In this document: positions 1 through 64,000 of the stretch, one piece after another
Layout: the number at the start of each line of letters is the position of its first letter
Numbering within the stretch: the first letter of the stretch is position 1
DNA from: Nannocystaceae bacterium
GTDB taxonomy: Bacteria > Myxococcota_A > Polyangia > Nannocystales > Nannocystaceae
Length of the DNA: 64,000 nucleotides
NCBI GenBank assembly: GCA_019694555.1
Contig: JAIBBS010000018.1
Span: forward strand, 1-64,000
Direction of reading: 5' to 3'
Notes under the pieces: model-generated
What the model saw: only the letters and a program-made list of their open reading frames with translations
The model's database searches: none
What the model was told of the DNA's origin: nothing
Made by a program: the position numbers and the translations under genes

Positions 1-1
1 C

Positions 2-832
2 GAGGCCCAGGCGCGCGCGCAGGCCTCCGATCGCGACGCGCTGCGTGCCGCGCTCGCACGGGCCCAGGACGCGGTCGCGGCACTGGGCGAGGCGGCGCGG
101 CCCGAGGCGCTGCAGACCCTCGCGGCCGACGAGCACGCGCTCGCGGACGCGCGCGCGCAGCTCGATGCGCTGGCGGTGCAGCTGGCCGAGGTCGGCGCCG
201 AGCTGCAGAAGGCCGAGGGCAGCCTCGAGCAGCTCGGTGGCGCCGGCCTGCGCGAGCGGGCGCAGGACACCCAGGCCGCGCTGGTGGTCGCGACCGATCG
301 CGAGCGCGAGGGCCAGCTCGAGGTCGAGGCGTGGCAGCTGTTGCGCGACACCTTGCGCGCGGTCGAGGCCGAGCAGGGCCATCATCTGGGCAACGCGCTC
401 GCGGGTGCGGTCGAGACCCGCCTGCGCCGACTCACCGCGGGTGGCTACGCGCGGCTCGAGCTCGATCGCGATCTCCGGCCCGAGGGCCTGCGCATCGCCG
501 GCGCTCCGCGAGCGCTCGACGTGCTGTCCGCGGGCCTGCGCGAGCAGCTGGCCACGCTGGTGCGCCTGGCGATCGCCGAGCACCTGCGGCAGGTGCTCGT
601 GCTCGACGATCACCTGTCGCAGACCGATCCGCGCCGCGTCGACTACTTCCGCGATCTGCTGCGCGAGGTCGCACAGCGCGTGCAGATCGTGGTGTTGACG
701 TGCCGCCCGCTCGACTACCTGCACGAGCGCGAGCTGCCGGCCGCCGGCGAACACTGGCGCGGCAGCGACGATGGCCTCGTGCGCGCGATCGATCTCGGGC
801 GGATCATCGCGCGCGCGCCCGTCGGTGGGTGA
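2..832 (+). CDS. C-terminal part of an SMC/RecN-like coiled-coil ATPase (5' truncated by window)
   Basis: The reading frame is open from the left edge, so only the last 276 residues are visible. The first ~100 residues are Ala/Glu/Arg/Gln-rich with heptad character, typical of a coiled-coil arm. The C-terminal part carries an ABC-ATPase head: LSAGLREQ resembles the LSGG signature, and VLVLDDHLSQTDPRR is a Walker B plus D-loop with HLSQTD. The downstream segment VVLTCRP looks like an H-loop-type strand. These features place it with SMC/RecN/SbcC-like DNA-repair or chromosome-organising ATPases, but the N-terminal Walker A is outside the window, so the exact family cannot be fixed. No downstream partner is coupled to it; a 369-bp non-coding gap follows. 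Confidence 0.75.
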   Translation, partial: EAQARAQASDRDALRAALARAQDAVAALGEAARPEALQTLAADEHALADARAQLDALAVQLAEVGAELQKAEGSLEQLGGAGLRERAQDTQAALVVATDREREGQLEVEAWQLLRDTLRAVEAEQGHHLGNALAGAVETRLRRLTAGGYARLELDRDLRPEGLRIAGAPRALDVLSAGLREQLATLVRLAIAEHLRQVLVLDDHLSQTDPRRVDYFRDLLREVAQRVQIVVLTCRPLDYLHERELPAAGEHWRGSDDGLVRAIDLGRIIARAPVGG

Positions 833-1201
833 TCGCTGCCGTGGACAGCGGCGGGTCGCTGAACGAACGGCGAGCAGGTGCCCGGGCGTCGCACCTGACA
901 CGCGCGTCGCACTGACACGCGCGTCGTGTCGGCGCCCGCGCCTCGACCCGCCCGGGAGAGCCCTCGGTCGGGCGGCGGATCAACGCGAGGCTGTGGGCCG
1001 CGCCGCGGTTTGTGCCGCGCGCACCGTTGCGGATTCCGTACAAACCTCGCGCGACGGCTCGCCGAGCGGAGTTGGGGCCGCTCGCCCACGCCTCGCGGCG
1101 CGGCCCAACGCTTCGCCCGAGTCCTTGCAATCGCTCGCGGGGGACCGCACACTCCGACCGCCTTCGCTTCCATTTTCCTGGAACGGACCAAAGGACATCA
1201 C
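833..1201. other. 369-bp intergenic region with a short direct repeat
   Basis: There is no convincing gene here. A 14-bp direct repeat (TGACACGCGCGTCG) occurs at 896-909 and 913-926. Near the right end, TTCC (1168-1171) and GGAA (1180-1183) flank an AT-richer core, and AAAGGA lies just before the next start, so the last ~40 bp probably hold the leader of the lipoprotein gene. Nothing else stands out. Confidence 0.5.
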
Positions 1202-1816
1202 ATGCGTATTCGTTCACTTGCACTCATGGCCTCGATGACCGCGCTGTTCGGCTGCCCCGCCGACGACAGTGGTGACGATGGCGCTTCCAGCGGCTCGGCT
1301 TCGGCCACGGCGACCGACTCGGCTTCGGCCTCGGCGACCGACTCGGCTTCGGCTTCGGCGACCGACTCGGCTTCGGCTTCGGCTTCGGCCTCGGCTTCGG
1401 CGACCGACTCGGCTTCGGCCACGGCGACCGACTCGGCCTCGGCCTCGGCGACCGACTCGGCCTCGGCTTCGGCGACCGACTCGGCGTCGGCCTCGGCGAC
1501 CGACTCGGCCTCGGCGACCGACTCGGCCGGCAGCAGCAGCACCGGTGCCGACAGCGGCACCACCGGCGGTTCCGCCGAGTGCGAGCTGTACTGCAGCACC
1601 TTCATCGCGACGTGCAGCGACGGCCAGGGCGGCGCGGATCCCTACGCCGACATGGACGAGTGCATGGGCGTCTGCGCGACGTGGGAGCTCGGCACCGAGG
1701 GCGACACCAGCGGCAACACCCTGGCGTGCCGCGGTTACCACCTGATGATGGCGCTCGGCGATCCCGAGACCCACTGCCCGCACGCGGACGCGGACGGCTC
1801 GGACGTCTGCGTCTGA
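1202..1816 (+). CDS. Repeat-rich lipoprotein with C-terminal Cys-rich domain
   Basis: The protein is 204 residues. ATG at 1202 is chosen because an AAAGGA ribosome site lies directly upstream and a lipoprotein signal peptide ending in ALFGC (Cys18) follows immediately. Residues ~30-115 are a low-complexity linker built from Ser-Ala-Ser-Ala-Thr-Asp blocks. Residues ~125-204 form a compact domain with eight Cys (C.LYC, C.DG, MDECMGVC, TLACRGYH, THCPH, VCV), which would be disulfide-bonded outside the cytoplasm. I infer a surface-exposed or periplasmic lipoprotein in which the repeat acts as a flexible stalk. The function of the Cys domain is unknown. A strong terminator follows. Confidence 0.85.
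   Translation: MRIRSLALMASMTALFGCPADDSGDDGASSGSASATATDSASASATDSASASATDSASASASASASATDSASATATDSASASATDSASASATDSASASATDSASATDSAGSSSTGADSGTTGGSAECELYCSTFIATCSDGQGGADPYADMDECMGVCATWELGTEGDTSGNTLACRGYHLMMALGDPETHCPHADADGSDVCV
1296..1530 (+). repeat. In-frame tandem repeat encoding Ser-Ala-(Ser/Thr)-Asp stalk
   Basis: Degenerate copies of a TCGGC(C/T)TCGGC(C/T)TCGGCGACCGAC unit are iterated about ten times. Unit length varies by multiples of 6 bp, so the reading frame is kept. This is the kind of array expected to expand and contract by slippage, changing stalk length without frameshifting the lipoprotein. Confidence 0.85.
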
Positions 1817-1856
1817 TCGGATCGGACGCGCAACCCATCAGGGTCGCGACTCGAGA

Positions 1857-1887
1857 GGGCGGTCTCCCCGTGGGGGCCGCCCTTTTT
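1857..1887 (+). terminator. Rho-independent terminator of the repeat lipoprotein gene
   Basis: GGGCGG at 1857-1862 pairs with CCGCCC at 1877-1882. The enclosed loop can extend pairing (CCCC with GGGG), and TTTTT follows at 1883-1887. This is the clearest intrinsic terminator in the window. Confidence 0.85.
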
Positions 1888-1960
1888 CGTGGCCGCGATC
1901 ACGCAAACGGTCCCGCGCGGGGTCGACCGCGGACGGACCGGGTGAGAGACTCGGGCACGG

Positions 1961-2872
1961 ATGCGTGGCATTGGCTCGGTGGTGGCGCTGCTGATCGCAG
2001 GGTGCTTTGCCAATGCGCCCACGGTCGGCGGCGCCGACTCGACCGGCGCAGAGACGACGCGCGGCTCCGACAGCGGCCCCGACAGCGGCGAGGGCTCGAC
2101 GACGGGCACGACCACGTCGTCGACCAGCGAAGGCGCGACGACCGAGAAGACCGACAGCACCGGCGTCACGCCGCTGGACATGGGCAGCCCGCTGCAGAAG
2201 CACGGCGAGCTGATGATCCGCGCCTCGCTGGCGTCGCAGCCGGGCTCGATATGGCGAGTTGGCTTCGGCGGCGGCGCCGAGGGCTGCGCGCCGATGGGTG
2301 AGCCCGAAGGTCCGTGCCAGAGCTTCCGCTGTCCCACCGCGGGCGAGCCCACGCCGCACGCCGGTGCGATCGCGCTCAACCGCGCCGGTGGGCCGTTGGG
2401 TGCGCCCGCGCTGCCCGACGAGCTCGGACACTATCCACCCGTGCCCTACGCCGAGACGCCCTTCGGACCCGACGACGAGGTCGAGTTCGTAGCGGACGGT
2501 GCCGAGGTGCCCGCGTTCTCGGGCTCGGTGATCGCACCCGCGGCGCTCAACCTGTTGCAGTCCGGCGCGGACACGGTGCCGTCGGCGACCGCGGGCCTCG
2601 ACGTCACGTGGGCCCCGGCCGCGGCGGGTCAACGTGTGACGCTGCGGATGCGCGCCGCGGATCACCTGCTGGCGTGTTCGGTCGGCGCCGACACCGGCAT
2701 GCTGCAGATCCTGCCCTCGAACCTCGCCGCGTTGTCGGGTGCGTACGACTACGCCGTCGCGCTGGAGCAGGGCACCGAAATCGTCGCGGGCGACTGGATC
2801 GTGCAGCTCACCGTGGGCGTGGTCGTGCGCGGCGCCGACGACGAAGCCGTCGCCGGCATGGTCTCGTTGTGA
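1961..2872 (+). CDS. Lipoprotein, paralogue of the one at 4246-5145
   Basis: The protein is 303 residues with a lipoprotein signal peptide (LLIAGC, Cys15), followed by a Thr/Ser/Gly/Asp linker to ~residue 65. The mature domain shares its layout with the lipoprotein at 4246: GCF.NAP.VG after the lipobox, a W...FGG..EGC segment with paired Cys, a GHYP-type turn, a WTA/WAP beta segment, and a C-terminal stretch ending in a (D/E)...VAG motif. It is therefore probably an all-beta secreted domain. I do not recognise a family or function. It lies 41 bp before the P450 start, so co-transcription is possible. Confidence 0.8.
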   Translation: MRGIGSVVALLIAGCFANAPTVGGADSTGAETTRGSDSGPDSGEGSTTGTTTSSTSEGATTEKTDSTGVTPLDMGSPLQKHGELMIRASLASQPGSIWRVGFGGGAEGCAPMGEPEGPCQSFRCPTAGEPTPHAGAIALNRAGGPLGAPALPDELGHYPPVPYAETPFGPDDEVEFVADGAEVPAFSGSVIAPAALNLLQSGADTVPSATAGLDVTWAPAAAGQRVTLRMRAADHLLACSVGADTGMLQILPSNLAALSGAYDYAVALEQGTEIVAGDWIVQLTVGVVVRGADDEAVAGMVSL

Positions 2873-2912
2873 ACCACCGCGGTGCCCGAGCTCCGGGCGT
2901 ACAATCGCCGCC

Positions 2913-4235
2913 GTGGTGACCGCACTGCCCGATGGGCCCCGCAACCGCCTGCTGAGCACGATCAAGGTGCTGCGCTCGCCCTTCGTCGATCTGCCGCGGT
3001 GGCTCGCGCGCTACGGAGACCCGTTCACGATCCCCACGGTCAACGGTACCGTCGTCATGACCGGCGACCCTGCGCTGGTGAAGACCATCTTCGCGGCGCC
3101 GCCGTCGACCTACCTGCCGTGGGGTGTCGACGCGGTCGCGCCGATGCTGGGTCCCGGCTCGGTGCTCATGCTCGAGGGCGATCGCCACACGCGCGAGCGC
3201 AAGCTGTTGATGCCGCCGCTGCACGGCGAGCGCATGCGTGCACATGCGCAGACCATGGCCGAGGTCGCCCGTCGTCACCTCGCGGCGGCCGACGGGGCCT
3301 CGCGCGTGATCGCGATGGACCTGATGCAGGCGATCTCGCTCGAGGTCATCGCGCGCGCGATCTTCGGCGCGCAGAACGACGCGCAGGCGCGCGCGCTCGA
3401 GCACGCGGTGCTCGACATGATCGCCGCGGCGTCGCCGATGTTGTTCTTCATGCCGTTCCTGCAGCGCGACTTCGCCGGCCTGGGTCCGTGGGCGCGGTTC
3501 CGGCGCGCGCTGGCGCAGCTCGACGGCCTGCTGCAGGAGCGCATCGATGACGCGCGCCGACACCCGCGCGCGGACCTGTGCGGCCTGCTGGTGGCGGCGC
3601 GCGACGAGGACGGCGAGGCCATGCGCGACGCCGACATCCGCGACGAGCTGCGCACGATGCTCTTCGCCGGCCACGAGACCACCGCGATCACGCTGGCGTG
3701 GATCATCGATCTGCTGCACCGCCACCCCGAGTGGCTCGCGCGCGTGCAGGCCGAGATCGATGCGCTGGGCCCGGCGCCGGATCCGATCGCGTACACCAAC
3801 CTGCCGACGCTCGATCTCGTGTGCAAGGAGGTCATGCGGCTGTACCCGATCGTCACCGAGGTCCTGCGCAAGCTGCGGGAGCCGCTGCGGCTGGGCGAAT
3901 GCGAGGTCCCCGCGGGCATCGGCGTGTGCGCCGGCATCCTGCTGGTGCATCGCAACGAGGCGCTGTACCCCGAGCCCGAGGCGTTTCGGCCCGAGCGCTT
4001 CGCCGAGCGCCGCTTCGCGCCGCACGAGTACCTGCCGTTCGGCGGCGGCGATCGGCGGTGCCTGGGTGCCGCGTTCGCCTCGTTCGAGATGCGCATCGTG
4101 CTCGGCTGCGCGCTCGCGCGCCATCGCATCAGCTTGCTCGACGAGACCCCGCCGCGGCCGGTGCGACGCAACCTCACCCTGGCACCTGGCGGCGGCGTGC
4201 CGATTCGCGTGAACGACCGCGCTGGGCTATCATGA
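2913..4235 (+). CDS. Cytochrome P450
   Basis: The protein is a 440-residue heme-thiolate monooxygenase. GTG at 2913 is taken as the start because it lies past the preceding stop and gives a normal-length bacterial P450. Visible signatures, in order, are: the C-helix region HTRERKLLMPP, the I-helix oxygen-binding motif AGHETT, the K-helix ExxR in EVMRLYP, the PERF meander, and the heme loop FGGGDRRCLG with ligand Cys383. It has no N-terminal anchor, so it is probably soluble and needs separate ferredoxin/reductase partners, none of which lie nearby. The substrate cannot be read from the sequence. It is flanked on both sides by paralogous lipoproteins and overlaps neither. A link to the polyene locus 3 kb downstream is possible but unsupported. 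Confidence 0.93.
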   Translation: MVTALPDGPRNRLLSTIKVLRSPFVDLPRWLARYGDPFTIPTVNGTVVMTGDPALVKTIFAAPPSTYLPWGVDAVAPMLGPGSVLMLEGDRHTRERKLLMPPLHGERMRAHAQTMAEVARRHLAAADGASRVIAMDLMQAISLEVIARAIFGAQNDAQARALEHAVLDMIAAASPMLFFMPFLQRDFAGLGPWARFRRALAQLDGLLQERIDDARRHPRADLCGLLVAARDEDGEAMRDADIRDELRTMLFAGHETTAITLAWIIDLLHRHPEWLARVQAEIDALGPAPDPIAYTNLPTLDLVCKEVMRLYPIVTEVLRKLREPLRLGECEVPAGIGVCAGILLVHRNEALYPEPEAFRPERFAERRFAPHEYLPFGGGDRRCLGAAFASFEMRIVLGCALARHRISLLDETPPRPVRRNLTLAPGGGVPIRVNDRAGLS

Positions 4236-4245
4236 ACGTCATCGC

Positions 4246-5145
4246 ATGATGTCGCGCGCATGGTTGGTCTTCGGGTTGCTCGCGGGGTGCTTCAGCAACG
4301 CGCCGCAGGTCGGGCAGACCGCCAGCGACGGCAGCAGCACCGGCAGCGGCGGCAGCGGCAGCAGCAGCGGCGGCACGGGCACCGGTGACTCGTCGACGGG
4401 CACCACCGCGGCGTCGTCGGACGAAGGCACCGCGGACGGGAGCACCGGCGGTCCGACGCCGCCGCAGGTCGGCACCATCTACATGAAGGCCGTCGTCAAC
4501 GCGCAGAGCAAGTCGACCTGGCTCGCGGCGTTCGGCGGTCCACCCGAGGGCTGCGAGCTCACCGGTGGCGCCGGGGAGTGCGCGACGTTCTCGTGCGGCC
4601 CGATGCCGCCGATGGTGCCGGACGCGGGCCCGATCGAGTACGCAATCAATGGCTCGTGGCAGCCCGCGCCGCTCACTCCCGACAGCGGCGGACACTACCC
4701 GGTCGAGACGCTCGAGACGCTGCCGTTCTCCGAGGGGGACATGATGGTGGGCTTTCGTGCACCCGGCAACGGCGTGCCGGAGTTCATGGTCCAGCTGTCG
4801 CCGCCGCCGGCGTTGACGGTGCAGCAGGCCGGCAACGAGATCCACACCGGCGCGCCGATGGGCTTCTCGTTGACGTGGACCGCCGGCGCATCCGGCGACA
4901 CGGCGGTGCTGCGGCTGCGTCAGCAGGGCGTCATGCTCTACTGCTCGGTGCCCGCGGAGTCGGGCGCGCTGACGGTGACGCCGCCGAGCTACGCGGATCT
5001 GGGCTCGGGCGAGGTCGCCTACGAGCTGACCATCGAGCACGACGCGCCGGTGACCGCGGGCGGCTGGAACGTCACCGCGACGTTGGCCCTCGCGGCACAG
5101 AGCTCCGACAACACTCCGGTCGCCGGTACCTTCATGCTGCCGTGA
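4246..5145 (+). CDS. Lipoprotein, paralogue of the one at 1961-2872
   Basis: The protein is 299 residues with a signal peptide and lipobox (GLLAGC, Cys15), then a Gly/Ser/Thr-rich linker to about residue 65. The mature part is predicted beta-rich and matches the 1961-2872 protein segment by segment, including GCFSNAPQVG, W...FGGPPEGCE, GGHYPVET and a final VAGTF strand. It begins 10 bp after the P450 stop, so the three genes probably form one unit. The function is unknown. Its last 14 bp overlap the convergent symporter gene. Confidence 0.8.
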   Translation: MMSRAWLVFGLLAGCFSNAPQVGQTASDGSSTGSGGSGSSSGGTGTGDSSTGTTAASSDEGTADGSTGGPTPPQVGTIYMKAVVNAQSKSTWLAAFGGPPEGCELTGGAGECATFSCGPMPPMVPDAGPIEYAINGSWQPAPLTPDSGGHYPVETLETLPFSEGDMMVGFRAPGNGVPEFMVQLSPPPALTVQQAGNEIHTGAPMGFSLTWTAGASGDTAVLRLRQQGVMLYCSVPAESGALTVTPPSYADLGSGEVAYELTIEHDAPVTAGGWNVTATLALAAQSSDNTPVAGTFMLP

Positions 5146-6583
5146 CGCGCGGCTGCTCGCGTCGCGCGACCACGAGGTAGACCAGCCACGCCACCAACGC
5201 GCTGGTGAACGCCATCGGCAGCGGCACGCCGGTGCGATCGAGCCATGGCGACGCGAAGCTCTCCCAGCCCAGCGTGAAGTGCAGCAGCCACAGGCCCGTG
5301 CCCACGATCATCGAGGCCAGCGCCGCACGCTCGCCGCCGAGCTGCGTGCGCAGGCCCATCAGCAGCGGCACCAGCAGCGACACCAGCCCCAGCTCGTACG
5401 CGCTCTCGAGCAGCTCGTAGGCGCTCTTGCCCAGGTACGCCGTCGCGATCGACACCGCGGTGATCGCCACCACCGACCAGCGGTTGAGCCACAGCAGGTC
5501 GACCGCGGGCCAGCGCGGGTGCAGCAGGTTCTGCGCCAGCACGCTCGCCGGCGAGAGGATCGCGCTGTCGATGGTCGAGAGCACCGCCGACATGACCGCG
5601 AGCACGAACAGCACCGCGGCCCACGGCGACAGGAACAGGCCCGCGAGCAGCGTCATCGTGGCCTTGTCCGCGAGTCCGGGCGCGACCAGCTCCGCGGACA
5701 GGCCCAGGGTCAGCGTGAACACACCCAGGCCGAAGTAGGCCACGCCCGCGATGTGGCACGCCCACATCGCGGTGCGCTCGCTCTTCGACGCGAAGATCCG
5801 CTGCGTCAGATCCTGGCCCGGCAGGTTGCCCAACGCGCCGACGCTGACGACCCCGAACCACGCCATGAACTCGGGCAGCTGCGTCGGCACCAGCGCGAGC
5901 CGGTGCTCGGGCGTGCGATCGACGAGCGCGTCGAAGCCCTGCAGCACCGAGCCCTGGCCCAGGTCGCCGAGCACTGCGACCGCCAGCACCACCAGCCCGA
6001 TCGCGACCACGGCGATCTGCGCGGCGTCGGTGATCGTCACCGACCACATGCCACCGAGCAGGGTGTAGATCATGCCGACGATGGCGACCACGAGGATGCC
6101 GACGGTGGGATCGAGCCCGAAGATCAGCTGCAGCAGGTGCGACAGCGCCACGAACTGCGCGGCGATCCAGCCGAAGTAGGTCGGGATCATCAGCAGCGCC
6201 GACAGCTGCTCGGTGCGCGCGCCGAAGCGCAGGCGGTAGTAGTCCGGCAGCGTGAGCAGCTTGAGCCGCCACAGTGGTTTGGCCAGCAGCCACCCCGCGA
6301 GGAACAGGCACAGTCCCGCGCCGATCGGGTCGAGCGCGGCGCCGACCAGGCCGTGCGCGCGCACGGTGTCGGTCGCGGTCAGCATCGCGCCGGCGCCGAA
6401 CCACGTCGCGAGGATGGTCGCCCACGCCAGGTGCAGCGGCAGCCGGCGACCGGCGACCATGAAGTCCTCGTGATCGTGCACGCGGCTGCGCGACCACCAG
6501 CCGATGCCGATCATGAGCACCGTGTAGGCGATCACCGTGACGCCGAGCAGCTGCGCGAGCTCGGTGTGCGCGAAGTCGGCCAA
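5132..6583 (-). CDS. Sodium:solute symporter (SSS) family permease
   Basis: The protein is 483 residues with about 13 hydrophobic segments throughout. The N-terminus (IGWWSRSRV...DFMVAGRRLP) is the usual SSS opening, in which TM1 is followed by the D(F/Y)..AGR loop. Further SSS hallmarks are ATWFGAGAMLTATD, LTLPDYYRLRFG, a GGMWSVTITDAAQ segment and the conserved SAVLSTIDSAILSPAS helix, whose Ser/Asp pattern fits the Na+ site. I infer uptake of a small organic solute driven by sodium; the substrate (proline/pantothenate/sugar-like) cannot be assigned. It is a single gene, convergent with the lipoprotein to its left. Confidence 0.9.
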   Translation of the reverse strand: MADFAHTELAQLLGVTVIAYTVLMIGIGWWSRSRVHDHEDFMVAGRRLPLHLAWATILATWFGAGAMLTATDTVRAHGLVGAALDPIGAGLCLFLAGWLLAKPLWRLKLLTLPDYYRLRFGARTEQLSALLMIPTYFGWIAAQFVALSHLLQLIFGLDPTVGILVVAIVGMIYTLLGGMWSVTITDAAQIAVVAIGLVVLAVAVLGDLGQGSVLQGFDALVDRTPEHRLALVPTQLPEFMAWFGVVSVGALGNLPGQDLTQRIFASKSERTAMWACHIAGVAYFGLGVFTLTLGLSAELVAPGLADKATMTLLAGLFLSPWAAVLFVLAVMSAVLSTIDSAILSPASVLAQNLLHPRWPAVDLLWLNRWSVVAITAVSIATAYLGKSAYELLESAYELGLVSLLVPLLMGLRTQLGGERAALASMIVGTGLWLLHFTLGWESFASPWLDRTGVPLPMAFTSALVAWLVYLVVARREQPRVTAA

Positions 6584-6728
6584 CGCTCGATGCTACCGCG
6601 TCCCGCGGCCCGTTTCGCGCCCGCGATCCCGGCCCGCGGTCCGAGCCGGCACTGGCACGGCGGGCCGTTGGACGCGATGCAATCGGGTAACCGCCCCCGT
6701 GCCCGCGGTGTTGCCCGCGGTGGTCCCC

Positions 6729-6935
6729 ATGCGATCGTACCGCTCCCTCGCACTGCTCGCGTTCCCGCTGGTCCTCGGTGCCCTCGGTCTGGGCGCGGTG
6801 CTGCTGCGCGGACGGCTGGCGCCGCACGCCGAGCTCGACCTCGGCATCGCGATCGCCTGCGCGCTGCTGGCGACCACGCTGGGCTGGTTCGCGGTGCTGC
6901 GCACGGGCGGCCAGCCCTCGGCCGCCATGGACTGA
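6729..6935 (+). CDS. Small two-helix membrane protein
   Basis: This is a 68-residue reading frame starting at ATG 6729. It has two hydrophobic segments (residues ~6-25 and ~37-56) separated by a short charged turn (GRLAPHAELD). It is divergent from the symporter and sits 118 bp before the exporter gene. No family is recognised. Its size and topology fit a small integral membrane accessory protein. Confidence is moderate because such short frames arise easily at this GC content, though the helix pattern and clean N-terminus favour a real gene. Confidence 0.5.
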   Translation: MRSYRSLALLAFPLVLGALGLGAVLLRGRLAPHAELDLGIAIACALLATTLGWFAVLRTGGQPSAAMD

Positions 6936-7053
6936 ACGCCGACCGGTGAAACCGGCGCTGCCGCTGGCCGGGCACACGCAGCGCAGCGTGCTCGCCGTGG
7001 ACCCGACCCGATTGTGACCCGTCGCTCGCGGCGCGGCGCGGGTTTTCGCTATC

Positions 7054-9393
7054 GTGCGCGGGCCCGTGGATCTGCCCCAAGCCCGCCGCCGTGGCACCGC
7101 GCTGACGTGGCTCGCGCTCGCGGCGGTGCTGACCTGCGGCGTGTTCGTGGCGCTGCGGCTGCGGGTCTCGACCGAGATCACGCACTTCGCCATCGACCCC
7201 GACGACGCCGAGGCCGGGGCCTGGATCGCGCAGCTGGGTCAGGGTGAGCCCGCGCGCACGATGATCGCCACGGTCGACGCGGCGACGCCGGCCCGCGCCC
7301 GCGCGGTCGCGATCGAGCTCGCGGCGCGACTGCAGTCCGAGCCCGAGGTCGCGTGGGTGCGGACCGGGCCCGAGCCCGGTCTCGGCGAGCGGTTGTTCGC
7401 GGCCTTGCATCCGCGTCGCTTTCGCTTCGTCGATCGCGAGCCGCACACCGGCGTGCCCGCGCGCTTCGACGACGCCGGGCTCGCGGCCATGGCCGGGCGG
7501 CTGCGCACCGAGCTGTCGCGGCCCAGCGCGCCTGCGATCAAGCGCCTGGCGGTCAGCGACCCGTGGCTGATCGTGCGCGACCGACTCGCGGAGCTCGAGG
7601 CGATGCAGGGCGGGCTCGCGCTGGCGCAGGGTCAGTTCGTCACCGACGACGGCGCGGCGGTGGTGCTGCTGGCCACGCGCCACGGTCCGTTCGAGGGCAG
7701 CTGGCAGGCCCCGCTCGACGACGCGTTCGCGGCGATCGAGGCCGAGCTCGAGTCCGAGGGCGACGTGACCATCGAGCGCAGCGCGATCCATCGCTTCGCG
7801 GTCGCGGCCGAGCGCAGCATCCGCGCCGAGGTGCAGTGGCTGTCGATCGCGTCGAGCGTCGGCGTGCTCGCGTGCCTGTGGTGGGGGCTTGGGCGGCTGC
7901 GCTTCGTGCTGCTGGCGTTCGTGCCGATGGCCGCGGGCGTGATCGTGGCGCTCGCGGCCACGCTGCTGGCGGCGGGCCAGGTGCACGCGCTCACGCTCGC
8001 GTTCGGCACGACCTTGGTCGGCGTGTGCGTCGACTATCCCGTGCACCTGTTCGTGCACGTGCCGCTGCGCGGCGAGGACGGTCGCGCGCCGCCGGGGCTG
8101 TGGCCGGGTCTGCTGCTCGGTGCGGGCACCACCGCGGTGGGCTTCGCGGCGCTGGGTCTGACCGGGCTGCCGGGGTTGCGCGAGATCGGGCTGTTCGCTG
8201 CGATCGGGGTCGTCGTCGCGCTGGTGGTGTCGCGCACCGTGGTCGCGCCGTGGCTGCGCGCCGAGCCGCGACCGCCGCGATGGCTCGCGCGCGCGGTCGA
8301 TCGCGGCGCGCCGGCGCGCGGTGGGGTCGTCGTCGCCGCGGTCGTGCTCGCGGCGGTGGCCCTGGGTGGTCTCGGCATCGCGCGGGCGCGGTGGGTCGAC
8401 GACGTCCGCGTGCTCGCGCCCAACCCGGCCGCGCTCGCGGCCGAGGATGCGCGCGTGCGGGCGCGGGTCGATCGCACCGAGCTCGGTCGCATGTTGGTCG
8501 CGCGCGGGGCCGATCTCGAGGCCGCCGCGCAGGTGCAGCTGGGCCTGTGGCGAGCGCTGCGCGACGAGGGCCTGTCGGCGGCGCCGCGCTGGTCCGCGGC
8601 GATTCTGTGGCCGGCGTCGGTGCAGCGAGACAACCTGCTGGCCGTGCGCGCACAGCCGGATCTGACCCGACGCATGGGTGCGGCGCTCGCCGCCGCGGGC
8701 CTGGTGCCGACCGCGTTCGAGGATCCCCAGCGCGCGATCGCGGCCGACCCGGGTCCGCTCGACGTGGCAGCGCTGCGCGACGCGGGGTTGTCGAGCCTGG
8801 TCGATCCCTTCGTGCTGCAAGGGCCCAGCGGCGCCGCGCTGGTCGCGTTCATGCCGGCGCAGGTCGACGATGCGACGCTCGATCGCGTCGCCGCGGCCGT
8901 GCCCGGCGCGAGCGTGTTCGATCAGCGCCGCTTCGTGGCGGCGCTGTACCGCGAGCACCGCGAGGGCACGCTGCTGGCCTTCGGCAGCGGCCTGGCCGCG
9001 ATCGCGGCGATCCTGTGGCTGCGGCATCGTTCGGCGGCGACGTGCGCCGCCGTGCTCGCGCCCGCGGTCGCGGGCTCGATCTGCGCGCTGGGCCTGGCCG
9101 CGTGGCACGGCGGCGAGCTGCACCTGCTGCACCTGGTCGGATGCCTGCTCGTGCTCAGCATGGGCGTCGACTACGGCGTCTTCGCCGCGGAGGCCGGGCG
9201 CGCGCGCGCGGGGCAGGCCCAGACCGCGCTGGGCGTCGTGGTCGCGGCGGCAACCACCGCGCTGTCGTTCGGGCTGCTCGCGACCTCGCAGGCCCCGGCG
9301 CTGGCGGCCCTGGGTCGCACGGTCGCGGTGGGCGTCGCGGTCGCGGCCGTGTTGGCGCTGACCTCGGGTGCGCTGAAGCGAGGGCGCGCATGA
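7054..9393 (+). CDS. MMPL/RND-family exporter of the polyene locus
   Basis: The protein is 779 residues starting at GTG 7054. Two copies of the RND half-transporter layout are visible. Each has a signal-like TM (TWLALAAVLTCGVFVAL), a large periplasmic domain, then five clustered TM helices (~residues 268-410 and ~635-775) with the Gly/Ala/Asp-rich helix (TLVGVCVDYPVHL; VLSMGVDYGVFAAEAG) that carries the proton-relay Asp. Aryl-polyene clusters usually contain one such MMPL exporter, thought to move the finished lipid-like pigment towards the outer membrane. Here it heads the forward biosynthetic arm and overlaps the next gene by 4 nt (ATGA). GTG at 7066 is a possible alternative start. Confidence 0.88.
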   Translation: MRGPVDLPQARRRGTALTWLALAAVLTCGVFVALRLRVSTEITHFAIDPDDAEAGAWIAQLGQGEPARTMIATVDAATPARARAVAIELAARLQSEPEVAWVRTGPEPGLGERLFAALHPRRFRFVDREPHTGVPARFDDAGLAAMAGRLRTELSRPSAPAIKRLAVSDPWLIVRDRLAELEAMQGGLALAQGQFVTDDGAAVVLLATRHGPFEGSWQAPLDDAFAAIEAELESEGDVTIERSAIHRFAVAAERSIRAEVQWLSIASSVGVLACLWWGLGRLRFVLLAFVPMAAGVIVALAATLLAAGQVHALTLAFGTTLVGVCVDYPVHLFVHVPLRGEDGRAPPGLWPGLLLGAGTTAVGFAALGLTGLPGLREIGLFAAIGVVVALVVSRTVVAPWLRAEPRPPRWLARAVDRGAPARGGVVVAAVVLAAVALGGLGIARARWVDDVRVLAPNPAALAAEDARVRARVDRTELGRMLVARGADLEAAAQVQLGLWRALRDEGLSAAPRWSAAILWPASVQRDNLLAVRAQPDLTRRMGAALAAAGLVPTAFEDPQRAIAADPGPLDVAALRDAGLSSLVDPFVLQGPSGAALVAFMPAQVDDATLDRVAAAVPGASVFDQRRFVAALYREHREGTLLAFGSGLAAIAAILWLRHRSAATCAAVLAPAVAGSICALGLAAWHGGELHLLHLVGCLLVLSMGVDYGVFAAEAGRARAGQAQTALGVVVAAATTALSFGLLATSQAPALAALGRTVAVGVAVAAVLALTSGALKRGRA

Positions 9394-10064
9394 GGACGTG
9401 GCTGCTGGCGCTGACCGTCCTCGCGGCGTTCGCGGGCTGCCGCGTGCGCGGACCCGCGGCGGTGCCGACCGTCGACGGCGCGCTGGGGCCCCGGTTCCTC
9501 GCGCGGCAGGTCGTGGTCGCACACCAGGGCGGCCGCACGAGCACCGTGCACGCGGTCGTGCAGTACGACGGCAGCGCGCTGGTGGTCCTGGGCCTGACCC
9601 CGATGCAGACCAAGGCCTTCTCGATCCGCCAGCGCGGCGCCACGGTGCAGATCGAGGGCACCGCCGGGGTCCCGGCGCAGGCGGTGCTGCTCGACATCCA
9701 CCGCGCCTACTTCGCGGATCGGCCCCGGCGCGCGCGGCCCGACGGGTGGTCGCGCCGGCGCGACCCCGAAGGCCCCGGCACCGCCGCGGTGGACGAGCTG
9801 TGGCGCGCGGGCCGGCTGCAGCAGCGCGTCTTCGGCTCGCGCCGCGCCAAGGGCCGCCGCGCGGCCGACCGGATCCGGTGGGACGGTGGCCTGCAGGTGG
9901 GCACGCCGGCGCGCCTGCAGGTGCCAGACGTCGAGATCGAACATCCTGCGCTGCAGTTGCGCCTCGAGATCCACACCATCGAGGTCACGCCCATCCCCGG
10001 GCCCCCGCCGGCGACCGACCACGTCGACGGTGCCGACGACGAAGTCCCGGTCGAGGACCGTTGA
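9390..10064 (+). CDS. DUF3261-type lipoprotein of the polyene locus
   Basis: The protein is 224 residues, starting at ATG 9390 in an ATGA overlap with the exporter stop. It has a signal peptide ending in a lipobox (AAFAGC, Cys17). The mature region (FLARQVV...GG...VHAVVQYDGSALVVLGLTPMQ) has the beta-rich layout of DUF3261 lipoproteins that accompany MMPL exporters in aryl-polyene clusters and resemble LolB. I infer that it receives or anchors the hydrophobic product at the inner face of the outer membrane. The last ~25 residues are acidic and Pro-rich. The family call is by layout and position, not a profile search. Confidence 0.72.
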   Translation: MRTWLLALTVLAAFAGCRVRGPAAVPTVDGALGPRFLARQVVVAHQGGRTSTVHAVVQYDGSALVVLGLTPMQTKAFSIRQRGATVQIEGTAGVPAQAVLLDIHRAYFADRPRRARPDGWSRRRDPEGPGTAAVDELWRAGRLQQRVFGSRRAKGRRAADRIRWDGGLQVGTPARLQVPDVEIEHPALQLRLEIHTIEVTPIPGPPPATDHVDGADDEVPVEDR

Positions 10065-10119
10065 GTGCGATCGCAGCGCGTAGTAAGAACACGCTGCCCG
10101 CCGAAAGGACGATCTCTCG

Positions 10120-10992
10120 ATGCAAGGCGCCTTTGTCCACCTCGAGCTCCACACCGACGACACCGCCGCCGCGAAGGCCTTCTACGCCGAGCTCTTCGGC
10201 TGGAACTACACCGACGTCCCGATGGGCGACAGCTCGTACGTGATGATCGCGACACCCAAGGATCCCGGCGGCGGCATGCAGCTCAAGGGCATGCCGGATC
10301 AGCCGACGATGTGGCTGCCGTACATCACCGTCAACGACGTGCGTGGCACCGTCGCGAAGGCGCGCGCTGCCGGTGCCGAGGTGATCGTCGAGTACATGGA
10401 AGCGCCCGGCTTCGGTGCCGGTGCGATCATGCGTGATCCGACCGGCGCCGCGTTCGGCATCTGGAAGGGCGAGATGGCCGACGCTGCCGCGGACGGTGGT
10501 TCGAAGCCCGCCGACAAGGGCGGCAAGAAGGCCCCGAAGAAGGCTGGCAAGAAGGCGGGCAAGAAGGCGAGCAAGCAGGCCGAGCCCGAGCCCGCGCCCG
10601 CACCGGCACCGGCGCCCGCACCGAAGGCAGCCGAGAAGCCCGCGGGCAAGAAGGCGGGCAAGAAGGCGGCGAAGAAGGCCGAGCCCGCGCCGGCGCCCGC
10701 ACCCGCGGCTGCACCCGCGAAGGCGAGCAAGAAGGCCGCGAAGAAGGCCGACGCGCCCGCACCCGCACCCGCACCGGCGAAGGCGGGCAAGAAGGCGGCG
10801 AAGAAGGCCGAGCCCGCGCCGGCACCCGCACCCGCACCCGCGAAGGCCGGCAAGAAGGCGGGCAAGAAGGCGGCGAAGAAGGCCGACGCGCCTGCGCCCG
10901 CACCGGCGGCCAAGCCCGCCAAGCCGGCGAAGAAGGCCGAGAAGCCGGCGCCCGCAGCCAAGGGCGGCAAGAAGAAGTCCGGCAAGGGCTGA
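10120..10992 (+). CDS. VOC (glyoxalase-fold) domain fused to a histone-H1-like Lys/Ala/Pro tail
   Basis: The protein is 290 residues. ATG at 10120 is preceded by a GAAAGGACG ribosome site. Residues 1-~120 form a vicinal-oxygen-chelate half-pair (FVHLELHTDD...AKAFYAELFGW at the start; RDPTGAAFGIWK at the end), as in glyoxalase/bleomycin-resistance-like proteins. Residues ~125-290 are an extreme low-complexity tail alternating cationic blocks (KKAGKKAGKK, KKAAKK) with Pro-Ala blocks (PAPAPAPA). This matches the composition of bacterial histone-H1-like proteins and HU tails, and implies binding to DNA, RNA or another polyanion. The fusion is unusual. It sits inside the polyene operon between exporter-side and synthase genes, with 55 bp before it and 15 bp after, so it is probably co-transcribed. 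Its role is unknown. Confidence 0.85.
   Translation: MQGAFVHLELHTDDTAAAKAFYAELFGWNYTDVPMGDSSYVMIATPKDPGGGMQLKGMPDQPTMWLPYITVNDVRGTVAKARAAGAEVIVEYMEAPGFGAGAIMRDPTGAAFGIWKGEMADAAADGGSKPADKGGKKAPKKAGKKAGKKASKQAEPEPAPAPAPAPAPKAAEKPAGKKAGKKAAKKAEPAPAPAPAAAPAKASKKAAKKADAPAPAPAPAKAGKKAAKKAEPAPAPAPAPAKAGKKAGKKAAKKADAPAPAPAAKPAKPAKKAEKPAPAAKGGKKKSGKG
10500..10980 (+). repeat. Lys-Ala / Pro-Ala coding repeat
   Basis: AAGAAGGC(G/C)-type units alternate with CCCGC(A/G)CC-type units through the tail of the VOC fusion protein. All variation is in multiples of 3 bp, so length polymorphism would keep the frame. Confidence 0.8.
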
Positions 10993-11007
10993 CGGTCGGG
11001 CGCGACC

Positions 11008-12156
11008 GTGGCCCGCTATCCGATCACCGCGCTGTCGCTGAGCAATGCGCTCGGCGACGACGCGGGCGCGGTGATCGAGGCGCTGTTGGCCGGTCGCTCG
11101 GGGCTGTCGGATCGCACCGCGTTCGCGCCGCGTTGGGTCGGTGCGTGCAGCGAGCTCGATCCGCTGCCCGCGGCACTCGCCGATCGCGACACGCGACAGA
11201 CCCGCATCGCGGCGCGTGCCTTCGCAGGCATCGCGCCCGCGGTCGCGCGCGCGACCACGCGATGGGGCGCGTCGCGGGTCGCGGTGATCATCGGTACCAG
11301 CACCGGTGGCATCGGTGCGACCGAGGCCGCGTTCGAGTCGCTGCTCGGTGGCACCAAGGTCGACTTCGATCTGCGGCGGCACCACGCGATGCAGGCGACG
11401 GTCGAGGTGGTGCGCCAGCTGGCGGGCGCGCGCGGTCCGGGCTGGTGCATCTCGACCGCGTGCTCGTCGAGCGCCAAGGCCTTCGGCTCGGCCCAGCGCC
11501 TGCTCGACGCCGATCTCGCCGACGCGGTGATCGTCGGCGGCGTCGACAGCCTGTGTGAACTGACCCTGCGTGGCTTCGCTGCGCTCGAGCTGGTCGCGCC
11601 GGGACCCTGTCGACCGTTTGCGCACGCGCGCGAGGGCATCACCATCGGCGAGGGCGGGGCCTTCGCGCTGCTCGAACGCCGCGGCGACGCGGCGGTGCGC
11701 CTGTGCGGCGTGGGCGAGTCGGTCGACGCGTACCACATGAGCTCGCCGCAGCCCGATGGCAGCGGGGCCGCGGCCGCGATGACCGCGGCGCTGCAGGCCG
11801 CGGGGCTCGAGCCGGCGCAGATCGGCTTCGTCAACGCGCACGGCACCGGCACCGCGGCGGGCGACGCCGCCGAGGCGCTCGCGCTGGCGCAGCTGTTCGG
11901 TCGCAACACGCCGGTGGTCGCGACCAAGGGCGCGACCGGGCACCTGCTGGGCGCGGCCGGGGCCACCGAGGTGATCCTCTGCGCGCTGTCGCTCGAGCGC
12001 GGGCGCGTGCCCGGCAGCCTCGGCGCGACGCCGATCGATCCGAGCTTCGCGATCGACGTGGTCGAGTCGCCGCGCGCGATCGAGTGCGACCACGCGCTGT
12101 CGAGCTCGTTCGCGTTCGGTGGCAGCAACGCCGCGGTCGTGGTGGGGGTCGCGTGA
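11008..12156 (+). CDS. 3-oxoacyl-ACP synthase (ApeO-like ketosynthase)
   Basis: The protein is a 382-residue condensing enzyme starting at GTG 11008. The Cys-His-His triad is present: Cys152 in STACSSSAK, His278 in NAHGTGT, His312 in KGATGHLLGAAG. The C-terminus SSSFAFGGSNA is the usual ketosynthase glycine-rich closure. It lies directly before, and overlaps by 4 nt, a Cys-less partner. This pairing is the KS/chain-length-factor arrangement known from aryl-polyene systems (ApeO with ApeC). It should extend the ACP-bound polyene by decarboxylative condensation with malonyl-ACP. Confidence 0.92.
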   Translation: MARYPITALSLSNALGDDAGAVIEALLAGRSGLSDRTAFAPRWVGACSELDPLPAALADRDTRQTRIAARAFAGIAPAVARATTRWGASRVAVIIGTSTGGIGATEAAFESLLGGTKVDFDLRRHHAMQATVEVVRQLAGARGPGWCISTACSSSAKAFGSAQRLLDADLADAVIVGGVDSLCELTLRGFAALELVAPGPCRPFAHAREGITIGEGGAFALLERRGDAAVRLCGVGESVDAYHMSSPQPDGSGAAAAMTAALQAAGLEPAQIGFVNAHGTGTAAGDAAEALALAQLFGRNTPVVATKGATGHLLGAAGATEVILCALSLERGRVPGSLGATPIDPSFAIDVVESPRAIECDHALSSSFAFGGSNAAVVVGVA

Positions 12157-12872
12157 GCACGCTGTACGTGCAGGCCTGGTCGCTGTGGACCGCGGAGCAG
12201 GGCCCGCCGCGCGCCGAGCTGCTGCCGCCGGCGCAGCGTCGACGCTGCAGCCTGCTGTCGCGCATGGTCGCGGAGGTCGTCGGCGCGACGGTCGATGCCG
12301 CGGCGCTGGCCCGCCACGCGATCGTGTGCGGCACCGGCTACGGCGAGATCGCGACCACGGTCGAGCTGCTCGCGATGATGCGCGAGGGCGACGGCCTGCT
12401 GTCGCCGATCCGCTTCGCCGGCAGCGTCCACAACGCGCCCGCCGGCCAGCTCGCGATCGCGGCGGGCCATCGCGGCCGCAGCACCACCGTCAGCGCCGGC
12501 GCGCACACGGTGGTCGCGGTGTGGCTCGAGGCCATGGGCCTGCTGGCGGCGGGCAGCGACGCGGTGCTCGCGGTGCTCGCCGACGAGCCGATGCCCGCGC
12601 CGCTGCAACCGCGTCACGACGGCTTCGCGCTGGCGTTGTCGCTGTCGCGCCAGGCCACCGCGGGCAGCGTGGGCGTGCGCTGGCTGGGGTCGCGTCGCGA
12701 TGCACCCGCGGCCGCGCGCGTGCCCGCGGCGCTGCAGGCCAACCCGCTGCAGTCGGCGTGGTCGCTGGCGCAGGCGCTGGCGCCCGGTGCCGCGCCGCAG
12801 CCGTGCCTGCGACTCGAGCCCGACGACGAGCGCGGCCACGCCCACTGCGTCGCGGTGGAGCGCCACGCGTGA
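12153..12872 (+). CDS. Ketosynthase-like chain-length factor (Ketoacyl-synt_2, ApeC-like)
   Basis: The protein is 239 residues, only the N-terminal half size of a ketosynthase, starting at GTG 12153 in a GTGA overlap. It carries the marker GSVHNAPAGQLAIA of the short beta-ketoacyl-synthase-like family. At the place of the nucleophile it has SAGAHTVV, so there is no Cys and it cannot form an acyl enzyme. Such proteins pair with a full ketosynthase and help set chain length. The overlap with the preceding ketosynthase supports equimolar synthesis and a heterodimer. The C-terminal 60 residues are poorly conserved in appearance. Confidence 0.85.
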   Translation: MSTLYVQAWSLWTAEQGPPRAELLPPAQRRRCSLLSRMVAEVVGATVDAAALARHAIVCGTGYGEIATTVELLAMMREGDGLLSPIRFAGSVHNAPAGQLAIAAGHRGRSTTVSAGAHTVVAVWLEAMGLLAAGSDAVLAVLADEPMPAPLQPRHDGFALALSLSRQATAGSVGVRWLGSRRDAPAAARVPAALQANPLQSAWSLAQALAPGAAPQPCLRLEPDDERGHAHCVAVERHA

Positions 12873-13318
12873 GCGGCGAGTGGGACCCGCCGTATCCGGC
12901 GATCGAGCTGCTGCTGCCGCATCGTCCGCCGATGTTGCTGCTCGACGACATCGCGTCTGCCGACGCGGACGGCATCACCTGTCGCGCGCGCGTCGCCGCG
13001 GACGTGAGCGCCACCGCGCCGGTGGCGGGCACGATCCCCGCGCGCCCGATCTGGACCGTCGAGCTGATGGCCCAGGCGTGCGCGGCGTGGTTGGGTCTGG
13101 GTGCGTACCGTCGCGGCGAGCCCATCGCCGGTGGCTGGCTCGTGGGCGTGCGCGACATGGTCGTGCACGTCGACACGCTGCCGTGCGCGACCGGGCTCAC
13201 GATCCGCGCGCGTCATGGCTTCGGCGGTGAGCGGCTCGCGAGCTTCGAGTGCGAGGTGTCGCAGGGCGCGCTCACGCTGGGCCGTGCCACGCTGAACGTG
13301 CTAAGACACCCCGCGTGA
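12869..13318 (+). CDS. Hotdog-fold 3-hydroxyacyl-ACP dehydratase (ApeP-like)
   Basis: The protein is 149 residues, starting at GTG 12869 in a GTGA overlap. The opening [15 protein letters not shown] is the standard FabZ/FabA-like beginning, followed by [13 protein letters not shown], the central hotdog helix. It should dehydrate the 3-hydroxyacyl-ACP after ketoreduction so that conjugated double bonds accumulate. Position between chain-length factor and ketoreductase matches the order of aryl-polyene clusters. A second dehydratase domain occurs fused to the ligase at 20948-22585. Confidence 0.88.
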
Positions 13319-14064
13319 GCGACGAGTCCGAGTCCGCCGTCGGTCCCCGCCGCGCGCTCGTGACCGGGGCCAGCCGCGGCATCGGTGCCGCCATCGCCCA
13401 GGAGCTCGCGGCCACCGGACACGACGTGGTCGTGAACTACCGCAGCGACGACGCCGGCGCAGCCGACGTGGTCGAGCGCATCCAGCAGGCCGGCGGCAGC
13501 GCGATGGCGTGCCGCTTCGATGTCACCGACGCGCAGGCCTGCGCGACCGCGCTGGCGCAGCTGGTCGGTGCCGGCGGGCCCTTCGACGTGGTCGTGAACA
13601 ACGCCGGCGTCGTGCGCGATGCACCGTTTCCCGGCCTCGATCGCGAGCAGTGGGATCTGGTGCTGCGGACCACGCTCGACGGCTTCTACAACGTCACGCG
13701 GCCGCTGGTGATGCCGATGGTGCGGCGTCGCTGGGGCCGCATCATCAACCTGTCGTCGGTGTCGGCACTGCACGGCAACCGCGGCCAGACCAACTACGCC
13801 GCGGCCAAGGCCGGCATCATCGGCGCGACCAAGAGCCTCGCGTGCGAGCTGGGCAAGCGCGGCGTCACGGTCAACGCGGTCGCGCCCGGGCTGATCGAGA
13901 CCGAGATGATCGCGCATCTGCCGTTGACGGAGATCGTGCCGACCATCCCGCTGCGCCGCGTGGGTCAGCCGCGCGAGGTCGCGAAGCTGGTCGCGTTCCT
14001 GTGCAGCGACGACGCCTCGTACATCACCGGGCAGGTCATCGCGATCGACGGGGGCATGACGTGA
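13315..14064 (+). CDS. 3-oxoacyl-ACP reductase, SDR family (ApeQ/FabG-like)
   Basis: The protein is a 249-residue short-chain dehydrogenase starting at GTG 13315 (GTGA overlap). It has TGASRGIG at 17-24 for NADP(H) binding, NNAG at 95-98, and the catalytic triad Ser148, Tyr161, Lys165 in NLSSVS...[11 protein letters not shown]. The C-terminus [10 protein letters not shown] is typical of FabG. It should reduce the 3-oxo group formed by the ketosynthases. Coupling on both sides places it firmly in the polyene pathway and not in general fatty-acid synthesis. Confidence 0.93.
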
Positions 14065-15290
14065 GCGCAGCGCGTCGCGTCGTGGTCACGGGCATGGGCG
14101 TGGCCTCGCCGATCGGCCACGACGCCGCGAGCCTCGCGAGTGCGCTGCGCGAGGACCGGGGCGGCATCGTGTGCAAGCCCGAGTGGGCGGCGTACAAGGG
14201 GCTGTGGACGCGGCTGGCCGGCGAGGTCCGCGGCCTCACGCTCGACTATCCCCGCAAGGCCACGCGCACCATGGGCCGCGTCGCGCTGTTGTCGGTGTGG
14301 GCGACCGAGCGCGCGCTCGAGCAGGCCCAGCTGACGACCGAGGCGCTCGCGGGCCTGCGCGTCGGCATCGCGCACGGCTCGACCCACGGCTCGTCGTCGT
14401 CGATGAAGGGTCCGCTCGAGCGCGTGTTCATCGAGCACACCTTCGAGGGCATGCCGTCGTCGGCGTACTTCCGCTTCATGAGCCACACCACCGCGGCCAA
14501 CCTCGCGATCCACTTCGGCGTGCGCGGCCGCGTGCTGACGACCTGCTCGGCGTGCACCAGCGGCAGCCAGGGCATCGGCTACGGCTACGAGGCGGTGCGC
14601 AGCGGCCACGAGGACGTGATGCTGTGCGGCGGCGCCGAGGAGCTGCACGAGCTGCACGCCGCGGTCTTCGACGTGATGTACGCGACCTCGACCAAGTACA
14701 ACGACCAGCCCGATCGCAGCCCGCGGCCGTACGACGCCGCGCGCGACGGCATGGTCGTGGGCGAGGGCGCCGGCACGCTGGTGCTCGAGGAGCTCGAGCA
14801 CGCGCTGCGCCGCGGCGCGCCGATCCTGGCCGAGGTCGTCGGCTTCGGCACCAACTGCGACGGCATGCACGCGACCTCGCCGTCGGTCGACGGCATGGCC
14901 GGCGCGATGGTGCGCGCGCTCGCGGACGCGGGCCTGCCGGCGTCGGCGATCGAGTACGTCAACGGTCACGGCACCGCGACCGAGCTCGGCGACATCGCCG
15001 AGACCCACGCGACCGCGCAGGTCCTGGGCGCGGCGGTGCCGATCTCGTCGACCAAGGGCTTCACCGGCCACACCCTGGGTGCCTGCGGTGCGATCGAGTC
15101 GATCATCGCCATCGTCGCGATGCGCGAGGGCTTCCTGCCGCCCACGCGCAATCTCGACGAGCTCGACCCGCGCTGCGCCACGCTCGACTACGTGCGGACG
15201 CCGCGGGAGGCCGCGCCGACGGTCGTGATGAACAACAACTTCGCCTTCGGCGGGATCAACACCTCGCTGGTCTTCCGCAAGTTCACATGA
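14061..15290 (+). CDS. 3-oxoacyl-ACP synthase (ApeR/FabF-like ketosynthase)
   Basis: The protein is 409 residues, starting at GTG 14061 (GTGA overlap). The active-site residues are Cys165 in CSACTSGSQ, His303 in NGHGTATE, and His337 in [12 protein letters not shown]. The closing [14 protein letters not shown] and the [11 protein letters not shown] segment are shared almost exactly with the ketosynthase at 57435-58658 in the distant second block, so the two are close paralogues. In aryl-polyene systems an enzyme of this type works beside the KS/CLF pair, possibly for early elongation. It is coupled by an ATGA overlap to the flavoprotein downstream. Confidence 0.92.
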
Positions 15291-16582
15291 ACGCGGTGCA
15301 GCAGTACGACGTCGCCGTCGTGGGCGGCGGGCCCGCGGGTGCGTGCATGGCCGCGTGCCTGGCCCGCGCCGGCGTGCGCGTGGTGCTGCTCGAGCGCGAG
15401 CGCTTTCCGCGGTTCCACATCGGCGAGTCGCTGCTGCCCTCGTGCCTGCCACCGCTGCAGCGCATGGGCGTCGAGCTCGGCCGTGGCAACCACGTGCTCA
15501 AGCGCGGCGCAGCGTTCTTCGACGAGCGCACCGGCGAGCACAACTACTTCGGCTTCGACGAGGCGCTGCCGGGCCTGCCGGAGTTCGCCTACCAGGTCGA
15601 TCGCGCGGTGTTCGACTGCGAGTTGCTCGACGCGGCCCGCCGCGCCGGCGCGACCGTGCGCGAGGGCACCACGGTGCTGCAGCACGACATCGATGACAGC
15701 GGCGTGACGCTGGCGATCGCGCCCACGCCCGCGGGCCCCGGCCCCGACGAGTGCCTGCGCGGCGCCTCGCGGCCGGCGCTCGCACGCGAGGGCACCACGG
15801 CCGTGCGCGCGCGCTACCTCGTCGACGCCAGCGGTCGGCGCGGCGTCAGCTCCCGCGGCGGCCGCGAGCTGCGATCGATCACGGGGCTGGGGCGCGTCGC
15901 GAGCTTCCTGCACTACGGCGGCCTGGCCGAGTCGGCGTGGGCGGAGCTGATCGAGCGCGGTGAGGTCCGCGTGCTGCGGATCGACGATGGCTGGATCTGG
16001 CTCATCCCGCTGCACGATCGCCGGCTCTCGGTCGGCGTGGTCTCGCGGCGGCAGCGGCTGCCCGACGACGAGCTGCACGCGACGCTGGCGGCCTCGCCGA
16101 TGCTCGCGCGCCTGACCGCGGGCGCGTCGGTGACGGGTGTGCGCCACGTCGGCGACTACAGCTACGCCAACCTCGCGGCCCGCGGCGCGCGCTACGTCGC
16201 CATCGGCGACGCCGCGGGTTTCCTCGATCCGGTGTTCTCGTCGGGCGTCGCGATCGCGCTCATGTCGGCCGAGCGCGCCGCGCAAACGTTGCTGCCGGTG
16301 CTGCACGATGCGCAGGCGCTCGCGGATCCGGAGCTCATGGCACCGCTGTCGGAGGCGACTGCGGTGGCGTATCGCAGCTTCCACACCATCGCGCACCGCT
16401 TCTACAACGGTCGCTTGATCGACAACCTGCTGCTGGCGTCGGCGCCGGACCAGCGCATGCGCGCGGGCCTGGTATCGTTGCTGGCGGGCGACGTGTGGCG
16501 TGACGACAACCGCTTCCAGACCGCAGTGCTGAGCGCCACCCGTCACGAGCTCCCGCCCACCCCCTGGTCGAGCGCGCCATGA
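15287..16582 (+). CDS. Flavin-dependent halogenase-like FAD enzyme
   Basis: The protein is 431 residues starting at ATG 15287. It has a dinucleotide fold GGGPAG (13-18), HIGESLLP near 44-51, a Lys at 72 in LKRGAAFF where halogenases carry the haloamine-forming Lys, the diagnostic WxWxIP motif as WIWLIP (236-241), and GDAAGFLDPVFSSG, which contains an F..P..S.G pattern. These motifs favour a flavin-dependent halogenase of the carrier-protein or phenol type over a plain geranylgeranyl-reductase-like enzyme. Known brominated aryl polyenes (xanthomonadins) give a precedent for halogenation. A flavin reductase would be needed and is not nearby. Oxidative desaturation or hydroxylation remains an alternative. 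Confidence 0.78.
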   Translation: MNAVQQYDVAVVGGGPAGACMAACLARAGVRVVLLERERFPRFHIGESLLPSCLPPLQRMGVELGRGNHVLKRGAAFFDERTGEHNYFGFDEALPGLPEFAYQVDRAVFDCELLDAARRAGATVREGTTVLQHDIDDSGVTLAIAPTPAGPGPDECLRGASRPALAREGTTAVRARYLVDASGRRGVSSRGGRELRSITGLGRVASFLHYGGLAESAWAELIERGEVRVLRIDDGWIWLIPLHDRRLSVGVVSRRQRLPDDELHATLAASPMLARLTAGASVTGVRHVGDYSYANLAARGARYVAIGDAAGFLDPVFSSGVAIALMSAERAAQTLLPVLHDAQALADPELMAPLSEATAVAYRSFHTIAHRFYNGRLIDNLLLASAPDQRMRAGLVSLLAGDVWRDDNRFQTAVLSATRHELPPTPWSSAP

Positions 16583-17118
16583 CCGAGTCCCGCAACCGCG
16601 TCACCGTCTTCACCTACAAAGAAGGGCTGCTGTCGCGCTTCGCCCACGACCTGCGGCTGAAATGCGAGCGCTTCGAGCTGGTGCTCAGCGGCACCGCGCT
16701 GCGCGGTCGCTTCGAGCTCGGCAGCCTACGGGTCGAGGGCGCGATGCAGTCGGGCCGGCTCGCGCTGGGCGTGTTGTCGCAATCGGACCTCGGCAAGATC
16801 GAGCGCACGATGGCCGACGACGTGCTCGAGAGCGGCCGGTTCCGCGAGGCCGTGCTCGAGGCGACCGTGGTCGAGCCGCTCGGCGAGGCCGCGATCGAGG
16901 GCCGGCTGGAGCTGCACGGCCGCACGCTGCCGTTGCCGCGCACGCGGGTGCGGCGGGAGCAGGGGATGTTGCTCGCCGAGCTCGAGCTGGTGCCCTCGCG
17001 CTGGGGCATCGCGCCGTACCGTGCGCTCGGCGGCGCGCTCAAGCTGCAGGACCGCATCACCGTGCGCGTCGAGCTCGTCGCCGCCGAGCCGGCGGCCGAG
17101 CTGCGATGGGCGCCGTGA
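16579..17118 (+). CDS. YceI-like lipocalin-fold protein
   Basis: The protein is 179 residues with an ATGA overlap to the halogenase-like gene. Repeated amphipathic strands and the segments SRFAHDLRL, ADDVLESGRFREA, IEGRLELHGRTLPLP and PSRWGIAPYRALGG follow the pattern of YceI-family proteins, which bind isoprenoid or other long lipid chains. No signal peptide is visible, so it would act in the cytoplasm. Its presence in the synthase operon suggests that it holds or shields a hydrophobic polyene intermediate; that is an inference. The family call is by motif pattern only. Confidence 0.68.
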   Translation: MTESRNRVTVFTYKEGLLSRFAHDLRLKCERFELVLSGTALRGRFELGSLRVEGAMQSGRLALGVLSQSDLGKIERTMADDVLESGRFREAVLEATVVEPLGEAAIEGRLELHGRTLPLPRTRVRREQGMLLAELELVPSRWGIAPYRALGGALKLQDRITVRVELVAAEPAAELRWAP

Positions 17119-17879
17119 TCGACGCCGCCGCGCTCGACGATGCGATCGAGCGCGGCTCGCTGGCGCTGCCGGCGGTCGCAGGCATGACCTGGTGGGTGCC
17201 GATCCCCGGCGTGACGGTGCGAGACTCCGCGTTCGACAGCCACCGCGCGAACCAGGTCGCGGGCGCGCGGCTGCTGCCCGAGCAGATCGACGGCACCGTC
17301 GCGGCCGTGCGCGCGCACTTCGGTGCGCGTCGTTCGAGCTGGAACGTCGGCGTCGCGAGCACGCCGTCGCGGCTCGAGCCCGCGCTCGCGTCCGCGGGTT
17401 ACGCGATGACGCGCGAGAGCGCGGGCCTGGCGATGATCGGGCTCGACCGCCCCATTCCCGCGCCGGCAGTGACGATCCGCCGCGCCGAGCCCAGCGACGC
17501 CGAGCGGCTCGCGCACATCGGCGCGACCGAGTTCGGCCAGGACGCCGACGAGGCGCGGTGGCTGCAGCGCTGGTCGCTCGCATCGCCGGAGCTGTTCGTG
17601 TGGCTGGTGTGCGAGCACGACGATCGCGACGCCCCGATCCTCGCGTTCGGCCAGGGCTTCCACGGCCGCGACGGCATCGCGCGGCTCAGCGGCGCGGCGA
17701 CGCTGCCGCACGCGCGCGGCCGCGGCCTGTACCGCGCGCTGCTGCAGCATCGCTTGCAGCAGGCCCACCGCGCGGGCCAGGCCGCGGCGGTGATCCAGGC
17801 CAACGACGAGACCTCGGGGCCGATCTGTCGCCGTGTCGGCTTCGGCGATCGGGGTCGCGTGCGACTGTGGGTTCGCTAG
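17106..17879 (+). CDS. GNAT-family N-acetyltransferase
   Basis: The protein is 257 residues from ATG 17106; GTG 17115 would instead give the 4-nt overlap seen throughout this operon. The C-terminal half carries the GNAT core: VTIRRAEPSDAERLAHIG opens the fold, GAATLPHARGRGLYRALL is motif A (acetyl-CoA pyrophosphate loop), and AVIQANDETSGPICRRVGFGDRGR is motif B. The N-terminal ~115 residues are a separate, less conserved region. It is the last gene of the forward arm. Its substrate is unknown; it may acetylate a small molecule or protein. Confidence 0.82.
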   Translation: MGAVIDAAALDDAIERGSLALPAVAGMTWWVPIPGVTVRDSAFDSHRANQVAGARLLPEQIDGTVAAVRAHFGARRSSWNVGVASTPSRLEPALASAGYAMTRESAGLAMIGLDRPIPAPAVTIRRAEPSDAERLAHIGATEFGQDADEARWLQRWSLASPELFVWLVCEHDDRDAPILAFGQGFHGRDGIARLSGAATLPHARGRGLYRALLQHRLQQAHRAGQAAAVIQANDETSGPICRRVGFGDRGRVRLWVR

Positions 17880-17907
17880 CAGCCGCCCCGTACGGGCTCG
17901 GGCTGCT
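17878..17907. terminator. Hairpin between convergent arms, possible bidirectional terminator
   Basis: AGCAGCC (17878-17884) pairs perfectly with GGCTGCT (17901-17907), and an inner palindrome CCCGTACGGG lies at 17887-17896. The structure fills the 31-bp gap between the convergent GNAT and aldehyde dehydrogenase stops. No T-run follows on either strand, so function as a terminator is only suggested by location. Confidence 0.4.
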
Positions 17908-17910
17908 CGC

Positions 17911-19371
17911 TCACCCGATCGACACGTACTTCACGTCGACGTAGTCCTCGACGCCCCACTTGCCGCCCTCGCGGCCCCAGCCCGAGTGCTTGAGCCCGCC
18001 GAAGGGTGCCTGCGCGTTGGAGACCGCGGTGTCGTTGAGGCCGACGATGCCGAACTCGAGCGCCTCGGCGACCCGCAGCGCGCGCGACAGCTCGCGGGTG
18101 TACGCGTACGCGGCCAGGCCCCAGGGCGTGTCGTTCGCGAGCGCGATGGCGTGGTCGTCGTCCTCGAAGGTCTGCACCGCGAGCACGGGCCCGAAGGTCT
18201 CCTCGCGCGCGATGGCCATGGCCGGGTCGAGGCCGGTGAGCACGGTCGGCTCGCAGAAACGGTGTGTGAGGTTGAAGCGCGGCTGCACGATGTTGCCGCC
18301 GCACTGCACGGTCGCGCCGCGATCGCGCGCGTCGTCGAGGTGGGCGCGGACCTTCGCGACCGCGTCGTCGTCGATGAGCGGACCGACCTGCACGCCGTCG
18401 TCGAGACCGTGGCCCAGGAACATCCCCGCGACCTGATCGCGCACGCGCGCGACGAAGGCGTCGGCCACGGCCGCGTGCACGTAGGCGCGGTTGGGGCAGA
18501 TGCAGGTCTGGCCGGCGTTGCGGAACTTGGCCGCGATCGCGCCGCGCACCGCGGCGTCGAGGTCGGCGTCCTCGAACACCAGCAGCGGTGCGTGGCCGCC
18601 GAGCTCGAGCGACAGCCGCGTCAGCTGCGTGGCCGCGCGTGCGACCAGCAGGCGTCCGACCTCGGTCGACCCGGTGAAGCTCAGCTTGCGCACGCGCGCG
18701 TCGCCGAGCCACGCGCGGCCGATCGCGTCGGCGTCGCCGGTGACCACGTTGAACACGCCCGGCGGGATGCCGGCCTGCAGCGCGAGCTCGGCCAGCGCGA
18801 GCGCGGTCAGCGGGGCCTGCTCCGCGGGCTTGAGCACCACGGTGCAGCCGACCGCCAGCGCCGGGCCGAGCTTGCGCGTGACCATCGCGGCGGGAAAGTT
18901 CCACGGCGTGATCGCGGCGACGACACCCAGCGGCTGACGCAGCACCAAGATGCGCTTGTCGCTGTGGTGCGCGTGGTACCACTCGCCTGCGAGCCGCCGG
19001 CCCTCCTCCGCCGACCACTCGAGGAACGACGCCGCGTAGGCGATCTCGCCCATGGCCTCGGTCAGCGGCTTGCCCTGCTCGCGCGTCAGCTGTCGCGCGA
19101 GCACGCGCTGCTGCGCGAGCATCGACGCCGCGAAGCGCCGCAGACAGTCCGCGCGCTCACCCGGCGGTCGCGCGCGCCAGGCCGGCAACGCGGCGGCCGC
19201 AGCATCGACCGCCTCGCGCGCGATGGCCTCGCCGTGGTACGGCACCCAACCCACGGTGTCGTCGGTGCCGGGGTCGGTCACGCGCAGGCACACGTCGCCC
19301 TCGACGACCTGTTCGATGCCGATGCGGTTGGGCACCACCGTGGTGCCCGCGGGTGGACTCTCGGGCAGCAT
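17911..19371 (-). CDS. NAD(P)+-dependent aldehyde dehydrogenase, succinate-semialdehyde type
   Basis: The protein is 486 residues. ALDH superfamily signatures are complete: Asn158 in TPWNFP, KPAEQAP for cofactor binding, FTGSTEVG, Glu256 in LELGGH, catalytic Cys290 in GQTCICPN, and EETFGPV near the C-terminus. Overall layout resembles GabD-type succinate-semialdehyde dehydrogenases, but the substrate cannot be fixed. It lies 3 bp downstream of the second halogenase-like gene, so it belongs to the reverse arm of the polyene locus. A role in finishing or supplying an aromatic or aliphatic acid, for example oxidising an aldehyde to the acid activated by the ligase, is plausible but inferred. Confidence 0.9.
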   Translation of the reverse strand: MLPESPPAGTTVVPNRIGIEQVVEGDVCLRVTDPGTDDTVGWVPYHGEAIAREAVDAAAAALPAWRARPPGERADCLRRFAASMLAQQRVLARQLTREQGKPLTEAMGEIAYAASFLEWSAEEGRRLAGEWYHAHHSDKRILVLRQPLGVVAAITPWNFPAAMVTRKLGPALAVGCTVVLKPAEQAPLTALALAELALQAGIPPGVFNVVTGDADAIGRAWLGDARVRKLSFTGSTEVGRLLVARAATQLTRLSLELGGHAPLLVFEDADLDAAVRGAIAAKFRNAGQTCICPNRAYVHAAVADAFVARVRDQVAGMFLGHGLDDGVQVGPLIDDDAVAKVRAHLDDARDRGATVQCGGNIVQPRFNLTHRFCEPTVLTGLDPAMAIAREETFGPVLAVQTFEDDDHAIALANDTPWGLAAYAYTRELSRALRVAEALEFGIVGLNDTAVSNAQAPFGGLKHSGWGREGGKWGVEDYVDVKYVSIG

Positions 19372-19374
19372 CGG

Positions 19375-20934
19375 TCAGTCCTTCCTCAGGTCGCGCTCGA
19401 GCATGAACGCACCCAGTGGCAGAGGCGGCACGTCGGTGCGCCCGTCGAGCAGCGCGATCACGGCGGCGCGCGTACGGTTGCTGATCGCCGAGACCGCGCG
19501 CAGCACCTGCTTGCGCGGCCGTGCGCGGCCGATGTCGGCGACGAAGTCGAGCGCGCGCAGCGGCTGCGAGTACACCTCGAGGTTGCCGGCGAAGTAGTCA
19601 CCGCGTCGCTGCAGCTCGGCCGCGGCCTGCTGGAACAACCGCGAGACGTTGCCCATCTGCACGAGGATCGGATCGCGCAGCGCCAGCTGTTCGCGCAGCC
19701 ACGCGCGATCGAGGTGGCGATCCTGCGCGTACGCGTCGAACCACAGGTTGTAGTAGTTGTGGATGTCGAAGTCCCACTTCAGCGAGAACAGCGAGTAGCT
19801 GCCCAGGGTGCAGTAGAGGTTGCGGTACAGCGCCAGCGTGCAGTCGAAACGGAAGCGCACGAACGCGTCGAACGCCGCGCAGTCCTCGGCGCGCTGCGAC
19901 GCGCTCGCGCCCGCGACCTCGGCGGCGATGAGCGCGGTGGTGAAGTCGTTCTCGATCGCGATGAAGTCGGAGCCGGGGCTGTACAGCGGATCGCTGAAGG
20001 CGTTGGCTTCGCCGACGCGCGCCCAACGATCGGTGCCGAAGAACGCGCCGCCGCCGTAGGGCACCTTGGCGTAGCCCATGGCGTCGAGCGGTTCGGCGTC
20101 GCCGAGCAGCTCGGCGGCGGCCCGGTGCTCGCGCACGAACGCGACCAGGCCGTCGGTGGTGCGCCACGCGTCCTGGAACAGCGCGCGATCGCAGACCACG
20201 CCCACGCTCATCACACCGCGGGAGATCGGGATGAACCAGATCCAGTACCCGGGGTACATGAAGTGGTTGGTCGACAGGAAGCGGCTGGTGTGACGCACGC
20301 GCGCGCGCCACCACGCCGGTCCGCGATCGTCCATGTCGACCACGCCGCGGAAGCGACCCCACGCCGCCGCCAGGCCGTGGCCGGTCTCCTGCCGCGACTC
20401 GCCCATGGCCCGCGCGAGCAGACGCGCGCGGCCCGAGGCGTCGACCAGCCAGCGCGCGTGGACCTGCGTCTCGCGATCGCCGTCGCGCAGCGTGAAGCCG
20501 TGCCGCGCGCCGCCGCTGCCGGGACGCAGCGCCGTCACGGTCACGCCCTCGCGCACGTCGATGCCGGCGTCGCGGTTCATGCGACGCAGGTCGGCATCGA
20601 GGCGCTGGCGATCGACCTGGAACGACGGGTGCGCCGGCAGTCCATCGGTGCCGATCTCGCCCATGCGCTCGAGCGGAGCGTCGCGCGCCGGCGTGTCGAA
20701 GAAGAAGCGCAGCCCGTTCTTGGGCAGGTGCTCCTGGTAGAGGTAGTTGGCCAGGCCCAACCGCCGCGTGAAGTAGCTGGTCGCGATCTCGACGGTCGAC
20801 TCGCCGACCTTCCAGCCGCCGTCACCATCGCGCTCGAACAGGCCGATCGACAGCTGCGGCAGCTCGCGTCGCAGCTGGCGTGCGAGCGCTGCACCGGCGA
20901 GGCCACCACCGACGATCGCGACGTCGAGCTCCAT
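19375..20934 (-). CDS. Second flavin-dependent halogenase-like FAD enzyme
   Basis: The protein is 519 residues. It has an N-terminal FAD loop GGGLAG (9-14), WKVGESTVE (41-49), Lys72 in LPKNGLRFFF, the halogenase motif WIWFIP (231-236), and NAFSDPLYSPGSDF with the F..P..S.G pattern. A long C-terminal helical extension (residues ~370-519) has aromatic-rich segments. It is clearly related to the 431-residue enzyme at 15287 but longer and diverged. Paired halogenases could act at two positions or steps. It lies 13 bp after the ligase-dehydratase gene and 3 bp before the aldehyde dehydrogenase. A non-halogenating oxidase role is the main alternative. Confidence 0.78.
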   Translation of the reverse strand: MELDVAIVGGGLAGAALARQLRRELPQLSIGLFERDGDGGWKVGESTVEIATSYFTRRLGLANYLYQEHLPKNGLRFFFDTPARDAPLERMGEIGTDGLPAHPSFQVDRQRLDADLRRMNRDAGIDVREGVTVTALRPGSGGARHGFTLRDGDRETQVHARWLVDASGRARLLARAMGESRQETGHGLAAAWGRFRGVVDMDDRGPAWWRARVRHTSRFLSTNHFMYPGYWIWFIPISRGVMSVGVVCDRALFQDAWRTTDGLVAFVREHRAAAELLGDAEPLDAMGYAKVPYGGGAFFGTDRWARVGEANAFSDPLYSPGSDFIAIENDFTTALIAAEVAGASASQRAEDCAAFDAFVRFRFDCTLALYRNLYCTLGSYSLFSLKWDFDIHNYYNLWFDAYAQDRHLDRAWLREQLALRDPILVQMGNVSRLFQQAAAELQRRGDYFAGNLEVYSQPLRALDFVADIGRARPRKQVLRAVSAISNRTRAAVIALLDGRTDVPPLPLGAFMLERDLRKD

Positions 20935-20947
20935 CGTCGGCGGCAGT

Positions 20948-22585
20948 CTACTCCACCGTGGCGGCCCCGGGCTCGCGCGAAGCGTCGCAGGCGAGCGTGC
21001 CGGTCGCGCAGACTTCGCCGTCGCGTTCGACGGTGAAATCGACGCGCGCGCCGGTCCGCCGCAGCGACACCGCGACGCGGTCCCCCGGCGCGATGGTGCG
21101 GGTGAACTTCGCCCGCGGCAGGCTCCGCAGCGCGCCCAGCTGCGGCCACGCGCGCGCGACCGTGGCGAGCACGAGCTCGAGCACCATCACGCCCGGCAGC
21201 ACCGGTCGGTCGGGGAAGTGGCCCGCGAAGCACGGCAACGTCGCCTCGATGCTGGCGATCGCGCGCGCGCCGTCGGCATCGGCGTGCAGCAGCTGCGGCA
21301 CCACGCCGCCGGCCTCGCCGCCGAGCAAGGCCAGCGCGGTGCTGCGATCGAGCTTGCCCGCGCCGTCGCGCGGCAGCGCCGGCACGCATGCGATCCGCCG
21401 CGGCAACACCACGGCATCGAGGTGCGGCGAGAGTGCGGAGCGGATCGCGGCGGCGTCGAGCTCGCTCGCGAGCAACAGCGCGATCGCGTCGCCGCGGCCG
21501 TCGTGTGCCGCGACGCGCAGGGCATGGGCATCGCGCACGCCCGGGATCGCGAGCGCGCGCGCGACCACCTCGCCCAGCGTGACGCGGATGCCGGCGACCT
21601 TGATCACGTCGTCGATGCGGCCGCGGTGCACGAACCCGTCTGCGACCCGCTCGACGCGGTCGGCGGTCGGCATCGGCCGCGGTGCGTCCGCGGGCAGCCA
21701 CGGTGCGTCGACGTGCAAGCGGCCGTCGTCGTCGACCTCGATCGCGACGCCGGGCAGCGGCCGCAGCGGCGGCGCCACGCGATCGTGCACGCGCCATGCG
21801 AGCCCGCCGGTCTCGCTCGAGCCGAGGATCTCGGTCACGCACACGCCCAGCTGCTGCCGCACCATGGTCGCGACGTCGTCGGGCAGCGGCGCGCCGGAGC
21901 TGACCACGCGCCGCAGCGACGCGAACGCGCCGGTCGGCAGCACCGCGCACGCGCGCAGCTGCGCCGGCGTGGTCACGAGCACGTCGAGCTGGTGCCGCTG
22001 CAGCGCCGCGAGGATGGCCTCGGGTTGCAGCGGCGTGCCACCGTGCACGGTCGCGCCCGCATGCGCCGGTGCGATCACGCCCAGGAGCAGCCCGTAGATG
22101 TGGTGCGACGGCACCGTGCACAACAGCCGGCTGGCGGCGTCCAGGCCCAGGGTCTGCACCAACACCGCGGCCTCGCGCAGCAGCTGCTCGGGCGCCTTGT
22201 CGATCGCCACCGGTGCGCCGGTGGTGCCCGAGGTCGACAGCCGCACGCGCGGTGGTCCCGGCTCGCGCGGCGTCGCCGTGGCCGCGACCAGGCCACGCAC
22301 GTCGATGCCCACGCCGAGCTCGCCGTCGTGCAGCACGACGCCGTGCGCGTCGGGGTCGGCCGCGAGCGTCGCAGGCCGCAGGTTGGGCGGCAGGATCGCG
22401 ATCGCGTCGTGGGCCCATGCCGCGAACGCAGCGACGATCAGGTGCTCGCGCGCGTGGCAGGCGATCGTGGCGTGGGTCCAGTGCTGCGACCACGGCAGCG
22501 CCAGCGCGCGCGCCTGCAGCTGCGCGCACGAGCACGTCTCGCCGTCTTGGCGCAGCAGCGCGAAGCCTGGTGCGACCCAGCTCAT
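20948..22585 (-). CDS. Acyl-ACP/CoA ligase fused to hotdog dehydratase (ApeH-ApeI-like)
   Basis: The protein is 545 residues from ATG 22585, in an ATGA overlap with the membrane-protein gene before it. The N-terminal ~420 residues form an adenylating enzyme: LSTSGTTGAP at 116-125 is the P-loop, EILGSSETGG the adenine-binding motif, GRIDDVIKVAG the hinge, and DGAGKLDRS carries the catalytic Lys. Residues ~445-545 are a hotdog domain with FAGHFPDRPVLPGV, as in ApeI/FabA-like dehydratases. In aryl-polyene pathways the ligase loads an aromatic acid onto the ACP and ApeI dehydrates 3-hydroxyacyl-ACPs; here both are one polypeptide. The aromatic starter itself is not shown by the sequence. Confidence 0.88.
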   Translation of the reverse strand: MSWVAPGFALLRQDGETCSCAQLQARALALPWSQHWTHATIACHAREHLIVAAFAAWAHDAIAILPPNLRPATLAADPDAHGVVLHDGELGVGIDVRGLVAATATPREPGPPRVRLSTSGTTGAPVAIDKAPEQLLREAAVLVQTLGLDAASRLLCTVPSHHIYGLLLGVIAPAHAGATVHGGTPLQPEAILAALQRHQLDVLVTTPAQLRACAVLPTGAFASLRRVVSSGAPLPDDVATMVRQQLGVCVTEILGSSETGGLAWRVHDRVAPPLRPLPGVAIEVDDDGRLHVDAPWLPADAPRPMPTADRVERVADGFVHRGRIDDVIKVAGIRVTLGEVVARALAIPGVRDAHALRVAAHDGRGDAIALLLASELDAAAIRSALSPHLDAVVLPRRIACVPALPRDGAGKLDRSTALALLGGEAGGVVPQLLHADADGARAIASIEATLPCFAGHFPDRPVLPGVMVLELVLATVARAWPQLGALRSLPRAKFTRTIAPGDRVAVSLRRTGARVDFTVERDGEVCATGTLACDASREPGAATVE

Positions 22586-23157
22586 GCGTCGTCGCCTCCG
22601 TCGTGGCGCGGCCGCAGCACGCGCTCGCCGACCAGCAGCAGCCCGATGAGACCGTAGACGCCGCCGCCGCAGTACGCCGCCCACCACGACAGCGGCGCGG
22701 CCGCGGCCAGCACCGCCGAGGCCACCGCGTTGGCGGCGAAGAAGCCCAGCCACAGCGTGGTCACGCCGCGGCACCAACGGCGCGCGCGCGCGGACAGCTC
22801 GGGGTGCTGCAATCGCGCGAAGCGCTCGATCATCGGCACGCGACCGGGCCGCAGCGTCGCGCCAAAGCCCGCGAGCAAGCCCAGGTTCACCACCACCGGT
22901 GCCCACAGCAGCAGCGCCGGATCGCCGGTCAACCCGGTCGCGGCCGCGGCCACCAGCGTCGGCAACAGCGGCCGCGCGAGCGCACCGACGTCGCGCCAAC
23001 CACGGCCGCGTGCGCGCAGCAGCAACAGCGCACCGCCGACGCCGACCAGCGTCACCGCGGTCGCGCGCACGTTGCCGCGCGACAGCCCCGCCCACACCAG
23101 CAGCGGGTACGCCACCGTGAGCACCACGGTCGCGATGCGGGCCACGCGATCGAGCAC
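22582..23157 (-). CDS. COG4648-type polytopic membrane protein (ApeG-like)
   Basis: The protein is 191 residues from GTG 23157. It contains about five to six hydrophobic helices, with the pattern TVAYPLLVWAGL...LRPLLPTLVAAAATGL...LLLWAPVVVNLGLLAGFG and then ARRWCRGVTTLWLGFF, which fits the small membrane protein (COG4648) that accompanies ligase and acyltransferase genes in aryl-polyene clusters. Its biochemical role is unknown in the family. The stop overlaps the ligase start (ATGA). A longer N-terminal extension is open but overlaps the preceding gene, so GTG 23157 is preferred. Confidence 0.75.
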   Translation of the reverse strand: MLDRVARIATVVLTVAYPLLVWAGLSRGNVRATAVTLVGVGGALLLLRARGRGWRDVGALARPLLPTLVAAAATGLTGDPALLLWAPVVVNLGLLAGFGATLRPGRVPMIERFARLQHPELSARARRWCRGVTTLWLGFFAANAVASAVLAAAAPLSWWAAYCGGGVYGLIGLLLVGERVLRPRHDGGDDA

Positions 23158-23170
23158 GGCGGCTGCAAAT

Positions 23171-23533
23171 CTACACCGCGACGACCACGACCGCCCACGC
23201 GCGCAGGCCGTCGCGGCACCACGACGCCAGCGCGGTGCGGGGGCCCAACCGCGCGGCGGCGCCGCCGTGCAGCTGGATGCGCGCGTCACCGCGGCCGAGC
23301 TCCACGTCGATGTCCGCCAGCGCGACGCCGTCGAGCACGCCCAGGCCCAGCGCCTTGAGCAGCGCCTCCTTGACCGCGAAGACCGTGGCGAATGCGTCCG
23401 TGGGTCGCGGCTGCGCGTGGCAACGCGACTGCTCGGCGGCGGTGAAGTAGTGCGTGGCGAACTCGGGGTTGCGCGCGAGCAAGGCGGCGAAGCGCGGCAG
23501 CCCGACCACGTCGAGGCCGACCTCGGGCGTCAC
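23171..23533 (-). CDS. AcpS-type 4'-phosphopantetheinyl transferase
   Basis: The protein is 120 residues from GTG 23533 (GTGA overlap with the metallophosphatase stop). The short size and the two AcpS signatures, VGLDVVGLPRF near the start and VFAVKEALLKALGLG in the middle, identify the trimeric AcpS class. It transfers the phosphopantetheine arm of CoA to the conserved Ser of acyl carrier proteins. Having a dedicated copy inside the polyene operon suggests that it activates the two ACPs coded about 32 kb away at 55126-55718. Whether it is the only AcpS of the genome cannot be told. Confidence 0.88.
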   Translation of the reverse strand: MTPEVGLDVVGLPRFAALLARNPEFATHYFTAAEQSRCHAQPRPTDAFATVFAVKEALLKALGLGVLDGVALADIDVELGRGDARIQLHGGAAARLGPRTALASWCRDGLRAWAVVVVAV

Positions 23534-24405
23534 GTGCCACCGGGGTACAGCGGCAGGATCTCGTGGCCGGGGCGCAGCGCGTGCACGTCGTCGTAGCGGC
23601 GGTCGAGCTCGAGCCGCAGGTAGGTCTTGTTCGGATCGTCGCAGCCGAACGAGGTCGAGACACAGATCTGGTGCGCGCCGGTGAAGTCGAACCCCTCGCG
23701 CACGATGTCGTGGCCATAGGCGACCACGCCGCGCGGCTCGCCGTGGCACGCCTGCAGCAGCGCGCGCGCGTGCTCGTCGGTGGCGCCGCGGGCCCACAAG
23801 AGCGCGCCCAGGGTGCCCGAGTCGATCATCTTCCACGGCGGTACCGCGCGGTAGCCGTCGTAGTCGAGGCGCTCGAACGCGTCGAGGTCGGGCTCGCTCG
23901 CCCGCGGTGCACCGTGGGTGCAGACCAGGCCGCAGCGCGCAACCGCCAGCAGCGGCAGCCCGGCGAAGAAGCGACGCACCCGCGGCACGTCGTCCTCGAG
24001 GTTGGCCTCGAGCACCGCGCCCTCGTCGGGGTGGAACTTGCTCACCACCGGGCCGCCGACGTGCGCGTGCTCGTGGTTGCCCAGCAGCAGCACCGTGTCG
24101 TGGTCGTGCACGTAGCCCATCAGCTGGCGCACGAGCTCGGCCGAGCGATCGACGTAGAAGCTTCCCAGGTGCTCGGGCCACAGCTCGCGCGTGAGCGCCG
24201 GCGGTGGCCCGTGGACCAGATCGCCGCACAGCACCAGCACGGCGTCGCGACCGGCCTCGCGCTCGCGACGGTGGATCCGCGCCAGCGCCAGGAAGTCCTC
24301 GAGGTTGCCCTGCAGGTCGGTCGCGACCAACGCGACGCCGCGATCGGGCAGGCGCGCGACCTTGCGCCCCCACCATGCCGGCCAGCGATCGAGCTGCTCG
24401 CTCAC
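23530..24405 (-). CDS. Calcineurin-like metallophosphoesterase
   Basis: The protein is 291 residues. The metal-binding motifs are all present in order: VATDLQGN (in place of the usual D.HGN), VLCGDLVHG, LLGNHEHAH, VCTHGAP and YGHDIV. The first motif has Gln where His is usual, which may alter the metal site. The fold matches PPP-type phosphatases or Ap4A hydrolase-like enzymes. It is coupled to the phosphopantetheinyl transferase (GTGA) and begins 7 bp after the sulfotransferase. One suggestive role is removing 3',5'-ADP left by the sulfotransferase and phosphopantetheine transfer; this is an inference from context only. Confidence 0.87.
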   Translation of the reverse strand: MSEQLDRWPAWWGRKVARLPDRGVALVATDLQGNLEDFLALARIHRREREAGRDAVLVLCGDLVHGPPPALTRELWPEHLGSFYVDRSAELVRQLMGYVHDHDTVLLLGNHEHAHVGGPVVSKFHPDEGAVLEANLEDDVPRVRRFFAGLPLLAVARCGLVCTHGAPRASEPDLDAFERLDYDGYRAVPPWKMIDSGTLGALLWARGATDEHARALLQACHGEPRGVVAYGHDIVREGFDFTGAHQICVSTSFGCDDPNKTYLRLELDRRYDDVHALRPGHEILPLYPGGT

Positions 24406-24412
24406 GACGGTG

Positions 24413-25264
24413 TCACCACGACGGCTGCGCTTCGACGTCTTCCTCGGGTTCGCCGCCGGGCCGGCCCTCGCGTCGGCGCCGACGGTTCTCGGCGGCGATC
24501 TCCTTCTGCGCCGCGGCCATGCGCGGCGCCAGCTCGACGTTGGTCGCGTTGAGCTTGGCGATGAACGCCGGTGTGATCGGCGTGCGCTCGTCGACGACCG
24601 CGTACAGCTCGTCGAACACCGCGGCGTACTGCGGCTCGATCGAGCTCGACTCGGGCTGCTTCTGCGTGCGGTTGCCGGGCTTGACCGCCTTGATCGCCGC
24701 GTCGGCGTCGCCGCGACCGAGCCACGCGATGGTCTCGTGGATGACCTTCTCCGGATCGCGCAGCAGGCCGTCGTAGGACTGCACGTGCACGCGGTGGCGC
24801 CGGGTCACGATGTCGCGCACGAGCGAGAAGTTCTCGTGCCACCACTCGAGCACCGCGGGCATCCGCGGCGGCGGCGTGCCGTGGCCGGCCTCGGCGCGCT
24901 TGCTGTCTTCCATGTCGTAGAGCCGCTTGAGCGAGGACTCGTACTCGCGCCACGGTCGCATGGTCGCGACCACGTGGCCGATGAACGCGCGGTCGGTCCG
25001 CACCAGCCCGGGGATGAAGACCTTGACGACGTGGTTCTCGACCTGCTCGGGGAAGAAGTAGTCACCGGTCCGCGGGTGCGGGTTGGTGGCCCAGTAGATG
25101 CCGCGGCGCAGGATCGACTCGTAGAAACCGTCGGGGTTGGCGTCCTTGATGGTGTTCTCCCACACCTTGGGGAACGCCTCGCCGAAGGGCTCGAACCCCG
25201 CCGCGATGAGGATCTGCATCCACATCGAGGTGCCCGAGCGCTTGGTGCCGGTGACGATGATCAT
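24413..25264 (-). CDS. PAPS-dependent sulfotransferase family protein
   Basis: The protein is 283 residues. The start MIIVTGTKRSGTSMW is the 5'-phosphosulfate-binding P-loop of sulfotransferases. Downstream, the region VVATMRPWREYESSLKR matches the 3'-phosphate-binding strand/helix (R.P......S). The C-terminus is highly charged (Arg/Glu) and Pro-rich. It is the first gene of the reverse arm, leading into the phosphatase, phosphopantetheinyl transferase and ligase, so sulfation of a polyene, headgroup or glycan is a reasonable hypothesis. P-loop kinases of similar layout are the main alternative. Confidence 0.8.
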   Translation of the reverse strand: MIIVTGTKRSGTSMWMQILIAAGFEPFGEAFPKVWENTIKDANPDGFYESILRRGIYWATNPHPRTGDYFFPEQVENHVVKVFIPGLVRTDRAFIGHVVATMRPWREYESSLKRLYDMEDSKRAEAGHGTPPPRMPAVLEWWHENFSLVRDIVTRRHRVHVQSYDGLLRDPEKVIHETIAWLGRGDADAAIKAVKPGNRTQKQPESSSIEPQYAAVFDELYAVVDERTPITPAFIAKLNATNVELAPRMAAAQKEIAAENRRRRREGRPGGEPEEDVEAQPSW

Positions 25265-25298
25265 GCGACCTCGACTCTACCAAAGCTGGTCACGTGCG

Positions 25299-26120
25299 TC
25301 AGAACGGGCACGGGATGGGCACGAACGGCGTCATGAACGGGAACGCGCCCTGCTGGTAGGAGTAGTACTGGTTGGTCAGCAAGACCCAGTGCTCGGCGAT
25401 CGCGTCGAGCGACTCACCGTCGGTGTCGACGATGCCCTGGCCGTTGTTCGAGTAGTGCAGGAAGATCGCGGCCACGTCCGCGCCGTTGTCGATGCGCTGC
25501 TGCAGCTGCTTGCACACGTTGGGCGTGATGGGCTGGCTGAGCGTGAGCAGCACGCGGTCGGCGTAGGTGCTGTTGGCCACCGCCACGACCTCGACGTTGG
25601 GTCCGGGCGGCGTGTAGCACCACTCGTAGCACTGGTCGCCGTAGCAGTACTCGTGGCAGACCTCGTCACCGTTCCAGCGCCCGAGATCCGAGTACCAGGT
25701 GCCGTACGCGTAGTAGGCGTTGTCGAACGCCGCCGACATGCGGAACTTCTTCGGATCGATCGCACCGATCGGCGCGATGGGCTCGCTGAAGAACAGCTCG
25801 ATCACGCTGACGTCGAGCACGCGCGCGTCGATGAGCTGCGGCGGGCCCGGCATCGGGAACGGACCGGTGGGGTCGGTCGGATCGGTCGGGCTCGTGGTGA
25901 TGGTCGTCGGATCGGTCGGGCTGGTCGGGTCCGTGACGGAGGTCGGCGAGCCGCTCGGGTCGCTTCCGCCCATGCTCGAGCTGCCGTCGGTGCCGTCGGT
26001 GTCCTCCTCGCCCAGCAGCGAACGACCGCAGCCGCTCATCGTGCCAGCGACGACCCCGCCCGCGATCAGTCCTGCTTCCAGCAGCCAGGGTACGTGGCGA
26101 TGCAAGGACAATCTAACCAT
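25299..26120 (-). CDS. Secreted lipoprotein with Ser/Thr/Pro/Asp linker
   Basis: The protein is 273 residues with an N-terminal signal segment ending in TMSGC, a plausible lipobox (Cys31). A linker follows that is rich in SPTDPT-like units (residues ~40-90). The folded part begins IDARVLDVSVIELFFSEPI, the usual entry strand of Ig-like SbsA-type domains, and contains a Cys cluster (VCHEYCYGDQCYEWCY) and many Tyr. The function is unknown. It lies 34 bp upstream of the sulfotransferase on the same strand, so read-through into the polyene operon is possible, though the cargo looks unrelated. Confidence 0.75.
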   Translation of the reverse strand: MVRLSLHRHVPWLLEAGLIAGGVVAGTMSGCGRSLLGEEDTDGTDGSSSMGGSDPSGSPTSVTDPTSPTDPTTITTSPTDPTDPTGPFPMPGPPQLIDARVLDVSVIELFFSEPIAPIGAIDPKKFRMSAAFDNAYYAYGTWYSDLGRWNGDEVCHEYCYGDQCYEWCYTPPGPNVEVVAVANSTYADRVLLTLSQPITPNVCKQLQQRIDNGADVAAIFLHYSNNGQGIVDTDGESLDAIAEHWVLLTNQYYSYQQGAFPFMTPFVPIPCPF

Positions 26121-26190
26121 TGGGATCGTAGCGTTTCAGATGCACCCATCGGGGTCAAGCATGTGAGCGCCGGCGCGTCTTCGACTGCAC

Positions 26191-26223
26191 GCGTCGTCGG
26201 GGCGCGTCGTCGGGGCGCGTCGG
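26191..26223. repeat. 13-bp direct tandem repeat in a divergent promoter region
   Basis: GCGTCGTCGGGGC occurs at 26191-26203 and again at 26204-26216, with a partial third copy. It lies between two divergent lipoprotein genes, so it may be part of the control region. No further support is visible. Confidence 0.6.
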
Positions 26224-26332
26224 CGTTGGGTGCGCCCGCCGTGAGTGGGTCGCGCGGGCGCAGACACCGGCACGTCCGGACGCTGTACGTGCTGAAGCCG
26301 CCACGTTCTCGCGACCGCGGTTTCGTGCCACT

Positions 26333-26349
26333 GTTGCCGCGGGGGCAAC
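26333..26349 (+). promoter_or_regulatory. Inverted repeat just before a lipoprotein start
   Basis: GTTGCC (26333-26338) and GGCAAC (26344-26349) enclose a GCGGG loop, followed by GGGAG and the ATG at 26363. It could be an operator or a 5'-leader hairpin next to the ribosome site. A similar repeat with the same loop lies at 42886-42904. Confidence 0.4.
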
Positions 26350-26362
26350 GGGAGAACACACG

Positions 26363-27862
26363 ATGAGGGTTCCAACCAGAACAGGGATGGCCCCGGCGGC
26401 CAGGTGGGCGCTGCGTGCGGCCGGGGCGCTGCTGCTCGCCTGCGGTGGCAGCGAGCCGGGCAACAACGGTGAGACCAACCCGGACACCGGCAGTGCATCG
26501 CAGGGCAGCACCGCCGGCACCGGCGAGAGCGCGACCGACGGTGAGACCAGTGCCACGACCTCGGCGGGACCCGGCGGCACGACGATGTCGATGACGACCG
26601 CGGTCGACTCGAGCTCGGGCGGCGACGGACCCAAGTTCGATCTCGGTGGTGCCGAGAGCGGCGACGCGCACGATGCTTCGATCCACGGCGTCGTCTACGG
26701 TCCCGACGGCGAGCTGCCGGTGAGCGGCGCGCTGGTCTACATCACCGACGTCGAGCCCGCCGGCATCCCGCAAGGGGTCTACTGCGCCGAGTGTGAGGAG
26801 CTCGCGCCCGGCATCGACTACACGCTCAGCCTCGCCGACGGTTCGTTCGACCTGCCGACCAACTCGGGCGACGGCAAGTTCCTGGTGGTGCAGAAGGGCC
26901 AGTTCATGCGGATCTCGCCCCTCATCGTGGGCCCGCAGGACGTCGAGCTGCAGCCGCTGCTCACGACGTTGCCGGATCACAACGATCCCGACAACGGCCT
27001 GTACATCCCGCTCATCGCGGTGGGCGACGCCAGCTACGACCGACTCGAGGATGCGCTGGGCAAGTTCGGCCTCGGCGACACCGCCATCGCGTCGTTCGAG
27101 GAGCGCTTGGTGCCCGACACCGAGCAGTTCGACCTGTGGGACAACGGTCGCGATCCCACGACCGAGGGCTTCCAGTCGCAGGGCACCTTCACGGAGCTGG
27201 TCTCCGATCCGGTGCGGCTGGCCGAGTACCACATCATCTTCATCCCCTGCAGCTACGACGACTACACCGACGCGCTCAGCGATCCGCAGGTGGTGCAGAA
27301 CATCCGCGACTGGGTCGCCGCCGGCGGACGCTGGTACGTCGCCGACTGGTCCAACGAGTGGCTGCAGATGGTGTTCCCCGAGTACCAGGACCTCAACAGC
27401 TGGAACGGCAGCGTCGGCAGTGCGGACAACGGCAGCTACGACTCGCTCGCGACCGTGCTCGACCAGGGCATGCTCGACTGGCTCGACGCGCTGCCCGACG
27501 CGTTCAAGGACATCAACCCGCTCAACGACGAGGTCCACCCCGCGGTCAACCAGCTGCCGATGCTGATGACCGAGGACAACTGGTCGGGCATCGATCAGGT
27601 GTTGCCGGTGATGGTCGACGACGGCATGGGCGGCCAGGTCGACGTCAGCCACAAGGTCTGGCTCGAGGGCCCCGGCGGCGCGCCGGCGGCGGTCCATCCG
27701 CTGACGGTCACCGGCCAGTTCGGCTGCGGCAAGATCCAGTTCACCAGCTACCACGCGGCCGAGTTCTACGACTACGTGGGGCTGTCGCCGCAGGAGCTCG
27801 TGCTCATCTACACCATCCTCGAGATCGGGTCGTGCCAGCAGGCCCTGCCGCCACCGGGTTGA
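26363..27862 (+). CDS. Large secreted lipoprotein with carboxypeptidase-regulatory-like domain
   Basis: The protein is 499 residues. The signal peptide ends in LLLACG (Cys29), followed by a Thr/Ser/Gly linker to ~residue 95. Residues ~105-200 look like a carboxypeptidase-regulatory (transthyretin-like) beta-sandwich: IHGVVYGPDGELPVSGALVYI, then SFDLPTNSGDGKFLVV. Residues ~280-495 (YHIIFIPCSYDDYTDAL, IRDWVAAGGRWYVADWSNEW, FTSYHAAEFYDYVG) resemble a flavodoxin-like ThuA/glutamine-amidotransferase-like fold. Cys pairs suggest an extracytoplasmic location. It is coupled to the redoxin-like gene by a TTGA overlap. Confidence 0.78.
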   Translation: MRVPTRTGMAPAARWALRAAGALLLACGGSEPGNNGETNPDTGSASQGSTAGTGESATDGETSATTSAGPGGTTMSMTTAVDSSSGGDGPKFDLGGAESGDAHDASIHGVVYGPDGELPVSGALVYITDVEPAGIPQGVYCAECEELAPGIDYTLSLADGSFDLPTNSGDGKFLVVQKGQFMRISPLIVGPQDVELQPLLTTLPDHNDPDNGLYIPLIAVGDASYDRLEDALGKFGLGDTAIASFEERLVPDTEQFDLWDNGRDPTTEGFQSQGTFTELVSDPVRLAEYHIIFIPCSYDDYTDALSDPQVVQNIRDWVAAGGRWYVADWSNEWLQMVFPEYQDLNSWNGSVGSADNGSYDSLATVLDQGMLDWLDALPDAFKDINPLNDEVHPAVNQLPMLMTEDNWSGIDQVLPVMVDDGMGGQVDVSHKVWLEGPGGAPAAVHPLTVTGQFGCGKIQFTSYHAAEFYDYVGLSPQELVLIYTILEIGSCQQALPPPG

Positions 27863-28443
27863 TCGCAGCGGCGCTGCTGTCGAGTGCGCTCGCGTGCACC
27901 GCCGAGACGGCGGCGGTGCCCGCGGCTGCACCGGTTGCGACCGCGTTCGATCTGCAGGGGCACGCCGCGTCGCCACTGGACGACACCGTCGAGCTGGTGC
28001 TGCTCGCGTTCGTGACGCCCGACTGCCCCATCTCCAACCGCTACGCGCCCGAGCTCGCGCGCATCGACGCGACGCTGCCGCACGAGCGCGTGCACGCGTT
28101 CGTGGTCTATCCCGATCCCGACGTCACCGTCGCTGCGATCGAGGCGCACCAGCGAGAGTTCGCGCTGCCGTGGCCGGCGCTGCGCGATCCCGATCACGTG
28201 CTGGTGCGCGCGGCCCAGGCCCTGGTCACGCCCGAGGTCGCGTTGTGGTCGCGCGATGCCGCGGGGCAGCGCGTGCTCGCGTATCACGGGCGCATCGACG
28301 ACAAATTCCCCGAGTTCGGCCGCGCGCGTCCGCAGCCGCGCGTGCGCGACCTCGACGACGCGCTCACGGCGGTGCTGGCCGGCAAGGCGCCGGCGTCGGC
28401 CACCGCGCCGGCGGTCGGCTGCCCCATCGGCGATCTGCGCTGA
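27859..28443 (+). CDS. Redoxin/AhpC-TSA-like secreted protein
   Basis: The protein is 194 residues from TTG 27859 (TTGA overlap with the preceding stop); the rare start is supported by an immediate signal-like segment IAAALLSSALAC, which also makes a lipobox. The fold follows the thioredoxin-like redoxin pattern: FDLQGHAASPL, then LLAFVTPDCPISNRYAPELARI with a single Cys in the CPIS motif, and WPALRDPDHVLVRAAQALVTPEVALW. A second thioredoxin Cys is absent. A late Cys occurs in VGCPIGDLR. It probably works as a periplasmic thiol-dependent protein or carrier associated with the lipoprotein upstream. Confidence 0.75.
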   Translation: MIAAALLSSALACTAETAAVPAAAPVATAFDLQGHAASPLDDTVELVLLAFVTPDCPISNRYAPELARIDATLPHERVHAFVVYPDPDVTVAAIEAHQREFALPWPALRDPDHVLVRAAQALVTPEVALWSRDAAGQRVLAYHGRIDDKFPEFGRARPQPRVRDLDDALTAVLAGKAPASATAPAVGCPIGDLR

Positions 28444-28528
28444 GCGACGACGACGGACCGAGCAACGGGGACTCGGAGACCGTCAGCGAATGCTGCCGGA
28501 CTCGCGTCGCGCTTCCGCTTCCATGGGC

Positions 28529-28921
28529 TCAGACCGGCTTGACCTCGCGGGTCGGACGACGGCTCGCGGGATCCGCCAGCCACGCCAACGCCTCGTGCTC
28601 GGCGAGAAAGGCCCGAATCGGGACACGCTTGGACACCGCGGTCATGTTCATGCGCACACGCGACAGCTCGCTGTCGACCAGCAGCGCCATCGCGTTCATG
28701 CCACAGCCGCTGGCCCACTCCCACATCGACGTGCGCACCGACTCGTCGTGGCCGACCACGCCGCGGTAGTCGAACAACACCGACGACACGTCGGCGGTCC
28801 CCGCAGTCGATGCGATCTGTTGCTGCAGGGCCTCGGCTTCGGCGACGTCCGCGATGCGTCGCAGCATCTTCACGCGCACGAAGCCCCGAGAGACCTCGAT
28901 GATTGCGACATCCTGCGCCAC
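28529..28921 (-). CDS. SpoIIAA/STAS-like domain protein
   Basis: The protein is 130 residues from GTG 28921; a longer open frame upstream has no better start. The pattern IEVSRGFVRVKML..IADVAEAEALQQQI, VSSVLFDYRGV and VSKRVPIRAFLAEHEALAWLADP is that of single-domain SpoIIAA-like/STAS proteins (beta-alpha repeats). Such proteins in myxobacteria often sit near kinases and may act as phosphorylatable switches. A second protein of the same kind is at 31611-32210. No partner kinase is adjacent here. Confidence 0.62.
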   Translation of the reverse strand: MAQDVAIIEVSRGFVRVKMLRRIADVAEAEALQQQIASTAGTADVSSVLFDYRGVVGHDESVRTSMWEWASGCGMNAMALLVDSELSRVRMNMTAVSKRVPIRAFLAEHEALAWLADPASRRPTREVKPV

Positions 28922-29127
28922 CGTCCCGCACAGTGTACCGCGAGGCGGCCGCGCCGCGGATCGATCGCGGTGCGGACGCTCGGTCCCGATTCGTCGGTCC
29001 ACGGCGCAAACGGCTTGGAGGCGGCGGACGGGCGCCTGCGGCGCAATTCGAACGGTGACCCCGCGCACCGAATCGGCCAATGTCGCATCCGGCCCGGTTC
29101 GTGACCCGGGCCGAACGGGCACGGGCC

Positions 29128-29448
29128 ATGACGGGACCAACGGGCGGGTGGAGCGTGATCATCGGGTTCGTCGCAGGGCTCGCGGCAGCGACCGGCGTCG
29201 CATGCACGCGAGAGTCGGGGCGCTCGATCTGCGTGAAGATCGAGCGCAGCTGCGAGCTCGGCGGCGACTCGGTCTGCGAGAGCGCAGACGAGTGCGTGCC
29301 GGCCGAGGCCTACGACGCGGACGCGTTCACCGACTGCGTCGATGGCCAGTGCGTGTGGGACTGCAGCGACGGCGAGCAGTGCCCGGGCGGCTGGCGCTGC
29401 ATGGTCGAGCGCGAGAGCCTCGACGAGCTGCTCGGCCTGGGCTGCTGA
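29128..29448 (+). CDS. Small Cys-rich lipoprotein
   Basis: The protein is 106 residues from ATG 29128, chosen because a lipoprotein signal (ATGVAC) follows directly; an upstream ATG at 29080 would add 16 residues. The mature part has about ten Cys in a close pattern (ICVKIERSC, VCESADEC, CVDGQC, DCSDGEQC, WRC, GC), which predicts a compact disulfide-rich fold like EGF or trypsin-inhibitor modules. The function is unknown. Confidence 0.68.
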   Translation: MTGPTGGWSVIIGFVAGLAAATGVACTRESGRSICVKIERSCELGGDSVCESADECVPAEAYDADAFTDCVDGQCVWDCSDGEQCPGGWRCMVERESLDELLGLGC

Positions 29449-29458
29449 AGCCCCGGCG

Positions 29459-31102
29459 TCAGTTGTCGGGCGCGCCGTCTTCGATCCACGCACGCACGAG
29501 CGCGACCAGCTCGTCGTCGAGCAGAAACGGCGCGTTGTACGGCATGTGCGACAGCGGATGGCCCGCATCGTCGACGGCCTCGCAGCGCGCGAGTCGCTGG
29601 TACAGGTGGCTGCCTTCGGGATCGCCGGGTTCGACCAGCGGCAGCGAGACATCGGCCACGACCTCGTGGTTCATGAGCTCGCCGTGCAGATCGGTCGCAG
29701 AGAGGTCGAGGTCGGCGGCGCCGGACACACCGTGGCACGACGAGTAGGTGCAGTACGGCACCAGCACGTTGTCGCGCACGCGCGAGAGCGTGGCCGCGCC
29801 CTGCGGTTGCACCGCGGGGTTGCTGTCCTGGCACGCCGGCACCGGCGGCACGCCCTGGTCATCGGGATCGACCGGCGGCAGGTACAGCGGCGCGAGCACC
29901 TCGGTCATGTCCGGCATGCTCTGGTCGGGGTTCTTGTCGAGCGCGATGCCGAGGCAGACGCCCTCGTACATCTGCACGCCGTCCTGCACGTCGACGAGGT
30001 GGTTGCCCAGATCCACGCTCGCGCCCATGGTCGCGTTCGAGTCGATCAGCGCCAGCATCACGCACATCTCGCCGCCGCCGTTGCCCCACTCGATGTCCTC
30101 GCTGCGCCAGTTGTCGTAGCCGCACGTCACCGACAGGCCGGTCGCACCCGGCAGGTCCAGCGGTGGATCGAACGTGAGCCCGTTGGCCGTGCCGTTGAAG
30201 CCGTCGAGCGAGTAGACCACCTCGCCGTCGCGCAGGCCGCCTTGGACCTTCACCTCGAAGTGGTTCCCGAGGTAGTGGTAGTGCGGCAGGATGTAGTGCA
30301 GCCGCATCGCCAGCGGTTCGCCCTGCGACAGCCAGTAGGGCGTGCCCAGATCGCAGTTCGCGGTGAAGCGGGCCTCGCTGAGCGCGGGGATGTGCAGATC
30401 CTTGTATTGGATCGACAGTGCGGTCACGACCGTGCTGACGTCCTTGGGATGGATCGGGTACAGCGTCAGCCACAGCGAGGTCTGCGACGGCTCGGGTGAG
30501 GCGTTGAGCGTGTGCAGCGTCGCGACGACCTTGTAGCGCTCGGGGATCTTCACCACCGAGCCGGCCGCGAGGCGCTGGTTCTCGGTGTAGCTCTGCGTCG
30601 ACTGGGCGAACAGCACCACCGCACCCTGGGCCGAGGCGTTGATCTCGTCGAAGCCACGATCGGCGCAGGGCCAGTAGCCATCGTCGCCTTCGAACTTGTC
30701 CTCCGGCACCACGAACCAGTTGCTGTGGTGGAACGAGCCGAGGTTCGCCATCTCGACCTCGTTGACGTAGACCGGCTTGGCGTTGTCGAGGGTCCACGAC
30801 GCGCACATCGAGACGTCGTCGGACATCGGCGGCAGATCGATGGGTCCGAACGCGTGCGTGATGTGGATGCGGTCGTCGCCGCCGTCGCCGTCGCCGGTGG
30901 TGCTGCCTTCGTCACCACCACCGCTGCTGCTGGCCCCGTCGGGGCCGCTGGTGCCGACGCCGTCGCCGGTGCTGGCCGCGGCGCCGCTGCTGCCGGCGGA
31001 GGTCGAGTCCGCGGCCGCGGGCGCGTCGGTGCGCGCGCAGGCGCAGAGCCCTGCGGTGGCGATCAGGGCGTGGCGAAGGCGGGCGCTGCGGGCGGTGGTC
31101 AT
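29459..31102 (-). CDS. Secreted lipoprotein with monooxygenase-like His motifs and a CX4CH site
   Basis: The protein is 547 residues with a signal segment ending GLCAC (lipobox) and a Ser/Gly/Asp linker to ~residue 80. The central 330 residues contain SFHHSNWFVV and MRLHYILPHYHYLGNHFEV. These His clusters recall the copper-binding domains of the PHM/DBM monooxygenase family. The last ~120 residues contain PYCTYSSCHGVSG, a CX4CH site of the sort seen in cytochrome-like tails of large myxobacterial lipoproteins, and end HPLSHMPYNAPFLLDDELVALVRAWIEDGA, typical of a cytochrome c C-terminal helix with a possible Met ligand. I infer an extracytoplasmic redox protein. Confidence 0.72.
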   Translation of the reverse strand: MTTARSARLRHALIATAGLCACARTDAPAAADSTSAGSSGAAASTGDGVGTSGPDGASSSGGGDEGSTTGDGDGGDDRIHITHAFGPIDLPPMSDDVSMCASWTLDNAKPVYVNEVEMANLGSFHHSNWFVVPEDKFEGDDGYWPCADRGFDEINASAQGAVVLFAQSTQSYTENQRLAAGSVVKIPERYKVVATLHTLNASPEPSQTSLWLTLYPIHPKDVSTVVTALSIQYKDLHIPALSEARFTANCDLGTPYWLSQGEPLAMRLHYILPHYHYLGNHFEVKVQGGLRDGEVVYSLDGFNGTANGLTFDPPLDLPGATGLSVTCGYDNWRSEDIEWGNGGGEMCVMLALIDSNATMGASVDLGNHLVDVQDGVQMYEGVCLGIALDKNPDQSMPDMTEVLAPLYLPPVDPDDQGVPPVPACQDSNPAVQPQGAATLSRVRDNVLVPYCTYSSCHGVSGAADLDLSATDLHGELMNHEVVADVSLPLVEPGDPEGSHLYQRLARCEAVDDAGHPLSHMPYNAPFLLDDELVALVRAWIEDGAPDN

Positions 31103-31610
31103 GGCGCGGGCTCCTCGGTCGCGAATGGGCGACCGGCACCGACCGCACCGCGGCCTGCCGCCTCACCCGGCCGGCACTATCGCACGCTCGCGCGCGATGC
31201 CCACCGACGGCCGCGGTGTGCGAACACATCGTGGGAACCAAGCGCCCGCTCGTGGCACGGTGCGGCGTCCGTCGCTGCGGTCAGGGTCGGACCCGCGTTG
31301 CAGGGGCGGTTTCGTCACCGGGGTGCACGGCTTGCGCTGCGACCCGCGCGGCTCAAGCCCTGGCGGTCTCGGGGCGATGCTCGGAGCATGCACGCGTGTC
31401 CCCGCTGTGGACGATCGCTCGTCGCACTCGCGCGATCGGGCCGGTCGACGTTGCGCAATGCCGCGACCCCGTGGGTCGCGATCCACCTCGGGGATACCCG
31501 CGCGGGATCGGACTGTCAGCTGCAGCACGACGAGGCCCTGGCGGTGGGCCGCGCCGCGCCGGCGAACGAGGCACCGGCGCGTCGCGCCGCATGAGGCCGC
31601 CGCGAGCGGC
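31103..31610. other. 508-bp region with no firm gene
   Basis: This stretch separates two reverse-strand genes. A forward frame at 31388-31594 (68 residues, beginning MHACPRCGRSLVALA) has one CPRC knuckle but no second Cys pair and no ribosome site that I can see, so I leave it uncalled. The ~100 bp next to 31102 should hold the promoter of the large lipoprotein gene. Nothing else is evident. Confidence 0.4.
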
Positions 31611-32210
31611 TCATGCCGCGGGTGAGCGGCCGCGCGAGCGCAGGTAGTCGTCGTAGCGCGCCTCGAGTCCCGCGAGCGCGGACAGGATCTCGTCGGCGGT
31701 GGGGCTGCCGTCGCCGTCGGAGAGCCGCGCCGCGGCCCACTGCGCCGCGGGCACGCGCGCGTCGAAGATCCGCAGCGGCGCGGGCTGTCGCGCCACCATC
31801 GCGATCGATGCCATCACGGTGCGCTTGGCCGCCGCGCCGAAGCCATCGCCGAGGATCGCCGATGCGACCCCGCGCAGGCCGCCGTTGTGGCCGCGCAGCA
31901 TCGCGGACAACTTCTCGCGCACCTCGGGTCGCGGCACCATCGCGACGCCAGGACGACTGACACCGAGGATCACGATGCCGTCGGGGTGCTGCTCGACCAG
32001 CGCCTTGAACGTCTGCGCGATGCCGTCGGCCGCGGACTCGGTGCAGTCGCCGTTCCACACGTTGAAGAAGACGCCGCGCCAACTCGCGGTGCAGTGCTCG
32101 AGGTCCATCGCGCGGACCGCCGGAGCCGAAGACGTCGCGCTGGCCGGGTTCGCTCGCGTGGGCAACGCGGGCTCGGTGGCTCTCCTGCGCTCGTTGGTGC
32201 CGTCCGCCAT
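31611..32210 (-). CDS. SpoIIAA/STAS-like regulatory protein
   Basis: The protein is 199 residues from ATG 32210, chosen because AAGAGG lies 9 bp upstream; ATG 32270 and ATG 32108 are alternatives. The core (residues ~35-165) alternates strands and helices: GVFFNVWNGDCTESAADGIAQ, DGIVILGVSRPGVA, LRGVASAILGDGFGAAAKRTVMASIAM, and LRIFDARVPAAQWAA. This matches single-domain SpoIIAA-like proteins. The C-terminal 40 residues (ADEILSALAGLEARY...) are a helical tail. It is divergent from the giant kinase at 32418, with a shared 207-bp region, so functional linkage to that kinase is plausible. Confidence 0.68.
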   Translation of the reverse strand: MADGTNERRRATEPALPTRANPASATSSAPAVRAMDLEHCTASWRGVFFNVWNGDCTESAADGIAQTFKALVEQHPDGIVILGVSRPGVAMVPRPEVREKLSAMLRGHNGGLRGVASAILGDGFGAAAKRTVMASIAMVARQPAPLRIFDARVPAAQWAAARLSDGDGSPTADEILSALAGLEARYDDYLRSRGRSPAA

Positions 32211-32417
32211 CCAGACCATCCTCTTGTCGCGGCCAACCGCGGCCGAGCGGGCCGCTCGCGACGTCACCATGGTAGCGGGGCTCGCTCGGCCCAGCCAAGG
32301 GTCTGGGACGGGGATCGAGCCGCGCGGGTGCCCGATTGCGGCGAGCGCCACGGGGCGGTGGGCCACGATTCGGGACGGCTGCGTGTGCTCGATGTACGAT
32401 GATGAAAGGGGACCCGC

Positions 32418-36569
<4,152 letters not shown>

Positions 36570-36772
36570 CCGGCTTGGCCGGTTGCTCGCCATGACCGAG
36601 TCGCGCAGCGACCGGATCGACGACGACCGCGAGCGTTCCCGCATCGAGCCCAGCCCGCGAAAAAAAACCGCGAGCGTCGATCCACAGGTCGGCCACCGTC
36701 GTACACGCCCTCGCGGACCGGCCGTGGCGTGGCCGCCAGGGCGCACCGCGGCATTCGAAAGAGGCAACGACC

Positions 36773-37420
36773 ATGACACGTACGAAATTCTCAGTGTGCC
36801 TTTCGGTCCTGGTGGTCGCGCTCGCGGCCTGCGGTGGTGACGACGGTGGCGACGACGGCGCCGGCGACAGCTCCTCGGGCGGCTCGGCGAGCACGACCAT
36901 GACGACGTCGGCGAGCACGACCGCGACGACCTCGGCGAGCACGACCGACAACACGTCCGCCACCACCGACGCGAGCAGCACGACCGACGACCCCACGACC
37001 GACACCGGCGCGGACTCCAGCAGCGGTGCGCCCGCGTGCGCGACCGATGTCTGCGCGACCTACGGCGCCGCGGTGCCGGTGGTCGCCGGCCTGATCGTCG
37101 ATCAGGCGGCGGCGGATCCCGAGTTCGCGGACTTCTTCGCGCCGCTGGTCGGTGAGGGCACCGAGGCAGTCGACGCGTTCAAGGCCAGCCTCGCCAACTT
37201 CATCAGCGACGCGTACGGCTGCACCAGCGGCGCGTACACCGGCCCGAGCATGCCCGAGGCCCACGCCGGCATGGGCATCACGCAGCAGCAGTACGACGAC
37301 TTCATCGCGCTGATCGTGGGCGTGTTGCAGGGCGCGGGCGTGCCCGACGACGACATCAACTACTGCTTCGCGCCGCCGCTGGTCGACCCCGCCTTCGAGG
37401 CCATGATCATCGGGCAGTGA
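36773..37420 (+). CDS. Lipoprotein carrying a truncated-hemoglobin-like domain
   Basis: The protein is 215 residues with signal peptide and lipobox (VALAAC, Cys20), then a Thr/Ser/Asp linker to ~residue 85. Residues ~92-205 follow the group-1 truncated globin pattern: VPVVAGLIVDQAAADPEFADFF (B/C helices with the FF of the CD corner), FKASLANFISDAYG (E helix), YTGPSMPEAHAGMGIT with His164 in the place of the proximal F8 heme ligand, then the G/H helices YDDFIALIVGVLQGAGVP. Added Cys (89, 94, 150, 198) would form disulfides outside the cell. A lipid-anchored globin would bind heme, O2 or NO at the surface. The next gene starts in a GTGA overlap. Confidence 0.78.
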   Translation: MTRTKFSVCLSVLVVALAACGGDDGGDDGAGDSSSGGSASTTMTTSASTTATTSASTTDNTSATTDASSTTDDPTTDTGADSSSGAPACATDVCATYGAAVPVVAGLIVDQAAADPEFADFFAPLVGEGTEAVDAFKASLANFISDAYGCTSGAYTGPSMPEAHAGMGITQQQYDDFIALIVGVLQGAGVPDDDINYCFAPPLVDPAFEAMIIGQ

Positions 37421-38124
37421 ACACCATGGATACGCGATCGAACCGTCGTCACAAACCATGGTTGCGCGTGCTCGGCGTGCTCGCGCTCGGCAGCGCCGCA
37501 TTCGTGGCCGTGGTGGGCTTTGCCCACACGCCCGCGGGGCGACCGCTGCTGCGATACCTGCCGGGGATGGGCAGCAGCTGCCCGCACGCGGCCGCGGCGA
37601 CGATGACGGCGGACGATCGCGACCGCGTGCGCGTGCAGACGCTCGCGCAGTATCGCGGTGAGGCACCGGCGGCGTCGCGGGACGCCGCCGGTTTCCAGCT
37701 CGGCAGCGCCTCCCGCGACGAGGTGGAGCGCTGGGCCCTCGCGCACGCGCTCGCGTGCACGGCGGCCGGCAGCAGCCTGCGCTGCGACGCGGTGCCGGCC
37801 GGCGCATTGCCGCCCGGTCACGTCGCCGACACGATCCACTTCGGCTTCGATGCCCGCGACCGCGTGGTCTCGGTCGACCTGTCGAGCCGCCTGCCCGACG
37901 CCGCGATCGCGGCGCAGTGGGTCGAGCGCAGCGACGCACGGCTGCGCGCGCAGCTGGGCGAACCCACCGCGCAGCGCGGCGAGGCCACCGCGGCGTTCAT
38001 GGCCCGCGCTCCGCTGGCTCAGGTCGCCAGCGAGTTCCGGCGCACCGAGCTGCGCGCGAAGGTCTCGGTCACCAACCTCGGCCACGGCCGCTTCGCCGCG
38101 CGCGAGACCTACCAGCAGCTGTGA
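37417..38124 (+). CDS. Secreted or membrane-anchored protein of unknown family, coupled to the globin lipoprotein
   Basis: The protein is 235 residues from GTG 37417 (GTGA overlap); ATG 37426 is an alternative. An N-terminal basic stretch (RSNRRHKPW) and one hydrophobic helix (VLGVLALGSAAFVAVVGFA) suggest a signal anchor with the rest outside the cytoplasm. The exported part contains SSCPHAAAATM, paired Cys (ACTAAGSSLRC), and strands with VADTIHFGFDARDRVVSVDLSS. No family is recognised. Tight coupling to the globin-like gene suggests joint function, for example assembling or protecting the heme protein. Confidence 0.7.
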   Translation: MNTMDTRSNRRHKPWLRVLGVLALGSAAFVAVVGFAHTPAGRPLLRYLPGMGSSCPHAAAATMTADDRDRVRVQTLAQYRGEAPAASRDAAGFQLGSASRDEVERWALAHALACTAAGSSLRCDAVPAGALPPGHVADTIHFGFDARDRVVSVDLSSRLPDAAIAAQWVERSDARLRAQLGEPTAQRGEATAAFMARAPLAQVASEFRRTELRAKVSVTNLGHGRFAARETYQQL

Positions 38125-38315
38125 CCGGCGGCGGCCCAAGCCCTGCGCGCCGGCCACGGACGCTGAGCCGCGCCGAAGCATGGGCTGCCTCGGGCCGGCG
38201 ATCGCTGCGGTTTCCCGGGGTCGCGCGCAGGTGGGCGCACGCGGCGCCCGAGGGGAAGTCGCTGCGAAGTTTTTTCTGCAGCAACTGTGGCCCGAGCTCT
38301 GGGATACCTGGTCGC

Positions 38316-38789
38316 ATGAAACGGCTGGCCCTGCCGATCCTCGCCGCCTGCACCGCCGCGGTGCTCACCGTCGCCTGCGACGATCACGACGACGACGAGC
38401 AGTGCCCCGACGAGCACGGGGGCGAGTCCGCCGACGAGCATGGCGAGACGTGCGGCGAGGAGGAGGGCGAGTTCGGGCCCCCGACCGAGTCGGTGTGTCC
38501 CGAGGGCTCGACGCTGACATGGGAGAGCTTCGGGCAGTCGTTCATGCAGACGTACTGCACGCGCTGCCACGCGTCGACGCTGATGGGCGCCGACCGACAG
38601 GGCGCGCCGCTGTACCACGACTTCGACACGCTCGAGGGCGTGCTCGTGGTCGCCGACCACGTCGACATGAAGGCCGCGTCCGGGCCTGGCGGTACCAACG
38701 AGCTGATGCCGATCTCGGCGCCGACGCCATCGTTGATGGAGCGGCAACAGCTGGGCGAGTGGCTCGCGTGCGAGCTCGCGAAGATGTGA
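38316..38789 (+). CDS. c-type cytochrome lipoprotein (single heme)
   Basis: The protein is 157 residues from ATG 38316. It has a signal peptide with lipobox LTVAC (Cys21) and an acidic Asp/Glu/His-rich linker. A covalent heme site YCTRCHAS (Cys81-His85) is followed by a region rich in Met (VDMKAA, ELMPISAPTPSLM), which could supply the sixth ligand, and a C-terminal helix RQQLGEWLACEL. It should be a membrane-anchored electron carrier. A 191-bp gap separates it from the preceding gene. Confidence 0.85.
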   Translation: MKRLALPILAACTAAVLTVACDDHDDDEQCPDEHGGESADEHGETCGEEEGEFGPPTESVCPEGSTLTWESFGQSFMQTYCTRCHASTLMGADRQGAPLYHDFDTLEGVLVVADHVDMKAASGPGGTNELMPISAPTPSLMERQQLGEWLACELAKM

Positions 38790-39019
38790 GCGTCGCGCGG
38801 CCGGTCATCCGAGCGCGCCGCCGACGGGCGCGAACCATCGCGTGAGCCCCACGGTCGCGAGCCTGCGAGGCGCATCGCGCCGCACGTTGCGGCGGCGTTT
38901 CGCACCATGCCGTCGCAGGTGCCCGACGGCGGTGCTCGGCGGGCCGTGAACCGGGGCACGGGTGTCGGCATCAGCTGGGACGGGTGACGCGCTGGCGCGG
39001 CGCCCAAGGAGCAAACCCA

Positions 39020-39613
39020 GTGAGACCGTTCATCGCTCATCTGGCGCGGCCGTTGGCTGCGCTCGCCATCACCCTGGTCGCCTGCGACAGCGCACCCGCA
39101 CAGACCCTCGACCTCGACCTCGCGCGCTTCGGCGTGGTGACGGTGGAGAAGCACGGCGACGCCTTCGCGCTGCTCGGCGAGGACGGCGACGCCGTGGGTC
39201 GCGTCGAGCATCGTCGCGAGCGCGGACACGACGTGCTCGACGTCGAGCTCGATGGTGCCGTGTCGCGTTTCGAGTGGAACGACGCCGGCGAGCAGCTGGG
39301 CCTGGTCTGCGAGGACGGCACGGAGATGACCGATACCTGCGCCGACGGGCTCGACGTCGGTGCACGCGTGCTCGCGAGCGAGGGCTTCGAGGTGCCGGGA
39401 CTCGAGGTCGCGCCGGACGAGCTCGAGTTCCGCTCCGCGTGCGAGGTCGTGTCGACCACGGCGATCAACTGCGAGGTCTGTCTGTCGCGGGCAACGACCT
39501 ACGCGACGTATTCGGTGTGGGACGGCGGCTCGTGCACGCAGGGCTGGTTGTGGGCCTCGTGCACGCACACCTTCTGCTCGCGCAGCAGCGAGATGGAAAT
39601 GATGCTCGAGTAG
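39020..39613 (+). CDS. Cys-rich lipoprotein, first of a tandem paralogous pair
   Basis: The protein is 197 residues from GTG 39020, preceded by AAGGAG at the right distance. A signal segment ends in ITLVAC (lipobox). The N-terminal domain (LDLDLARFGVVTVEKHGDAFALLGEDGD) and a Cys-rich C-terminal domain (CEVC, SCTQGW, SCTHTFC) end in SEMEMMLE. The gene at 39644 repeats this layout almost block for block. I do not recognise a function. The conserved, acidic/Met-rich last eight residues are notable. Confidence 0.75.
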   Translation: MRPFIAHLARPLAALAITLVACDSAPAQTLDLDLARFGVVTVEKHGDAFALLGEDGDAVGRVEHRRERGHDVLDVELDGAVSRFEWNDAGEQLGLVCEDGTEMTDTCADGLDVGARVLASEGFEVPGLEVAPDELEFRSACEVVSTTAINCEVCLSRATTYATYSVWDGGSCTQGWLWASCTHTFCSRSSEMEMMLE

Positions 39614-39643
39614 ACGATGCGGGTTCGAAGCGGAGCAGTCATC

Positions 39644-40252
39644 ATGAAGACCAACACCATCAAGACCAACGCAATCTCCCTCTTCTTCGCCTCGTTGCTC
39701 GGCGTTGTCGCCGCGTGCGACGAGGCCGCACCCCGAAGCCTCGAGGTGAACCTCGAGCGCTACGGCATCGCCGAGGTGCTCGCCGATGGCGACGACGCCT
39801 ATCGCCTGATCGGCGAGGACGGCGTCGAGCTCGGCGTGGTGAACCGCACCGAGGCGGCGTCGGGTGCCGGCATGGAATTCGAGTTCGCCGATCACGAAGG
39901 CTCGCTGGCGTGGACCGCAGACGACGGCGAGGCGATCTGCGACGGCGTCGAGTCCGAGGTCACCGCCTGCGCCGAGGGCCTGACCGTCGCCGCGGCAGTG
40001 CTGGAATCCGACGGCGTGGACGTGCCGGGCTTCGAGGTCGCGGGGCAGACGGATCACGCGTTCCGCAACGCGTGCACCACGGTGTCGACGTGGATCTGGG
40101 CGCCGGGCTCGTGCGGTCAGTGTCTCGCGGAGGCGCAGAAGGCCGCGCCGGGCATGACGCACGACAGCGGCACGTGTTCGCTGGGCCTGTTGTGGATCAG
40201 CTGCACGCACACGTTCTGCGGCGGCTCCGAGATGGAGATGCTGCTCGAGTAG
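39644..40252 (+). CDS. Cys-rich lipoprotein, second of the tandem pair
   Basis: The protein is 202 residues from ATG 39644, 30 bp after the first copy. The signal peptide ends VVAAC (lipobox). LEVNLERYGIAEVLADGDDAYRLIGEDG parallels the N-terminal domain of the 39020 protein, and the tail CGQC...GTCS...LLWISCTHTFC...SEMEMLLE parallels its C-terminus. The N-terminal domains are more diverged than the last 25 residues, which suggests that the Cys-rich C-terminal unit is under stronger constraint. The function is unknown. Confidence 0.75.
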   Translation: MKTNTIKTNAISLFFASLLGVVAACDEAAPRSLEVNLERYGIAEVLADGDDAYRLIGEDGVELGVVNRTEAASGAGMEFEFADHEGSLAWTADDGEAICDGVESEVTACAEGLTVAAAVLESDGVDVPGFEVAGQTDHAFRNACTTVSTWIWAPGSCGQCLAEAQKAAPGMTHDSGTCSLGLLWISCTHTFCGGSEMEMLLE

Positions 40253-40259
40253 CGCCGCG

Positions 40260-41939
40260 TCACGGCCCTGCGCGCGCCGGGGCGCGCAGGGCGAACACCG
40301 TGATGCCCGCGTCGCGGTCGTGCAGCTGCGCGTGCAGGCCCAGGCGATCGCGGGTGGCCTGGTCGAGTCCGTCCGCGATGGCGTCGGTCGCGACGACCCA
40401 GCGCACGTCGAGCGTGCGCAGGGCCAGCGTCGCGCGGCCGTCGGGCAGCATTCGCACCGCGCGGGCGATGCGGGTGTACTGCGGGGGGAAGTAGCTCGAG
40501 TAGCCGTTGAACAGCGGGCGACCGTGGGCGCGCGCCTGGAGCATCGCGATCGCAGCGCCCTCGTAGTCGCACGCGTCGGAGCCTTCGGGCAGCGGCAGCA
40601 CGGCGACGGCGTCGGTCGCTGCGGTGTGCTCGCGCAGCCACGCGATCCAGCGCGCGTCACTGGGTGGCAGCGCGGTCCACCGCGGCGTGGGCGGGACCAG
40701 CTCGACCAGCGCGAGGCCGGCGAGCAGCACCAGCGCGGGCACGTGCCAGCGCCGCGCACGACCGCGTCGACGCAGCGCGCGGATGCGGATCTCGAGCGCG
40801 CGCAGGCCCAGCATCGCCAGCGCGATCGCGGCGAGCTGCGCCAGCGCGAGCACGCGGAACACCGCGCGCACGCGATCGAGGCCCGGCACCACCCGCGTGA
40901 GCACATCGTAGGGCTCGAAGCCGGCGACGGAGATCCTCGGTGCGAGCGCGAGGCCCACCGCGGTCGCCAGCATCACCAGCAGCGCGGCGGTGGTGCGTCG
41001 ACGTCGGCGCGCACGCAGACCCACCGTCGCCGCGATCGCGGCCAGTGCCAGCCGCACGGGTCCGGGATCGAACGCGCGCGCGCCGGTGCGCCCGGCGATC
41101 ATCGAGCGCGGCAGCGGCTCGAGCGGTGCCCACGGCAGCCGCAGCAGCTGCCCGGGCGTCGCGGCGCCGCGGTCCTGCGAGGTCTCGCTGCGGCGCAGGC
41201 CCAGCGAAGCCAGCGTGCGGTGCTGCACCCACGCCTGCGGTGCCACGCCGCCGCTTCCGATCGCGACCGCGATCGCGATCGCACGCCACGGCACGCGACG
41301 CGGGCGCAGCCGCACCAGCGCCACCGGCGTCGCCACCAGCACCGTCAGCAGCGTGAGCTGGGCGCAGCAACCGAAGCCGATCGCGATCGATCCGCCCAGC
41401 GCGATCGCGGCACGCAGCGGTCGCGGGCCCTCGAGCTGCGCCAGCGCGGTCATGGTCCACACCGCGGGCCACAGTGCCAACAGCGGCAGCACGCCGAGCT
41501 CCTGGTGGAGAAACGGCAACATCGTCGCGATCGCACCGCCCACGGTCGACCACCGCGGTCCCGCGCCGAGCACCCGCAGCCATCGCTGCACGAACAGCCC
41601 GTCGAGCGTCAGCATCGCCAGCACCAGCGCGAGCACGCAGCCGTGCAGCGGCACGCCCAACGAGTGCAGCGGCCACACCGCGGCGGACAGCAGCGGCATG
41701 GGCTCCGACAGCGCGAAGCTGCCGTGGATCGGGTGGAAGATCGGCGCGTCCCAGTAGCCGACCAGACCGGCGTCGATGCGCGACAGGCCCCAGTCGATCG
41801 CCCACGCCAACGCGAACGGCACGGTGTCGCACGGCTCCGCGCCCGCGACCACGGTCGCGCCGGGCGGACGCGCATCGGGCCGCAGCACCGCGATCGCGAG
41901 CGCGAGATACCCCAGCAGCAGCCAGGCCGTGCGCGTCAC
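40260..41939 (-). CDS. Polytopic membrane protein, glycosyltransferase (GT-C)-like
   Basis: The protein is 559 residues with about 10-11 TM helices in the first ~410 residues (including LGYLALAIAVLRP, VLALVLAMLTLDGLF, VPALVLLAGLALVEL). A soluble C-terminal part follows (~410-559) containing DARWIAWLREHTAATDAVAVLPLP and LFNGYSSYFPPQYTRIA. The first loop has Asp pairs (IDWGLSRIDAG...YWDAPIFHP), in the place where GT-C enzymes carry the acidic catalytic motif. This fits the DUF6311/GT39-like group that transfers sugars from polyprenol carriers, but assignment is tentative. The cyt c-like gene upstream stops 33 bp before its start. Confidence 0.68.
   Translation of the reverse strand: MTRTAWLLLGYLALAIAVLRPDARPPGATVVAGAEPCDTVPFALAWAIDWGLSRIDAGLVGYWDAPIFHPIHGSFALSEPMPLLSAAVWPLHSLGVPLHGCVLALVLAMLTLDGLFVQRWLRVLGAGPRWSTVGGAIATMLPFLHQELGVLPLLALWPAVWTMTALAQLEGPRPLRAAIALGGSIAIGFGCCAQLTLLTVLVATPVALVRLRPRRVPWRAIAIAVAIGSGGVAPQAWVQHRTLASLGLRRSETSQDRGAATPGQLLRLPWAPLEPLPRSMIAGRTGARAFDPGPVRLALAAIAATVGLRARRRRRTTAALLVMLATAVGLALAPRISVAGFEPYDVLTRVVPGLDRVRAVFRVLALAQLAAIALAMLGLRALEIRIRALRRRGRARRWHVPALVLLAGLALVELVPPTPRWTALPPSDARWIAWLREHTAATDAVAVLPLPEGSDACDYEGAAIAMLQARAHGRPLFNGYSSYFPPQYTRIARAVRMLPDGRATLALRTLDVRWVVATDAIADGLDQATRDRLGLHAQLHDRDAGITVFALRAPARAGP
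40265..40292. terminator. Strong hairpin after the tandem lipoprotein genes
   Basis: GCCCTGCGCGC (40265-40275) pairs perfectly with its complement at 40282-40292 around a 6-nt loop. It lies 12 bp after the stop of the second lipoprotein gene and inside the last codons of the convergent membrane-protein gene. It has no T-run, so termination on the forward strand is probable only by its location. Confidence 0.4.
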
Positions 41940-41972
41940 CGCGGCGACGATCGCACTGCCGCGGCGCAGGCT

Positions 41973-42851
41973 TCAACCGCCGGAGTCACACGCGGCCAGC
42001 AGGCGCACCCAGGTGCGGAAGTCCTGGTAGGCGCCGTCGTTGGCGTCGAGGAACTTGTCGCCGCCGCCGTGCTCGACACCGCCGGCGGACTCGGCCAGCG
42101 GCTTGAGCAGCAGCGTGCTCTGATCGGGATTGTCGAGGTCGACCAGGCCGAGCTCGAGCACGTTGCGCATCGACGACAGCGCGGCGATGTTGCACTCGCC
42201 GTCGATGATCCACCGCGGTGCGTCCTCGGGATCGCCGGGCTTGCTGTCGAAGTGGCAGGGATAGCAGCGTCCGCGCCACTGGTAGACCAGCTGTGCGAAC
42301 GCGTCCTCGAGCGTGCGGTCGCTGCAGTCGCCGGGATCCTCGAACCCGTGCGGCGGCAGATCGTGGCCCGACGGCGGCGTGTCGCAGGTCCCGGCGGTGG
42401 GCCCGTCGCCGCAGGGGTTGTCGACCGGCGCGCAGACCGACTTGCCGCACGTGGCGTGGAACTCGATCCACTCGAGCACGCCGTCGTGTTCCTGCTGCAG
42501 CACCTCCTCGGTGATGAGCTCGCTGTCGGGCTCGCCGCGGAGGATCCACGTCAGCACTACGCTGTCGGCGGGTTGGTCGAGGTCGACGATGCCGGACTCG
42601 ACCATGCACGCCATCGCGGTGCACTCGTCACCGCCCTTGGCGTAGAGGCCGAGGTCGATGCCCGCGAGGTGGCACTGGTTGCAGGCCGACTTGTTGCCGT
42701 CCACCAGCAACGGCGCGATGCGATCCTCGAAGATCGACAGCTTCGACTCGTCCTCGCACACCGCGGGCGTCCCGTCCGAGCCCGAAGGCTCGCACGCCCA
42801 CAGCCCCAGCCCGAGCGAGAAACCCGCCACGACGTAGCGATGCATCGGCAT
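41973..42851 (-). CDS. Di-heme c-type cytochrome-like lipoprotein
   Basis: The protein is 292 residues from ATG 42851. The signal peptide ends GLWAC (lipobox). Two CxxCH heme sites are present, ACNQCHLAG (first third) and CYPCHFD (second half), each followed by a helix-and-loop segment with ESGIVDLDQPADSVVL- and ELGLVDLDNPDQSTLL-like repeats. So the protein is an internal duplication of one cytochrome module. Additional Cys between the two would form disulfides. It should be a periplasmic or surface electron carrier. The ligand Met for each heme is not obvious. Confidence 0.8.
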   Translation of the reverse strand: MPMHRYVVAGFSLGLGLWACEPSGSDGTPAVCEDESKLSIFEDRIAPLLVDGNKSACNQCHLAGIDLGLYAKGGDECTAMACMVESGIVDLDQPADSVVLTWILRGEPDSELITEEVLQQEHDGVLEWIEFHATCGKSVCAPVDNPCGDGPTAGTCDTPPSGHDLPPHGFEDPGDCSDRTLEDAFAQLVYQWRGRCYPCHFDSKPGDPEDAPRWIIDGECNIAALSSMRNVLELGLVDLDNPDQSTLLLKPLAESAGGVEHGGGDKFLDANDGAYQDFRTWVRLLAACDSGG

Positions 42852-42885
42852 CCGAGGTCGCTCGTAACATCCGCGTGGCCGGGGC

Positions 42886-42904
42886 TGCAACCGCGGGGGT
42901 TGCA
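42886..42904. promoter_or_regulatory. Perfect 7-bp inverted repeat between divergent heme-type lipoprotein genes
   Basis: TGCAACC (42886-42892) and GGTTGCA (42898-42904) enclose GCGGG. The site lies in the 169-bp region shared by two divergent lipoprotein genes. It shares loop and partial arms with the repeat at 26333-26349, so a common regulator is possible. Confidence 0.45.
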
Positions 42905-43020
42905 CGTCACGCGGGTGCGAAAAACCACCGCACCGCGAACCCACGAATGCGCGCCGTCCTGCGCAAACTGCCCAGCCGCCGCACTTGCTGCGCACGCGGC
43001 CGGATGCGAGGCTGCCGCGC

Positions 43021-43464
43021 ATGATGCTCGACGCGTTCTCGATCCGCTTCGTGTTCCCCTTCGCCGCCGCGCTCGCGCTGATGCCGTCGTGCAAGAGCGA
43101 CGATGGTGGTGGTGACACGGCCGCCGACGAGCACGGCGCCGGCGAGCACGGCGCCAGCGAGGCCAGCGCCGGCGAGCACGGTGCCGACACCCACGATCAC
43201 TCGGTCGACAGCGACGGCACCGATCCGGCGGTCGCGTACTGCTCGTGCATGCTCGCCAACTGCCACGAGCCCTACCACACCAAGTTCGGCGAGGACGAGA
43301 TGGCGGCCGAGGCCGCGTGCCTCGCCGAGGCCGGCGCGGTGCCGAGCAACGGCGCGCCCACCGAGATGGGCAACTTCATCGAGTGCCGGCAGCACTTCTG
43401 CGACGCCGCGATGGCGGATCCGACCGTGTGCACCAACGCGCTCGGCGACGCCGTGTGCATGTGA
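43021..43464 (+). CDS. Small His/Cys-rich lipoprotein
   Basis: The protein is 147 residues from ATG 43021. The signal peptide ends ALMPSC (lipobox). A linker is rich in Glu-His-Gly (DEHGAGEHGASEA) and His (THDHS), which could bind metal. The domain contains YCSCMLANCHEPYH, including a CX4CH arrangement that might be a non-standard heme site or a disulfide/metal cluster, then CRQHFC, VCTN and VCM. It is divergent from the di-heme gene, hinting at joint regulation. Confidence 0.72.
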   Translation: MMLDAFSIRFVFPFAAALALMPSCKSDDGGGDTAADEHGAGEHGASEASAGEHGADTHDHSVDSDGTDPAVAYCSCMLANCHEPYHTKFGEDEMAAEAACLAEAGAVPSNGAPTEMGNFIECRQHFCDAAMADPTVCTNALGDAVCM

Positions 43465-43468
43465 CCGC

Positions 43469-43999
43469 TCAGCGCGCGCGTGCGCGTCGTCGGGCCCACA
43501 GCAACACGACGACGCACGCGAGCGCGCTGGTGCGCGCGTCGTGCTGCGGACTCACGGCGCAGGCGGTGGGCGCGATGCAGTCCCCGCGCTCGACCACCTC
43601 GGGATCGCAGCCGCGGAACACGTCGCTGCACACCCACGGGATGCCGGCATCGCCATCGTTGGCCTGCGGTGCGCTGGGGCAGGTGTTGTCCTCGAGCCGA
43701 CGCAGGCATCGTCGGGCCTTGCGGCGCACCAGCCGACAGCCGTCGCTGCAGGTGGAGTAGTGCTCGATCATCGCCGCCTCGCACTCGCTGCGGGTCTGCG
43801 GGAGCTCGCCGCTGCCCGGGAGGTTCAGCGTGAGGTCGCACTGGACCACGGTGCGGCACACCGAGACCGCGAACTGTTGCACGAAGTCGTCCTCCTGCAG
43901 GCAGCTCGCGGACGCACCCATCGCCGCGCCCAGCGCCAGCAAGGCCAGCGATCGCGCGCGTGGGCGCGCGGGGATCATCGAACCGAAAGACCAAGCCAT
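43469..43999 (-). CDS. Cys-rich secreted protein with C-terminal membrane anchor (sorting-like tail)
   Basis: The protein is 176 residues. The N-terminal signal ends ASASC, a possible lipobox. The body has about a dozen Cys (VCRTVVQC, ECEAAM, TCSDGC, RRC, TCPS, VCSD, GCDP, DCIAPTAC). The C-terminus is a short hydrophobic helix followed by an Arg cluster (ALACVVVLLWARRRARAR), like the sorting tails found in myxobacterial surface proteins (MYXO-CTERM-like), though the spacing from a Cys motif is not exact. It is convergent with the His-rich lipoprotein. The function is unknown. Confidence 0.65.
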   Translation of the reverse strand: MAWSFGSMIPARPRARSLALLALGAAMGASASCLQEDDFVQQFAVSVCRTVVQCDLTLNLPGSGELPQTRSECEAAMIEHYSTCSDGCRLVRRKARRCLRRLEDNTCPSAPQANDGDAGIPWVCSDVFRGCDPEVVERGDCIAPTACAVSPQHDARTSALACVVVLLWARRRARAR

Positions 44000-44083
44000 G
44001 CCCGCAGTATGACGGGTCGCGCTGCGCGGCGGAGGGCCGCGTCGAGCCCCCGTGGGCGACCGCGGCCGGCGGCGTGGCCCGCG

Positions 44084-44521
44084 TCACGCACCCAGGCGCG
44101 CGCGCAGCACCGCCGGCACGTCGAACAGCAGCGCGCCCTGGGCGTCGGTGACGACCAGCACCGTGTGCGCGCGGGCGGCCTGGCGGCCGGCGGTCAGGTT
44201 GTGCACGTCGTAGGCGACGTAGAGCCGCTGCTCCCACTCGCGCAGCCACGCGGTCGTGCGCACGCGGTCGCGGTAGCGCAGCGGCGAGACGTGGCGGCAG
44301 CGCACGTCGGTGATGAACATGCGGTGGCCGGTCGCGACCAGCTCCTCGCCGTCGAGGCCAAGGGGGGCGAGCATGGCCGTGCGCGCGACGTCGAGATACT
44401 CGAGGTAGCGTCCGTGCCAGACCACGCCCAGCGGGTCGCAGTGGAAGAACGGCACGGTCGATTCGACGACGGTCTCGTGTAGTCGTGGGCCCACGGGCGG
44501 GCCCACGATAACACCGATCAC
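44084..44521 (-). CDS. Hotdog-fold acyl thioesterase (4HBT/YbgC family)
   Basis: The protein is 145 residues from GTG 44521, in a GTGA overlap with the SPFH-lipoprotein gene before it. VPFFHCDPLGVVWHGRYLEYLDVART is the 4-hydroxybenzoyl-CoA thioesterase signature with the catalytic Asp in DPLGVVWHG. The next strand (FITDVRCRHVSPLRYRDRV) follows the same family. It would cleave acyl-CoA or acyl-ACP thioesters. Aryl-polyene clusters usually contain one thioesterase of this kind, and none is in either block here, so this gene in the intervening DNA could supply it. That link is only an inference. Confidence 0.85.
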   Translation of the reverse strand: MIGVIVGPPVGPRLHETVVESTVPFFHCDPLGVVWHGRYLEYLDVARTAMLAPLGLDGEELVATGHRMFITDVRCRHVSPLRYRDRVRTTAWLREWEQRLYVAYDVHNLTAGRQAARAHTVLVVTDAQGALLFDVPAVLRARLGA

Positions 44522-45369
44522 TTGCGGGACTTGCCGCCGCCGGCATCCACGATGATGGGGATCCCGCTCTTGTCCGTGGGCACGAAGAAGTAGTTCGAGT
44601 CGCGGCTGTCGAAGGCCTTGAGCTGCAGGTAGCGCGGCGTCAAGGTGGCCTGGATCGCGTCCTGCGCCTCGGCCTGGGCCTTGCCGCGCAACACGATGGC
44701 CTGGGCCTCGCCCTCGGCCTCGATGCGGGTCGCATCGGCGCGGCCCTGCGCGGTGGTGCGCGCGATGTCGGCCTCGCGCGCCGCGATGTCGACCTCGTAC
44801 TTCTTCTGCTCCGACTGCTGCCGCGTCGCGATCTTGCGGGAGATCGCCTGCGTCACGGTGTCGTCGTAGTCGATGTGGCGGATCGCGATCTGGTCGATGT
44901 CGACGTGGATCTGGTTGGCGACCTCGGACAGCCGGTCGCGCACGGTCTTCTCGATGACCGGGCTCTCGGTGGCGAGGCTGTTGTGCAGGTGGTGCGAGAA
45001 CTCCGCGCGCACCAAGGTGATCAGGGCCGGGCCAATGCGCTTGTCGTAGTAGTCGCGGCCGATCTCGGTGTGCAGCTTGTACAGCTCGCTCGCACGCGGG
45101 TGGTAGGTGACGCTCACCGTCACCGGCACATGCAGGTTGTCCGAGGTCAGGCCGTGCACGACCTCGTCGCGGGTCTGCGCGGTCACGTCGTAGACGACGA
45201 GCTTGTTCCACGCCCACAGCGGGTAGTAGCCCGGGGCCAGGACGTCATCGCGGAACGCAGGCTTGCGGAACGCGCGATACTTCAGCGCCGCTTGACCAGG
45301 GCGCACGGTGTGGCCGCACGCGGGGACCGCCGCGGCGCACAACAGGAGGGCGAACAGAGAGCCACGCAT
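44518..45369 (-). CDS. SPFH/prohibitin-domain lipoprotein
   Basis: The protein is 283 residues from ATG 45369. The signal peptide ends AVPAC (Cys18), so the protein is predicted to be lipid-anchored instead of using the usual N-terminal TM helix. The SPFH domain is visible from PGQAALKYRAFRKPAF through YYPLWAWNKLVVYDVTAQTRDE, LTSDNLHVPVTVSVTYH and VIEKTVRDRLSEVANQIHVD. It is followed by a Lys/Glu/Ala coiled-coil (residues ~190-245) that would drive ring assembly. It organises membrane microdomains in homologues. It is translationally coupled to the thioesterase. Confidence 0.85.
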   Translation of the reverse strand: MRGSLFALLLCAAAVPACGHTVRPGQAALKYRAFRKPAFRDDVLAPGYYPLWAWNKLVVYDVTAQTRDEVVHGLTSDNLHVPVTVSVTYHPRASELYKLHTEIGRDYYDKRIGPALITLVRAEFSHHLHNSLATESPVIEKTVRDRLSEVANQIHVDIDQIAIRHIDYDDTVTQAISRKIATRQQSEQKKYEVDIAAREADIARTTAQGRADATRIEAEGEAQAIVLRGKAQAEAQDAIQATLTPRYLQLKAFDSRDSNYFFVPTDKSGIPIIVDAGGGKSRK

Positions 45370-45525
45370 GTCACTCGGTGTGCCACGATCCTCCGCGGCC
45401 GACCTCCGCAACCGGTGGCTCGGACCCCCGCGATCGCGGTACGACGCGTCGTTTCGACGCGAATGGCCGGGGCATGGCCGGTGCCGCCAAACCCGGCCCG
45501 CGCTTCGTGCGTTAATCGGCCGGCC

Positions 45526-48500
45526 ATGCTGCGCGCGCGCTCGTTGCCCCTGCTCGCCTCGCTCGCCCTGTCGTCCTGTGCGCGGCACGAAGATCGCCCG
45601 GCCCCAGAGGCGACCCCGGCTGCGGCCCCGGCAGGCACGACCGCGACCCCGGTGCCGCCGCGGGCCCGCGCGCCGATCGATGCGGTGTCGGAGGTCCGAC
45701 CCGCACCGCCGGAGATCGCACTGGCGTGGGTGCGACCCAACAGCTGCGCGTCCGCCGGACCGCTGTCGCTGACCGCGAGCGACGGCACCGGCCTGCGCCT
45801 GGCCGAGCTCGACGCGCACGCGGTCGTCGAGGGCCCGCTGGCCTACACCGAGCTGCGGCTGTCGTTCGACAATCCCGAGGCGCGCGTGCTCGAGGGCCGC
45901 TTCTCGATCCAGCTGCCACCGCGCGCGGCGCTCAGTCGCTTCGCGATGGCCATCGACGATCGCTGGCAGGAGGGCGAGGTGGTCGAGCGCCAGGCCGCGC
46001 GCGTGGCCTACGAGGACTTCCTGCACCGCAAGCAGGACCCCGCGCTGCTCGAAGGTGGCGCGGGCAACCGCTTCGAGGCGCGTGTGTTTCCGATCCCGGC
46101 CAAGGGTCGCAAGCAGCTGGTGATCGCGTGGTCGCAGGCGCTGCCGTCGGCGGCGGAGCCCTACGTGCTGCCGGTGTGCGGTCTGCCCGAGCTCGACGCG
46201 CTCGACGTCGAGGTGCTGGTGCGCGGCCCCGACGAGGCCAAGCCGTTGTTGCATCGCGTCGAGCTGCACGAGAAGCGCTACTCGCCCAAGCAGGACCTCG
46301 AGCTGCGCACCGGCAACAAGCCCGCGCCGATCCTCCGCGCCGGTGATCTCGCGGTCGCGCGCGTGACCGCGGCGGTCGAGGCCGGCAGCGAGTCGCTCGA
46401 CACGCTCGCGATCCTGTTCGACACCAGCGCGTCGCGGGCGCTCGACTACGAGGGACAGATCGAGCGCTTGCTCGCGCTGGTCGCCGAGCTCGGACGGCGA
46501 CGACCCGACACTGCGCTGACGGTGGTTGCGTTCGACCAGTCGGCGGAGACGATCTACAGCGGCCCCGCGGCGGGGTTCGGCGCCGGTCAGGCCGCGGCCC
46601 TGCGCGCGCGCGGACCGATGGGCGCCAGCGATCTCGGCGTCGGGCTCGCGGCGCTCGGTGCCGCACCGCGCGTCGTGTACGTCGGCGACGGCATCTTCAC
46701 CGCCGGTGCGGCCGAGCGCGGCGAGGCACTCGAGGCGCTGCGCACGGCGGCCAAGGCCCACGGCATCGAGCGCTTCGATGCGATCGTCGATGGTGGCCTG
46801 CAGGATCGTCCGCTGCTCGAGGATCTCGCGCGCGGCGAGCTGGCGCGCGACGGCGTCGTGCTCGATGCGCGCGTCAGCGCCGGTCACCTCGCGGATCGCA
46901 TCGAGAAGCCCACGCGCTCCGGGTTGCCCGTGTCCGTGGCCGGCGCGAGCTGGTGGTGGCCGCGCACGGTCGACGGCATCCAGCCCGGCGACGCGGTGCT
47001 GGTCTACGCGCAGCTGCCCGAGGACCGCGCGCTCGAGGTCACGCTCGGCGAGGCCGTGATGTCCGAGGAGGGCACGCCGGTGGCGAGCGCACCGCGACCG
47101 CTGCTGCAGCGCGCGGCCGCGGCGGCGAAGATCGAGGATCTGTCGGCGCAGCTGGCCGCGCTCGGCAGCGACGTCGGTGGCAGCCGCGGTGACGCGCTGC
47201 GGCAACAGATCGTCGATCTGTCGACCTCGCAGCGGGTGTTGTCGGACTACACCGCGTTGCTGGTGCTCGAGACCGAACAGGACTACGCGCGCTTCGGCAT
47301 CGAGCGCACCGCGATGGCCGACGTGCTCACGGTCGGTGCGAACGGCATCGAGCTGATCCGTCGCGGCGGACTGCCGGTGTCGATGGCCGACGGCGGCGAC
47401 AAGCAGAACAAGTGGGACGGCGACGAGCGGCTGTCCAACGAAGAGGCATCCAAGCGCAAGAGCGCGGTCGCCGAGCGTCCTGTGGTCGACGCGCCGATCG
47501 GCAACGCCGACGTGCCGACCACCGCGACCACCACCACCGGCGCCGACGCGCCCCCGCCGGCGCCGCCCGCCCGCCCGGGGGCGGCCCCGACCGAGGCGCC
47601 ACGGCCGGCGTCGCCGGTGCCCGAGCCGGCCCCGCGCGACGACGCACCGCGCTTCGATCGCGGCGAGAGCGGCGGGCGCATGGGCGGCGAGCGCCTCGAA
47701 GAAGATCGCTCGCGCGAGCAACCCAGCGAGGTGCTCGTGCCCTCGGATCCGTACGACGGCGAGCTCGCCGAGGTGATGAAGCAACTCGACGCCGGCAACC
47801 TCGATCGCGCGCTCGAGCTGGCCACGGCCTGGCGCGCGCGCGAGCCCGGCAACGTGCTCGCGTTGGTGGCGTTGGGCGAGGTGCTCGAGCGCAAGGGTGA
47901 CCTCGTCGGGGCCGCGCGCGCGTACGGCTCGATCATCGATCTGTTCCCCAGCCGCACCGATCTGCGCCGCATGGCCGGCGAGCGCCTCGAACGCCTCGGC
48001 GAGGCCGGGCTCCCGCTGGCGATCGACAGCTACGAGACCGCGGTGGCGCAGCGACCCGACCACCCCAGCAGCCACCGCCTGTTCGCCTACGCGCTGTTGC
48101 GTGCGGGTCGACACGAGGAGGCGTTCAACGCCATCGTCGCGGGGCTCGATCGCAGCTATCCCGAGGGTCGCTTCGCGCAGGTCGAACGGATCCTGCGCGA
48201 GGACCTGGGCCTCATCGGCGCGGCGTGGCTCGCGGCCGAGCCGACGCGCGAGCCCACCATCGTGCGCGTCGTGGGCGAGCACCACGCTGCGCTGGAGCAG
48301 CGGCCATCGTTGCGCTTCGTGCTCAACTGGGAGACCGACGCCAACGACGTCGACCTGCACGTGATCGACGGCAAGGGCAACCACGCGTTCTTCCGCCAGC
48401 GGCAGCTCGCCAGCGGCGGCGAGCTCTACGCCGACGTCACCACCGGCTACGGCCCCGAGTGCCTCGCGATCCCGGGTGAGGCGCGCGCGTTCCCCTACCA

Positions 48501-48681
48501 GGTGCGCGCGCACTACTACGCCCGCGGACCCATGGGCTACGGCATGGGCAAGCTCGAGGTCATCGAGCACGACGGCCACGGCAAGCTCAGCTTCCGCGAG
48601 CAACCCTTCGTGCTGATGAAGGACAACGCGTTCGTCGATCTGCTGAAGATCGAGCGCGAGGTCGTGACCAAGACGAAGTGA
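45526..48681 (+). CDS. VIT-vWA-TPR lipoprotein with DUF2135-like C-terminus
   Basis: The protein is 1051 residues from ATG 45526. The signal peptide ends LALSSC (lipobox). In order: a VIT domain (~70-195, AYTELRLSFDNPEARVLEGRF and RVFPIPAKGRKQLVIAWSQ); a von Willebrand A domain (~295-460) where the MIDAS loop reads LFDTSASRA, with Thr-Ser-Ala-Ser replacing the usual DxSxS; a Pro/Ala/Thr linker (~655-715); TPR-like repeats (~745-900); and a C-terminal beta domain (~930-1045, VLNWETDANDVDLHVIDGKGNHA) like DUF2135. This resembles inter-alpha-trypsin-inhibitor-type surface proteins found in myxobacteria. A role in adhesion or complex assembly is inferred. It is divergent from the SPFH gene. Confidence 0.87.
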   Translation: MLRARSLPLLASLALSSCARHEDRPAPEATPAAAPAGTTATPVPPRARAPIDAVSEVRPAPPEIALAWVRPNSCASAGPLSLTASDGTGLRLAELDAHAVVEGPLAYTELRLSFDNPEARVLEGRFSIQLPPRAALSRFAMAIDDRWQEGEVVERQAARVAYEDFLHRKQDPALLEGGAGNRFEARVFPIPAKGRKQLVIAWSQALPSAAEPYVLPVCGLPELDALDVEVLVRGPDEAKPLLHRVELHEKRYSPKQDLELRTGNKPAPILRAGDLAVARVTAAVEAGSESLDTLAILFDTSASRALDYEGQIERLLALVAELGRRRPDTALTVVAFDQSAETIYSGPAAGFGAGQAAALRARGPMGASDLGVGLAALGAAPRVVYVGDGIFTAGAAERGEALEALRTAAKAHGIERFDAIVDGGLQDRPLLEDLARGELARDGVVLDARVSAGHLADRIEKPTRSGLPVSVAGASWWWPRTVDGIQPGDAVLVYAQLPEDRALEVTLGEAVMSEEGTPVASAPRPLLQRAAAAAKIEDLSAQLAALGSDVGGSRGDALRQQIVDLSTSQRVLSDYTALLVLETEQDYARFGIERTAMADVLTVGANGIELIRRGGLPVSMADGGDKQNKWDGDERLSNEEASKRKSAVAERPVVDAPIGNADVPTTATTTTGADAPPPAPPARPGAAPTEAPRPASPVPEPAPRDDAPRFDRGESGGRMGGERLEEDRSREQPSEVLVPSDPYDGELAEVMKQLDAGNLDRALELATAWRAREPGNVLALVALGEVLERKGDLVGAARAYGSIIDLFPSRTDLRRMAGERLERLGEAGLPLAIDSYETAVAQRPDHPSSHRLFAYALLRAGRHEEAFNAIVAGLDRSYPEGRFAQVERILREDLGLIGAAWLAAEPTREPTIVRVVGEHHAALEQRPSLRFVLNWETDANDVDLHVIDGKGNHAFFRQRQLASGGELYADVTTGYGPECLAIPGEARAFPYQVRAHYYARGPMGYGMGKLEVIEHDGHGKLSFREQPFVLMKDNAFVDLLKIEREVVTKTK

Positions 48682-48708
48682 CGCGCGCGACGGCGGGCGG
48701 GCCGTGCG

Positions 48709-50184
48709 TCAGCCCGCTGGTTCGCATGCCGCGTTCTGCAGACCCCAGCCAGTCATGTCGGAGTACGTGTACGCGTAGCCGAGACCGCCGACGCTGTCGA
48801 TCTGCTCGGTCTCGGGATCGTAGCGAAACGCGTTGCCGGAGCTGGAGACGATCCAGACCTTGCCTGCCAGATCGACGCTGATGCCCTTGCCCATGAACGT
48901 CGGATCGTGCTCCTTCATCGGGATCGCGGGTCCGACCTCGAGCGTCGCGGTGTCGATCCAGGTGAAGCCGCCGCCCGCGGGCCAATCACCGTTGTAGGCG
49001 TAGTACGCGACCCACATCCGTCCCTGCTGGTCCTCTTGCAGACCCGACTGGCCCCACGCGAGTTGGTTCTGCGCCAGCGCCCAGGTCTCGGTGAGCGGAT
49101 CGAACACCGCAGCGCTCGTCGCTCCGACCAGGCCCGGGACGAGGTTGCTGTTCTGTGTCGAGTCGGAAGTCAGCCACGGCCGACCGAGGTGGTCGACGGT
49201 GATGCCGTAGGGCGCCACCGGGGCGGGCCAGATCGTGGTTTCGAGCGTCGCGCCGTCGATGCGCGCCAGCTTGTGAGATCCGGTCTGGTTGGTGATCCAG
49301 AAGTCGCCGTGGCTGTCGACCGCACCGCCATAGCCGCCGTAGCCGTCACACGGGAAGCCCTCGACCGCGACGGTATCGAGGATGCTGCCATCGTCGCCCG
49401 ACAGTCGGTGCGCCCAGATGTCCGTATCCGTCATGTATGCGCAGCCCGAGGTCCACACCCGTTCCTCGCGGTACTCGCAGGTCGACGGGTCGAGTGCGCC
49501 GGGCAGCCACGCGATCGGACGTTGCGTCGTGTAGCCGGGGAAATCGGTGTACCACGCGAGGCAATCGTCGGTGCCATACGGCAACACATCATCGGGACCG
49601 CTCGACGTCTGCAGCCCGGGCACGCCATTGGCGTTGGGGTCGCAGAACTCCGTGCGGGTCCAGAACGCCGCAACGCCGCCAGCGCGGTTGGCCACCGCCG
49701 CCATGCGGCCCGACAGGCTCACGGACGTCCGCGACGGGTTGCCGGCACTGTCGGCGCGCGTCACGTAGCGACCCTCCTCGACCATCGTCATGGTGTTGAT
49801 CTTGCTGACGGTGGAGGCCTCGCTGTTTGCGATCCAGATGTAGCTGAAGCCGAGCTCGGATCCGCACCCGCAGTCGACCACGTCGCCGCTGTCGCCGGCG
49901 CCGACGTCGTAGATCACGCCGCCGTCCGAGTCCGCAGCGGTGCCCACCGTGGTCGCGGCCGCGGTCGCGGTTGCGCTCGCGTCGGTGCTGCTGCTCTCGC
50001 TCGCGTCGGAGTCGGTCGCGGCCGACCCGCCCTCGTGGCTGTCGAAGCCGACGACCTCGGGGCCCACGCTGCAGGCCGTCGCGTACGCGAGGCTCGCGGC
50101 CCCCAAGCAACCGACGCATTGCCGCCGCGCAAGACGCTGCCGCGTGGGGTCCGATCGAAGGCGTCGCGTTGCCATCATTGGCAT
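48709..50184 (-). CDS. Beta-propeller (NHL/streptogramin-lyase-like) lipoprotein
   Basis: The protein is 491 residues from ATG 50184. A basic signal segment (RRLRSDPTRQRLARRQ) leads to a hydrophobic stretch ending YATAC (lipobox). After a Ser/Thr/Ala linker (to ~100), the body repeats four-strand blades with recurrent aromatic and Gly motifs: IWIANSEASTVSKINT, DFWITNQTGSHKLARIDG, PYGITVDHLGRPWLTSDS, MWVAYYAYNGDW, VWIVSSSGNAFRYDP. This is the NHL/Vgb-like propeller pattern. Paired Cys suggest extracellular folding. It follows the FecR-TPR gene by 37 bp, so it may be co-transcribed with that unit. Enzyme activity cannot be assigned. Confidence 0.82.
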   Translation of the reverse strand: MPMMATRRLRSDPTRQRLARRQCVGCLGAASLAYATACSVGPEVVGFDSHEGGSAATDSDASESSSTDASATATAAATTVGTAADSDGGVIYDVGAGDSGDVVDCGCGSELGFSYIWIANSEASTVSKINTMTMVEEGRYVTRADSAGNPSRTSVSLSGRMAAVANRAGGVAAFWTRTEFCDPNANGVPGLQTSSGPDDVLPYGTDDCLAWYTDFPGYTTQRPIAWLPGALDPSTCEYREERVWTSGCAYMTDTDIWAHRLSGDDGSILDTVAVEGFPCDGYGGYGGAVDSHGDFWITNQTGSHKLARIDGATLETTIWPAPVAPYGITVDHLGRPWLTSDSTQNSNLVPGLVGATSAAVFDPLTETWALAQNQLAWGQSGLQEDQQGRMWVAYYAYNGDWPAGGGFTWIDTATLEVGPAIPMKEHDPTFMGKGISVDLAGKVWIVSSSGNAFRYDPETEQIDSVGGLGYAYTYSDMTGWGLQNAACEPAG

Positions 50185-50221
50185 GGTGGTGCCCGGCTGC
50201 TCGGGTGGCCGGAACTTTTTT

Positions 50222-51571
50222 CTACTTGGTTTCGACGCCGAGCGCATCGAGGCGATCGAGCTCCTGCAGGCGCTCGCGCAGGCGCCGGTGCTCGCTCGCC
50301 CCCGCGTCGCGCAACACCGCCTCGATCGCGTCCCGCTCGCGTCGTCGATCGCCCAGCCGTGCGAACGCGCGGATCCGTCCGAGCTTCGCCTCGGTCGCCA
50401 ACGGTGCCGCGCCCAGGGCCAGATAGCGATCGTAGCTCCGCAGCGCCGCACGTGGCTTGCCCAGCTCGAGCTGGAGATCGCCCAGCGCGACCTGGACCGC
50501 GCGCGCCTCGGCGCTGCGCGGGTGGGTCTCGACCAGCTCCTCGTAGGTCTTCGCGGCGCGGCCGCGATCGCCGACCCGCAGCTGCTCGCGGGCGCGCGCG
50601 AGCAGCTTCGCTGCGGACTCGCGCGGCGCGGTCGTCGTCGCGGGATCGGCAGGGGGCGCGGCCTGCCCGGGCTCTGGTGTCGGTGCCGGCGCGACCACCA
50701 CGGGGGTCGTCGCGGGCACTGGTGCCGCCGCGACCGCGACCACCGGCGCTTCGACCTCGCCGAGCAGATGCAGCGTCGCCTCGCGATCGCGTGGGGGCAG
50801 GGGCTCGATCGCGATGTCGCCGCGCGTCACGATCGCACGCTGATCTCGGACCACAGAACGCCGCAGCGAACCCGCGGTCACAGCGACCTCCCCTTCGAGC
50901 ACCGTCGCGACCGCACCGCCCTCGGAGACGGCCACGCCGAAGATGGTACCGACCGCACGGACGTGCACGTCGCCCGCGGTCAGCGCGAAGCTCTCACCCT
51001 CGCGTTGGCTGGGCAGGCGCGCCACGACGGCGCCTTCGACGACGTCGACCACGCGCGCGCCGGCATCGAGCTCGCGCGCGACCACGCGTGCCCCGTTCGC
51101 GAGGCAGACCTCGACCGCGCCATCGAGCGCGATGCAGCCGCGAGCGCCGGCGAGTGCGATCGTCTCGCCCTCGGCGATCGTGTCTCCGACCGCGACGTCG
51201 CGACCTTCGACCTGCAACGCACCGTCGATGGTCGCGACCGTCGCGACCGCGGGGGCGCGTTGCAGCTGCGACCACGCCAGCACCAGCCCCGCGGCGGCTG
51301 CGAAGGCAGCAGCGGCGAGCCAGGGGCGATTGCGGGACGGCTTGCGTGGCGACGCGCTCACGCCCGGCTCGGTGGCCGCGAGTGCGCGCTCGACCAACGC
51401 GTCGAGCGCCGCGGCGTCGAGCGGCGCGTCGGCCTCGCGCCACAGCGCGGCCTCGACGCGACAGCTGGGCAACGCTTGCTCGAGCTGCTCGATCTCCGCG
51501 GCGGCCTCGACCGCATCGCCCAACGCCCGTCCATCGACGAGCGCTTCCCAACGCTCACGCTGCGGCGTCAT
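50222..51571 (-). CDS. FecR-domain protein with TPR repeats
   Basis: The protein is 449 residues from ATG 51571 in an ATGA overlap with the sigma gene. One TM helix (NRPWLAAAAFAAAAGLVLAW, residues ~81-100) separates a ~80-residue cytosolic part from the periplasmic part. A FecR-like beta domain (~110-260; VATIDGALQVEGRDVAVGDTI, RAVGTIFGVAVSEGGAVATVLEGEVAV) follows, then a Pro/Ala linker and TPR helices (~330-445). FecR proteins control ECF sigma factors across the inner membrane. The overlap with the sigma factor fits that role, though a clear anti-sigma zinc motif is absent. Confidence 0.87.
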   Translation of the reverse strand: MTPQRERWEALVDGRALGDAVEAAAEIEQLEQALPSCRVEAALWREADAPLDAAALDALVERALAATEPGVSASPRKPSRNRPWLAAAAFAAAAGLVLAWSQLQRAPAVATVATIDGALQVEGRDVAVGDTIAEGETIALAGARGCIALDGAVEVCLANGARVVARELDAGARVVDVVEGAVVARLPSQREGESFALTAGDVHVRAVGTIFGVAVSEGGAVATVLEGEVAVTAGSLRRSVVRDQRAIVTRGDIAIEPLPPRDREATLHLLGEVEAPVVAVAAAPVPATTPVVVAPAPTPEPGQAAPPADPATTTAPRESAAKLLARAREQLRVGDRGRAAKTYEELVETHPRSAEARAVQVALGDLQLELGKPRAALRSYDRYLALGAAPLATEAKLGRIRAFARLGDRRRERDAIEAVLRDAGASEHRRLRERLQELDRLDALGVETK

Positions 51572-52164
51572 GCATGCCTCCTTGCCTTCGTGCCGGCCAG
51601 CGCGAGGTCGCGCAGCAGCAGGCGGCGGACCTGCTTGCGCGCGACCAACAGTCGGTCCTTGATGGTGCCGATCGCCGCGCCCTGGTCCTCGGCGATCTCT
51701 CGCACCGAGTAGTCGAGCACGTGGTGTAACACCAGCAGCTCGCGCTGCTGTGGCGCGATGCGATCGAGGTAGTCGGCCAAGCGTCCCGCTGCGGTCGCGT
51801 CGATGGCGTCTTCGTCGAGCGCCGGGACGATTCGTTCGAGGTCGGCGTCGTCGTCGACGACGGCGATCCGCCGGCGCTCACGCGCGGCCTCGCGGAGCGC
51901 ATGCCGGACCGCGATGCGGTCGGCCCAACCCTCGAGGCTGCCGGTGCCCGCGAACCCGCTCGCGCTGCGCAGGATCTCGACCAGCGCGCCCTGGGCCGCG
52001 TCGTCCGCATCCGGGCGCGCGCGGAAGATCGCACGGCAGACCCTCGCGACGCGCGGCGCGACCCGGCGTGCGAGCGTCCGCCTCGCGTCGGCGTCACCGC
52101 GCGCGACCGCGGCCATCAGCGCGTGATCGCCCCCGGCAGGCAGCTGCTCGGCCACCGCTCGCAT
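51568..52164 (-). CDS. ECF-family RNA polymerase sigma factor
   Basis: The protein is 198 residues from ATG 52164. Region 2 is seen around AICRAxF-like helices into DADDAAQGALVEILRSASGF and LEGWADRIAVRHAL (residues ~50-95). Region 4 is RIAPQQRELLVLHHVLDYSVREIAEDQGAAIGTIKDRLLVARKQVRRLL (helix-turn-helix, ~135-185). No other sigma regions are present, as expected for ECF. It directly precedes and overlaps the FecR-TPR gene, so the pair is a sigma/regulator module. Its target promoters are unknown, but the downstream propeller lipoprotein may be among them. Confidence 0.9.
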   Translation of the reverse strand: MRAVAEQLPAGGDHALMAAVARGDADARRTLARRVAPRVARVCRAIFRARPDADDAAQGALVEILRSASGFAGTGSLEGWADRIAVRHALREAARERRRIAVVDDDADLERIVPALDEDAIDATAAGRLADYLDRIAPQQRELLVLHHVLDYSVREIAEDQGAAIGTIKDRLLVARKQVRRLLLRDLALAGTKARRHA

Positions 52165-52268
52165 CACGTCCTGGGCCTCAGTGGATCCGGGCGGTCGCAG
52201 TGGCCGGGATTTTCTCGCAACCGTGTCGCGCGTGGGGCCGCCCCTCGCGGTGGACGCAGCGCTTGCGG

Positions 52269-53321
52269 TCAGTGGGCGCGTCGGCGTCGCAGCGGTGGCT
52301 CGAACGCCAGCCCGAGCGTGACCACCGGACGCACTCGACGTGCGCGCACGAGGGTGTCGACGCCCCCGTCGCGAGACACCGCGTACGGGAACGCCGCGGG
52401 GAACGCGTCGAACCCCACGCCCAGCCGCGCGACCAACCACGACGGCGCTCGCACGCCGACGTGGACACGCGCGCCCACGCCTCCATCGACCCGCAGCGAG
52501 TCCCGCGCGACCAGCTCTGGGTCGCGGGACTCGCTGCGTGCAGAGATGATGTCGAGCAGGGCCAGCGCCTCGGCGTCGACCGCCAGGCGTCGGCGGCGAA
52601 GGCCGTAGCCGATCGCGAGCTCGAGCGGGTGTCGCCACAACTCGAGGGACAGCTGGGGATCGCGGACGCGGACCGGCGCCATCACGCGCGTGGACACGCC
52701 GAGCAGCACACCGATGGGCGCGCGGTAGCCCAGGCCCAGCTGCGCGCCGCTGTGCCACGCGACCTCGCGGGCCCACGACTCACCGACATAGGCCGCGAGG
52801 ACGCGCAGGCGATGCGGTGGTGGCACGCGCGCGGGCGGTGTCGGCTGGGTCGCGACCGCGGCATCGACACGCTGCACGTGTTCGAGCGCGATCGCGACGA
52901 AACCCGGCGGAACCGCCTCGCCGTCGGCGATCGCCGCGATTGCGCGTGCGATGATCACCGCCAGCATCTCGGCGCCGCCGGCCGGATCCACCGTCTCGAT
53001 GCGTCGCTCGAACAGCCTCGCCGAGGCGACCTCCAGCATCGCCATGCGCACGCCGTCCACGTCGCGGCGCAACCACACCACGATGTCGATCGCGGACGCC
53101 CGCGCGGCCGCCACGACCGCATCGACCGCCGCGCGATCGTGCTGCGGCGCGGGCTGTCCCGCCAGCGCCGCCGGGTTGCCGCGGAGCTGCACCGCGACGT
53201 CGACGGCCAACGCGGACTCGTCTGCGATCACGCCGACGCAGGGATCCGCGCAGCGCTGGGCATCGTCGTCGGCCGCGGGCGCGATCGCGGCGAGCAGGGC
53301 GAGCGACGGCAGCATCGTCAT
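52269..53321 (-). CDS. Exported protein, probable envelope component of the sigma/FecR unit
   Basis: The protein is 350 residues from ATG 53321. A short signal peptide (MLPSLALLAAIAPAAD) is followed by ~130 residues with alternating strands and helices, including a Cys pair (RCADPCVGVIADE). The C-terminal ~190 residues have alternating hydrophobic/polar strands ending in ...PVVTLGLAFEPPLRRRRAH, as in outer-membrane beta barrels. It ends 104 bp before the sigma factor on the same strand, so it is probably first in this unit and could be the sensor or a co-regulated envelope protein. No family is recognised. Confidence 0.7.
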   Translation of the reverse strand: MTMLPSLALLAAIAPAADDDAQRCADPCVGVIADESALAVDVAVQLRGNPAALAGQPAPQHDRAAVDAVVAAARASAIDIVVWLRRDVDGVRMAMLEVASARLFERRIETVDPAGGAEMLAVIIARAIAAIADGEAVPPGFVAIALEHVQRVDAAVATQPTPPARVPPPHRLRVLAAYVGESWAREVAWHSGAQLGLGYRAPIGVLLGVSTRVMAPVRVRDPQLSLELWRHPLELAIGYGLRRRRLAVDAEALALLDIISARSESRDPELVARDSLRVDGGVGARVHVGVRAPSWLVARLGVGFDAFPAAFPYAVSRDGGVDTLVRARRVRPVVTLGLAFEPPLRRRRAH

Positions 53322-53459
53322 GCTTGCCCGCTCATGCTCGTCGACTCGACGTCCACCCTGGTTCCCCCATCACGGTAGCACCGACGGGGTCGGCACAGAT
53401 CGGTTTCGCGGTGGCGCGCCTCGCCGCGGAGCGGCCGCTCGCGCGGTGACGCTGGCGCG

Positions 53460-54359
53460 TCACCGCCACATCGCAAAGAAGTTGAACCAGCAGTACGGCG
53501 CGCGCCGCAGGTAGAACTCCAGCCGCTCGGCATACCGCTGCGCCCAGGTCGCGGCTGCGCCGGCGCGGTCGCGGCGGGGCAGCTCGATGCGTTCGGCGAA
53601 GGGTTCGCAGTACAGCGAGTAGGCGTTGGGCGCGTGGTAGAGCGCGAACGTCAGGTACACCGGGCAGCGCAGCGCCGCCGCGAGGGCGTAGGGGCCGGTC
53701 GGCAGCTCGACGGTGCCGCCCAGCAGCGTCGCGGTGGTGGTGCCCTCGGACAGGCCGGTGCGATCGCCGAGGACGGCGACGAACTCGCCGCGCTCGATGC
53801 AGTCCTGCGCGCGCAGCACCCAGTGCGGCGAGGCCGGATCGATCTCGATCAGGCGCAGCTCGAAGTCCGGCGACAGCGCGCGCAGCATGGCGGTGATGCG
53901 TCTCGCGTTGGCGAAGTGTACCAGCGCGTGCACGACCACGTCGTGTTCGACGGCCATCTGCCGCATGGCCTCGAAGCTTCCCAGGTGCGCGCCGAGCAGG
54001 AGCGCGCCGCGACCGGTGGCGGCCTGGCGGCGCAGGTTGTCGTAGCCGTGTCGCTCGATGTGCAGCGGCGCGAGCTCACCGGCCGCGAACAGCAGGCGAT
54101 CGAACGCGCACTGGGCGAAGGTCGCGACGTGGCGGGCCACCTCGCGCAGGCCTGCGTCGGGCATGAGCCGGCGCAGGTATGCCAGCGAGTGGCGGCGCAC
54201 GCCGGGTGCGAACAACACGTAGTAGCTCGCGACCACGCGCAGGATCAGCGCCACGAAGCCGCGGCCGAAGCAGCGGTACGCCAGCACCAGCGCGCGGATG
54301 CCCACGGCGCTGCCGCGCTCCTGCTGCTGCAGCCAGGTGCGCTCGTCGCCGTCGCTCAC
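53460..54359 (-). CDS. LpxL/HtrB-like acyltransferase of the second polyene block
   Basis: The protein is 299 residues from GTG 54359 (GTGA overlap with the glycosyltransferase). The lipid A acyltransferase pattern is present: GRGALLLGAHLGSFEAMRQMA contains the catalytic H(X4)E motif (HLGSFE), followed by EFVAVLGDRTGLSEG (substrate loop) and LPTGPYALAAALRCPVY. The N-terminal helix AYRCFGRGFVALILR suggests membrane association. Aryl-polyene clusters code such acyltransferases, often fused or adjacent to a glycosyltransferase, to attach the polyene to a lipid-like carrier. It is the last gene of block B. Confidence 0.88.
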   Translation of the reverse strand: MSDGDERTWLQQQERGSAVGIRALVLAYRCFGRGFVALILRVVASYYVLFAPGVRRHSLAYLRRLMPDAGLREVARHVATFAQCAFDRLLFAAGELAPLHIERHGYDNLRRQAATGRGALLLGAHLGSFEAMRQMAVEHDVVVHALVHFANARRITAMLRALSPDFELRLIEIDPASPHWVLRAQDCIERGEFVAVLGDRTGLSEGTTTATLLGGTVELPTGPYALAAALRCPVYLTFALYHAPNAYSLYCEPFAERIELPRRDRAGAAATWAQRYAERLEFYLRRAPYCWFNFFAMWR

Positions 54360-55129
54360 CGGCCCTCGCCCAGCTCCGCCCGCGCGCGTCGACGCGTCAG
54401 CCAGCGCCACGGTCGCAGCAGCGTCAGCTCGAACACCCGCAGGTGGCACAGCCGCGTGTGCATCCAGCTGATGCGCAGGTTGTCGCGCAGCAGATCGAAG
54501 TGCGAGACGCCGCCTTCGGGGTAGCGCACGCGCGTCGGCACGTTGACCACTGGCGTGCCGGCCCAGGCCATGCGCACCGCGATCTCGATGTCGAAGTCCA
54601 TGCGATCCGCGGGCACGCGCACCGCGGTCGCGCGCGCCAGCGGGTACACGCGGAAGCCACACATCGGATCGGTGATCACGCCGCGCCCGACCTCGAGGTT
54701 GGTCCAGAACTGCGTGATGCGGCGGCCGACCAGACGCGATCGCGGCGCGCTCTGGTCGTAGATCGGTGCGCCCAACACCAGCGCCTCGGGTCGCGCACGC
54801 GCGGCCTGCAGCAGCGTCGGCGCGTCGTCGAGCGCGTGTTGGCCGTCGGCATCGACCTGCAGCGCGTGGGTGAAGCCCTCGGCGTGCGCGCGCGCGAGCC
54901 CGTCCTTCACCGCGGCGCCCTTGCCCCCGTTGCGGGCGCGCACGACCGCCAGCGCCGCGCCGCTGCGCTGCAACGCCGCGACCGCCTCGCGTCCCGGCGG
55001 CGCGCTGCCATCGTCGACGACGATCACGCGCTCGACGAACGGGGTCACGCCGGCGACCACGTCCGCGATCGTCGTGGGATTGTCGAAGGTCGGGATGACC
55101 GCGCAGACGCGGAAGGCGTCCGCGCTCAC
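54356..55129 (-). CDS. Family-2 (GT-A) glycosyltransferase
   Basis: The protein is 257 residues from GTG 55129 (GTGA overlap with the ACP stop). The GT2 signatures are VCAVIPTFDN, VIVVDDGS, ARNGGKGAAVKDGL, and ALQVDADGQH with the DAD metal-binding motif; the later MDFDIEIAVRMAWAG fits the acceptor-side helix. It should transfer a sugar or sugar phosphate from an NDP-activated donor to a lipid or prenol-like acceptor. In aryl-polyene clusters a GT2 sits next to an LpxL-type acyltransferase, as here, and is thought to build the headgroup that carries the polyene. Confidence 0.9.
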   Translation of the reverse strand: MSADAFRVCAVIPTFDNPTTIADVVAGVTPFVERVIVVDDGSAPPGREAVAALQRSGAALAVVRARNGGKGAAVKDGLARAHAEGFTHALQVDADGQHALDDAPTLLQAARARPEALVLGAPIYDQSAPRSRLVGRRITQFWTNLEVGRGVITDPMCGFRVYPLARATAVRVPADRMDFDIEIAVRMAWAGTPVVNVPTRVRYPEGGVSHFDLLRDNLRISWMHTRLCHLRVFELTLLRPWRWLTRRRARAELGEGR

Positions 55130-55422
55130 CGCCCGCTGCCCGTGCCCCGGCTCTCGGGCACGAGCGGCACGACCGTGCCCGGACTGCGCGCGGCGTCGAC
55201 CATCGCGACCACGTCGGCCACGGTCTTGAGCGCGCGCAGCTCCGGCTCCTCGACGCGGCGGTGGATGATCTCCTGCAGCTTCACCACCATGTCGAGCGCG
55301 TCGATGCTGTCGAGCTCGAGGTCCTCGTACAGTCGCGCGTCCATGGTGATGCGTTCGGGCGCGAGCTCGAACACCTCGGCCATCATGTTGCGCACGTCGA
55401 CGAAGGTCTTCGGCTCGCTCAC
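55126..55422 (-). CDS. Acyl carrier protein 1 of the polyene locus
   Basis: The protein is 98 residues from GTG 55422 (GTGA overlap with ACP 2). The phosphopantetheine site is Ser39 in DLELDSIDALDMV. Predicted helices I-IV are present and acidic as in type II ACPs, followed by a Pro/Gly/Ser-rich tail of about 20 residues. It should tether starter or extender units for the ketosynthases in both blocks. The transferase to modify it is coded at 23171-23533. Confidence 0.92.
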   Translation of the reverse strand: MSEPKTFVDVRNMMAEVFELAPERITMDARLYEDLELDSIDALDMVVKLQEIIHRRVEEPELRALKTVADVVAMVDAARSPGTVVPLVPESRGTGSGR

Positions 55423-55718
55423 GTCGTCTTGGTCCCCCGCTCGGCGGCGACGAACGCGGCGAGACTGCGGACGCTGCCGAAGATCTCGCGGTTGCGCTCG
55501 TCGTCACCCTTGGTCTTGACCCCGAAGCGGCGGTGCAGTGCCATCGCCAGCTCGAGCACGTCGATCGAATCGAGCCCGAGCCCACCTTCGCCCAGCAGGG
55601 GCGCGGTGGATTCGATCTCGGCCGGCGTGCGGTCCTCGAGCATCAGCGCCTCGACGATCAGCTCCTTGAGCTCGTGCTCCAGGACCAGGTCCGGCGACGC
55701 GGCGGCTGCGGCGGTCAC
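55419..55718 (-). CDS. Acyl carrier protein 2 of the polyene locus
   Basis: The protein is 99 residues. The attachment site is Ser51 in LGLDSIDVLELA. The N-terminal ~12 residues are Ala-rich and the core is acidic, with LVLEHELKELIVEALML as helix I. Two tandem, diverged ACPs are also typical of aryl-polyene clusters, where they are thought to serve different steps (starter loading and elongation). Confidence 0.92.
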   Translation of the reverse strand: MTAAAAASPDLVLEHELKELIVEALMLEDRTPAEIESTAPLLGEGGLGLDSIDVLELAMALHRRFGVKTKGDDERNREIFGSVRSLAAFVAAERGTKTT

Positions 55719-55857
55719 GACGGCTCGGGATACCAGAGGGTCCCTGCGCCCGACAAGCCGACGCGCGCGCCGGTTTGCCCTGCGTCACCACGGCCCCGGC
55801 GACGATGAATCCTCGATGGCGACGGCGTCGGGGAGCGCCGTTCGCGGGGCCCGGCGC

Positions 55858-56034
55858 TCAGGCGGCGGCGGTCCGCAGGCGGCCGCGCAGCGCCGCACGG
55901 AGGCGTCGCTGCAGGATCACCACGGGCACCAGCGCGAGCGCGACGAAGACCACGCCGACGACGGTCGCGAAGCCGATCCACGCGAGGATGCCGCCACGAC
56001 GGACCACGCTCATGCGCTCGCTCACGCGTGACAT
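55858..56034 (-). CDS. Tiny single-helix membrane protein
   Basis: This is a 58-residue frame from ATG 56034; ATG 56013 is an alternative. A basic N-terminus (SVVRRGG) precedes one hydrophobic helix (ILAWIGFATVVGVVFVALALVPVVIL) and an Arg-rich tail (QRRLRAALRGRLR). It is between the DUF membrane protein and the ACPs on the same strand. It may be an inner-membrane anchor for the multi-enzyme assembly. Small size keeps confidence modest. Confidence 0.5.
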   Translation of the reverse strand: MSRVSERMSVVRRGGILAWIGFATVVGVVFVALALVPVVILQRRLRAALRGRLRTAAA

Positions 56035-56110
56035 CCCCAGGCCCCGTCGGCACAGACGCGCGAGGCGCCGTGAAGTTGCAGCGGATCGAGCGACCCCGCC
56101 TACGAAAGCC

Positions 56111-56542
56111 TCAGCGCCGCAGCGCATCGAACAGGCCCGCGATCAACGCGAGCGCGCCCGCTGGCACCAGAATGATCGCCGGACTCGGGTCGCCGTCGAC
56201 GAACCAGATCCCGCCCAGCGCGAAGCCGCTCGGCACCGCCACGCTGCCGACCATCACCGCCATCGCGCTGCGACGCGACCATCGCGGCGCACCGCCGCTG
56301 CGCAGCGTGTTCGCGAGCACGGCGTTGAGCAGGCCCAGCAGCGCGCCGTGGGCATGCGCCAGCCGCCACATCGTGCGCCGCGTCTCCATGTCGGCGTCGC
56401 TGAACCACGCCACGCGAAAGCCCGCGAGGCTCTCGAGCAGCAGGCCCGCGCACGCGAAGACGAGCACCATCGACCAGCCCACGCGATGATGTCGTCGCGC
56501 CAGCACGGCGGCCTCGCCGGTGTCGTCGTCGTCGCTGCTCAT
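56111..56542 (-). CDS. Four-helix membrane protein of unknown family
   Basis: The protein is 143 residues from ATG 56542 (ATGA overlap with the acyltransferase). It has four hydrophobic helices (WSMVLVFACAGLLLESL; LAHAHGALLGLLNAVLA; MAVMVGSVAVPSGFALGGIW; AIILVPAGALALIAGL). The His in LAHAHGALL and the Gly-rich third helix give it the look of small DUF-type quinone or cytochrome-associated membrane proteins, but I cannot name the family. Tight overlap with the acyltransferase ties it to the polyene locus. Confidence 0.72.
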   Translation of the reverse strand: MSSDDDDTGEAAVLARRHHRVGWSMVLVFACAGLLLESLAGFRVAWFSDADMETRRTMWRLAHAHGALLGLLNAVLANTLRSGGAPRWSRRSAMAVMVGSVAVPSGFALGGIWFVDGDPSPAIILVPAGALALIAGLFDALRR

Positions 56543-57438
56543 GGCTGCGCGTTCGCTCCCGGCTGCGCGTTCGCTCCGGGCTGCGCCGCGGGTCCCGGCT
56601 GCGCGCTCGCTCCCGGCTGCGCCGCGGGCTCGCCCGGCACGCCCAGCGCCGCCGCGATGGCCTCGCGCACGCTCGCGCACAGCTGCCGCCCGTTGGCACC
56701 CTCGGTCGGCAGTCGCGTCGGCAGCACGCGCATGCGATAGCGGATCGTGCGATCGGCGACGTCGTACCAGGGCTGGTCCTTGCGCAGCATCGGCGGGTCG
56801 ACGTCGAGCACGCACGGCACCAGCGGCACGCCTGCGCGCACGGCCGCCTCGAACGCGCCGCGCTGGAACGCCAGCAAGCCGTGCCGGGGCGAGCGCGTGC
56901 CCTCGGGGAACACCAGCAGCGCACGATCGGCCTGCAGCGCGCCGATCATCCGCTCGAGCGCGATCGCACCGTCGGCCGGGGTCTTGCCGCGCGGCGCCGC
57001 GATGTGCCCACAGGTGCGCAGCAGTCGGCCGACCAACGGGCTGTCGATCCACGACTGCTTGGCGACGTAGGTGATCCGCGGCAACGCGGCCATCATGAAC
57101 ACCACGTCGAGCAGGCTGGGGTGGTTGGCGACGACCACGACCGCGCCGGGGCGCGTGAGCACCTCGGGCAGCGGCGGATAGTCGGGTCGCGCGACCCGCA
57201 GCGCCTGCATGAAGCGCAGGTAGCGACGCGACCAGCGGTGCAGCAGCGACTGCGCCGCGACCACGCGCGCCGCCTCGCCGCGCACGCGCAGCAGCTGCAG
57301 CGGCAGCAGCACGTAGGCCAGCACCGCGCCGAAGCCCCCGAACACCAGGTAGCACACGCCCACGAGCACGACCCGCAGCGCGCGGGGCATCGCGCTGGCA
57401 CCGGAACTCGCGTTCGTCTCGCCCGACATCGTGGTCAC
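56539..57438 (-). CDS. PlsC-type 1-acyl-glycerol-3-phosphate-like acyltransferase
   Basis: The protein is 299 residues from GTG 57438 (GTGA overlap with the ketosynthase stop); ATG 57429 is an alternative. An N-terminal membrane segment (VVLVGVCYLVFGGFGAVLAYVLLPLQLL) is followed by VVVANHPSLLDVVF (the HX4D catalytic motif), the acceptor loop FPEGTRSPRHG and RAGVPLVPCVLD. It fits the PlsC-type acyltransferase commonly found in aryl-polyene loci. The C-terminal ~28 residues are a repeat of QPGA units, which may be length-variable. It presumably acylates the glycolipid carrier. Confidence 0.88.
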   Translation of the reverse strand: MTTMSGETNASSGASAMPRALRVVLVGVCYLVFGGFGAVLAYVLLPLQLLRVRGEAARVVAAQSLLHRWSRRYLRFMQALRVARPDYPPLPEVLTRPGAVVVVANHPSLLDVVFMMAALPRITYVAKQSWIDSPLVGRLLRTCGHIAAPRGKTPADGAIALERMIGALQADRALLVFPEGTRSPRHGLLAFQRGAFEAAVRAGVPLVPCVLDVDPPMLRKDQPWYDVADRTIRYRMRVLPTRLPTEGANGRQLCASVREAIAAALGVPGEPAAQPGASAQPGPAAQPGANAQPGANAQP

Positions 57439-58658
57439 ACTCGCGCGAACACCAGCGAGGTGTTGATGCCACCGAAGGCGAAGTTGTTGTTCATCGCCAT
57501 CGCCAGCTCGGCGGGGCGCAGCGCGCCGCGGACGTAGTCGAGCGCGGCGCAGCGCGGGTCGACGACCTCGAGGTTGCGCGTGGGCGCGATGAAGCCGCCG
57601 CGCATCATCGCGAGCGTGAAGATGGTCTCGATCGCGCCGCAGCCACCGAGCGTGTGGCCGGTGTGGCCCTTGGTCGACGACACCGGCACGCGCTCGCCCA
57701 GCGCGGCGAGCATCGCGTGGCTCTCGGCGACATCGCCGACGTCGGTGCCGGTGGCGTGCGCGTTGACGTAGTCCAGCGCGCCCGCGTCGAGGCCCGCGTC
57801 GCGCAGCGCCGCGCGCATCGCCGCGGCCATGCCCTCGGGCGAGGGCGAGGTCAGGTGCGCGCCGTCGCAGGTGCTGCCGTAGCCGACGATCTCCGCCAGC
57901 GGCGTGGCGCCGCGTGCCCGCGCGCGCTCGAGCGACTCGAGCACCAGCGTGCCGGCGCCCTCGGCCACGACCATGCCGTCGCGATCGCGATCGAAGGGCC
58001 GCGGGCTGCGATCGGCCGCGTCGTTGAAGCGGGTCGAGGCCGCCATCATCAGATCGAACACGCCCGCGACCGTGACGTGCAGCTCCTCGGCGCCGCCGCA
58101 CAGCGCCAGCTCCTCGCGGCCGCTCGCGATCGCGACGTAGGCCTCGCCGATGGCCTGGCTCGCGCTCGTGCACGCGCTGCACACCGGCAAGACCCTGCCG
58201 GTCACACCGAACACCTGCGCGAGGTTGGCGGCGCAGGTATGGCTCATGAACTTGAGATAGGCCGACGACAGCAGCCCTTCGAAGCGCTCGTTGCGATACA
58301 GCTGGCGGTAGTACTCCTCGGCCGCGCCGGTCGAGCCGTCGGTCGAGCCATAGACCAGCAGCGTGCTCGCGTCGTGCAGCTCCGCGTCGGTCAGGCCCGC
58401 GTCCGCGATCGCCGAGGCGGTCGCCGCGATCGCCAGCCGCGCGACCTTGCCGGTCGCGCGCAGCTGCTTGCGCCCGAACTGCGGCAGCGGCGGATCGGCG
58501 ACCACGCCGCCCAGCGCGGTTCGCACGCCCCAGCGCGCCCACGCGTCGGTGTGCACGATGCCGTGCCGGTGCTCGCGCAGCGCCGCGGTGACCTCGTCGG
58601 GCGTGCAGCCGATCGGGCTCTGCAGTCCGATGCCGGTGATGACGACGCGGCGTGCCAT
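57435..58658 (-). CDS. Third 3-oxoacyl-ACP synthase (FabF/ApeR-like)
   Basis: The protein is 407 residues from ATG 58658. The active-site triad is Cys163 in CSACTSASQ, His301 in NAHATGTDVG and His335 in KGHTGHTLGGC. SSAYLKFMSHTCAANLA and [16 protein letters not shown] are shared with the ketosynthase at 14061-15290, so the two are paralogues in the two blocks. It is first in the reverse operon leading to the ACPs. Two such enzymes may act on different chain lengths or starters. A divergent 164-bp region separates it from the asparaginase gene. Confidence 0.92.
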   Translation of the reverse strand: MARRVVITGIGLQSPIGCTPDEVTAALREHRHGIVHTDAWARWGVRTALGGVVADPPLPQFGRKQLRATGKVARLAIAATASAIADAGLTDAELHDASTLLVYGSTDGSTGAAEEYYRQLYRNERFEGLLSSAYLKFMSHTCAANLAQVFGVTGRVLPVCSACTSASQAIGEAYVAIASGREELALCGGAEELHVTVAGVFDLMMAASTRFNDAADRSPRPFDRDRDGMVVAEGAGTLVLESLERARARGATPLAEIVGYGSTCDGAHLTSPSPEGMAAAMRAALRDAGLDAGALDYVNAHATGTDVGDVAESHAMLAALGERVPVSSTKGHTGHTLGGCGAIETIFTLAMMRGGFIAPTRNLEVVDPRCAALDYVRGALRPAELAMAMNNNFAFGGINTSLVFARV

Positions 58659-58822
58659 GGTGGTGCCCGAACGACGAGGGTGCCAGCGATGGTGCCCCGC
58701 CGCCGGCGTTTCCGCCACGCGCGCGGCTGTGATAGCGTCCGAGTCGACCGCCCGCCACCGCGCGCGGCGCGGCCGGCGAGTCCGCACACGGCGGGCCGTG
58801 ATCGCGGCGCGGTCGAGCCTGC

Positions 58823-59929
58823 ATGGCGAGCGCATCCACGACCGCACCCACGATCGCGTCCGCGGGCAGCGATCGTCCGCGGGTGTGCCTGCTGCACGTC
58901 GGCGGCACGATCGGCATGACCAAGACGCCCGACGGGCTGCGCCCGGTGCCGGGCGTGCTCGAGCGCTACCTCGCGGGCATGCCGGAGCTGACCGGCCCGG
59001 ACATGCCGCTGTTGTACGTCGAGCGTCTCGATCCGCTGCTCGACAGCGCCGACATGGACCCGCACGACTGGGTCCGCATCGCCCGCGCGATCATCGAGCG
59101 CGACCAGGAGTTCGACGGCTTCGTGGTGCTGCACGGCACCGACACCATGGTCTACACCGCGTCGGCGCTGAGCTTCCTGCTGTCGGGGTTGCGCAAGCCG
59201 GTGGTGCTGACGGGCTCGCAGCTCAGCCTCGAGCACGTGCGCAGCGACGGCCGCGAGCACATCATCACCTCGATCATCATCGCGGGTCGGCTGCGGATCC
59301 CCGAGGTCTGCATCTACTTCGCCTCGCGGCTGCTGCGGGGCAACCGCGCGCAGAAGATCCACAACAGCGACTTCGTCGCGTTCGGCAGCGGCAACCTGCC
59401 GCCGCTGGCGACCGTGGGTGTGGGCATCAGCGTCGACGAGCACCTGCTGCGCGCGCCGGGGCCGGGTCTGCCCGACCGCGTGGAGCTGGTGCGCGAGCCC
59501 CATGTCGCGGCGCTGCGCGTGTTCCCGGGCGTCGGTCGCGGGGTGTTCGAGAGCCTGCTGGCACCGCCGCTCGAGGGGCTCGTGCTCGAGACCTACGGCG
59601 CGGGTACGTTCCCCACGCGCGGTCGCGAGGGCGACGAGGACCTCATCGAGCCGCTGCGCGCCGCGACCTCGCGCACGCCGCCCGTGATCGTCGTCAACTG
59701 CTCGCAGTGCCACGGCGGCATCGTGCGTCAGGACGTGTACGCCGGCGGGCGACGCCTGACCGCCGCGGGGGTGATCTCGGGCCACGACATGACGCCCGAA
59801 GCCGCGCTGACCAAGCTCTACTGCCTGCTCGCGATGGGTCTGTCGCCCGACGAGGTCCGCCGCCGCATGGGCGAAGACCTCGCCGGCGAGCTCGATGCGC
59901 GCGCGGCCGAGCGAGAGGCGGGCACATGA
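58823..59929 (+). CDS. ansA: Type I (cytoplasmic) L-asparaginase
   Basis: The protein is 368 residues from ATG 58823. The two catalytic threonine motifs are LHVGGTIGMTKTPDG (first Thr) and VLHGTDTMVYTASALSF (second Thr, with the Asp-Thr pair). Further conserved segments are PVVLTGSQLS and SGHDMTPEAALTKL near the C-terminus. No signal peptide is visible, so it would be cytoplasmic, hydrolysing L-asparagine to aspartate and ammonia. It is coupled by ATGA to a lipoprotein redoxin and thence to a kinase, an uncommon set. Confidence 0.92.
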   Translation: MASASTTAPTIASAGSDRPRVCLLHVGGTIGMTKTPDGLRPVPGVLERYLAGMPELTGPDMPLLYVERLDPLLDSADMDPHDWVRIARAIIERDQEFDGFVVLHGTDTMVYTASALSFLLSGLRKPVVLTGSQLSLEHVRSDGREHIITSIIIAGRLRIPEVCIYFASRLLRGNRAQKIHNSDFVAFGSGNLPPLATVGVGISVDEHLLRAPGPGLPDRVELVREPHVAALRVFPGVGRGVFESLLAPPLEGLVLETYGAGTFPTRGREGDEDLIEPLRAATSRTPPVIVVNCSQCHGGIVRQDVYAGGRRLTAAGVISGHDMTPEAALTKLYCLLAMGLSPDEVRRRMGEDLAGELDARAAEREAGT

Positions 59930-60489
59930 CACGCGCGCTGTTGCTGCTGCCGCTGCTGGTGTGCGCGTGCGGTCGCGACGACGCGCCCGCGCCGGCGGCC
60001 GCGAGCAGCGTCGCGACCCCGGCGAGCAGCGCCAAGGTCGGCTACGACCTGCGCCGGCTGCGTCCGCGCGACGGCGAGACGCTCGCGGCCATGTACGACC
60101 GCATGGCCGCGCAGGCCCGCGCCGAGGGCAAGCAGGTCGCGGTGTTGTTCTCGGCCGACTGGTGCGAGCCCTGCCGCAAGCTCGAGCTCGAGCTCGGCAA
60201 CCAGCACCCCGCCGATGACATCGGCCACATCCGCATCTTCGAGCTCAAGGAAGAGGACTGGCAGGCGGCCACGCGGATGGACGAGTTCGCGGCCCTGCGC
60301 AAGCGTTGGTACGAGCCCACCGGATCGTATCCGGTCTTCATCGTGCTCGACGCCCACGGCGGCAAGCTCGAAGAGATGAAGGAAGCGATCGATCGACTCG
60401 GTGCCGCCGGGCTCGACCCGACCGTCGCGATGTGGTTCCGCGATCTGCGACCCTCGGGTGTGTCCGCGGCGCAGGGCACACCGTCGTGA
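59926..60489 (+). CDS. Thioredoxin-fold lipoprotein
   Basis: The protein is 187 residues from ATG 59926 (ATGA overlap). The signal peptide ends LLVCAC (lipobox). A short Ala/Ser/Pro linker leads to a thioredoxin-like domain with FSADWCEPCRKLELELG, carrying the CEPC redox pair, and YPVFIVLDAHGGKLEE, including the cis-Pro region (SYP). It should be a membrane-anchored periplasmic thiol oxidoreductase. It also overlaps the downstream kinase start (GTGA). Confidence 0.87.
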   Translation: MTRALLLLPLLVCACGRDDAPAPAAASSVATPASSAKVGYDLRRLRPRDGETLAAMYDRMAAQARAEGKQVAVLFSADWCEPCRKLELELGNQHPADDIGHIRIFELKEEDWQAATRMDEFAALRKRWYEPTGSYPVFIVLDAHGGKLEEMKEAIDRLGAAGLDPTVAMWFRDLRPSGVSAAQGTPS

Positions 60490-63400
60490 TCGATCCGAAC
60501 GCGACCACGCTGCCGCCGGAGCTGCCGCCGTCGCACGAGGAGTCGACCGACTCGTTGCTGCGCGAGGTCGCGGCCACACCGGCGGTGTCACCGGTGGCCG
60601 CCTACACGCTGCGGCCGGGCGTGGTGTTGGCCGGGCGCTACCGCATCGAGTCGTTGCTCGGGCGCGGGGGCATGGGCACGGTCTTCCGTGCGCTCGACAC
60701 CCGTCTGGGACGCCCGGTCGCGATCAAGGTGCACCACGGTCGTGCCAGCGCGCTCGAGCGACTGCGGCAGGAGGCGCGCGCGCTGGCGCAGCTGAGCCAT
60801 CCCAACGTCGTGACCGTGCTCGAGGTCGGCAGCGTCGATGGTTCGCCCTTCGTGGTGATGGAGTTCGTCGACGGCGCCAACGCCCGGCAGTGGCGCGACG
60901 CCGGAGAACGCAGCTGGCAGGAGATCGTCGCGCTGTATCGCGAGGCCGGCCTGGGCCTGGCCGCCGCGCATCGCGTGGGCCTGGTGCACCGTGACTTCAA
61001 GCCCGACAACGTGCTGGTCGGTCACGATGGTCGTCCGCGCGTCGCCGACTTCGGGCTCGCGAACCTCCGCGGGATCACCGTGGCCGACGACGCGCACGCG
61101 CCGACCGCCGGCGACGCGGCCACGCTCACGCACCATGGCGCGTTCGTGGGCACGCCCGCGTACGTCGCACCCGAGCAGATCCTCGACAGCCGCGTCGATG
61201 CGCGCGCCGATCAGTTCTCGTTTTGCGCCTCGCTGTTCGAGGCGATCTACGATGAGCTGCCGTTCCCCGCCCAGAACCCCCGGGCGATGATCGATCGCAT
61301 CCTGGTCGGCGATCTGGTGCGGCCGGTCTCGCCGACCCGCGCGCCGCGATGGCTCGCCGACGTGCTCGCGCGGGGACTGTCGCGTCGCCCCGACGAGCGC
61401 TTCGCGGACATGGACGCGTTGCTGGCGGCGCTCCGGGGGCCGCGACGGCGGCCGCGATGGCTGCTCGCCGCGGGAATGGCCGCGGTGACCGCAGCGATCG
61501 CCGCGGTCGCAGTACCCAGGGACGAACGCGATCCGCGTTGCGAAGAGGATCCGCTGGCTGCGCTCGACCCTGCGCGGCGCGACGTCACCGCGTGGGTCGA
61601 GGCCAGCGGCGATGCCGATCTGGCGCAGGGGTGGCAGCGGGCGTCGACCGCGATCGGCAGCCATGCCGAGCGCTGGCGCGAGGCCTTTGCGATCGCGTGC
61701 GAGTCGGCTGCGCCGCGGCGCAGCCCGGGTTTCGACGCGCAGCTGCGACGGCTCGACTGTCTCGACGGCGACCGCGTGCAGGTCGAGTCGTTGCTGGCCG
61801 AGCTGCGGCCCGGCGAGGGTGCGGCGCTGCTGGCGATGATCGACGAGGTCGTGAATCTGTCGGATCCGATGTCGTGCGTGACGGTCGACGACACCGCGGC
61901 GGGTACGGCTCCGACCGAGGAGCTGCGCGGCGAGGCCAAGGCCATCGAGGCCTCGATCGCAGTGGTGCAGGCTCGCATCGCCGCGGGTGCGCGCGCGGCC
62001 GCGCTGTCGCTGGCCGACGAGCTGGTCGCACGCGCCAACGCGTTGGGCGACGAAGGCCTGCTGGCGCAGGCGTTCCTGCTGCGCGGGCGCGCGCGGCTGG
62101 TCGGCGGTGTCCACGTCGACGGCGAAGCCGACGTGCTCGATGCCGTGCGCATCGCCGAACGCATCTCCCGCCCGCGCGTCGTGCTCGAGGGCTCGCTGCT
62201 GTTGGCGCTCGCGGCGATCAACGCCCGCGACGATCTGCGCACGGCCGAGCGTTGGCTCGAGACCGGCCGCGGTGCGGTACGGCGCTGGCCGCAGGATGCC
62301 GATGTCGCCGCGGCCATCATCGCGCACGAGGCCTTCGTCCGCGCTTCGCTCGGGGACCAGGCCGCGGCCGATCGTCTGATCGAAGAGGCCTCGCGCATGG
62401 TCGCCGCCGCGGATCTGGGCCCCGATGCGGAGGTGCTGCTCGAGGAGCAGCAAGCGCGGGTGTGGAGCTTTCGCAACGATCTGGGACGCGCACTCGAGCA
62501 CGCGCAGCGCGGCCTCGCGCTGGCCCGCGAGGCCTACGGTCCGGTGCACATCCGCGTCGGCACCATGCAGCTCTCCATCTGCGGCATCTACGACACCGCG
62601 GGCAACTACCTCGAGGCGCGCACGGCGTGTCGCGGCGCGGTCGAGACCCTGCGACGCACGACCGAGCCACGGGATCGCTACCTGCTGACCGCGACCAGCG
62701 CGTTGGCGTCGCTGGAGTCGATCGTGGGCAATCCCACCGCGGCGCTCGAGCTCTACGACGGGTTGCGCGAGGTGATGGCGCGCGAGACCACCGACCCGGC
62801 GTTCGAGCAGCACATCTCGTCCTCGCGCGGCCTGACCCTGCTCGACCTCGAGCGCTACGACGAGGCCTATGCCGAGCTCTCGCGCGCGCTGGCACTCAAC
62901 GCCCAGCTCGCGCCCGACCTCGGCAACGATGGTCGCGGCGAGCTGCTCAACCTCGCGCTGATCGAGCGCATCCGCGGTCGCGTGGACGAGGCCGCGGTGC
63001 TGCTGCAGCGCGCGCGCAAGCTGCAGGATGCGCTGGGCCGTGAGGACGCCAAGGGTGCGGACCTGCTGCTGGCCGAGGGCGAGCTCGCGATCCTGCAAGG
63101 TCGCCTCGACGAGGCCGAGGCGCGCCTGGTCGCCGCGGTGGCCGGCTACGAGACGCTGTACGCAGCCGACGATCCGGTCCAGGGCTGGCCGCAGCTGGCG
63201 CTGGGTCGCGTCGAGCTGCAGCGTCGTCGACCCGATCGCGCGTTGCCCCACCTCGAGCGCGCCGCCGCTGCGTTCGCGAGCGATCAGATCAGCGTCGGCG
63301 ATCGTGCCGAGGTCGGACGCTTGCACGCCGAGGCGTTGTGGCAGGGCGGCGATCGATCGCGCGCGCGCGCGGTGGCGCAGGCGGCCCTCGCGGAGCTCGA

Positions 63401-63491
63401 GGCGTTGCCGCAGCCGCTGGTGCCGGCGTTCGCGCGTCGGCGCTCCGATCTGCAGGCGTGGCTGCGCGAGCGCCCCGAGTCCGCGCGCTGA
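60486..63491 (+). CDS. Transmembrane Ser/Thr protein kinase with TPR repeats
   Basis: The protein is 1001 residues from GTG 60486 (GTGA overlap). The kinase domain (~50-315) has LLGRGGMGTVF, Lys81 in VAIKVH, HRDFKPDN, DFGLA and a GTPAYVAPEQ activation segment, so it is predicted active. One TM helix (WLLAAGMAAVTAAIAAVAV, ~325-343) separates it from a periplasmic part with several Cys (PRCEEDP, IACESA, RLDCLDGD) and TPR-like repeats to the C-terminus. This is a typical Pkn-type myxobacterial sensor kinase. It is the third gene of a coupled set with asparaginase and the redoxin lipoprotein. Confidence 0.92.
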   Translation: MIDPNATTLPPELPPSHEESTDSLLREVAATPAVSPVAAYTLRPGVVLAGRYRIESLLGRGGMGTVFRALDTRLGRPVAIKVHHGRASALERLRQEARALAQLSHPNVVTVLEVGSVDGSPFVVMEFVDGANARQWRDAGERSWQEIVALYREAGLGLAAAHRVGLVHRDFKPDNVLVGHDGRPRVADFGLANLRGITVADDAHAPTAGDAATLTHHGAFVGTPAYVAPEQILDSRVDARADQFSFCASLFEAIYDELPFPAQNPRAMIDRILVGDLVRPVSPTRAPRWLADVLARGLSRRPDERFADMDALLAALRGPRRRPRWLLAAGMAAVTAAIAAVAVPRDERDPRCEEDPLAALDPARRDVTAWVEASGDADLAQGWQRASTAIGSHAERWREAFAIACESAAPRRSPGFDAQLRRLDCLDGDRVQVESLLAELRPGEGAALLAMIDEVVNLSDPMSCVTVDDTAAGTAPTEELRGEAKAIEASIAVVQARIAAGARAAALSLADELVARANALGDEGLLAQAFLLRGRARLVGGVHVDGEADVLDAVRIAERISRPRVVLEGSLLLALAAINARDDLRTAERWLETGRGAVRRWPQDADVAAAIIAHEAFVRASLGDQAAADRLIEEASRMVAAADLGPDAEVLLEEQQARVWSFRNDLGRALEHAQRGLALAREAYGPVHIRVGTMQLSICGIYDTAGNYLEARTACRGAVETLRRTTEPRDRYLLTATSALASLESIVGNPTAALELYDGLREVMARETTDPAFEQHISSSRGLTLLDLERYDEAYAELSRALALNAQLAPDLGNDGRGELLNLALIERIRGRVDEAAVLLQRARKLQDALGREDAKGADLLLAEGELAILQGRLDEAEARLVAAVAGYETLYAADDPVQGWPQLALGRVELQRRRPDRALPHLERAAAAFASDQISVGDRAEVGRLHAEALWQGGDRSRARAVAQAALAELEALPQPLVPAFARRRSDLQAWLRERPESAR

Positions 63492-63632
63492 CAAGGGCGG
63501 CCGGAGGTGGACCCAAGCGGGCACCCGCGCGGCGGCCACGCCTTTCGAGCGCGGCTTTGGGCGGCCGCGGCCCCGCTGCGCGCCGGAATCTTCCCCCCGG
63601 GCCAGACGTGGGCTAAGCACGACGGGTCGGTC

Positions 63633-64000
63633 ATGCGGGTCGGACTCGGAATCGTCGCGCTCTCGTTGTTGGCCGCCTGCGATCGCCAGGGCGAGGCGCG
63701 GGCCACGTCGCGCACCGAGGCAGGGGCGAAGGTCGCTGCCGCGGGCGCGCGCGAGCCGGGTCCCGCGACCGCGACCGGCAAGCCCGCGGTGCTGGCCGAC
63801 GGCACGGCCGCGCCGGAGCAGCCGGCCGAGGCGCCGCCACCGGAGGCACCCGGCGACGATCGTCCCGACGAGCCGCCGCCGGAGGAGCCCGCACCGCCGG
63901 AGGCACCGGCCGACTACGGCGTGATCAAGCCGTCGATGCCCGCGCCCGAACCCGAGGCGCTCACGCACTACGCGTTGGCGGGCTACGAGGTCGTCGCGAT
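63633..64000 (+). CDS. Pro/Ala-rich lipoprotein (3' truncated by window)
   Basis: The frame starts at ATG 63633 and runs off the right edge after 122 codons. A signal peptide ends in SLLAAC (lipobox, Cys16). The visible mature part is dominated by Ala/Pro/Glu (PPPEAPGD, EEPAPPEAP), then becomes more ordered at YGVIKPSMPAPEPEALTHYALAGYEVVA. The function cannot be judged. It is 141 bp after the kinase, so a separate promoter is possible. Confidence 0.75.
   Translation, partial: MRVGLGIVALSLLAACDRQGEARATSRTEAGAKVAAAGAREPGPATATGKPAVLADGTAAPEQPAEAPPPEAPGDDRPDEPPPEEPAPPEAPADYGVIKPSMPAPEPEALTHYALAGYEVVA

Follow-up and report, generated by a model that had tools for sequence, protein, structure and literature searches.

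The gene at positions 36773 to 37420 of our window (the whole stretch of 64,000 nucleotides that was analysed, from a draft genome of 8.76 Mb) lies on the plus strand, and the 215-residue translation of its open reading frame is a lipid-anchored protein whose C-terminal domain was identified computationally, by fold and profile, as a truncated (2/2) globin. The sequence AGAGG is found upstream of its ATG, and a scan for promoters and terminators returned nothing beyond chance level. The lipoprotein signal sequence of the protein reads MTRTKFSVCLSVLVVALAAC. It corresponds to a type II (lipoprotein) signal peptide of residues 1-20 (36773 to 36832, plus strand), recognised from the sequence and from homologues, in which the charged N-terminus MTRTK is followed by a hydrophobic core and then by the lipobox LAAC, closed by Cys20, the residue that is predicted to be lipidated. 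This architecture of signal peptide and lipobox is common to almost all homologues of the globin; the strict lipobox pattern was found in 43 of 60 domain records, and most of the others could be recognised by eye, cases at contig edges apart. Residues 21-88 (36833 to 37036, plus strand) form a low-complexity linker of Thr, Ser, Asp and Gly, 68 residues in length, and at the same position the N-termini of homologues carry other low-complexity runs such as GDGDGDP, TDTDTD and poly-T. The lipobox and the Thr/Ser linker ahead of the domain, both of which had been pointed out in a preliminary description of this DNA, are thus real features of the protein.

Identity of the globin domain

The assignment of residues 89-215 (127 residues; 37037 to 37417, plus strand) as a truncated 2/2 globin draws on profile searches, a fold model and alignment. 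The AlphaFold model of the domain has a pLDDT of 94.5 and a pTM of 0.85, and when it was compared with the PDB by Foldseek the leading matches were all group 1 truncated haemoglobins (probability 1.0, TM 0.72-0.77), so that the predicted structure has the 2/2 globin fold. A fold prediction had been set beforehand as a check on the globin core that the preliminary description proposed, and its outcome did not refute that proposal. A search of the PDB with the single sequence retrieved M. tuberculosis HbN at E=7.5e-4, with H164 falling on the F8 His of HbN, and a profile of 15 relatives retrieved HbN at E=5.9e-20, followed by other group 1 truncated haemoglobins, cyanoglobins and algal TrHbs; a profile-profile comparison with cytosolic TrHb1s from the same class gave a probability of 99.3%. 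Five orthologues in the same bacterial family are 70-78% identical to the globin over the domain, and their existence, together with the single-sequence match to HbN, indicates that the open reading frame is not a chance one. In a scan of named genomes the sole relative was an uncultured MAG contig. Scans of the protein against Pfam and NCBIfam made no globin call and matched only the low-complexity linker or the signal peptide, while the Pfam family Bac_globin (PF01152) was matched by 11 of the 15 aligned relatives, at E values of up to 1. Because both databases miss the clade to which this globin belongs, its members are probably annotated as hypothetical proteins.

The sole His of the protein, H164 (codon at 37262-37264, plus strand), sits in the motif MPEAHAGMGIT and aligns as F8 with the His that is proximal in group 1 truncated haemoglobins of known structure, in agreement with the proximal type that had been ascribed to it; judged from the alignment and fold match together, it would face the predicted haem pocket. 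The FF at the CD corner, which had also been noticed in the sequence, finds its counterpart in the alignment, where the second residue of the FF (residues 121-122), F122, occupies CD1. Judged by the leading globin matches of the family profile in the PDB, the domain is nearer to group I than to group II or III. The PheB9-TyrB10 pair, which is the one commonly found in group N and its most conserved distal feature (PMC4720485), stands as I108-V109 in this globin, and Tyr B10 is absent from all of the 77 exported domains that we aligned; the AB and EF Gly-Gly motifs are represented by YGAA and YGCT. With Tyr B10 missing and the Gly-Gly motifs reduced, we regard the domain as divergent, with group I as its nearest kin, and not as a canonical member of that group.

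Haem pocket and cysteine pairs in exported and cytosolic globins

Our comparison of haem pockets covered 60 exported domains from the 52 loci at which the globin is paired with the partner gene described below, 17 further exported domains from distant loci and, as controls, 30 matches obtained with the cytosolic group 1 globin that this genome itself encodes, of which 28 could be aligned. These controls come from the same class and are mostly cytosolic, with the lipobox proteins L191 and L193 among them. The F8 His was present in 60/60 and the CD1 Phe in 59/60 of the exported domains from the pair loci, and each was present in 17/17 of those from the distant loci, which amounts to 77/77 and 76/77, respectively, for all exported domains together. 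The distal residues, assigned from the alignments, are V109 (B10), F136 (E7) and L140 (E11) in the globin examined here. The 60 domains have V, I, F, L or M at B10 (T in three), F, L, I or V at E7 (T in one) and L or F at E11, and the 17 further domains are apolar at all three positions. In the controls, by contrast, Tyr was found at B10 in 26/28, Gln at E7 in 26/28 and Gln at E11 in 25/28, and this difference between apolar exported and Tyr/Gln/Gln cytosolic globins is present even inside one genome.

The polar distal network of an HbN-type NO dioxygenase, that is Tyr B10 with Gln at E7 or E11, has accordingly no equivalent among V109, F136 and L140, and the apolar pocket of nearly all 77 exported domains therefore argues against an O2-stabilising, NO-dioxygenase chemistry. 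The retention of F8 His and CD1 Phe, combined with the loss of the polar distal residues, indicates at the level of sequence that what is needed for binding haem has been kept and what is needed for stabilising O2 has been lost. The contrast between exported and cytosolic members makes a link between the location of a globin and its haem chemistry directly testable.

The preliminary description had also drawn attention to four extra cysteines, and the protein does contain Cys at residues 89, 94, 150 and 198 in addition to Cys9 and Cys20. Among the 60 domains, Cys residues at the positions of C94 and C150 co-occur (24/24), as do those of an alternative pair located in the E-helix and before F (37/37), and the N-terminal Cys at the C89 position is found together with C198 in nearly all of its carriers; the majority of the control globins have no Cys. 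Gain and loss of cysteines in pairs is the pattern expected of disulfides, and from it we infer two such bonds in the globin, which probably join C94 to C150 and C89 to C198.

The partner gene and its linkage to exported globins

The gene at 37417 to 38124 (plus strand), characterised by its model, its homologues and its linkage to the globin, is a conserved partner gene for a membrane anchor followed by an alpha/beta domain of no known family. The coupling of the globin to an exported protein without a known family, reported from the first reading of the sequence, is therefore borne out. A GTG start at 37417 would overlap the globin stop by 4 nt (GTGA), and there is an alternative ATG at 37426. 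A single membrane-spanning segment is predicted by hydropathy at about residues 18-36 (37468 to 37524, plus strand) and is a helix in the model; since the N-terminus is positively charged, the C-terminal domain should be located outside the cytoplasm. The alpha/beta model has a pLDDT of 92.9, and a comparison of the protein with Pfam found no family. Foldseek detected a weak likeness to the DcrB / SciW / PsbP-like fold (probability up to 0.87, TM <0.3 over the query), which, with no sequence relation found, is not a firm assignment. In 28 close homologues His37, Cys55-Pro56, Cys114 and Cys123 (full-protein numbering) are invariant or nearly so. Neither the globin nor its partner contains a CxxCH motif.

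The partner was matched in 53 of 318 genomes of the class. We read 52 close loci in full, representing 49 genomes and including three loci from other classes, and at all 52 a globin domain adjoins the partner gene, in 51 cases directly upstream and on the same strand. One partner match (L196) had no globin nearby, and two others (L197 and L198) are weak matches and apparently false ones. More distant homologues of the partner occur throughout the phylum, and most of them are lipoproteins that lack a membrane helix; at nine of 13 believable distant loci there are between one and three exported globin domains in the vicinity, in one case on the other strand, and no globin was found near the distant homologues L201, L202, L204 and L205. 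The distant partners at L199, L200, L203, L208, L209 and L210, several of which are lipoproteins, belong to other classes of the phylum and lie beside exported globin domains that are arranged in tandem, two or three at a time. Within one bacterial family the pair distances of globin and partner are correlated (Mantel r=0.62, a value reached by 0/5000 permutations), and inside the window's own family, in comparisons of L018, L019, L021 and L055 with the pair at 36773-38124, the globin domain has an identity of 69-76% as against 32-48% for the adjoining partner.

A search for lipobox-globin fusions in related genomes, which the preliminary description had recommended, uncovered many lipoprotein globins across the phylum. 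The earlier view of the protein as an exported globin stands, with the qualification that it is not the only one of its kind, in the light of these relatives and of periplasmic globin-cytochrome fusions in cable bacteria. Some of the lipoprotein globins differ in their surroundings or their construction. L010, L011 (L025, L026) are group 1 globins of the lipoprotein type in which a Cys pair surrounds the GG motif, and no partner homologue was found near them. At L012-L017 (for example L012:373-2304, minus strand), in large genomes of the same bacterial family, a proprotein-convertase P-domain (PF01483) comes after a pair of globin-like domains in a lipoprotein.

By eye, and among the matches listed, there is no further gene that regularly accompanies the pair. 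The lipoprotein gene at 38316-38789 (plus strand), which begins ~190 nt past the partner gene and whose product has a single CxxCH (YCTRCH) and a weak match to cytochrome c, was weighed as a possible third component and discarded, as it was not found at the other pair loci searched. The two genes at 38984-39613 and 39617-40252 (plus strand) are paralogues in tandem. Their products are exported proteins that have a Cys-rich C-terminus in common (HTFC..SEMEM.LLE) and for which no Pfam family was found above the cut-off.

Possible roles and comparison with known globins

The explanation that we favour, and to which we would give about an even chance, is that of an envelope globin that binds a gas (NO or CO, or O2 weakly) and has the partner docked on it. 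The globin would leave the cytoplasm through Sec, receive its lipid at Cys20 and stay in the cell envelope on a flexible tether of 68 residues, with its domain stabilised by the putative disulfides C94-C150 and C89-C198. It would carry haem b on His164, and its apolar distal side should favour NO or CO as ligands, with weak binding of O2, over the activity of an NO dioxygenase of the HbN type. The partner, anchored by its own helix, would probably dock on the globin as a membrane receptor or readout subunit. It is conceivable, at well under an even chance, that such pairs represent a two-component envelope haem system, widespread in the phylum, in which the apolar-pocket globin captures NO or CO and its ligand-bound form is read or used by the partner. 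Neither a cofactor nor an output domain can be recognised in the partner, whose cytoplasmic tail is very short, so that a signalling role would be one without a visible output. Several points count against the favoured explanation: ferrous haem in an apolar pocket outside the cytoplasm should autoxidise, no reductase was found conserved beside the globin-partner pair, and some members of either family stand alone (L201, L202, L204 and L205 without a globin, L010 and L011 without a partner).

Other explanations share parts of this evidence. A redox role, in which the haem alternates between the ferric and the ferrous state at the envelope (as a peroxidase, in nitrite or O2 reduction, or as an electron relay) and is fed by envelope cytochromes, would be in keeping with the truncated globin-multihaem cytochrome fusions of cable bacteria, which are proposed to reduce O2 (PMC11976967), and with the proximity of the one-CxxCH lipoprotein to the partner gene. 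That cytochrome-like gene is, however, confined to this locus among the pair loci searched, no conserved redox gene flanks the pair among the matches listed, and catalysis would have no polar distal residue available to it; we consider a redox role rather unlikely. Sec-exported b-type globins need to acquire their haem outside the cytoplasm, and the partner might instead serve in maturation, as a haem chaperone, anchored in the membrane and CcmE-like in function, which loads the apo-globin by way of its juxtamembrane His and Cys-Pro. The conservation of His37 and Cys55-Pro56 in the 28 close homologues and the very tight gene linkage would fit a haem chaperone, but most of the distant partners beside exported globins are lipoproteins or otherwise without the membrane helix and the His/Cys-Pro region, which weakens the haem-loading interpretation, and lipoprotein globins such as L010 and L011 manage without any partner, so that we hold it to be unlikely.

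Some stress-signalling pseudo-globins are non-haem modules with a globin fold, and the present fold might similarly have been retained for binding proteins, with no haem in it. The complete divergence of the distal residues and the reduction of the canonical GG motifs to YGAA and YGCT could be understood in that way, but an F8 His that is invariant and a CD1 Phe missing from one domain of 77 would be unexpected if haem were dispensable; the invariance of the His weakens the non-haem interpretation, which seems to us highly improbable. It is also improbable, in our judgement, that the globin is a low-affinity store or facilitator of O2, many tethered copies of which would bind and release O2 near the respiratory chain with the partner as their anchor. 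Apolar distal residues raise ligand on-rates, Leu at E7/E11/G8 correlates with low O2 affinity in group N (PMC4720485), and tandem versions with two and three globin domains do occur. The haem would, however, have to stay ferrous in a location beyond the cytoplasm, and the neighbourhood of the pair has no conserved reductase.

Work on truncated globins has dealt chiefly with cytosolic proteins whose task is the detoxification of NO or the tight binding of O2. A large family that is exported, probably disulfide-bonded and lipid-anchored, that lacks the polar distal network and that is associated with one partner would represent a different use of the fold, outside the cytoplasm. In the open-licence PMC literature we came across no account of truncated globins with a lipid anchor or of the globin-partner pair, and searches of titles and abstracts there for a globin with a lipobox or a truncated haemoglobin with a lipoprotein yielded nothing evidently on topic.

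With the group I (N) truncated haemoglobins, for example M. tuberculosis HbN (1idr) and Shewanella benthica TrHb1 (8tls), the globin shares the 2/2 fold, the F8 His, the CD1 Phe and the motif YTG..M...H.G.GIT, the homology being established by profile. It differs from them in being exported and lipid-anchored, in its four Cys residues, which would form two disulfides, in its dedicated partner gene, in the absence of Tyr B10 and of Gln at E7/E11, and in its reduced AB and EF Gly-Gly motifs. The group N clades of low O2 affinity have apolar E7 and E11 residues in common with this globin, but in the analysis that describes them (PMC4720485) the most conserved distal feature is the PheB9-TyrB10 pair, whereas the exported domains never have Tyr at B10; the main text of that study makes no mention of 'signal peptide'. 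The closest parallel with regard to location comes from cable bacteria, in which periplasmic fusions of truncated globins with multihaem cytochromes (lPHCtX), sometimes with two globin domains per protein, also place a truncated globin domain outside the cytoplasm (PMC11976967). Exported truncated globins are thus already known, and our comparisons point to the lipid-anchored form with a partner gene as one that is undescribed in the literature searched. A fused multihaem c-type domain of the cable-bacteria type is absent from both the globin and its partner: in lPHCtX the globin is fused to a pentahaem cytochrome, whereas here it is held by a lipid tether and accompanied by a separate, non-cytochrome partner.
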